Positions 1-26,306 of a stretch of 26,306 nt of DNA are shown piece after piece (position 1 is the first letter of the stretch; each line of letters opens with the position of its first letter). Location of the stretch: IMG/VR virus record IMGVR_UViG_3300030385_000861, positions 1 through 26,306 of that record. One strand, written 5' to 3'. Below the pieces are notes generated by a model. That model had not been told where the DNA came from. It saw only the letters and a program-made list of their open reading frames with translations, and did no database searches. The translations under genes and the position numbers were made by a program. The DNA comes from a virus.

Positions 1-648
1 ACGAGCAAGACGGAATATCCTTTTTGCCATCACTATTCGAAAGCTGATTTAACGGCTTCGGGAACGGTGGAGAGTACCGATATAGACATAAGATTTAAAA
101 GCGATAATACTTATGATTTTGCTGACTTGGTTCAAACACAAACGAGCAGCGATGTTTATAACACTTATTGGAAGGGCTATATAGATGAGCTATACCATTC
201 TGATTCTAGGATGATGACGGCTAATTTCTTACTATCTCCTGAAGATATCGCAACGATGAAATACAACGATAAGATATTTATAAAGGATTCCTATTGGCGG
301 ATAAATAAGATTTCGGGCTATGCAATGGGAACGAATACAAGCACGAAAGTAGAGCTTATTAAGGTGATAGATATAAGCGTATCGGATTACTGCAACCAGA
401 CAATTAGCTCGTATAATTTAGACGGTACTACTAATTGGGTGGATGCTTCGGGAGGAAGTGTAACGGTAACAGAGGAGTGTTGTTTGGCTGAAGGTTTGAC
501 ATACGGTAAAGGTGGCTGCTTTTGGAATACTCCAACGGGAGAGCCTGACGATGCTAATCCTACAAAGTATATAACAATAAAAGGAGAGGGTAATACAACG
601 GGAGGAGTAAGCCTTGAGATATTAGGGAACTTTAATAATATAGAATAA
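1..648 (+). CDS. Phage tail/adhesion protein, C-terminal part (5' end outside window)
   Basis: The frame is open from base 1, so the gene begins upstream; the GTG at 67 is only an internal codon. The visible 215 residues begin with a domain I do not recognise. A cysteine cluster near the C-terminus (ECCLAEG, then GKGGCFW) recalls minor structural proteins of Bacteroidota phages. The last 25 residues (ITIKGEGN, LEILGNFNN) are a glycine/asparagine-rich beta-roll-like repeat that resumes at the start of the next gene. Its TAA overlaps the next ATG as TAATG, so translation is probably coupled. Position just ahead of the tape measure and head genes suggests a tail-tip or receptor-binding role; that is inference. 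Confidence 0.6.
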   Translation, partial: TSKTEYPFCHHYSKADLTASGTVESTDIDIRFKSDNTYDFADLVQTQTSSDVYNTYWKGYIDELYHSDSRMMTANFLLSPEDIATMKYNDKIFIKDSYWRINKISGYAMGTNTSTKVELIKVIDISVSDYCNQTISSYNLDGTTNWVDASGGSVTVTEECCLAEGLTYGKGGCFWNTPTGEPDDANPTKYITIKGEGNTTGGVSLEILGNFNNIE

Positions 649-1310
649 TGAGCAAGCAGATAAGTATTAAGGGAAATTCTAATTCCGTCAAAGGGGATAG
701 TGAGCGCATTGAAGTATTAGGCGATTCCAATACCGTAGGCTCAAGCTCAAAGGATGGGCGAGTATTAGGTGAGGGGAATCTATTTGGAACGATAGACGAT
801 AGCAGCAAGCAGCCGAGTGTAGAGCTTTTCGATGTGTTTGGAGATTATGGGCTAGGCATAAGAACGGGAGAACGTAGCAACTGCGCTAATAAATCAACGG
901 AGGCGGGAAGCTTTCAAACGGGGGAGATAGTTTTAAAGGCTGATACTTTAGAAGGTGGGGCAGATGTAGAAATGAAAACGGCAAGGCTGACAACAATAAG
1001 CATCGAGGAGCGTATGAACATGGCGTTCCAAATTGAGTATGTGGCGGTTGTGGAAACGGGCAGCGGAAAAGGAAAGTCAAACTATTATAGGCACGATGTA
1101 GTTGCTCGCAGGGCTTCGGGTGGTAATGTAGTATTAGACCATAATAGAAGCTCACTTATTTATAACGGTATCGGAACGGGGGCGGCAGAGCTTACCATCT
1201 CAGCAGACACGACTAACAATGTGGTGAAGTTCACCGCTGAGGCTCTAGGCTCTGGGAAGGGCGATGCCAAGCATATCGCTCTGGTGAGATTTACACAGAT
1301 AAGAATATAA
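648..1310 (+). CDS. Phage structural protein with N-terminal beta-roll repeats (fiber/adhesin-like)
   Basis: This 220-residue protein opens with three or four copies of a G-N/D-S-N-x-V-x-G pattern (GNSNSVKG, GDSNTVG, GEGNLFG) within residues 1-50. The pattern resembles the left-handed beta-roll repeats of YadA-type adhesin heads. Residues 55-220 form a beta-rich globular domain ending RFTQIRI, which could be a trimeric fiber tip. It starts inside the stop codon of the preceding gene, whose C-terminus carries the same repeat, so the two products probably form one fiber or adhesion assembly. No chaperone or enzyme motif is visible. The structural role is inferred from repeats and neighbourhood. 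Confidence 0.55.
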   Translation: MSKQISIKGNSNSVKGDSERIEVLGDSNTVGSSSKDGRVLGEGNLFGTIDDSSKQPSVELFDVFGDYGLGIRTGERSNCANKSTEAGSFQTGEIVLKADTLEGGADVEMKTARLTTISIEERMNMAFQIEYVAVVETGSGKGKSNYYRHDVVARRASGGNVVLDHNRSSLIYNGIGTGAAELTISADTTNNVVKFTAEALGSGKGDAKHIALVRFTQIRI

Positions 1311-1323
1311 TCTATTTAAGTAT

Positions 1324-1470
1324 ATGATAGCGGAAGTGATTAAAGGAATAAGTACGGGAGAGATAAAAAAAACGAAAGAGAATATAACAGCTTTCGGATA
1401 TTACAAATTTCCCGATTCAATAAAAGAATTTATACGATTAGCTAAAATGGAATTATGGCTCAAGAGGTAA
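1324..1470 (+). CDS. Small hypothetical phage protein (48 aa)
   Basis: This short frame (MIAEVIKGIS start, KMELWLKR end) fills the gap before the tape measure gene and overlaps it by 16 nt, typical of the tight packing here. The product is basic, has no membrane segment and has no motif I recognise. It could be a small tail assembly factor, but nothing in the sequence shows that. Support is the ATG, the overlap and the absence of another explanation for this stretch. Confidence 0.45.
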   Translation: MIAEVIKGISTGEIKKTKENITAFGYYKFPDSIKEFIRLAKMELWLKR

Positions 1471-3110
1471 GATTAAAACTAACGGCAGACGATAAAGCGA
1501 GCAAGGTAATAAAAGGCACAAGCACCGAGCTAAAAGGGGCAACGGCACAAACGACCTTACTAGGTGGGGCAATGAATACCGTTAAAGGGGCGATGCTCAA
1601 AGTTAAGGCGGTGAGTAAATTGCTTTTCGGTAGTATTAAGGCGGGGCTTATCTCTACGGGGATAGGTGCTTTTGTAGTTGTAATCGGTTCGCTAGTAGCG
1701 TACTTTACAAAGACCAAAAAAGGGGCTGAGCTATTGGAGCAAGCTTTTGCGGGGATAGGTGCAGCGGTGGCAGTAATTACCGATAGGATAAGCAAGATAG
1801 GGGGAGCTATTGCGAAGGTATTCTCAGGAGATTTCAAGGGAGCTGCCGAAGATGTGAAGGGTGCATTGTCTGGAATAGGCGAGGAGATAGTTGCAGAAGC
1901 AAAGGCAGCCTCTAGGCTGAAAAAAGAGCTTCAAGATATAAAAGATGTTACTAGAGAGTTCAATATTGAGAAGGCTAAAACTAGGCAAGAGATAGCGAAG
2001 GCTCTATTATTAGCAGAAGATGAAACTAAGAGCAGCGAAGTAAGAAGGCAAGCCCTGCAAGATGCTTTAAAATTAGAAGAGGAAACAACGGCTAAGGAGT
2101 TAGAGTTGCAAGCTCGAAGGGTGGCAGCAATAGAGGAAGAGGTCGGGCTTGGTGAGAGCTTAGAAGAGGATTTAGAGCGATTAAACGAGGCGAAGATAAG
2201 ACTTATAGAGCTTGAAACGGCATCTATTAAGCAAAGGAAAAAGGTAGTTACTCAAGTAAACGCTTTTGATTTAGAGATAGCAGCAGCGGCAAAGGCACGA
2301 GCTAAAGAAAGAGCAGACGAGGAGAAGGAATTAACGAAGATAAAAGAGGAAGAGGCAGAAAAGCAGCGGGTACTAGATGAGAAGACGGCAGCGGATAATC
2401 TCAAGCAGGAGCAGACGGAAGCGGAAACGCTGAGGGCTTTAAAGAATGAGAACGATATACTCGATATTGAGGATGCTGAAGAGAAGGCTCTCGCATTGCT
2501 AGAGATAGAGCAGCAGAAAGCACTTGATAGGGTGGCAGGCTTTGAAAATGCGGAGGAGTTAATCTTTCTAATAGAGCAGAAATACGCTAAAAAGAAAAAG
2601 AAAGTAACGGATGCGGGCGATAAAGCGGAGAAACTAACCGAAGAGCAAAAGAACAAAGCAAAGATAGACCTTGCTAATCAAGCTCTTGGGCAACTTAGCG
2701 GGTTATTAAAAAAAGGCAGTAAGGAGCAGAAAGCCGTAGCGATAGCTCAGACGATAATGTCTACGAGGGAAGGTATGCAGAAGGCTATAACGGGGAGCGC
2801 AAATCTAGGTCCGACTGGTGTAGCTTTAGGATATGTGAACGCTGCTCTAGTATTAGCTACGGGGTTGAGTAATGTAAAGGCTATTACGGCAACCAATCCA
2901 AGCGGAGGGGGTAGTATGGGAAGCGCAGCAGGGGGCGTAAGCTCTGGGGCTAGTGTTTCGGCTTCAATCCCTGCACTTGAGGGCTTGCCTGATGTGGTGA
3001 GTGCTATAAATAATCAAGGGCAGCAGCCGGTAGAAGCTTTCGTTATCTCTCAGAATGTTACTGATGCTCAAGAGGCACAGACTTATATTAATCAACAAAG
3101 AACATTATAA
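1455..3110 (+). CDS. Tail tape measure-like protein
   Basis: The 551-residue product has the usual tape measure layout. The N-terminus (MAQEVRLKLTADDKAS) is like that of many Bacteroidota phage tape measures. A glycine-rich hydrophobic segment follows at about residues 64-84, which could insert in the host membrane. A long charged coiled coil spans about 145-420, and an Ala/Gly-rich, partly hydrophobic C-terminal part (about 425-510) ends in a Gly/Ser linker. Such proteins set tail length and are threaded into the tail tube during assembly with the tail chaperones. At roughly 1.5 angstrom per residue a tail of about 80 nm would be expected (family rule, not measured). It is unusual that the prohead protease follows directly. 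An internal virion protein is the main alternative. Confidence 0.7.
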   Translation: MAQEVRLKLTADDKASKVIKGTSTELKGATAQTTLLGGAMNTVKGAMLKVKAVSKLLFGSIKAGLISTGIGAFVVVIGSLVAYFTKTKKGAELLEQAFAGIGAAVAVITDRISKIGGAIAKVFSGDFKGAAEDVKGALSGIGEEIVAEAKAASRLKKELQDIKDVTREFNIEKAKTRQEIAKALLLAEDETKSSEVRRQALQDALKLEEETTAKELELQARRVAAIEEEVGLGESLEEDLERLNEAKIRLIELETASIKQRKKVVTQVNAFDLEIAAAAKARAKERADEEKELTKIKEEEAEKQRVLDEKTAADNLKQEQTEAETLRALKNENDILDIEDAEEKALALLEIEQQKALDRVAGFENAEELIFLIEQKYAKKKKKVTDAGDKAEKLTEEQKNKAKIDLANQALGQLSGLLKKGSKEQKAVAIAQTIMSTREGMQKAITGSANLGPTGVALGYVNAALVLATGLSNVKAITATNPSGGGSMGSAAGGVSSGASVSASIPALEGLPDVVSAINNQGQQPVEAFVISQNVTDAQEAQTYINQQRTL

Positions 3111-3114
3111 TATT

Positions 3115-3708
3115 ATGGAATTAGTAGAATTTATTTTAAATGAAGAGGTCGAGGATAAAGGTGTCTTCGCTATTAGTCTAGTCTCCGAGCCTGCCACTGA
3201 AGAGAATTTCGTTTACTTCTCTAAGCAAGAGCAGAAATTCGCTACGGTGGATAATGATAAGCGGATAGTATTAGGGGCGGTGATGATTCCCGATATACCT
3301 ATTGCGAGGGTGGACGAAAACGGTGATAAATACAACTGCTTCTTTTCTAAGGAAACTATCGAGCGAGTGGTTGAGTTGTATATGGTCAATTCTAAGCATC
3401 AATCTACTACGCTAGGGCACGAGAGAACAATCAACGGAATTACAACCGTAGAGAGTTGGATAGTAGCGGATAGCGATAAGGATAAGAGCAACGCTTATGG
3501 CTTTTCTTATCCCGTTGGTACTTGGATTGCTTGTATGAAGATTGATAACGAGGAGATATGGCAGCAGTATATTAAGGAGGGTAAAGTAAAAGGCTTTTCA
3601 ATAGAGGGATATTTCGAGCAGAGGGAAACGCAAACAAAAGAGGAAGCGACCTTATCTATGATTCGGGAGATTATCTTAAACGATGAAAATAAAACAGTTG
3701 AGAAATAA
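3115..3708 (+). CDS. XkdF-like prohead serine protease
   Basis: The protein belongs to the XkdF-type phage protease family. After a short N-terminal arm (SLVSEPATEENF), residues 50-168 hold the core, with GHERT at 101-105 and GFSIEG at 160-165 as likely histidine and serine catalytic positions. The role would be processing of scaffold and capsid proteins during head maturation. It sits just upstream of scaffold-like and major capsid genes, the expected place. I chose the ATG at 3115 because homologous proteins begin near MELVEFILNE; an ATG at 3055 would add 20 residues overlapping the tape measure gene. Catalytic residues are assigned by analogy. Confidence 0.75.
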   Translation: MELVEFILNEEVEDKGVFAISLVSEPATEENFVYFSKQEQKFATVDNDKRIVLGAVMIPDIPIARVDENGDKYNCFFSKETIERVVELYMVNSKHQSTTLGHERTINGITTVESWIVADSDKDKSNAYGFSYPVGTWIACMKIDNEEIWQQYIKEGKVKGFSIEGYFEQRETQTKEEATLSMIREIILNDENKTVEK

Positions 3709-3729
3709 AGCTATTTATTAATATAATTT

Positions 3730-4335
3730 ATGGACATGGAAACACTTACAAAAATTAAAGTCCTTTTGGGAATGGAAGCAGAGGTAACTCCTGCGGAAAT
3801 GGAAGAGGCGAAAGAGCAACTTAAATTTGAGGATGCTCAACTAGAGGATGGCACGACTATCTCAGCAGATGCTTTCGAGGCAGGCGAGGCGGTTTGGATT
3901 TCCGTAGAGGAAGAAAGACAACCTTTACCAGTTGGCGAGTACGCTTTGGCTGATGGTTCTCTTTTGGTAGTAGCTGAGGAAGGAATTATCGCGGAGATTA
4001 AAGCGGCAGACGAAGCTCCTGAGGAAGCTCCTGAAGAGGAAGAGATGAAAGCAGACAATTCTAAAGATGCATTAATCCAAGCTATCGGAGTACTTGAGAA
4101 TTTGGTTCAAGAATTTGAGGCTATTAAAACGGAGTTCAACGCATTGAAAGAAAAGAGCGTAGAGAACTTTGAGAAGGCTAAAGAAGATGCGGCTAAAGTG
4201 GAAGTATTTGAAAGTGCAGGCGAAGAGATTAAGCCTAATCCAGAGGGTAACTTTTCAGCTACTCAAACATTAGTAGACTTTTCTAAATTGACGGCATCAC
4301 AGCGAGTTCAATATTTGATAAATAAAAATAAATAG
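3730..4335 (+). CDS. Putative capsid scaffold/head assembly protein
   Basis: This acidic 201-residue protein lies between the protease and the major capsid gene, the classical scaffold position. Residues about 95-115 are almost pure Ala-Pro-Glu (EAPEEAPEEEE), followed by a predicted helical stretch with coiled-coil character (about 120-160) and a C-terminal segment ending RVQYLINKNK. High acidity, helical content and a C-terminal helix that could bind capsid subunits are typical of phage scaffolds. There is no sequence motif that proves it. Start could be the ATG at 3730 or the in-frame ATG at 3736. A decoration protein is the main alternative. Confidence 0.5.
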   Translation: MDMETLTKIKVLLGMEAEVTPAEMEEAKEQLKFEDAQLEDGTTISADAFEAGEAVWISVEEERQPLPVGEYALADGSLLVVAEEGIIAEIKAADEAPEEAPEEEEMKADNSKDALIQAIGVLENLVQEFEAIKTEFNALKEKSVENFEKAKEDAAKVEVFESAGEEIKPNPEGNFSATQTLVDFSKLTASQRVQYLINKNK

Positions 4336-4344
4336 TATAAAATT

Positions 4345-5235
4345 ATGGCAGATTCATTAACTAAACTTTATGTCGGCACAGAAGCGGCAGGGTTTATTTC
4401 AGCATCGCTTTTAAGCGGTGAAACATTAGCGCAGGGAAATATTACGGTACTTCCGAATGTAGCTTTTAAAGTAAATTTAAAGAACTTCGATTTATCGGGA
4501 GCAGTAAAAGATGCCTCTTGTGATTTCACAGATGCGGGGGATATTGCGTATGTTGAGAAGGCACTAGCTCCTGAAGCTTTTGCAGTAAACAAATCTCTTT
4601 GTAAGCAAGATTGGCTTTCTACTTTTGCGGGTGCGCAGATGAGAGCAGGCTTGGACGGTGCTTTAGCGGCAGACTTCCAAGAGTACATAGTATCTCACAT
4701 TGGCGGTATTGTAGGTCAAGAGGTTGAGAAATCTATTTGGGGAGGTGATACCTCTACGAGTGGTCAATTTGACGGATTTAAAAAGCAGATGCTTGCAGAT
4801 TCAGCGGTTGTAGATGTAACGGGTACTACTCTTACTGCGGGTACTATTATTGCTGAGCTTGGAAAAGTTCGTGATGCGATTAAAGATACCGTTTACGGGA
4901 AAGAAGATTTAAACATCTATATTGGAACGGGAGCGATGAAGTTCTACGTAGCAGCTCAGGCGGCTCTAGGGTACTTAGACCAGTTCCATGCAGGAACTAC
5001 GGAGGCAAACTTCGAGGGAATCAATTTGGTAGTAGCTCCGGGAATGGCAGCAGATACAATGATTGCAGCTCGTAAGTCTAACTTATTCTTCGCAACGGAC
5101 TTACAGTCTGACTTGGCTGAGGTTAAGGTTTTGGATATGAGCGAAAATGATGGCTCTGATAATGTTCGTGTGGTGATGAAATGGAACGCAGGTGTTGGTT
5201 ATGCTGTATCTGGCGATATCGTTCTTTACTCATAA
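4345..5235 (+). CDS. Major capsid protein
   Basis: The 296-residue product resembles major capsid proteins of Bacteroidota tailed phages, presumably with an HK97 fold. A segment around residues 85-135 (SLCKQDWLSTF, ADFQEYIVSHIGGIVGQEVEKSIW) is the part I recognise: long helix, then a tryptophan before a GGD turn. It is about the usual length for such capsid proteins and has no obvious N-terminal scaffold domain, consistent with a separate scaffold gene upstream. A strong hairpin terminator follows the stop codon at once, in keeping with a highly expressed gene that ends a transcript. Family assignment comes from sequence likeness and synteny; the fold is inferred. Confidence 0.8.
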   Translation: MADSLTKLYVGTEAAGFISASLLSGETLAQGNITVLPNVAFKVNLKNFDLSGAVKDASCDFTDAGDIAYVEKALAPEAFAVNKSLCKQDWLSTFAGAQMRAGLDGALAADFQEYIVSHIGGIVGQEVEKSIWGGDTSTSGQFDGFKKQMLADSAVVDVTGTTLTAGTIIAELGKVRDAIKDTVYGKEDLNIYIGTGAMKFYVAAQAALGYLDQFHAGTTEANFEGINLVVAPGMAADTMIAARKSNLFFATDLQSDLAEVKVLDMSENDGSDNVRVVMKWNAGVGYAVSGDIVLYS

Positions 5236-5245
5236 AATAATAATT

Positions 5246-5277
5246 AAGTAAGTGGGTTTTAAAGCTCACTTACTTTT
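5246..5277 (+). terminator. Rho-independent terminator after major capsid gene
   Basis: An 11-bp stem (AAGTAAGTGGG at 5246-5256 with CTCACTTACTT at 5265-5275, one G-U pair) closes an 8-nt loop and runs into T-rich sequence. It begins 10 nt after the capsid stop codon. The T-run is short and interrupted, so partial read-through to the next gene is likely. Confidence 0.75.
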
Positions 5278-5291
5278 CTAATACTTGATAT

Positions 5292-5867
5292 ATGGCTTGT
5301 TTATTAACGGCGGGGAGAGGCTTAGAGTGTAGAGATAGCGTTGGAGGTATTAGAAATATCTACTTCTCTAACCATAACACGATGGGAGCTTATACGATAG
5401 ATTCAGACGGCGAACTCGATGACTTGGGTACTGCTAGTTCTGTCTATAAATACGAGCTTATTCCGCAAGGCTCAGACTTTAACGAGGCGATTACGGTATC
5501 CGAAGAAAACGGAACAGTATTTTACGAGCAGACGCTTAATTTAATGCTACCGAATTTATCTAAAGATGCTTTAAAAAACCTTAAAATATTAGTACAAGGG
5601 AGATTCCAAATCTTCATTGAGGATAATAATATTAACGAAACTACGGGCTTCGGTGATTTATATTTAGCGGGTGCTTATAACGGAGCAACGGTAACGGCAG
5701 GAACAGTAGCAAGAGGGAAAGCGTTTGGCGATGCTTCTGGTGAAACTCTTACGATCATTGGTAGAGAGCAGGCAGCGGCTTATATTGTTGCACCTAGCGC
5801 AACATCAGCAGCGACCATTTTCGGAGGTCTTACAACTACGGCGAATGTACCTACGATTGTAGAATAA
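5292..5867 (+). CDS. Conserved phage structural protein, probable tail tube protein
   Basis: The 191-residue protein starts MACLLTAGRGLECRDSVGG, followed by IRNIYF, a signature I recognise from a structural protein shared by crAss-like and other Bacteroidota phages. The body (YKYELIPQ, ENGTVFYEQTLNL, then ILVQGRFQIFIEDNN) is beta-rich and ends with a GDASGETLTIIGRE strand pair before a short tail. Its position between capsid and spike genes, flanked by terminators, fits an abundantly made virion protein. Tail tube is my best guess because of the beta-rich fold and length; a head auxiliary protein is possible. Confidence 0.55.
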   Translation: MACLLTAGRGLECRDSVGGIRNIYFSNHNTMGAYTIDSDGELDDLGTASSVYKYELIPQGSDFNEAITVSEENGTVFYEQTLNLMLPNLSKDALKNLKILVQGRFQIFIEDNNINETTGFGDLYLAGAYNGATVTAGTVARGKAFGDASGETLTIIGREQAAAYIVAPSATSAATIFGGLTTTANVPTIVE

Positions 5868-5889
5868 TACTATATTATAATATATTAAG

Positions 5890-5913
5890 CCTCCCAAATT
5901 GGGGGGTTTTTTT
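5890..5913 (+). terminator. Rho-independent terminator
   Basis: CCTCCC (5890-5895) pairs with GGGGGG (5901-5906, one G-U pair) around the loop AAATT, followed by seven T. It lies 22 nt after the stop codon of the probable tail tube gene and separates it from the spike genes. Confidence 0.85.
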
Positions 5914-5971
5914 GTTTTAAAACATTAGCAACGATTTACTATTTAATTATATAACATTAAAAGAAAGAAAA

Positions 5972-6229
5972 ATGCCAACGAATTTAATAGTGAGACAAGG
6001 GATAACGGGAGTAGTAGTAACTCCAAGCGATAGTGTGGATATAGTGGGAGCTACTGCGAACACTCCTGCGACCTTATTTGTGGGAACTGGTGGAGATATA
6101 TCAGTAATCACTTTGGGAGGCTCTACGCTTGTTTTAAAGAATATTGCAGATGGCTCTTTCCTACCTATTCAGGTAACAAGGGTGAAGGCAACCAGTACAA
6201 CGGCAACGGATATTGTAGCTTTATTTTAG
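5972..6229 (+). CDS. Head spike base protein (RCAP_rcc01079-like family)
   Basis: This 85-residue protein has the full pattern of the small spike-base family known from the Rhodobacter gene transfer agent and many phages: an N-terminal VTPSDSVDI, central ALFVGTGG-type segment (here ATLFVGTGGDISV), LKNIADGSFLPIQVTRV and the C-terminal TATDIVALF. Members assemble on the capsid and hold a head fiber. The next gene, four bases downstream, codes for a large lectin-like protein that would be the fiber, so the pair looks like a capsid-borne adhesion module. The gene follows a terminator, so it probably has its own promoter in the A/T-rich 58 bp before it. Length matches the family. Confidence 0.75.
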   Translation: MPTNLIVRQGITGVVVTPSDSVDIVGATANTPATLFVGTGGDISVITLGGSTLVLKNIADGSFLPIQVTRVKATSTTATDIVALF

Positions 6230-6233
6230 GAGT

Positions 6234-7733
6234 ATGATTAATATCATACAAAATACAGTAAGTGCTTTAAAAAGCATCTTAGGGATTATCCGCAAGGGGC
6301 TAGAGTTATCTATTCCCTTCACCGAAAGCGGCAAAGATTTTTCGCCTAACGGCAACGATGCGACCTTAAAAACGGGTAAGGCGTTGAGCTTTGATGGGCT
6401 GAATGATTCGGTTGTTATAGGAGATACAAGTTATAATGCTAATACTATATCTATAACCTTTAAAAATGAATCAGACATTACTAGCGCAACCGCTCAGCAA
6501 TTTTTAATGAATATTGAAGGGGCGGGATATTATGGTTTGGTGCTTGGTTCTTTTACGGGAACTCTTACGGATGAGTTAATTACAGTAGTGGATTCTTCAG
6601 GAAATAAAAATAGTTTTGAAAGTTCAACAGAAGTAATATCAGCAGGAGTGCATAGGATTGTAATAGTTTACAACTCATCTAATTCGTACTATGATATTTA
6701 TCTTGATGCGGTAAAATTAAATTTAACAACGATAGATACAATGTCTGTTATTCCTGCGGATAATGTAATATTAGGCAGGAGAGCCGATGTGTCTGGGTTT
6801 TTTAATGGTTTATTATCCGACTTCCAAATCTACGACACCGCTTGGACTGCCGCAGATGTAAGCTACGACTATAACAATCCACAAAACTTAGTAACGGATA
6901 ATTCAGCCTCTAGTATTGCTCTATCGAATTTAAAAGGGTTTTGGCATTTGAGCGAGGGCGAGGGTGCTATTGCTTACGATAGTTCTGGAGAGGCTAACAA
7001 CGGAGCGATTAACGGGGCGACTTGGGAAACGGCATTAGCTACAATCCCACAACTCGGTATGATGGATTGGGCGAAGTCTACGGTAGGCTCTGATGAGATA
7101 ACTCTTATCCAAGCTCCAAATAATGAGGGCTACGATATACTAGGCAATGCGCTAAGACTGCGAGAGAACGCTTTAAACCTTGACGGTTCGGGTTATGCTG
7201 AGGTGGCTGATGATGATTCGCTAGATTTTGGTACTGGTGATTTTACTTTAGAGGCTTGGGTGAAGAATAGCTCGGTTATTTCTGACGACGATAGGTCTGG
7301 TTTACTTTCTAAATCAGATACATCGGGTGGCTCTCCAAACGGTTGGCAGCTTATCTATCGTGGCGGTTCTTATAATGGGGTATTTTTAAGGGCAAAAGCA
7401 ACGGGAGGGAATGTGGAAGTCTCGCCAAGTTCTAACCAAACTTCTTTATTAAGCGATGGAGATTGGCATCATTTAGTATGTGTTATTGATGTTAGTAATA
7501 CAAAAGGTTTTATATATATAGACAATTCAGAAGTTACTCAAGGGGGAGGAGCGAGTATTGCGGGGATATTAAGCCAAGATAATTCCGAATCGGTTTTAAT
7601 TGGTAAGTGGGCTGATTCTGTTGATGATAATCTTAACGGCATCATAGACGAAACAAGAATCTACAACCGAGCATTATCAGCGAGCGAGATAACTCAGAAT
7701 TACAAAGCAGGAAAAAATAAACACAAGAACTAA
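6234..7733 (+). CDS. LamG/concanavalin-like lectin domain protein, probable head fiber or adhesin
   Basis: The 499-residue product contains two jellyroll lectin-like modules. The first covers about residues 45-215 (ALSFDGLNDSVVIG to GLLSDFQIYDTAWT); the second begins near 313 (ALNLDGSGYAEV, FTLEAWVK, GDWHHLVCVIDV, IDETRIYNRALS) and ends near the C-terminus. The linker (WHLSEGEGAIAYDSSG) is typical of LamG-containing surface proteins. A hydrophobic N-terminus (about 1-25) may anchor it to the spike base made by the gene just upstream. The likely role is binding host surface glycans. No catalytic residues are evident. The last base of the stop overlaps the next ATG. Confidence 0.75.
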   Translation: MINIIQNTVSALKSILGIIRKGLELSIPFTESGKDFSPNGNDATLKTGKALSFDGLNDSVVIGDTSYNANTISITFKNESDITSATAQQFLMNIEGAGYYGLVLGSFTGTLTDELITVVDSSGNKNSFESSTEVISAGVHRIVIVYNSSNSYYDIYLDAVKLNLTTIDTMSVIPADNVILGRRADVSGFFNGLLSDFQIYDTAWTAADVSYDYNNPQNLVTDNSASSIALSNLKGFWHLSEGEGAIAYDSSGEANNGAINGATWETALATIPQLGMMDWAKSTVGSDEITLIQAPNNEGYDILGNALRLRENALNLDGSGYAEVADDDSLDFGTGDFTLEAWVKNSSVISDDDRSGLLSKSDTSGGSPNGWQLIYRGGSYNGVFLRAKATGGNVEVSPSSNQTSLLSDGDWHHLVCVIDVSNTKGFIYIDNSEVTQGGGASIAGILSQDNSESVLIGKWADSVDDNLNGIIDETRIYNRALSASEITQNYKAGKNKHKN

Positions 7734-8092
7734 TGAGAGGTAATATATTTATATGCTTAAATGAATCAACTTATAACGGTGAGATTCCTGAAGTGTTACA
7801 AGGGCGATATGCTAGAAAAGAAAGCGATGAGGATGGTAATTTTATTACCCTATTGCCTACAACCTTTAAAGAGGTTGGCGAGGATAATAAACAGAAATTC
7901 GGAGCGGTTGTAAGCTTTCAGATTAACGGGGCGAGCTTTTATATATTAGAGCTTTCAGGTTCTTGGGTAGAGGGCGAGGTGAGCGCATTATCGGCATTAG
8001 GCGAGGGGCTACAATTCCCTAGTAATTCACTCCTTACGGATGAAGAGGCTAGGCTATTAATAAAAGAGAATACGGATGATATACCTAGATAA
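7733..8092 (+). CDS. Hypothetical phage protein (119 aa)
   Basis: I do not recognise this family. The product is acidic, with alternating strands (FGAVVSFQINGASFYILELSG) and a helical C-terminus containing DEEARLLIKEN. It starts within the stop of the lectin gene (TAATG) and overlaps the next small gene by 17 nt, so it belongs to the same translation-coupled structural block. Its place between the head fiber and portal genes suggests a virion or assembly protein. Confidence 0.55.
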   Translation: MRGNIFICLNESTYNGEIPEVLQGRYARKESDEDGNFITLLPTTFKEVGEDNKQKFGAVVSFQINGASFYILELSGSWVEGEVSALSALGEGLQFPSNSLLTDEEARLLIKENTDDIPR

Positions 8093-8252
8093 AACAAAGC
8101 ATTATATTATTACCTACATGATAGGGGATAAGGTGCAGCTTCAAGCTACAAAGGTAGACGAGAAAGAGGCGAGAGCTTATGCAAAGGCATTAGCAAAAAA
8201 ACATAAAGTAAAACTAAAGGATAATGCTAAAGCTGACACCAAACCAGAATAA
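8076..8252 (+). CDS. Small basic hypothetical protein (58 aa)
   Basis: This frame starts at ATG 8076 (MIYLDKTKHYIITYM) and stops with TAA at 8250-8252. It overlaps the gene before by 17 nt and the gene after by 29 nt, and it fills a space otherwise empty. The C-terminal half is rich in lysine and alanine (AYAKALAKKHKVKLKDN) and probably helical. No family is recognised. The packing pattern, identical to that of its neighbours, is the main support. Confidence 0.5.
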   Translation: MIYLDKTKHYIITYMIGDKVQLQATKVDEKEARAYAKALAKKHKVKLKDNAKADTKPE

Positions 8253-8634
8253 TACGGTTTATCTATCTCTCTGGGAGAACTCAACGGCTCCCTTAGATAA
8301 CTATTACTTGCTTGTTTTAACTTCATTACAGAAGAGAACGAGCGAGGCTAAAGTTGCTACTAAGGGCGCAGCGAATGAACGGGCTATTCCTTTGAGCTTT
8401 GACATTACTGATGATGAGGCTACGGGTGTAGAGCCTAAATTCTTAACGGATGATGTGAGCTTTTACAAGTACGAAGTGTATGAGCAGACAAGCTCAACGA
8501 ATGTAGACATTACTGACGGCAGCGTATTAGGGAAAAGAGAAGAGGGGAAGGCTTGGATAGATGGAACAAGCGAGGTTACTTATATTTTAGAGCCTGAGAA
8601 CGAAAAGACGAATAGTATATATTTCAAAGTATGA
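8224..8634 (+). CDS. Hypothetical phage protein upstream of portal (136 aa)
   Basis: The protein begins MLKLTPNQNNTVYLSLWENS and looks like a compact beta-sandwich (NYYLLVLTSLQ, ISFDITDD-like strands, YKYEVYEQ, VTYILEPEN). Similar small beta-rich proteins sit near portal or fiber genes of Bacteroidota phages, but I cannot name a family. It ends four bases inside the portal gene (ATGA overlap), so the two are probably co-translated. A head-fiber or neck accessory role is inference only. Confidence 0.55.
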   Translation: MLKLTPNQNNTVYLSLWENSTAPLDNYYLLVLTSLQKRTSEAKVATKGAANERAIPLSFDITDDEATGVEPKFLTDDVSFYKYEVYEQTSSTNVDITDGSVLGKREEGKAWIDGTSEVTYILEPENEKTNSIYFKV

Positions 8635-10355
8635 AGATTGTAAATATGGCTTCGGTTACTACTCCTAAGATATTGGAGAGCGCAGGGAAAGAGTGGGTAT
8701 CTTATGGCGAGGATAACAATTATTTCCAATACCTTATTGATAGGTATAACGGGAGCGCAGTAAATAACGCTATTATAACGGGTATAAGCGAGCAAATCTA
8801 TGGCGAGGGGCTTAGTGCTACCGATAGCAATAGAAAGCCCTTAGACTACGCTAAAATGCGTTCTATCTTTAAGGGTGAGGACTTGAAAAGGGTGGCGGTA
8901 GATTACGAGCTCTTCGGAATGGCGGCATTTAATATCGTTTGGAATAAGGGCAAGACTGAAATACTAAAGGCAAAACATTTGCCGATGCAGAATCTTAGAC
9001 CTGAGAAGGCTGAAGAGGGCGAGGTGAAAGCTTGGTTCTATTCAGATGATTGGACACAGCACAGAAAGCAAAAGTTTACTCCGAGAAGGATAGAAGCTTT
9101 TACGGGTGCTAGGGGTGAGGAAACTCAAGTGATGGTATTAAAGCGATATGCTTCGGGATTCTTTTACTTTTCTCCCGTAGACTATCAGGGGGCTTTACAA
9201 TGGGCGGAGATAGATGAGGAGATAGGGAATTATCACCTTACGAATATTCAGCAGGGCTTTGCTCCTTCGATGCTTATCAACTTTAACAATGGTAAGCCTA
9301 CGGATGACGAGGAGCGAGCTATCGAGAGGAAGGTGCAGAGCAAGCTAACGGGAACGGATGGCAAGAAAGTGTTGCTTTCCTTCAATGATTCCAACGATAC
9401 GGCAACGACTATCGAAACGATAAATATATCGGATGCTTCGGAGCAATATAAATTCTTGAGCGAAGAGGCTACAACTAAAATAATGGTAGGGCATCGAGTA
9501 ACTTCTCCGATGTTATTTGGTATTAAAGATTCATCGGGATTAGGTAATAATGCGGAGGAGCTAAAGACGGCATCGCAGTTGTTCGATAATACGGTGATCA
9601 AGCCAAAGCAGAATATTATATTAGAGGCGATTAATGAGGTTCTTATCATCAATGGGATAATCTTAAACACCTTTTTTAAGACTTTGCAACCGATAGAATT
9701 TGTAGATACTGAAGGCTTAAACGCTGAGGAAACTGAAAAGGAAACGGGTATTAAGATGAGTAAAGCACCTTTCTTATCTGACGAGCTAGGCGATGAGCTT
9801 TTAGACGAGTTGGAGATTATAGGCGAGGAGAATGATGCCGAAGAATGGGAGTTAATAAGTGAGGAGCTTGTAGATACTACTCAAGAGGGATTCCATCAGT
9901 TCGCAAATGCTACGAAATCTGATGCGAAGCCAAACGAGAAAAGCAAGTGGGGCGATGTCGGTCTTTACAAAGTAAGGTACGCTTATACTAAGACATCTCA
10001 GAAGACACCAGAGGGCGAATCTCGGAAGTTCTGCGTTAGGATGCTAGAGTTGGCTTCAGGCGGCTCAGAATACAGATACGAGGATATTAAAGCGATGAGT
10101 GCGAAAGGGGTAAATTCTCAGTTCTCCCCAAAGGGGGCGAGTTTTTACGATTTGTTCCTTTATTCTGGCGGGGTAAACTGTTATCATGGCTGGCTCAGAA
10201 GAATATATTTCAGAAAGAAAACGAGTAAAGGTAGATTTTTACCAAACGAAGGATTAAAGAACGATAGGCGAGTTGGTAATGCTCCATTTATTAAGCAGAA
10301 AGGGAAGGAGTCGATAGCTCCAATAGACACACCAAACAAAGGAAGAAAGAACTAA
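8631..10355 (+). CDS. Portal protein with C-terminal extension
   Basis: The 574-residue product has a portal core in about residues 1-365. Features include YGEDNNYFQYLIDRYNGSAV near the start, the VDYELFGMAAFNIV region, and the wing/crown part with MVGHRVTSPMLFG followed by SGLGNNAEELKTA, a hallmark of phage portals near the channel-forming helix. The dodecameric portal forms the DNA channel and binds terminase. Residues about 415-574 form an extra domain (RKFCVRML, SPKGASFYDLF, GGVNCYHGWLRR) with conserved-looking Cys, His and Trp; this recalls the C-terminal part of phage minor head proteins. The gene is far from terminase and downstream of the capsid gene, which is unusual. Confidence 0.75.
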   Translation: MKIVNMASVTTPKILESAGKEWVSYGEDNNYFQYLIDRYNGSAVNNAIITGISEQIYGEGLSATDSNRKPLDYAKMRSIFKGEDLKRVAVDYELFGMAAFNIVWNKGKTEILKAKHLPMQNLRPEKAEEGEVKAWFYSDDWTQHRKQKFTPRRIEAFTGARGEETQVMVLKRYASGFFYFSPVDYQGALQWAEIDEEIGNYHLTNIQQGFAPSMLINFNNGKPTDDEERAIERKVQSKLTGTDGKKVLLSFNDSNDTATTIETINISDASEQYKFLSEEATTKIMVGHRVTSPMLFGIKDSSGLGNNAEELKTASQLFDNTVIKPKQNIILEAINEVLIINGIILNTFFKTLQPIEFVDTEGLNAEETEKETGIKMSKAPFLSDELGDELLDELEIIGEENDAEEWELISEELVDTTQEGFHQFANATKSDAKPNEKSKWGDVGLYKVRYAYTKTSQKTPEGESRKFCVRMLELASGGSEYRYEDIKAMSAKGVNSQFSPKGASFYDLFLYSGGVNCYHGWLRRIYFRKKTSKGRFLPNEGLKNDRRVGNAPFIKQKGKESIAPIDTPNKGRKN

Positions 10356-10525
10356 TGGCAAAAGGTAAAGTAGACGGCAGAACAAAAGAGGCGAAAGCTA
10401 CGAAAGAGGTGGCAAGTAAGATACTCAACACCGAAGGGCAGAAGATGCGCAAGACGGTTAATGTAAAGAGAAAAGTAACGATAGAAACTTCATACAATGG
10501 CAGTACTATTTTGCAACGAGGATAA
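10355..10525 (+). CDS. Small basic hypothetical protein (56 aa)
   Basis: The frame starts at ATG 10355, sharing one base with the portal stop codon (TAATG), and ends at 10525, overlapping the next gene by 29 nt. The product is strongly basic (KVDGRTKEAKATKEVASK, MRKTVNVKRKV) with no hydrophobic segment. It could be a DNA- or capsid-binding accessory, but no family is recognised. Overlaps on both sides support it as a real gene. Confidence 0.5.
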   Translation: MAKGKVDGRTKEAKATKEVASKILNTEGQKMRKTVNVKRKVTIETSYNGSTILQRG

Positions 10526-10994
10526 GCTCAAGAGCTCAACGGCATTAAACTATAATGTCGATACTGCTTTTCTGTTGCCGCATATTAAGGTGGCGCAGGA
10601 TAAGCATATACAAGCTATTGTAGGGAGTAACCTATACGAGAAGCTAGAGGCTGAGATAAAAGCGGGAACGCTAACGGGTAATTATAAGATTCTGGTAGAT
10701 GACTTTTTACAAGATTCTATTATCCATTATGCACTTGCGGAAGCTTTGCCGTTTATATCTTTTAAGATTGCCAACGGTACGGTAACTCAAAAGAATAGCG
10801 AGAACGGAACGGCAGCCTCTCGTAGTGATGTCGATTACTTAGTGCAAAAGGAGCGAGATACGGCGGAGTTCTACGGGCAACGGGCGATAGATTATATAAT
10901 TAATAATACGGGCTTATTTCCTGAGTACTCGAACAATACGGGCGAGGATATTAAGCCTTCACGATGCGCATATAAAACGGGATTGGTTATATGA
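10497..10994 (+). CDS. Head-tail connector-like protein (DUF6712-like)
   Basis: The 165-residue, mainly helical protein resembles the DUF6712-type neck proteins of Bacteroidota phages. The recognised features are HIKVAQDKHIQAIVGSNLYEKL near residue 30, a helix-turn region YKILVDDFLQDSIIHYALAEALPF at about 65-88, and a later helix with YGQRAIDYI. By analogy with similar small helical adaptors it would join portal and tail. It follows the portal gene with one small gene between them, as expected for a head-completion protein. The family call is from sequence likeness alone. Confidence 0.6.
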   Translation: MAVLFCNEDKLKSSTALNYNVDTAFLLPHIKVAQDKHIQAIVGSNLYEKLEAEIKAGTLTGNYKILVDDFLQDSIIHYALAEALPFISFKIANGTVTQKNSENGTAASRSDVDYLVQKERDTAEFYGQRAIDYIINNTGLFPEYSNNTGEDIKPSRCAYKTGLVI

Positions 10995-11107
10995 GATACA
11001 AACCAAAGAAGAAGAATGTAAAGAAATTAAGAATATATTTAAGCAAATTAAATGAGTGCCGAGCAGATAGAACTAAACACAATAAACTTCGCAGCCGTAA
11101 GCTTTAG
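10991..11107 (+). CDS. Very small basic protein (38 aa)
   Basis: ATG 10991 overlaps the preceding stop by 4 nt (ATGA) and the frame ends at TAG 11105-11107, overlapping the next small gene by 56 nt. The product (MRYKPKKKNVKKLRIYL start) is extremely rich in Lys and Arg. Such tiny basic frames are often real in dense phage operons, but the long overlap with the next gene makes this one uncertain. Confidence 0.35.
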   Translation: MRYKPKKKNVKKLRIYLSKLNECRADRTKHNKLRSRKL

Positions 11108-11195
11108 CCTTGTAAATGTCGAAGGCTTCCTTACGATATTAGTATTGGTAACAGCATTGGCATATAATATAAAACGATTATATGGTAAAGATTAA
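11052..11195 (+). CDS. Small single-pass membrane protein (47 aa)
   Basis: The product has one clear membrane helix at about residues 25-40 (GFLTILVLVTALAYNI) followed by a basic tail (KRLYGKD), giving an inside-positive C-terminus. It lies directly before the M15 peptidase gene and overlaps it by 14 nt. In this context it could be a holin-like or spanin-like lysis component. Size and topology are compatible, but no lysis motif is specific enough to name it. Confidence 0.5.
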   Translation: MSAEQIELNTINFAAVSFSLVNVEGFLTILVLVTALAYNIKRLYGKD

Positions 11196-11541
11196 ATATT
11201 TTTCAGAAGAGGAGTTTTCATGTGATGGTGTAAACTGTTGGGATAAGATGAGTTTAGAGCTATTGATAAAATTGGACCTTGCTAGAACGATAGCGGGAGT
11301 ACCTTTTAAGATTAACAGCTCGTGGCGAAGTATCGAGGCAAACGAGAGAACGGGAGGGAAAGCGAATAGCTCTCACCTTAGAGGCAATGCGGTGGATATT
11401 GCTTGCGGAGGTTCTAGCGATAGATTCCGCATATTAGATGCGCTATTAGCAGCAGGCTTTAGAAGGATAGGGATATCACAGAGCTTCATTCATTGTGATA
11501 CTGACGAGCTTCTACCTGAGGCAGTAATCTGGACATACTAA
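11182..11541 (+). CDS. M15-type zinc peptidase, probable endolysin
   Basis: The 119-residue protein matches the M15A peptidase (D-Ala-D-Ala carboxypeptidase/L-Ala-D-Glu type) family across its whole length. It has NSSWRS at 45-50, SSHLRGNAVDI at 63-73 giving zinc ligands His65 and Asp72, and the C-terminal FIHCD with His104 as third ligand. A likely catalytic acid lies near residue 102-106. Such enzymes cut peptidoglycan stem or cross-link peptides and serve as phage endolysins. No signal peptide is seen, so it would need the small membrane proteins around it to reach the wall. It overlaps the preceding membrane-protein gene by 14 nt. Confidence 0.85.
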   Translation: MVKIKYFSEEEFSCDGVNCWDKMSLELLIKLDLARTIAGVPFKINSSWRSIEANERTGGKANSSHLRGNAVDIACGGSSDRFRILDALLAAGFRRIGISQSFIHCDTDELLPEAVIWTY

Positions 11542-11543
11542 TT

Positions 11544-11681
11544 ATGAGCGGTTGGGAATTATCATTCGGGTTTTATACTGGTATTCTTATCGGTATATGG
11601 TCGGACAAGTTTGAGAATGGGCACAAACATTGCTTTTATTTACCTTTTATTTATTTGGAATTAAATACTTATTATGATTGA
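11544..11681 (+). CDS. Small putative membrane-associated protein (45 aa)
   Basis: ATG 11544 lies two bases after the endolysin stop. The product has a hydrophobic segment with aromatic residues at about 4-19 (WELSFGFYTGILIGIW) and a second hydrophobic patch at 30-41. It ends at TGA 11679-11681, overlapping the next gene by 8 nt. The cassette position suggests a lysis or membrane role; no family is recognised. Confidence 0.45.
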   Translation: MSGWELSFGFYTGILIGIWSDKFENGHKHCFYLPFIYLELNTYYD

Positions 11682-11838
11682 ATTTTTAGCAGAAAACTGG
11701 GGTGAGCTTCTTATCGGTGTAATGGCATTTGGTAAGATAGTAGTAAACCTAACGCCAACGGAAACGGATAATAAAGTATTCGGGTGGATTGATGACTTTA
11801 TAAACTACTTTATTAAAGACAAATTAAATGCCAATTAA
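11674..11838 (+). CDS. Small phage protein of lysis region (54 aa)
   Basis: The protein begins MIEFLAENWGELLIGVMAFG, an amphipathic to hydrophobic helix (about residues 10-26) typical of small phage membrane proteins, then a polar part with DNKVFGWIDDFINYFIKDK. I recall similar small proteins beside holins in Bacteroidota phages, but not a named family. It overlaps the gene before by 8 nt and the one after by 11 nt, consistent with a coupled lysis operon. Confidence 0.5.
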   Translation: MIEFLAENWGELLIGVMAFGKIVVNLTPTETDNKVFGWIDDFINYFIKDKLNAN

Positions 11839-12043
11839 TCCGATGTGGGCAAAAGGGCTGCTCGCTATCATTCCCAAAATGTTTAAAGACAATAAAGGGA
11901 AGTGGAGTAGTAAGAGAACGGTGAGCGGGGTGCTTGCTGTTGCTTGTGTGGCTCAGATTGAGGCTAACGGCTTAGATACTAACACTATATTGTTAGCATT
12001 TATTGCCGTAATACCATTATGCTTCTCCGTATTTGAAAAATAA
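11828..12043 (+). CDS. Putative holin
   Basis: This 71-residue protein has a short N-terminal amphipathic part, a polar KDNKGKWSSKRT segment at about 20-31, then two hydrophobic stretches: VSGVLAVACVAQI (32-44) and ILLAFIAVIPLCFSVF (54-69). Two close membrane spans, small size and a place after an endolysin gene are those of a class II holin. It ends the lysis block; a gene-free A/T-rich stretch of 33 nt follows. Holin families share little sequence, so the call rests on topology and context. Confidence 0.55.
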   Translation: MPINPMWAKGLLAIIPKMFKDNKGKWSSKRTVSGVLAVACVAQIEANGLDTNTILLAFIAVIPLCFSVFEK

Positions 12044-12058
12044 TTTCATATATTAGCA
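12044..12058 (+). promoter_or_regulatory. Promoter-like element TTTCATATATTAGCA
   Basis: This 15-mer lies in the short gap between the putative holin and the metallophosphoesterase and recurs exactly at 19967-19981 in another intergenic gap. It contains TATATTAG, one base from the TATATTTG -7 element used elsewhere here, but I find no good TTTG 19-21 nt upstream. It may be a variant promoter; in A/T-rich DNA a chance match is not excluded. Confidence 0.3.
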
Positions 12059-12076
12059 CAAAGCTAATTTTACAAT

Positions 12077-13156
12077 ATGAAAAAGAATAACAGATTTAGA
12101 CTTAATCCTCCCGAGATTGAGATGCTCAAACAGTTCAGGGCGCAACCATTAGATAACATTAACGACAACACCGCATTGGATTTACACCTTAAAGAAAGGG
12201 GGATTCCTAAGGGCGATGTTGTGAGTGTTAAGCATTGGCAGAATATGGGAGGAGAGCTTCGCTTTTCTATCGTTACCAAAGAAGGTAAGGGAATAGATGA
12301 AGGGGGCTTATTCGAGCGATTAAATACCTTTATCGAGGGGAACGCTCCAGACTACCCAAAGCTAAAGCATAAGGCGGGGCGGCATCTATTAGTAATCAAT
12401 CCCGCAGACATTCATATAGGCAAGTATGCCAATGAAGAAGAAACGGGCGAGGCTTACGATATTCCTATCGCAGTAACTAGAGTTGTGCAAGGTGTGCAGG
12501 GGCTGATTCATAAGGCTAAGGGCTTTGATATTGATCGGGTTCTTTTCTGTATTGGAAACGATGTATTGCATATTGACAATGTATATAACTCCACGACAAA
12601 GGGAACGCATCAAGATTGTGATGGTAAGTGGTGGGAGCATTACGAAGTAGCTTTGCAGCTATATGTTAAATGTGTTGAGATGCTCAGAGAGATAGCACCA
12701 GTAGACTGCGTACATTCTATGAGTAATCACGACTACCAAAGCGGTTTTCATTTAGCTCATGCTTTAAAAGCTTGGTTTAGAAATGCGGAAGATGTCAGCG
12801 TAGATGCAGGGGTGAAGCATCGCAAGTATTACGCTTATGGAAACAACCTCATAGGGCTTGAGCATGGAGACGGGGCAAAGATGGATAATCTCCCGCTACT
12901 TATGGCTAATGAGAAGCCTCAAGAGTGGGCAAATACAAAATACAGATACTGGTATCTTCACCACCTGCACCATAAGGTTAAGCATAAGTGGAGAGATGCG
13001 AAGGATTTTATAGGGGTTACGGTTGAATACTTACGCTCTCCTAGTGCTTCAGATTCTTGGCACGATAGAAAGGGCTATAAATCATTAACGGCAGTAGAGG
13101 CTTTCGTTCACGATTACGAGCAGGGGCAAGTGGCAAGGCTTACTCATTTCTTTTGA
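12077..13156 (+). CDS. Phage calcineurin-like metallophosphoesterase
   Basis: The 359-residue protein carries the metal-binding motif series of the calcineurin-like phosphoesterase superfamily: ADIHIGK at 110-116 (Asp111, His113), CIGNDVLHIDN at 158-168, SNHDY at 216-220, and GLEHGD at 260-265. An HHLHHKVKH cluster at 295-303 adds further histidines. Members hydrolyse phosphomono- or diesters, and several phage examples lie near replication or lysis genes; the substrate cannot be read from the sequence. The N-terminal 95 residues have no motif I know and may bind DNA or a partner. It is the last gene before a strong terminator, with a possible promoter element 18 nt upstream. Confidence 0.75.
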   Translation: MKKNNRFRLNPPEIEMLKQFRAQPLDNINDNTALDLHLKERGIPKGDVVSVKHWQNMGGELRFSIVTKEGKGIDEGGLFERLNTFIEGNAPDYPKLKHKAGRHLLVINPADIHIGKYANEEETGEAYDIPIAVTRVVQGVQGLIHKAKGFDIDRVLFCIGNDVLHIDNVYNSTTKGTHQDCDGKWWEHYEVALQLYVKCVEMLREIAPVDCVHSMSNHDYQSGFHLAHALKAWFRNAEDVSVDAGVKHRKYYAYGNNLIGLEHGDGAKMDNLPLLMANEKPQEWANTKYRYWYLHHLHHKVKHKWRDAKDFIGVTVEYLRSPSASDSWHDRKGYKSLTAVEAFVHDYEQGQVARLTHFF

Positions 13157-13226
13157 TGTTATAATATAAAAATATTATATTGCAGCGCTTGAGTTGGTTC
13201 TTGAGTACTTAATTTTAATTGCACTA

Positions 13227-13261
13227 GGAGGGGAGCTTAACGGTTTCCCTTCTTTTTTTTT
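13227..13261 (+). terminator. Rho-independent terminator closing the late block
   Basis: GGAGGGGAGC (13227-13236) pairs with GTTTCCCTTC (13243-13252) through ten pairs, three of them G-U, around a 6-nt loop, followed by about nine T. It separates the metallophosphoesterase gene from the early region. A promoter-like TATATTGCAG about 45 nt upstream could make a short RNA ending here. Confidence 0.85.
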
Positions 13262-13281
13262 GGTTCTTTTTGTGAAAATAT

Positions 13282-13312
13282 TTTGCAGATTAAAATAATT
13301 GTTCTATATTTG
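13282..13312 (+). promoter_or_regulatory. Bacteroidota-type promoter for early genes
   Basis: TTTG (13282-13285) and TATATTTG (13305-13312) are spaced by 19 nt, matching the sigma-ABfr consensus. The transcript would start near 13318 and carries the leader GAACAAAAACACTAAGA before the first ATG. Bases 13305-13333 are identical to 18713-18741 upstream of another small gene. Confidence 0.75.
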
Positions 13313-13335
13313 TAGAGAACAAAAACACTAAGACT

Positions 13336-13521
13336 ATGAAACAAGTTAAAGAAATACTTACAAACGCAAAAGGAGAATTAATCGTAAAATACTCTGTTTA
13401 TGAAGATGGGAAGTTATTTAAAATTGCAAGATTTAAAGCGTGGGTAGATTCAAGAACGGGAGATATAGAAACTGATGAGCCTTATTATACTAAGTATTAC
13501 ACTAACCACCAAAACAACTAG
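13336..13521 (+). CDS. Small early protein (61 aa), unknown
   Basis: This is the first gene after the early promoter; its ATG follows the shared leader AACACTAAGACT. The product is charged, with a beta-rich pattern (ELIVKYSVYEDGKLFKIARF) and an acidic-then-aromatic tail (ETDEPYYTKYYTN). No family is recognised. A likely role is host takeover, as for many first early genes, but nothing in the sequence demonstrates this. Confidence 0.6.
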   Translation: MKQVKEILTNAKGELIVKYSVYEDGKLFKIARFKAWVDSRTGDIETDEPYYTKYYTNHQNN

Positions 13522-13526
13522 AAATT

Positions 13527-13709
13527 ATGAAAGCTAAATTTACAAAAGGTCAAAAAGTTATATACGCAGGGAATGAGGCAACTATAAAGAGCGTTACGGA
13601 ACATTACGACGGAACTATATATTACAAGCTTACATATTACACAAAAAACGCTTTTGGTGATGTAGTAAGATTCGGAGTAGAGGTAACTGAAAACGAACTA
13701 AACAACTAA
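13527..13709 (+). CDS. Small early protein (60 aa), SH3/KOW-like beta protein
   Basis: The product starts MKAKFTKGQKVIYAGNEATI, a pattern typical of small SH3-like or KOW-type barrels (KGQKVxYxGxEATIxxV), followed by strands YYKLTYYTKN and VVRFGVEV. Such folds often bind nucleic acid or protein but carry no fixed function. It follows the first early gene by five bases and precedes the next by four, so the three form one operon. Confidence 0.6.
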   Translation: MKAKFTKGQKVIYAGNEATIKSVTEHYDGTIYYKLTYYTKNAFGDVVRFGVEVTENELNN

Positions 13710-13713
13710 GATT

Positions 13714-14010
13714 ATGAAAGTAGAAGTAAACACAGAATCGAAAAATACGCTTTACACTCAGGGCGAGTATCCCGTAGGACATATTACGGTAGTTCTGGAG
13801 GACTATATAAGAAGGGCTGAGGTGTTTGATAAGATGTACAAGAATATGAACGCTAAGATAAGCGAGCTTACGGCGAATGGCGAGGATGCTTTGGCTGCTG
13901 TATTAATCGAGCAGCTTGAGCTAGTAGGTCAATGGTGGGATGGCTCTTATAGCTATAAAACCAAAGGAGATTTTAAAGCGAAACGATCAGGAGATAGATA
14001 TTCTTTTTAG
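13714..14010 (+). CDS. Early protein (98 aa), unknown
   Basis: The third gene of the early operon encodes a mixed protein. The N-terminal part is strand-like (YPVGHITVVLED). A helix with KMYKNMNAKISELTANGEDALAAVLIEQL follows at about 43-73, then a short aromatic/basic tail (WWDGSYSYKTKGDFKAKR). I do not recognise the family. The next promoter starts about 30 bp after its stop, so it probably ends the first early transcript, though no hairpin terminator is visible. Confidence 0.55.
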   Translation: MKVEVNTESKNTLYTQGEYPVGHITVVLEDYIRRAEVFDKMYKNMNAKISELTANGEDALAAVLIEQLELVGQWWDGSYSYKTKGDFKAKRSGDRYSF

Positions 14011-14042
14011 GTCTATTCCTTTTTTTATCTGAAAATATTTAT

Positions 14043-14050
14043 TATATTTG
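14043..14050 (+). promoter_or_regulatory. Promoter -7 element TATATTTG
   Basis: TATATTTG is followed by the same GAACAAAAACACTAAGA leader as the promoter at 13282 and then an ATG at 14074. No clear TTTG lies 19-21 nt upstream, so the -33 part is weak. The leader match is the stronger evidence. The ATG at 14053 would lie at the expected transcription start and is probably not used. Confidence 0.6.
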
Positions 14051-14073
14051 CAATGAACAAAAACACTAAGATT

Positions 14074-14298
14074 ATGGAAACTCAAGTAACACTATTAGGG
14101 AGATTGAAAACGAAGTATGCGATAGCTTTAGAAGGTGAGCGAGCTACTTATCCTTACGCTGTAAAGGCTGTTTTAAAGTGCTTATCTATGCATAGCAATA
14201 TATTAGACCTTGAAATTGGTGAGGCGATGGATATATTAAAATTCACTTCAGGAGATAAGCTTTCACCTATGAATTTATTTAACCTTTTTGACGAGTAA
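14074..14298 (+). CDS. Small early protein (74 aa), unknown
   Basis: I start this gene at ATG 14074 (METQVTLLGRLKTKY) because it follows the repeated early leader; the in-frame ATG at 14053 falls on the likely transcription start. The product is mainly helical, with AVLKCLSMHSN and LEIGEAMDILKF segments and an acidic end (NLFDE). No motif is recognised. It is the first gene of the second early operon, with the next gene two bases downstream. Confidence 0.6.
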   Translation: METQVTLLGRLKTKYAIALEGERATYPYAVKAVLKCLSMHSNILDLEIGEAMDILKFTSGDKLSPMNLFNLFDE

Positions 14299-14300
14299 TT

Positions 14301-14498
14301 ATGGGAGCAATTAAAAGATTACTACTCGGAACAAGACCTCAGCAAGTGGATAGAGAGTTAATGCTTGAGGCACAGATTAACGCACAGTACGATGAATTTT
14401 GTAGCTATGTCCACGAGTGGAAATGTGGCAATAGAACGCCAGAGAACACTACAATAGCAGAATTTGAGTACTTAGGAAAACCAACTAAAGATAACTAA
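14301..14498 (+). CDS. Small early protein (65 aa), unknown
   Basis: The product begins with a basic helix (MGAIKRLLLGTRPQQVDREL) followed by an acidic helix and a region with two cysteines (FCSYVHEWKCGN) that are too few for a zinc site alone. It sits one base ahead of the next gene in the same operon. No family is recognised. Confidence 0.5.
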   Translation: MGAIKRLLLGTRPQQVDRELMLEAQINAQYDEFCSYVHEWKCGNRTPENTTIAEFEYLGKPTKDN

Positions 14499-14499
14499 G

Positions 14500-14874
14500 A
14501 TGGATGCATCAAAATTAAACGAGCTTTACAAAGCTAACGGGCTAACGGAGAATGATATCTTTAAGCATAAATTCTACACGATAATATCTAGGGGAGGGAT
14601 TGATAAGATACAAGCTAACAACTCGATAGATATAAGTTACGAGCTGCTGCATAACTCGCCAGATAATAAGTGTATAATCATTAAGGCTACGGCAACGGTG
14701 GGCGAACAGACTATTCAAACCTTCGGGGAGGCTTCACCAAGCAACACGAGTAATAGCTATCCCGTAGCAATGGCAGAAAAGAGAGCGATGAGCAGGGCAG
14801 TATTGAAATTGACGGGCTTTTATGAGCTTGGACATTTCGGAGAAGATGAAGCAGATGAATTTAAAATAAAATAG
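14500..14874 (+). CDS. Conserved phage protein, possible recombination/annealing-related
   Basis: The 124-residue protein has the pattern IIKATATVGEQTIQTFGEASP, then NSYPVAMAEKRAMSRAVLKL with TGFYELGHFGEDE. The motif of a beta-sheet followed by a helix rich in AEKRAxxRA recalls small phage and bacterial proteins related to Rad52/ERF-like single-strand annealing factors, in which this helix follows a GEA(S/D)P turn. That likeness is from memory and is weak. Its neighbours, an HTH protein, a DnaA-domain protein and an SSB-like protein, support a role in DNA replication or recombination. Confidence 0.45.
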   Translation: MDASKLNELYKANGLTENDIFKHKFYTIISRGGIDKIQANNSIDISYELLHNSPDNKCIIIKATATVGEQTIQTFGEASPSNTSNSYPVAMAEKRAMSRAVLKLTGFYELGHFGEDEADEFKIK

Positions 14875-14876
14875 AG

Positions 14877-15098
14877 ATGGGAAAAGGTAGAACATGGATG
14901 GCAGAAACGAAGTTGCAGGAGATAATCTTAAACACCTACACCAGTAAAGAGAGAGCTTGTAAGGCTCTTGGGATTACGCAACCGACATTAAGAAGATTAT
15001 TTTTAACTGAAGGAGACTATACCTTTAGTCAATTAAGGCAAATCAGCCGAGATAGTGGAATACCACTTATTTATTTAATCAAATCAATTAAAAGATGA
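14877..15098 (+). CDS. Small helix-turn-helix protein
   Basis: The 73-residue product contains a helix-turn-helix at about residues 22-42 (TSKERACKALGITQPTLRRL), followed by a second small helical unit (FSQLRQISRDSGIPLIYLIKSI). It probably binds DNA as a small regulator or acts with the DnaA-like protein encoded next, with which it overlaps by 4 nt (ATGA). Start may be ATG 14877 or the in-frame ATG 14898 (MAETKLQEII), which would drop seven residues without touching the domain. Confidence 0.6.
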   Translation: MGKGRTWMAETKLQEIILNTYTSKERACKALGITQPTLRRLFLTEGDYTFSQLRQISRDSGIPLIYLIKSIKR

Positions 15099-15547
15099 AA
15101 CTAGGAAAGGATAAATTTAAAGAGCTTATAGAAGCTTGTGCAGAAGCCAACAAGACGAATGTAAAGGCTATGATCGGAAAAGGTAGAAGTAGGTTTAATG
15201 TAGAGGCTAGGCAAATGGCTTACACTATATTAAGGGATAGCGGATGGGGGCTTACTGAGATAGGTGAGGCTTTTAATAGAACACACGCAACCGTTATAAA
15301 CGGGTGCTCAGGACATAAGCAGGATTACGCTACATATAGCTATTACGAAGAGGCTTTTGACGATGTAAGGATAAAGATGTCTATTCACACAAACGAAAGA
15401 ACTATCGTAAGGCGAGAGGTAGAGCAGAAGATAATAGACGAGGTGGAGCGATTGAGAAATGAGAACGCTCGCTTAAAAGATAAAATTTGCAGGATAAAAG
15501 TAAACTCTAATTTATTAACTAAATCATTGAAAGTGTTATGCGTATAA
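15095..15547 (+). CDS. DnaA domain IV-like DNA-binding protein
   Basis: Residues about 32-75 match the C-terminal DNA-binding domain of DnaA: RFNVEARQMAYTILRD, a turn (SGWGLTEIGEAF) and the signature region NRTHATVINGC, in which DnaA has a D-H-T-T-V type motif. No AAA+ domain is present; the N-terminal 30 residues are helical. Residues about 105-137 form a coiled coil (EVEQKIIDEVERLRNENARL) suited to dimerisation. The protein could mark the phage origin or compete with host DnaA. It is flanked by an HTH gene and an SSB-like gene, overlapping both, which fits a replication operon. Confidence 0.75.
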   Translation: MKLGKDKFKELIEACAEANKTNVKAMIGKGRSRFNVEARQMAYTILRDSGWGLTEIGEAFNRTHATVINGCSGHKQDYATYSYYEEAFDDVRIKMSIHTNERTIVRREVEQKIIDEVERLRNENARLKDKICRIKVNSNLLTKSLKVLCV

Positions 15548-15849
15548 TCGGGAAAGTAATTAAGGTTGGAGAGGTTCAAGAGTTCTCTGAGAAGTTCAGA
15601 AAAGTCGAGGTTCTTATCGAGCAGCAGGATGTAAAGTATGATGCTACGATTCCTCTGGAGTTGATAAATGATACTATCGAGAAGCTGAGAGATGTGAGCG
15701 AGGGTAAGATATACGAGTTCTCGATTAATATCTCAGGTAGAGAGTGGAAGGATAGGCACTTTGTAAGTTTGCGAGCTTGGAAAGCTGAGGAGTGTGAAGG
15801 GGGCGAAGAAAACCCAGAGCCATTGGATAAGGCGGACTTTCCCTTTTAA
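15538..15849 (+). CDS. SSB-like OB-fold protein (DUF3127-like)
   Basis: This 103-residue protein resembles the DUF3127 family of Bacteroidota: IGKVIKVGEVQEFSEKFRKVEVLIE at the start, a central NDTIEKLRDVSEGKIYEFS, and ISGREWKDRHFVSLRAW, the typical GREW strand. The pattern is an OB fold. The C-terminus is acidic and ends KADFPF, like the DDIPF tail by which SSB proteins bind partners. It probably coats single-stranded DNA during phage replication. It overlaps the DnaA-like gene by 10 nt and is followed by a terminator, so it ends this transcript. Confidence 0.75.
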   Translation: MRIIGKVIKVGEVQEFSEKFRKVEVLIEQQDVKYDATIPLELINDTIEKLRDVSEGKIYEFSINISGREWKDRHFVSLRAWKAEECEGGEENPEPLDKADFPF

Positions 15850-15871
15850 GTATTTAGCTTGGCTTAATTTG

Positions 15872-15901
15872 GAGGTGCTTTAATTAGCATCTCTTTTTTT
15901 T
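15872..15901 (+). terminator. Rho-independent terminator
   Basis: GAGGTGCT (15872-15879) pairs with AGCATCTC (15886-15893), one G-U pair, around the loop TTAATT, followed by eight T. It ends the operon of the DnaA-like and SSB-like genes, 22 nt after the stop codon. The next promoter begins in its T-run. Confidence 0.85.
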
Positions 15902-15931
15902 GCTTTATTGTGAAAAGTTTTATTATATTTG
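15899..15931 (+). promoter_or_regulatory. Bacteroidota-type promoter for replication gene
   Basis: TTTG (15899-15902) lies 21 nt before TATATTTG (15924-15931). The short leader contains ACTAAAGATT directly before ATG 15947, like the other early leaders. A TTG start codon at 15929 lies inside the -7 element and can be discounted. Confidence 0.65.
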
Positions 15932-15946
15932 AGAAAACTAAAGATT

Positions 15947-16744
15947 ATGAAATCAATCAAATCAGTATTAAGCCAAACGGCTTTTTGGCAAATCAACAAA
16001 TCACTAGCGCAGGAGGTGGGCTTGGAAGCTGCTCTCTTATTATCTGACCTTATAGATAGGCAATCTTATTTTGAGCGTAGGGGAATGATCATAGATATTG
16101 AAGGAGAGCCCTTTTTCTTTGTTACTAGCGATAAGATAGAGCAGTCTACTACATTGACATACCATAAGCAAAAGAAATGCATTAAAACGCTTGAAAATGC
16201 GGGGATGCTTAATACTAGATTAAAGGGAGTTCCTGCAAAGATTCACTTTAACATAGTCGAAAACAAGATTTGGAAGTCTTTAAATACTAGTATTGAAGAA
16301 ACTCTAAAACTAGATTTAGAGAAACTCGAAAACAAGAATTCGAATTCTTCTAAATGTATTAATAATAATAGATTAACAATAATAGATAATAATAATATAA
16401 ATAATAATATAAAAAATAAACAAAAAGTTTATTTCGTTGATTCTGATTTACAGATTTTATTTTTAGAATTTCTTGAATTAAGAAAAAGTTTAAAAGCAAA
16501 AAATACAGATCGGGCGATAAGCTTAATTTTAAAAAAATTAGAGGGCTTGGATAAGTTCACTCAAACGGCAATGCTTGAGCAGTCAATCGAGAACTCTTGG
16601 AAAAGTGTATTCCCTTTAAAAAATCAAAATAAAAAAGAGCCTAAGAGCTTGGCGAAAGAATATTTCCCTGAGATGTTCGGAGGCAAAACAGAAGTTAAGG
16701 CAATAGATATTAGTAAGGTAAATTGGGATAAGTTGGGAGATTAG
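15947..16744 (+). CDS. Putative replication initiation protein with winged helix
   Basis: The 265-residue protein begins with a region that looks like a winged-helix domain used by phage replication proteins: FWQINKSLAQEVGLEAALLL, FFVTSDKIEQSTTLTYHKQK with KCIKTLENAGML (about residues 15-95). A low-complexity Asn-rich linker (NNNRLTIIDNNNINNN) follows at about 140-155, then a helical C-terminal domain (about 165-225) and a tail with KSLAKEYFPEMFGG. Order and length suit a DnaD/replisome-organiser type protein that recruits helicase. Start is ATG 15947 because the promoter -7 element lies just upstream. The linker sits in an A/T-rich slippery stretch. Confidence 0.6.
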   Translation: MKSIKSVLSQTAFWQINKSLAQEVGLEAALLLSDLIDRQSYFERRGMIIDIEGEPFFFVTSDKIEQSTTLTYHKQKKCIKTLENAGMLNTRLKGVPAKIHFNIVENKIWKSLNTSIEETLKLDLEKLENKNSNSSKCINNNRLTIIDNNNINNNIKNKQKVYFVDSDLQILFLEFLELRKSLKAKNTDRAISLILKKLEGLDKFTQTAMLEQSIENSWKSVFPLKNQNKKEPKSLAKEYFPEMFGGKTEVKAIDISKVNWDKLGD

Positions 16745-16774
16745 TTGTTTAATTGAAAAAAAGTATTATATTTG
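16745..16774 (+). promoter_or_regulatory. Bacteroidota-type promoter
   Basis: TTG (16745-16747) is 19 nt ahead of TATATTTG (16767-16774). It starts at the stop codon of the replication protein and drives the gene at 16792, leaving a leader of only about 10-12 nt. Confidence 0.6.
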
Positions 16775-16791
16775 AATATAAATAAAACAAT

Positions 16792-17469
16792 ATGGAAATT
16801 GGAAAAGAACCTAGTGCGGAGCTGCTGCTCTTTAGCTTGGAAACTATTAAGCGAACATTGTTTGAAATGAGCCAAACAAGAAACGGAGGCGATATACAAG
16901 TCCTCGCCAACCTTTTACAAAACGATTTAAATACAAAATTTTACCGATTAACAAGGGAGGAGGTTACAAAAGCCTTTCACTTGGGAGTTCGAGAAGGTGA
17001 GCAGATGGCTATTAATCCACGAACTTGGTTTGATTGGCTAAATAAGCAAAAGTTGAAATCGAACGCCTCACGCATCCAAATCTCCCAAGAGGGGGAAAGG
17101 TTAGCAATAGAGACAAAGTGCGCTGAGATAGATAAAAAGGCTATTCTCGAGGAGTTCCTTGAGATATGTCTAGTTAATTTGTACGAAAAGTTCTGCAAAG
17201 ATGAGGAGATAGTCTTTCAGGGGATTACTCAAGTTTATAATTGGCTAGAGTTAAACGGATTTATATTACTGAGCCTTGAGGAGAAGGAAAAGCTTTGGGA
17301 TAAAGTACAAAAGGATATAGAGGGGCGAAGCCATTTCGTACACAATGAAGGTAAGATGTTCCATCCAGTAACGATATGCAGGGAAAGAACAGTATTAGAC
17401 CATTTCGAGAAGTGGAGAGATAACAATGTAGATTTGAGAAAAGAAGTAAGTAATACTTTAAACGAATAA
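16792..17469 (+). CDS. Phage replication-region protein (225 aa), possible helicase-loader-like
   Basis: I do not firmly recognise this protein. It is helical and charged. Residues about 50-85 (LTREEVTKAFHLGVREGEQM, then NPRTWFDWLNKQK) resemble a pattern seen in small replication accessory proteins of Bacteroidota phages, where a helix pair is followed by a W-x-x-W turn. The central part contains ILEEFLEICLVNLYEKFC, and the C-terminal part carries basic and aromatic residues but no Walker motif, so it is not itself an ATPase. It has its own promoter and follows the replication initiator-like gene, so a helicase-loading or primosome role is a reasonable inference. Confidence 0.45.
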   Translation: MEIGKEPSAELLLFSLETIKRTLFEMSQTRNGGDIQVLANLLQNDLNTKFYRLTREEVTKAFHLGVREGEQMAINPRTWFDWLNKQKLKSNASRIQISQEGERLAIETKCAEIDKKAILEEFLEICLVNLYEKFCKDEEIVFQGITQVYNWLELNGFILLSLEEKEKLWDKVQKDIEGRSHFVHNEGKMFHPVTICRERTVLDHFEKWRDNNVDLRKEVSNTLNE

Positions 17470-17470
17470 C

Positions 17471-17511
17471 ATGAGCTACAAAACAAACAATATGAGCTAC
17501 AAAACAAACAA
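17471..17511 (+). repeat. Tandem 21-bp repeat over the start codon
   Basis: The 20-mer ATGAGCTACAAAACAAACAA occurs at 17471-17490 and again at 17492-17511, a 21-bp period that keeps the reading frame and gives two consecutive starts. It is likely a recent slippage duplication. Confidence 0.9.
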
Positions 17512-17698
17512 AAAAACAAAGACGAAGATTGATAAGCTGCTAGAGCAAAATGCTCGCAATGTTTCAAACTTTGGAACGGGTAGTAAGTACGACCTGAAAA
17601 CTAAGGCAGAATATAATAAGGCTTGGACTGATATTAAGCGACAAATAAAAGAGGTAGATAAAGCATTTTATGAAATTATAAAGGGGCAAGATGATTAA
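17471..17698 (+). CDS. Small hypothetical basic protein (75 aa)
   Basis: The product is lysine-rich with a predicted helical C-terminal half (DIKRQIKEVDKAFYEIIKG). Its first 14 codons are a duplicated seven-codon unit (MSYKTNN MSYKTNK), so either ATG at 17471 or at 17492 could be used. It overlaps the methyltransferase gene by 8 nt. No family is recognised. Confidence 0.5.
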   Translation: MSYKTNNMSYKTNKKTKTKIDKLLEQNARNVSNFGTGSKYDLKTKAEYNKAWTDIKRQIKEVDKAFYEIIKGQDD

Positions 17699-18341
17699 AA
17701 TAACTAACGAGTGCAATATGCAGCTAATGGCAAGGTACGAAGATGACCATTTTGATTTGGCTATTGTAGACACTCCTTATGGAATAGGTGAAGATGGTAA
17801 AAAAAACCATAGTAGGGGCAAAAGGGCTAAATCTAAAAAATACACTGATAAAGATTGGGATAAAAAAACAGCAGATAAAGCATACTTTAAAGAATTAAAA
17901 CGAGTAAGTAAGAACCAAATTATTTGGGGTGCTAATCATTTTATAGAAAACATACCTAATGCTAACAGCAGTGGATGGATAGTTTGGGATAAAATGGAAA
18001 AGGAAAACGATATGAGTACTTGCGAAATTGCTTACAGTTCCTTTAAAAAAGGAGTTAGAAAGTTTAAATTTTTATGGTCGGGATATTGGCAAGGAGATAT
18101 GAAAAACAAAGAAGTAAGAATCCACCCCACGCAAAAACCAGTCAAACTATACGAGTGGTTATTAATAAACTATGCAAAAGATGGGGATAAGATTTTAGAT
18201 ACTCACTTAGGAAGTGGCTCTATATCATTAGCTTGTCACAATTTAGGGTTTGATTTAACCGCTTGTGAATTAGATAAAGAATATTACGAGGCGAGCTTAA
18301 AGAGATTAAGCCAACACACTGCTCAACTTAGGCTAATATGA
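17691..18341 (+). CDS. DNA methyltransferase, beta-class (N6-adenine or N4-cytosine)
   Basis: The 216-residue protein has motif IV as DTPYG at 27-31, a KPVKL element in HPTQKPVKLYEWLL at 145-158, and motif I/FxGxG region as LDTHLGSGS at 169-177 with an acidic ELD at 193-195. The order catalytic motif first, SAM motif last is that of beta-class amino-methyltransferases. The Thr in DTPY and the THLGSG variant replace the usual DPPY and DPFxGSG; similar variants are common in phage enzymes. There is no separate target recognition domain, so specificity lies in the insert at about 35-125. Its base composition seems more AT-rich than that of the structural genes, which may reflect transfer. It overlaps the nuclease gene downstream by 4 nt. 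Confidence 0.85.
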   Translation: MIKITNECNMQLMARYEDDHFDLAIVDTPYGIGEDGKKNHSRGKRAKSKKYTDKDWDKKTADKAYFKELKRVSKNQIIWGANHFIENIPNANSSGWIVWDKMEKENDMSTCEIAYSSFKKGVRKFKFLWSGYWQGDMKNKEVRIHPTQKPVKLYEWLLINYAKDGDKILDTHLGSGSISLACHNLGFDLTACELDKEYYEASLKRLSQHTAQLRLI

Positions 18342-18688
18342 AAAAGCCGAGCGAGGATAAACTACAAACGGCGGTCATTAGCTATTTAAGATTAGAGCAT
18401 CGAGCTTTATACTGCGCGTCTCTAGGTGGGCAATATCAACGCTACCATTCACAGAGGATGAAAGCTAAGAGAAACGGATATGTGGCGGGCTTCCCCGATG
18501 TATTCATATATGAAACAAAAGGAGGGTATAGCGGTCTAGCTATCGAGTTGAAAGTTAAAGGGAATTACCCTAGCCAATACCAGAGAAAATGGATTGAGCG
18601 ACTGAACGAAAGGGGCTACCTTGCAAAAGTATGTACGGGATTTGATGAGGCAAAAGAATGTATTGATAATTATTTTAATTTGAAATAA
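18338..18688 (+). CDS. VRR-NUC domain nuclease
   Basis: This compact 116-residue protein is a stand-alone VRR-NUC domain of the PD-(D/E)xK nuclease superfamily. Visible motifs are SEDKLQTAVISYLR at 5-18 (E6), the characteristic GFPDVFI at 51-57 with catalytic Asp54, AIELKVK at 68-74 with Glu70 and Lys72, and SQYQRKWI at 79-86. Phage VRR-NUC proteins act on branched or single-ended DNA in replication and recombination. It overlaps the methyltransferase gene by 4 nt (ATGA), so the two are co-translated; whether they act together is not shown by the sequence. Confidence 0.8.
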   Translation: MKKPSEDKLQTAVISYLRLEHRALYCASLGGQYQRYHSQRMKAKRNGYVAGFPDVFIYETKGGYSGLAIELKVKGNYPSQYQRKWIERLNERGYLAKVCTGFDEAKECIDNYFNLK

Positions 18689-18689
18689 A

Positions 18690-18720
18690 TTTGCACATAA
18701 AGAAAAAAGGTGTATATTTG
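18690..18720 (+). promoter_or_regulatory. Bacteroidota-type promoter with early leader
   Basis: TTTG (18690-18693) and TATATTTG (18713-18720) are spaced by 19 nt. The 29 bases from 18713 are identical to those from 13305 at the first early promoter, including the leader up to AACACTAAGA. The -33 element begins two bases after the nuclease stop. Confidence 0.75.
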
Positions 18721-18743
18721 TAGAGAACAAAAACACTAAGAAG

Positions 18744-18980
18744 ATGAAAAATTACATTTACACACTAGCAGAAGAGAAAGGCTTAAACTTACTAAATGAG
18801 ATTGAGGTGCAAGGGGAAAGCGGTTTAAATATTATTCCTTTAGGAGTTGTAATTGAACATATTTTAATAGCTCCACAGATTGAGCAAAATATGATTAAAA
18901 AAACGCTTGTGAAAATAGACTTCCATAACGGAGATGTTATGCACTTCTTTAAATACTTAGCGCAAGCGATAGCAAAGTGA
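18744..18980 (+). CDS. Small early-type protein (78 aa), unknown
   Basis: The gene follows a full promoter and the shared leader, so it is probably expressed early or strongly. The product has a helical N-terminus (YIYTLAEEKGLNLLNEIEV), a hydrophobic middle (IIPLGVVIEHILIAP), and a C-terminal part VKIDFHNGDVMHFFKYLAQAIA. No family is recognised. Its TGA stop is the last codon before a folded RNA element, in the sequence AAAGTGA. Confidence 0.55.
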   Translation: MKNYIYTLAEEKGLNLLNEIEVQGESGLNIIPLGVVIEHILIAPQIEQNMIKKTLVKIDFHNGDVMHFFKYLAQAIAK

Positions 18981-19157
18981 GCAAGCTACTAGAACGCTGC
19001 AATTAAAGTCCTGAGTAAGTCAATGGCTCAGGCAAACATAACGAGAGCTTCCTGCGTGAGTGGAGCAATAGTAAAAAGCCCTACGATGGGGATTGTAGGC
19101 AATCGGTGTTGAAGACTGGACTTTAGGGGGCGGTGGGAACTTGCCTCCTAGAGCTTC
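18981..19157 (+). ncRNA. Structured RNA element, possibly HEARO/omega-RNA-like
   Basis: This 177-nt stretch between two genes has few usable frames and folds by eye into a compact multi-helix structure. A closing helix pairs 18983-18992 with 19148-19156 (nine pairs, A18988 bulged). A second long-range helix pairs TAAAGTC (19004-19010) with GACTTTA (19119-19125). Inside are hairpins CTGAG/CTCAG (19011-19015 with 19027-19031) and GCCCTAC/GTAGGC (19078-19084 with 19095-19100, one bulge); GGGGC/GCCTC (19127-19131 with 19143-19147) lies between the two long helices. It starts directly after GTGA, which fits the reported insertion context of HEARO RNAs, the RNA partners of IscB-like nucleases. No IscB or HNH gene follows; an AP2-domain gene does. 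The HEARO link is from memory and unproven; a riboswitch-like leader or another RNA class is possible. Confidence 0.6.
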
Positions 19158-19177
19158 AACCAACTAAAACAAGAGAG

Positions 19178-19519
19178 ATGAAAGCAGACATTCTAAGTGA
19201 AGCATTAAAGCCTATAAAATATAAAACCTTGTTAGGTACTGTTAAGGATTTGTTTAGTTCAAACTATCATGGAGTTAGGAAAGACAAGAGGAAAGATAAA
19301 ATTTGGTGGAGGGCGGCGATTATGATTAACAAGAACAAAGTTTATTTAGGAGCGTACCTAATAGAAGACGAGGCAGGATATGCTTTTAATGTAGCGCATA
19401 AAATATTTACAAACGGAAAAGTATCTATTATAAATAATGTATCTCTTGGGGATATTCAAGCGCAAGAGATTGAATATAAGGTTGTAAATATATTACTGGA
19501 CAAAGGAGTTATTAAATAG
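19178..19519 (+). CDS. AP2-domain DNA-binding protein
   Basis: The 113-residue protein holds an AP2/integrase-like DNA-binding domain at about residues 28-80: SSNYHGVRKDKR, IWWRAAIMINKNKVYLGAYL and EDEAGYAFNVAHKIF. In phages this domain usually forms the C-terminal half of HNH homing endonucleases; here no HNH part is encoded before it, and the ATG at 19178 follows a leader (AACTAAAACAA) also seen before the next gene. The upstream frame from GTG 19133 lies inside the folded RNA and is not a credible start. It may be a remnant of a homing element or a regulator. Its place directly after the RNA element suggests the two travel together. Confidence 0.75.
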   Translation: MKADILSEALKPIKYKTLLGTVKDLFSSNYHGVRKDKRKDKIWWRAAIMINKNKVYLGAYLIEDEAGYAFNVAHKIFTNGKVSIINNVSLGDIQAQEIEYKVVNILLDKGVIK

Positions 19520-19540
19520 TTCATAACTAAAACAAACGAT

Positions 19541-19627
19541 ATGAAAATAATGTTCACAATTTTAGCAATAGGCTTAATTACCTTACTATGGTATGACGGC
19601 GATATAAAACAAAGGAATAATGATTGA
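19541..19627 (+). CDS. Very small membrane peptide (28 aa)
   Basis: The frame starts at ATG 19541 after the leader AACTAAAACAAACGAT. It encodes one hydrophobic helix (IMFTILAIGLITLLWY) and a short polar tail (DGDIKQRNND). It overlaps the next gene by 8 nt. A real single-pass peptide is plausible given the leader and overlap, but such a short frame could arise by chance. Confidence 0.4.
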   Translation: MKIMFTILAIGLITLLWYDGDIKQRNND

Positions 19628-19763
19628 GGATAAAGAAGTAAACAAAGCCGCTGAGGATGTCGCTAAAGATATGTTCGCCGATTGGATAGGTGATTTAGAA
19701 GAGAAAGAACAACCGACCTGCTCAATAGATAATCCAGAAGATTGCGAAGCTTGTGGAAGTTAG
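19620..19763 (+). CDS. Small acidic protein with CxxC (47 aa)
   Basis: The product is acidic and helical at first (MIEDKEVNKAAEDVAKDM) and ends with three cysteines in the last 14 residues (PTCSIDNPEDCEACGS), one pair as CxxC. It may bind a metal or act as a protein mimic, but no family is recognised. It overlaps genes on both sides by 8 and 11 nt, which supports it. Confidence 0.45.
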   Translation: MIEDKEVNKAAEDVAKDMFADWIGDLEEKEQPTCSIDNPEDCEACGS

Positions 19764-19959
19764 AGGCAGCAAGATAGAGAGGATAGTATGTAATAAGATA
19801 CTAGAGCGAGCAGAGGTGGGAAAGTCTAAATACGGGGTAACTATGGAGCGCGAAGATTTAACGAGCTTAGAATGGCTTATTCACGCTCAGGAGGAGGCGA
19901 TGGATTTGGCTATCTACCTACAAAAGATTATAGAAGTTATTAACACAAAAGAAAAGTAA
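19753..19959 (+). CDS. MazG-like NTP pyrophosphohydrolase family protein
   Basis: The 68-residue helical protein has the pattern ILERAEVGKSKYGVTMERED, then LEWLIHAQEEAMDLAIYLQK, which matches small phage members of the all-alpha NTP pyrophosphohydrolase superfamily: a GxxKYG turn followed by a helix with EE-x-x-D metal ligands (QEEAMD). Members remove or sense non-canonical or excess nucleotides. The chain is short, so it may be a minimal or regulatory version. The start is GTG 19753, overlapping the gene before by 11 nt; no ATG lies upstream of the conserved part. An intergenic terminator follows. Confidence 0.65.
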   Translation: MEVRGSKIERIVCNKILERAEVGKSKYGVTMEREDLTSLEWLIHAQEEAMDLAIYLQKIIEVINTKEK

Positions 19960-19966
19960 TAAATCT

Positions 19967-19981
19967 TTTCATATATTAGCA
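19967..19981 (+). promoter_or_regulatory. Promoter-like element TTTCATATATTAGCA
   Basis: This 15-mer is identical to 12044-12058. It lies just after the MazG-like gene and about 33 nt ahead of a terminator hairpin, so a transcript starting here would be a short RNA of about 60-65 nt unless it reads through to the sigma-like gene. Function is inferred. Confidence 0.3.
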
Positions 19982-20013
19982 GTAAGATTTTTCATTTTAG
20001 TTGTTTTTGAAGG

Positions 20014-20049
20014 GGGAGCGAGTTGAGGTACTTACTCTCCCTTTTTTTT
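20014..20049 (+). terminator. Rho-independent terminator upstream of sigma-like gene
   Basis: GGGAG (20014-20018) pairs with CTCCC (20037-20041), continued inside by AGT (20021-20023) with ACT (20034-20036) across a 2-nt bulge; eight T follow. It ends the transcript carrying the MazG-like gene and may attenuate expression of the genes downstream. Confidence 0.75.
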
Positions 20050-20071
20050 ATAGCTAACAAATAATAGAATT

Positions 20072-20236
20072 ATGAAGGGGATAGTAAATAAAGCAATATT
20101 AAAAGGGATAAAAAGAGGCGCAAAAATGAAAACTATAAAACGCTATTTATCTATATACTACAATATTATAATCGGGCATAGAGCCCTTCTGACACGATAT
20201 GGGAATATTAAAAGACGATTTAGCCAAACATTATAA
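20072..20236 (+). CDS. Small basic protein (54 aa), uncertain
   Basis: The frame starts at ATG 20072 after an A/T-rich leader typical of this genome and ends at 20236, overlapping the sigma-like gene by 38 nt. The product is very basic (KGIKRGAKMKTIKRYLS) with a short hydrophobic patch (IYYNIIIG). No family is recognised. It may be a leader peptide coupled to the sigma-like gene, or not a gene at all. Confidence 0.35.
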   Translation: MKGIVNKAILKGIKRGAKMKTIKRYLSIYYNIIIGHRALLTRYGNIKRRFSQTL

Positions 20237-20735
20237 CGAACTTTATGCTATTGCCTTTAAGATTACAAAGGGAAATGATTTAGATGCTCAAGATTTAACG
20301 CAAGAGGTTTATGTGATAATGCTAGAGTATGATCAAGAGAAGCTCCAAAGTATTTACGACAACGGGCATATTAAATTCTGGGTGGCTAGGGTAATGCTGA
20401 ATCAATACCTTCGAGCCTCTTCAGAGTTCAAGAAAAAGCACCATACTTATTTAAAAGATGAGAACGCTATAATAAGCGATTTAAAGGCTTGCAATACAGA
20501 AAGCGATATAAGCGATAAGATACTATTCGAGGAGCGGCTAGGGGTTGTTAATTCTATTATGGAGGACTTACATTACTACGATAAGAATCTGTTCTCGGTT
20601 TATTACGGCTCTGACCATTCTATTAGAAGTCTAGCAGAAGCAACGGGGATATCTACAACCTCCATATTTCACACGATAAAAAATGTACGGAATTATATAA
20701 AAGATGAAGTTAAGAACAAGCACCAGAACCTATAA
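20199..20735 (+). CDS. Sigma-70-like (ECF-type) transcription factor
   Basis: The 178-residue protein has the two-domain layout of an ECF sigma factor. Region 2 covers about residues 10-75, with LYAIAFKITKGNDLDAQDLT followed by QEVYVIML, the conserved D-A-x-D-L-x-Q-E-V segment, then FWVARVMLNQYLR. Region 4 covers about 120-168 and ends with a helix-turn-helix, HSIRSLAEATGISTTSIFHT followed by IKNVR. It could direct host RNA polymerase to phage promoters or serve as a DNA-binding regulator of packaging or late genes. A terminator-bearing leader precedes it. It overlaps the zinc-ribbon gene by 32 nt. Confidence 0.7.
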   Translation: MGILKDDLAKHYNELYAIAFKITKGNDLDAQDLTQEVYVIMLEYDQEKLQSIYDNGHIKFWVARVMLNQYLRASSEFKKKHHTYLKDENAIISDLKACNTESDISDKILFEERLGVVNSIMEDLHYYDKNLFSVYYGSDHSIRSLAEATGISTTSIFHTIKNVRNYIKDEVKNKHQNL

Positions 20736-21078
20736 TGAAAGGCTAGATATATGTAAGGGATGCAAGCACTATCGAAAGTCAATAAACCAATGTAAAAAAT
20801 GCGGCTGCTTCATGAAGATAAAAGCAAAGATAGCTTTTACTAGATGTCCTATAAATAAATGGGATAGAGAGCACGAAATAACAAGCGACCAGTTAAGCAT
20901 ATTAAGGCGGCTTCTGGAAGCGATAGAAAGCGATAGGATAACTAGAGAGCAGAATGTAGGTATAACAAACCTATGGAAAGATATATTCGGACTTAAAAAA
21001 GATGTGAGCAGTTGCGGAACTTGTGTTGCTCAAACAATAAAAGATTTAAAAGAAATATTAGAAGGTTATGAAGATTAA
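20704..21078 (+). CDS. Zinc-ribbon phage protein
   Basis: The N-terminal 53 residues carry a cysteine pattern CKGCKHY, then CKKCGCFMKIKAKIAF and CPINKW (Cys17, 20, 30, 33, 35, 48), a zinc-ribbon arrangement widely seen in small phage proteins. The C-terminal part (about 60-124) is helical and charged, with another CGTC at about 106-109. Role is not known; such proteins are often encoded near late regulators or nucleases. It is translation-coupled to the sigma-like gene, so an interaction with transcription is possible. Confidence 0.65.
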   Translation: MKLRTSTRTYNERLDICKGCKHYRKSINQCKKCGCFMKIKAKIAFTRCPINKWDREHEITSDQLSILRRLLEAIESDRITREQNVGITNLWKDIFGLKKDVSSCGTCVAQTIKDLKEILEGYED

Positions 21079-21703
21079 AGAAAGGAAGATTGCAGAGCTT
21101 AATCCTGCTGAGTACAATCCAAGACAATTAACAGAGAAGCAATACAAGCAACTAAAGAAGAGCTTAAAGACTTTTGGTTGTGTTGAGCCAGTTGTGATAA
21201 ATTCCAATCCTATGCGGAAAGATGTAATCATCGGAGGGCATCAAAGGTGTATAGTATGGGCTGATTTAGGTAACGATACAATCCCAACGGTAGAGATAGA
21301 GCTAGGAGAAGCCGAAGAGATGGAGCTGAATGTTAGGCTTAATAAAAATACTGGGGAGTTTGATGTGGATGCCTTAGCAAACTACTTTGATGAGGATGAA
21401 TTAATGACTTGGGGCTTTTCAGAACACGAACTATTCCAAAATTCATACGATGATGATATTGATAATTTAGAGGATGGTGAAGAATTAAATGTAAACCAAT
21501 CGCTTCAGGTATTACCACAAAAGGAATATATAATTATTTATGCAGAAAAAGATAGTTTAGAGTGGGATGACCTGAGAACTTTATTTAAATGTAAAACCGT
21601 TAGGCAAGGCGGTTGTACTTTGGGAAGTACAAGCGACAAGGCAACAACTGGAATGGAACGAGTGTTTGATGTGGAAACATTCAAAAAAAGATTAAATGTA
21701 TAA
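21068..21703 (+). CDS. ParB-like nuclease domain protein
   Basis: Residues about 1-100 form a ParB/sulfiredoxin-type domain: KIAELNPAEYNPRQLTEKQY, the loop DVIIGGHQRCIVW with the GGHQR motif at 56-60, then VEIELGEAEEMELNVRLNKN. In many phages this domain precedes or is fused to DNA methylases or base-modifying enzymes and may bind or nick DNA. The acidic linker (about 115-140) is followed by a C-terminal domain (KEYIIIYAEKDSLEWDDL) that I cannot assign. It overlaps the glycosyltransferase-like gene by 8 nt, so the pair is probably one functional unit. Confidence 0.8.
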   Translation: MKIKERKIAELNPAEYNPRQLTEKQYKQLKKSLKTFGCVEPVVINSNPMRKDVIIGGHQRCIVWADLGNDTIPTVEIELGEAEEMELNVRLNKNTGEFDVDALANYFDEDELMTWGFSEHELFQNSYDDDIDNLEDGEELNVNQSLQVLPQKEYIIIYAEKDSLEWDDLRTLFKCKTVRQGGCTLGSTSDKATTGMERVFDVETFKKRLNV

Positions 21704-22418
21704 TTTTAAAATATGTATTCCTTCAAAAGGAAGGGCAGGGTTAATAACTACAACGGATATATTTAAAACCGCAACTTTATATGTTCCTGAATCAGAAATA
21801 GAGCAATATAAAATATATAAAAACGAAATTGTAGGAGTTCCAAATGAAGTCAGGGGGATAACTAAAACAAGGAATTGGATATTAAAGAATAACGATTGTA
21901 ATATATTCTTTTTAGATGATGATTTTCAATATGGTGGGTATATAGAGAGAACGGAAACAAAATACAAAGTTAAGAGGGTGAAAAATGAGGAAGTGTATAG
22001 GGAAGAGATTAAAACCTTATTTGATATATGCTACCAAATGAACGCTAAAATATGCGGCTTTTTTACAGTTGGAAACAACCTAACAAATTATAGTTGGAAA
22101 CCTTATTTATTCAACGGGATTTGTTTAGGAAGTTGTATGGGAGTAATTAACGATGGAACATATTATTTTGATGAAAGCTACGAAGTAAAAGAGGATTATG
22201 AATTAACCCTTAGAAACATAAAAGAATTAGGGGTAACAGTAAGGTCGAATATATTATTTATGCAGCACGAACACACACAAACAGAAGGGGGTTGTAGGGA
22301 TAGTAATCGGATAGAAAAAGAAAAGGATGCAATAAAAAGATTGATAATAAAATATCCTAATATGATAAAAAAGGCAGTTCATAGAGGTACGGGGTTTGCT
22401 ATTCAATTAAATATATGA
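21696..22418 (+). CDS. GT-A-like glycosyltransferase (TET-associated/TAGT-like)
   Basis: The 240-residue protein has features of a small GT-A glycosyltransferase: the opening strand FKICIPSKGRAG, a variable middle strand ATLYVPESE, GVPNEVRGITKTRNWIL, and the metal-binding FFLDDDF with DDD at 74-76. The later segment EDYELTLRNI resembles the ED acceptor-site motif. The layout fits the family described as TET-associated glycosyltransferases, which modify hydroxylated bases in phage DNA. The gene seems more AT-rich than neighbouring genes. The partner ParB-like gene overlaps it by 8 nt. DNA as substrate is inference; protein or surface glycan targets are possible. Confidence 0.65.
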   Translation: MYNFKICIPSKGRAGLITTTDIFKTATLYVPESEIEQYKIYKNEIVGVPNEVRGITKTRNWILKNNDCNIFFLDDDFQYGGYIERTETKYKVKRVKNEEVYREEIKTLFDICYQMNAKICGFFTVGNNLTNYSWKPYLFNGICLGSCMGVINDGTYYFDESYEVKEDYELTLRNIKELGVTVRSNILFMQHEHTQTEGGCRDSNRIEKEKDAIKRLIIKYPNMIKKAVHRGTGFAIQLNI

Positions 22419-22498
22419 AAACAAATAAAACAATAAATCTATTTTCGTTCTGTGTGGCGGTATATCTGTTCGCTTGCTTAGTGCTTTCGATATTGTGA
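22415..22498 (+). CDS. Very small membrane peptide (27 aa)
   Basis: ATG 22415 overlaps the preceding stop as ATGA, and the TGA at 22496-22498 overlaps the GTG of the HNH gene. The product is a single hydrophobic helix (FSFCVAVYLFACLVLSIL) after a short polar N-terminus. The two stop-start overlaps argue for a real, coupled gene. Confidence 0.5.
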   Translation: MKTNKTINLFSFCVAVYLFACLVLSIL

Positions 22499-22758
22499 GG
22501 AATCATACAAAAATATACTTAGAGTACTTCAGCTTCGATGTAAGCGACTTTATCCCCTGCGAGATATGCTCATCCCCTGCTCAAGATATTCACCATATAG
22601 AAGCCAGAGGAATGGGAGGCAGTAAGTTAAAGGATAACATCGAAAACCTTCAGGCAGTTTGCAGGGCTTGCCATATTAAGTACGGCGATAAGAAGCAATA
22701 CAAGGATATGATAAAAGAAATACACCAAAAATATATGCAACGATATGGAAAAGAATGA
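22495..22758 (+). CDS. HNH endonuclease next to terminase
   Basis: The 87-residue protein carries a complete HNH module: CEICSSPAQDIHHIEARGMG (two Cys, the HH pair) and NLQAVCRACH with the final CxxCH. HNH proteins directly before the terminase genes often work with terminase in DNA packaging of cos-type phages. I choose GTG 22495, which overlaps the stop of the small peptide as GTGA and gives RNHTKIYLEYF as the start; a TTG at 22474 in the same frame would add seven residues. It overlaps the small terminase gene by 14 nt. Confidence 0.8.
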   Translation: MRNHTKIYLEYFSFDVSDFIPCEICSSPAQDIHHIEARGMGGSKLKDNIENLQAVCRACHIKYGDKKQYKDMIKEIHQKYMQRYGKE

Positions 22759-23113
22759 ACAAAAACGAACAGAGATAGCTAAGGAGCGAGTACTCAAAGC
22801 TTTAGAGAAATCTCTAGGCATTGTTACAACGGCTCTCAAAATGGCAGAGCTATCTAGGACAAGTTACTACCAATGGTTAAAGGAGGATGATGAGTTCGCT
22901 GCTCAGGTGAAAGAGATAGAAAATATAGAGAAAGATTTTATTCGCTCCAAGTATTACGAGTGCATAAAGGACAAAGTACCGAGCGTAATTGTTCATGCTG
23001 CAAAGACTCAGCTCGGACTAAGCGAGAAGCAGCAGATAGATATAACAACTCAAGGGGATAAGATTAATAAAATAGAAATAGAATTTGTCAGTATTAAAGA
23101 TAAGGACGAGTAA
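22745..23113 (+). CDS. Terminase small subunit
   Basis: The 122-residue protein has an N-terminal helix-turn-helix (SLGIVTTALKMAELSRTSYY, followed by QWLKEDDEFAAQV, about residues 23-55), a central helical oligomerisation region (FIRSKYYECIKDKVPSVIV) and a C-terminal part (GLSEKQQIDITTQGDK) as in small terminases that recognise phage DNA. It lies directly before the large subunit, overlapping it by 29 nt. Length and order match the family. Confidence 0.8.
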   Translation: MEKNEQKRTEIAKERVLKALEKSLGIVTTALKMAELSRTSYYQWLKEDDEFAAQVKEIENIEKDFIRSKYYECIKDKVPSVIVHAAKTQLGLSEKQQIDITTQGDKINKIEIEFVSIKDKDE

Positions 23114-24251
23114 TGTATTCAAAAGAAACTACGAGGCTAAGACTAAGATAGTAGTAAATCAGGGCGGTACTCGCTCAGGAAAGACCTATTCACTATGTCA
23201 GCTTCTTATAGTTAAGAGTTTTGAGGAAACGGGTAAGCATTTTTCTATTGTTAGAAAGTCGCTGCCTAGCCTCAAGCTCTCGGTTATGAAAGACTTCTTT
23301 GAGATACTTAATAACTTGGGCTTGTATGATGAAGATAACCATAACAAGAGCGATCATACTTATAAGCTGAACGGAAATACTTTTGAGTTCCTAAGCTTAG
23401 ACCAACCACAAAAGAAAAGGGGAACTAAGCGGCACTATCTTTTTTGTAATGAAGCAAACGAGCTTACTTGGGAGGACTTCTTTCAACTTATAGTAAGAAC
23501 AGAGGAGCGGGTGTACATTGATTTTAACCCTTCCGATTCTCACCATTGGATATATGATAAGGTGCTTACCAGAGATGACTGCACATTTATAAAGTCCACT
23601 TATAAAGACAATCCCTTTTTAGGTAATGAGCTGATTAAAGAGATTGAACGGCTCAGGGAAACGGATGAGGAATATTGGAAGATATACGGACTAGGGGAGC
23701 GAGGCTTTTCAAAGTCTATAATATTTCCAAAGGTTACGATAATAGGCAAAGTGCCAGAAGAGGCGAAGCTTATATCTACGGGCTTAGATTTTGGATTTAC
23801 CAACGATCCTAGCGCATTAGTTGAAGTATATGAGCAGGGGGAGAATTTAATATTTAATGAATTGATATATGAACGAGGACTCACTAATCAAGACCTTAGC
23901 AAGCGAATGGCTTTGTATTGGACTGATAAACGAAGAGTTTTATTTGCAGATTCTGCTGAGCCTAAATCCATTGAAGAACTTCATCGACTAGGGCACAATA
24001 TAAAGCCTTGTATTAAGGGGAAGGATAGCATTAATATAGGGATTGACTTACTCAGGCGGTTTAAGTTGCAGGTAACAAGTAAGAGCACAAACCTAATATC
24101 TGAGTTCAATAATTACAAGTGGAGTGAGGATAAGAACGGGCAGCTATTAAATAAGCCTATCGACAATCACAACCACGCTATTGATGCCTTGAGATATGCG
24201 GTTACTATGGTGAAGAGTAAGCCTAATGTAGGGAAGTATTCTATTCGATAA
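23085..24251 (+). CDS. Terminase large subunit (Terminase_3 family)
   Basis: The 388-residue protein pumps DNA into the prohead and cuts it. Walker A is GGTRSGKT at 27-34 and Walker B lies in YLFCNEANE at 118-126. The nuclease domain has GLDFGFTNDP at 233-242 (Asp235), FADSAEP at 287-293 (Asp289) and HAIDALRYAV at 364-373 (Asp367), the three acidic residues of the RNase H-like fold. The start appears to be TTG 23085, since no ATG in frame lies before the conserved TSNVFKRNYEA segment; another non-ATG start nearby is possible. It overlaps the small subunit by 29 nt. Two small genes, not the portal, follow, which is unusual. Confidence 0.9.
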   Translation: MSVLKIRTSNVFKRNYEAKTKIVVNQGGTRSGKTYSLCQLLIVKSFEETGKHFSIVRKSLPSLKLSVMKDFFEILNNLGLYDEDNHNKSDHTYKLNGNTFEFLSLDQPQKKRGTKRHYLFCNEANELTWEDFFQLIVRTEERVYIDFNPSDSHHWIYDKVLTRDDCTFIKSTYKDNPFLGNELIKEIERLRETDEEYWKIYGLGERGFSKSIIFPKVTIIGKVPEEAKLISTGLDFGFTNDPSALVEVYEQGENLIFNELIYERGLTNQDLSKRMALYWTDKRRVLFADSAEPKSIEELHRLGHNIKPCIKGKDSINIGIDLLRRFKLQVTSKSTNLISEFNNYKWSEDKNGQLLNKPIDNHNHAIDALRYAVTMVKSKPNVGKYSIR

Positions 24252-24302
24252 ATCTTTTGTGATATATATTTTCATATTAAAAATATATGTTCTATATTTG
24301 TA
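24250..24302 (+). repeat. 53-bp promoter repeat, copy 1
   Basis: This copy and 24511-24563 differ at only three of 53 positions by eye. It contains TATATTTG (24293-24300) and, 19 nt upstream, TTTTC in place of TTTG. The A/T-rich inverted sequence around ATATATTTT and AAAATATAT could be an operator. It overlaps the end of the terminase gene and precedes the small gene at 24341. Confidence 0.8.
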
Positions 24303-24340
24303 ATGTTGCAATGAAGCAATAGCCTTAAAAACTTTCGATT

Positions 24341-24508
24341 ATGTATACTTTAACATACACTTATAACGGTAAAGAATTTCAGCAAGACTTTGAATGTATG
24401 GAGGAAGCTCAAAAGGAGATGGTTAAAACAAATGGAGTTATTACTTTTGAAGATGAAAACTTTACATATAGAAGAACAAAAGGTTTATTTGTATCTTACG
24501 ATAAATAA
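24341..24508 (+). CDS. Small hypothetical protein (55 aa)
   Basis: This protein (MYTLTYTYNGKEFQQDFECM start) looks like a small beta-hairpin/helix/beta-hairpin fold with a charged, aromatic C-terminus (FTYRRTKGLFVSYDK). It is preceded by the first copy of a duplicated promoter repeat, separated from it by a leader of about 38 nt. It has its own promoter between terminase and tail genes, so it is probably regulated apart from them. No family is recognised. Confidence 0.55.
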   Translation: MYTLTYTYNGKEFQQDFECMEEAQKEMVKTNGVITFEDENFTYRRTKGLFVSYDK

Positions 24509-24510
24509 GT

Positions 24511-24563
24511 AAATCTTTTATGATATATATTTTCATATTAAATAAATATGTTCTATATTTGTA
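24511..24563 (+). repeat. 53-bp promoter repeat, copy 2
   Basis: This near-identical copy of 24250-24302 carries TATATTTG at 24554-24561 and leads to the small gene at 24586. It starts three bases after the stop of the small gene between the copies, so that gene together with one repeat looks like a duplicated cassette unit. Confidence 0.8.
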
Positions 24564-24585
24564 GGGAACTAAACAACTAGATATT

Positions 24586-24714
24586 ATGAAAACTTACACA
24601 ACAGAAAACCAAGAGAATCAAGAGTATATTAACGCTCGTTTATTAATGATGAGCTGTGAGAAGATAGGGAAAATCATAACATTAGAACAAGCCTTAAAGA
24701 TGAATGATTGGTAA
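24586..24714 (+). CDS. Small hypothetical protein (42 aa)
   Basis: The product (MKTYTTENQENQEYINARLL start) is helical and polar, with a C-terminal IITLEQALKMNDW. Its ATG follows the second promoter repeat and a leader GGAACTAAACAACTAGATATT similar to the early leaders elsewhere. It overlaps the next frame by 11 nt. No family is recognised. Confidence 0.5.
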   Translation: MKTYTTENQENQEYINARLLMMSCEKIGKIITLEQALKMNDW

Positions 24715-24835
24715 AACAATCCCCCCCCCCGAAATTGATGAGCCGCGCGGTTCTGACCGCTACGAAAAAATGGACAAACCAAAAGTAGTAGCGGAAGCCC
24801 TTGCAGAAATGCAGGGGTTTTTTTATACAATATAA
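24704..24835 (+). CDS. Small hypothetical protein across a C10 tract (43 aa)
   Basis: The frame starts at ATG 24704 inside the end of the preceding gene. It reads through the run of ten C as three Pro codons (IGKTIPPPEIDEPRGSDRYE), then DKPKVVAEALAEMQGFFYTI. The product is charged and plausible, but a terminator hairpin lies inside its 3' end and the frame depends on the exact length of the C-run. It may be switched on and off by tract length, or be misread. Confidence 0.4.
   Translation: MIGKTIPPPEIDEPRGSDRYEKMDKPKVVAEALAEMQGFFYTI
24721..24730 (+). repeat. Homopolymer tract C10
   Basis: Ten consecutive C in an AT-rich, C-poor strand. It lies in the small frame 24704-24835, just before a locally GC-rich stretch (CCGCGCGG palindrome at 24743-24750). 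Such tracts are slippage-prone; length in real populations is unknown. Confidence 0.9.
24798..24824 (+). terminator. Rho-independent terminator before tail genes
   Basis: CCCTTGCA (24798-24805) pairs with TGCAGGGG (24810-24817, one G-U pair) around a GAAA tetraloop, followed by seven T. It ends the transcript of the two small promoter-repeat genes and lies 32 nt before the tail chaperone start. Confidence 0.85.
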
Positions 24836-24855
24836 TATAATACCTATTTAATAAT

Positions 24856-25410
24856 ATGAAGCTAAGAATACCGACCAGACTAGACGAAATTACATTGGGG
24901 CAGCTTATGGAAATTAGCAAGCTTGAGATGTCTGAGATGCCTATCGTAGAGGTGCAAAAGAGAACGATTGAGATACTAACGGGCTGCGAGAGTGATACTA
25001 TAAACCTTTTTAGGTTGGAGGACTTAGATAGTATTTATGTGAGTTTAGCAAATGTATTAAGCGAGGGGAATGTAAAGCTTCACAAGCTAGTAACAATCGA
25101 AGGGGTGAAATACGGCTTTCATCCTGATCTTAGTTCGATAAGCTCTGGCGAGTTTATTGATATTGATACCTTCCAAAAGGAGCAGCAAGATAATCTCCAT
25201 TTAATACTAGCGGTTTTATATCGACCAGTAATATTAGAGAAGCGAGGCAAGTACCAAATTGAACCATACGGTGAAGGGGTGCAAGAGCGAGCGGAGATAT
25301 TCAAAAGGGCGATGCCTGCAAATGTGGTGAACGGTTCACTAGCTTTTTTTTTGACTATCGGAAACGATTACTTGAGCGATTTGCTGACCTCTTCGCAGGA
25401 GGTGGCGTAA
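24856..25410 (+). CDS. Tail assembly chaperone, zero-frame product (gpG-like)
   Basis: The 184-residue product begins MKLRIPTRLDEITLGQLMEI, a start I recognise from tail chaperone-like proteins of Bacteroidota phages. It is helical and acidic in the middle, with YGFHPDLSSISSGEFIDI at about 84-101, and ends in the zero frame shortly after a T9 run. Its equivalents in lambda-type phages (gpG) bind the tape measure protein and recruit tail tube subunits. The T9 run near codon 165 allows a -1 shift into a longer product, listed separately. It follows a terminator, so it probably starts a tail transcript, though no promoter is clear. Confidence 0.7.
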   Translation: MKLRIPTRLDEITLGQLMEISKLEMSEMPIVEVQKRTIEILTGCESDTINLFRLEDLDSIYVSLANVLSEGNVKLHKLVTIEGVKYGFHPDLSSISSGEFIDIDTFQKEQQDNLHLILAVLYRPVILEKRGKYQIEPYGEGVQERAEIFKRAMPANVVNGSLAFFLTIGNDYLSDLLTSSQEVA

Positions 25411-25595
25411 ACCATAAGGAGCAAGTAAGTTTTAACGAGCATTGGGGGTGGTATCCCGTACTAATAACATTGAGCGGGGATAATATATTGAAACTAGAGC
25501 AGGCAACGAAGATACCAATTACGCAAGCTCTCACATATTTAACATATCTAAAAGATAAAAATAGATTAAATGAAAACATTCAGCGCAATAGCTAA
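24856..25595 (+). CDS. Tail assembly chaperone, -1 frameshift fusion (gpGT-like)
   Basis: A slip by -1 at the T9 run joins codons 24856-25350 to a frame open from 25350 to the TAA at 25593-25595, giving about 246 residues. The added 81 residues (FADLFAGGGVNHKEQVSF, NEHWGWYPVLITLSGDNILK, LEQATKIPITQALTYL) have no ATG or GTG start of their own and look like a coding extension with the aromatic and helical pattern of gpT-type domains. Two nested tail chaperones made by -1 frameshifting are a general rule in long-tailed phages. The end overlaps the next gene by 26 nt. Frameshift efficiency is unknown. Confidence 0.75.
25344..25353 (+). other. -1 ribosomal frameshift slip site (T9)
   Basis: Nine T followed by G give the slippery heptamer T-TTT-TTT in the reading frame GCT TTT TTT TTG. 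Shifting by -1 on TTT TTT continues as TTT GAC TAT in an open frame. A small hairpin ACCTC/GAGGT at 25387-25403 lies rather far downstream to be a classic stimulator. Confidence 0.75.
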
Positions 25596-26025
25596 ACAGT
25601 TTGAGGATATTTGTAATGCTCATAAGCAGATAAATACCTTTTCTAAAGGGGATATCTTCGAGGCAGACCTTGAGAATAAGATGGTATTTACTAAAGCTCA
25701 TTTAACGGAGCAAGGGGCAACGATTAACGAGAGGGATTTTGTATTTACCTTTGATTTGATAGTGATGGACTTGGTGGATGCTGATGGGGCGAATGAGTAT
25801 GATGTCTTAAACGATACCTTCTTAATTATATCAGATGTATATAGAGAGTTCAAGAACGGTCTAGGAAGGGCAACGCCTATCTTAACGAGTAGAGATTTTC
25901 AATTAGGAAGCTCCATATCTTGTGAGCCATTTACGGATAGGTTCGAGAACTTACTGGCAGGGTGGAAAGCTACTTTTACTATTACCGTTCCTGCTCACCT
26001 TAACGCTTGCAATAGTCCTATCTAA
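25570..26025 (+). CDS. Phage tail/neck protein (151 aa)
   Basis: The product resembles small tail-associated proteins found in Bacteroidota phages, with HKQINTFSKGDIFEADLEN at about residues 17-36, a central VFTFDLIVMDLVDADG, and DVLNDTFLIISDVYREFKN, then a beta-rich end (WKATFTITVPAHLN). The layout alpha-beta with a conserved DFxxxDLVD stretch would suit a tail completion, baseplate or tail terminator protein. It begins 26 nt inside the frameshift extension of the chaperone gene and shares one base with the following small gene. The exact role is not evident. Confidence 0.6.
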   Translation: MKTFSAIAKQFEDICNAHKQINTFSKGDIFEADLENKMVFTKAHLTEQGATINERDFVFTFDLIVMDLVDADGANEYDVLNDTFLIISDVYREFKNGLGRATPILTSRDFQLGSSISCEPFTDRFENLLAGWKATFTITVPAHLNACNSPI

Positions 26026-26177
26026 TGAAGATAACAAGAGGAGACCTTAAAACGCTCCTAAAGGGTATTAGGCGAGAGGAATGGCAAGAGGTTAAAACTA
26101 AATGCAAGAAACAAGTTTACAAAGACAAAAAAAAGTACACTCGTAAGGATACAGAATGGCGAAATTCGATTACATAG
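26025..26177 (+). CDS. Small basic hypothetical protein (50 aa)
   Basis: ATG 26025 overlaps the preceding TAA by one base and the frame ends with TAG at 26175-26177, 22 nt inside the next gene. The product is lysine-rich and helical (MKITRGDLKTLLKGIRREEW, then KCKKQVYKDKKKYTRKD). No family is recognised; it may be a small tail assembly factor. Confidence 0.5.
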   Translation: MKITRGDLKTLLKGIRREEWQEVKTKCKKQVYKDKKKYTRKDTEWRNSIT

Positions 26178-26306
26178 CAACTAAGAAAGCTCTGGATAAG
26201 TTCGGAAAAAAGGTAGTGATAAAAGCCGCTACTTTCTTGCAAACTAGGAAGCGGGGTTATGATACGGGGAAGCTCCTTAAATCATTAGACCACGATTTAG
26301 CAGTAG
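26156..26306 (+). CDS. Tail completion protein, gp10-like (3' end outside window)
   Basis: Only the first 50 residues are visible, beginning MAKFDYIATKKALDKFGKKV and ending at the window edge. The segment AATFLQTRKRGYDTGKLLKSLDHDLAV matches the HK97 gp10-like neck family, in which a helix is followed by a D-T-G-x-L-x-x-S motif (here DTGKLLKSL). Such proteins join the head-tail connector to the tail. It overlaps the small gene upstream by 22 nt. Confidence 0.55.
   Translation, partial: MAKFDYIATKKALDKFGKKVVIKAATFLQTRKRGYDTGKLLKSLDHDLAV

Follow-up and report, generated by a model that had tools for sequence, protein, structure and literature searches.

A short modular structured RNA in an uncultivated phage and its relatives in viral contigs

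The window analysed here, 26,306 nucleotides of the IMG/VR virus record IMGVR_UViG_3300030385_000861, carries between two small genes a noncoding RNA built as a chain of hairpins, which almost certainly belongs to a real, conserved family of structured RNAs. The reading that we favour, at a probability of about 0.6, is that this RNA is a short member of a new modular family of uncultivated phages, which would be cut from a transcript and act in trans. The original prediction had left three options for this stretch, namely a nuclease-free HEARO derivative, a domesticated guide RNA with a DNA-binding partner and a new class of RNA; of these, only the last one is supported by the data presented below. 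The family is absent from Rfam, and no earlier description of it was met in the open literature, to which the reading was confined.

Hairpin modules and their conservation

The intergenic gap at 18981-19180 separates a complete 78-aa gene from a 112-aa ORF and contains no other likely gene. The G+C content of the RNA stretch is about 46%, versus about 30% in its surroundings. Its folding energy is only mildly below that of shuffled sequences (z between -1.3 and -2.5, depending on the borders), so that thermodynamics alone would not establish the presence of an RNA. The features of the region are the following:

18709..18721, + strand: Bacteroidota-type -7 element TATATTTG (TAnnTTTG), the nearest upstream promoter-like site
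18744..18980, + strand: gene for a conserved phage protein of 78 aa (phrog_6004); its stop codon and the 5' end of the RNA overlap
18977-19163, + strand: structured noncoding RNA, a chain of hairpin modules M1 to M5
18977..19000, + strand: M1, GUGAG plus hairpin, overlapping the TGA stop of the upstream gene
19006..19034, + strand: M2, AAG(U)CC hairpin
19041..19067, + strand: M3, ACGAGAG plus hairpin
19077..19101, + strand: M4, second AAG(N)CC hairpin
19108..19160, + strand: M5, 3' hairpin
19161..19183, + strand: conserved 3' leader CAACTAAAACAAGAGAGATG, which continues into the next gene's start codon
19181-19519, + strand: gene for a small AP2-domain protein of 112 aa, a neighbour of the RNA here and not a conserved partner

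M1 and M3 are hairpins of one kind, consisting of G[A/U]GAG, a 2-bp helix, a bulged base, a 3-bp helix and a 9-nt loop, which reads YACUUGAAC or UGCGUGAGU. In M1 the pairs G18981-C19000 and C18982-G18999 are separated by the bulged A18983 from A18984-U18998, G18985-C18997 and C18986-G18996, which close the loop UACUAGAAC (18987-18995); in M3 the bulged U19049 lies between G19047-C19066 and C19048-G19065 on one side and U19050-A19064, C19051-G19063 and C19052-G19062 on the other, and the loop is UGCGUGAGU (19053-19061). The other repeated kind, AAG(U)CC...GGC, is represented by M2 (G19008-C19033, bulged U19009, then C19010-G19032 to G19015-C19027) and by M4 (G19078-C19100, bulged C19079, then C19080-G19099 to U19087-A19092, with the loop GGGG). 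Across copies, the G-C pair flanking the bulged U alternates with A-U, giving AAA(U)CC...GGU. The chain ends with M5, where an outer helix (GUUGAAG 19108-19114 with CUUCAAC 19154-19160) encloses an inner hairpin formed by CUUUAGGGGGC (19121-19131) and GCCUCCUAGAG (19143-19153) around the loop GGUGGGAACUU (19132-19142); both parts have pairing probabilities of 0.7-1.0. Pairing of AAGU in M2/M4 with ACUU in the M5 loop, a loop-loop interaction, was also considered and was dropped, as the variants AAGACC and AAAUCC do not keep the pairing.

A covariance model of M3-M4-M5 was built from four other loci (L228, L206, L196 and L252), leaving the window out. Its single match in the window covers 19040-19163 and scores 75.1 bits (E 1.6e-15, a rough value given the short calibration); this confirms the earlier claim of a noncoding stretch folding into several hairpins. 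When 73 other loci were searched, 53 matches were obtained, across which 96.7% of the base-pair cells are paired, versus at most 51.5% in slid controls. Both-side changes occur in 22 of the 24 pairs, values that none of 500 shuffles reached, and covariation is present in every modelled helix: helix 2, corresponding to M4, has 96.1% of its cells paired and both-side changes in 6 of 7 pairs, while helices 3 and 4, which form M5, have them in all 12 pairs. The alignment behind these figures was fitted to the structure, whereas the stem counts made by script for M1/M3 and M2/M4 were not. In these counts, 4 or 5 of the 5 base pairs are formed in 193 of 209 M1/M3 motif matches, which comprise 42 distinct hairpins, versus 96 of 1248 slid controls, and a stem of at least 4 bp is found in 128 of 133 M2/M4 motifs versus a background of 112 of 512 (22%). 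Stems were counted by script and on the covariance-model alignment; MAFFT alignment of M3 plus M4 misaligns the variable linkers. Furthermore, contigs picked by M1 alone also contain M2 and M3, in unchanged order.

The overall architecture differs from the one first proposed, in which two long-range helices, AAGCUACUAG/CUAGAGCUU and AAAGUCC/GGACUUU, enclosed the internal hairpins. Their pairing probability is at most 0.002, and a fold forced to contain both is about 9 kcal/mol worse, since the bases involved are part of the strong hairpin at 19108-19160; homologues that possess both ends do not keep the two helices. The fresh covariance model that had been suggested as a check returned a significant match, with compensatory changes in M3-M5.

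Distribution, genomic setting and tRNA fusions

Relatives of the window phage were fetched using the terminase gene as bait, and recognisable versions of the RNA were found in two close relatives (L065 and L060) and in two shorter contigs (L093 and L096). The pattern AAGCYACTNGAACGCTGC, derived from the conserved 5' part, has 55 matches in viral contigs, 53 of which are preceded by G[A/T]GAG, while a pattern for the middle hairpin matches at least 119 stretches. After removal of duplicates, about 117 non-redundant IMG/VR arrays are present among the matches listed, where a few chance matches may remain. All credible copies sit in viral contigs, with no credible match in the genome collections: the M1 pattern has 25 matches in 257 Gb of bacterial and archaeal genomes, none of them with the flanking motifs, and the R1 model, which matches 17 of 20 virus records, has none in 396 Bacteroidota genomes, an empty answer that is weak for want of a known positive. 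The RNA was not found in INPHARED phages, BLAST of the whole RNA against phages and plasmids gave nothing credible, and the 27 matches of the exact 15-mer AAAGTCCTGAGTAAG in viral contigs are all due to chance. The RNA occupies one locus in 16 of the 17 matching virus records, including contigs of 61-95 kb; in the 17th (G403), 86 nt separate two modules that flank a tRNA. The carrier phages are uncultivated, and their host is probably a member of the Bacteroidota, as suggested by the TAnnTTTG promoters together with the similarity of the terminase to those of Bacteroides and Parabacteroides phages.

The copies are placed between small accessory genes, in intercistronic gaps of variable regions, and in 23 of 107 arrays the 5' end lies within about 6 nt of a stop codon. 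In the window, the GTGA that had been noticed at the 5' border is indeed there, and the GTGAG to which it belongs overlaps the TGA stop (18978-18980) of the 78-aa gene. This gene is complete, ending where its relatives end, and 29 relatives found in viral contigs lack such an RNA behind them. The gene is old and widespread among phages (phrog_6004), being shared by those of Bacteroidota, mycobacteria, E. coli, Vibrio and Methylophilales. The C-terminus of the protein is strikingly conserved (KIDFHNGDVMHFFKYLA), and part of the gene is alike even at the DNA level, with 80% identity over 74 bases to coliphage FtMidnight.

A comparison with related phages lacking the element had been proposed to define its borders. 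At the site that the RNA occupies in the window, the interval between the VRR-NUC gene and the sigma-like gene, 12 of the 16 relatives covered have an interval that is compact (0.67-0.73 kb) and devoid of the RNA, while in the other 4 it contains the RNA and measures 1.0-2.1 kb. In five further relatives the RNA is located behind the terminase gene, at a distance of about 60 nt in four of them.

Genes downstream of the RNA are diverse among the homologues. The 3' leader CAACTAAAACAAGAnnnATG also precedes unrelated genes in L065 and in other contigs; in L065 itself, RNA and leader stand ahead of an unrelated small ORF. Downstream of the RNA in another contig (L118), consecutive small genes each follow a near-identical leader, AACTAAAACAAGACTAAGATG, which is also seen in the window at 19161-19183 and 19524-19543, as if these were gene cassettes with a common ribosome-binding leader.

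Concerning transcription, the sequence suggests that the window RNA is probably read within the operon served by the site at 18709..18721. Within the 450 nt upstream of the RNA, TAnnTTTG occurs in 43 of 117 arrays, which does not clearly exceed its density of 0.36 per 450 nt; there is thus no general enrichment of a dedicated promoter, and only particular loci (L060, L107 and L188) suggest independent transcription. A clear U-run follows the RNA in only 21 of 117 arrays. Two minimal copies behind the terminase gene (L107, position 11227, and L085, position 3291) resemble a free-standing gene for a small RNA, with a TATATTTG promoter-like site, one hairpin module, a G-rich hairpin with the loop UGGUCGU and a T-run, in this order.

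A different arrangement is seen where the RNA is fused to a tRNA. A tRNA T-arm is found 28-32 nt upstream of 9 of 105 M3 modules, versus 5 of 2100 in the background, which means that M3 begins directly where the tRNA ends. Such tRNAs are called by Rfam and ARAGORN in L157, L201, L229 and L248, together with one of 137 nt in L237. In L229, the 3' half is nearly identical to that of the window and a tRNA replaces M1-M2. The tRNA-like structures directly before M3 in L237 (7214-7350, - strand) and L118 (about 6062-6200, - strand) have intact acceptor and T-arms and a long insertion where the normal anticodon arm would be; the one in L237 sits between two module copies. In six contigs (L188, L192, L205, L237, L238 and L248), extra conserved domains (about 85 nt), of the form AGGC...AAUCUCAG...CUGAG..GCCU, are located 5' of M3 and lengthen some copies to about 400-600 nt.

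The neighbouring AP2-domain gene

The ORF that follows the RNA (19181-19519) does encode an AP2-domain protein, as had been stated: it matches phrog_99 (E 8e-5) and phrog_13470 (E 2e-4), in both cases the AP2 part of the profile only, and the PDB structure of the AP2/ERF protein WRI1 (E 0.007). Pfam AP2 itself was not reported for the 112-aa protein, and an AlphaFold model made with no alignment has a pLDDT of 57, too weak for use. When the protein was used as bait in viral and genome contigs no relatives were recovered, and none is present beside any other copy of the RNA, which speaks against the proposal of a domesticated guide RNA with a dedicated DNA-binding partner. A second AP2-like family, with proteins of 66-72 aa, occurs in six contigs (L118, L141, L144, L221, L139 and L277) at 275-711 nt downstream of the last hairpin module; it is not picked up by phmmer with the window protein. 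The absence of a nuclease, also part of the original prediction, holds for the immediate surroundings of the RNA but not for the window, where an HNH gene is present at 22474-22758, away from the RNA. Inspection of the commonest neighbour clusters around the homologues revealed no gene resembling IscB or TnpB.

Possible roles and comparison with known RNAs

In the reading that we favour, each RNA would string together a small number of hairpin modules that can replace one another, whose loops and single-stranded flanks are conserved, and would end in a strong 3' hairpin. Most likely, it would be excised from an operon or pre-tRNA transcript and, by analogy with GOLLD and ROOL, would then work in trans as a folded RNA, rather than regulating whichever gene comes next. 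The occurrence of usually one locus per genome, the selection on fold and loops, the tRNA fusions and the changing neighbours and position point to a trans product, and we lean slightly towards this mode of action. More specifically, but only tentatively, the family could be a categorically new class of large modular phage RNA made of shuffled hairpin cassettes, freed from tRNA or operon transcripts and acting in trans on the host during infection, for instance on ribosomes, tRNAs or RNA polymerase.

The principal alternative is an element that acts in cis within the operon, such as a processive antiterminator or a determinant of RNA stability or processing, which would operate in the nascent transcript for any genes that follow. 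The intercistronic placement, with a start often at a stop codon, suits such an element, as do the usual single locus per contig, the variable downstream genes and the 3' hairpin and leader CAACTAAAACAAGA that run straight into the next start codon. However, tRNAs fused in front of M3, copies such as that of L107 that resemble stand-alone promoter-RNA-terminator units and the different position of the RNA among related phages fit it poorly, and we consider a cis role possible but rather unlikely. The changing locations in related phages, together with variable flanks and mosaic module combinations, would instead be expected from a mobile RNA cassette, a small transposable or homing element settling at stop codons or behind tRNAs and having no function for the phage. 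Yet nearly all matching records, the long contigs included, have one locus, covariation over many modules indicates selection on the RNA fold and no encoded mobility gene was seen; this explanation is therefore improbable.

The proposal of a nuclease-free remnant or domesticated form of an IS200/605-type guide RNA, with the AP2 protein as a new partner, starts from a real likeness to the HEARO/IscB omega-RNA (RF02033): a length of about 200 nt, a sharp 5' border after variable flanks, GTGA in the window copy and in part of the others, and presence/absence polymorphism. HEARO RNAs are reported to insert directly after ATGA or GTGA, but about half of the M1 copies start with GAGAG rather than GTGAG, and the locus is usually single; in place of an adjacent HNH/RuvC (IscB-like) ORF there is the gene for the 112-aa AP2 protein, which is itself not conserved. 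The search with the HEARO model, indicated earlier as a check, gave no match in the window, whether the gathering score or a limit of E 10 was applied; the same is true, at E up to 10, of the models of GOLLD (which we take to be RF01998), ROOL (presumably RF03087) and group I introns. A genome search likewise did not support HEARO. The published order of the IscB omega-RNA is an adaptor hairpin, a nexus stem, a central stem and a GGGG pseudoknot (PMC9640706), an architecture that is not seen here, the module order being different. The RNA is thus very probably not a HEARO or omega-RNA, and its derivation from one is highly improbable; GTGA plus a fold is not sufficient for a HEARO call. A group I intron was also considered and rejected: although a P3/P7/P8-like pseudoknot can be drawn, Rfam gives no match (E up to 10) and no gene is interrupted.

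Among RNAs with a role in cis, HK022 put and EAR are processive antitermination RNAs with several hairpins, located between genes in long operons. The RNA described here is likewise a multi-hairpin RNA between genes; it differs in that its family includes embedded tRNAs and apparently stand-alone copies.

The nearest known kind of RNA is GOLLD/ROOL, the ornate RNAs of phages. These are large structured RNAs of phages and prophages with no known function, not tied to one protein and often near tRNA islands, and GOLLD has tRNAs embedded in a linker (PMC12286853). The present RNA is also phage-borne, with a tRNA directly before 9 of 105 M3 modules. Conversely, the GOLLD and ROOL covariance models match neither the window nor 22 homologous loci, for which Rfam returned only tRNA above threshold and sub-threshold hits were taken as chance, and the present family is made of repeated and shuffled hairpin modules and is not seen in bacterial genomes. 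Few classes of phage noncoding RNA are known, and with its presence in more than 100 viral contigs, its extreme modularity and its tRNA fusions this family provides a natural small-to-large series for finding the minimal working part. GOLLD is often longer than 800 nt, whereas the window copy, at less than 200 nt, is small enough for chemical probing or structure solution.
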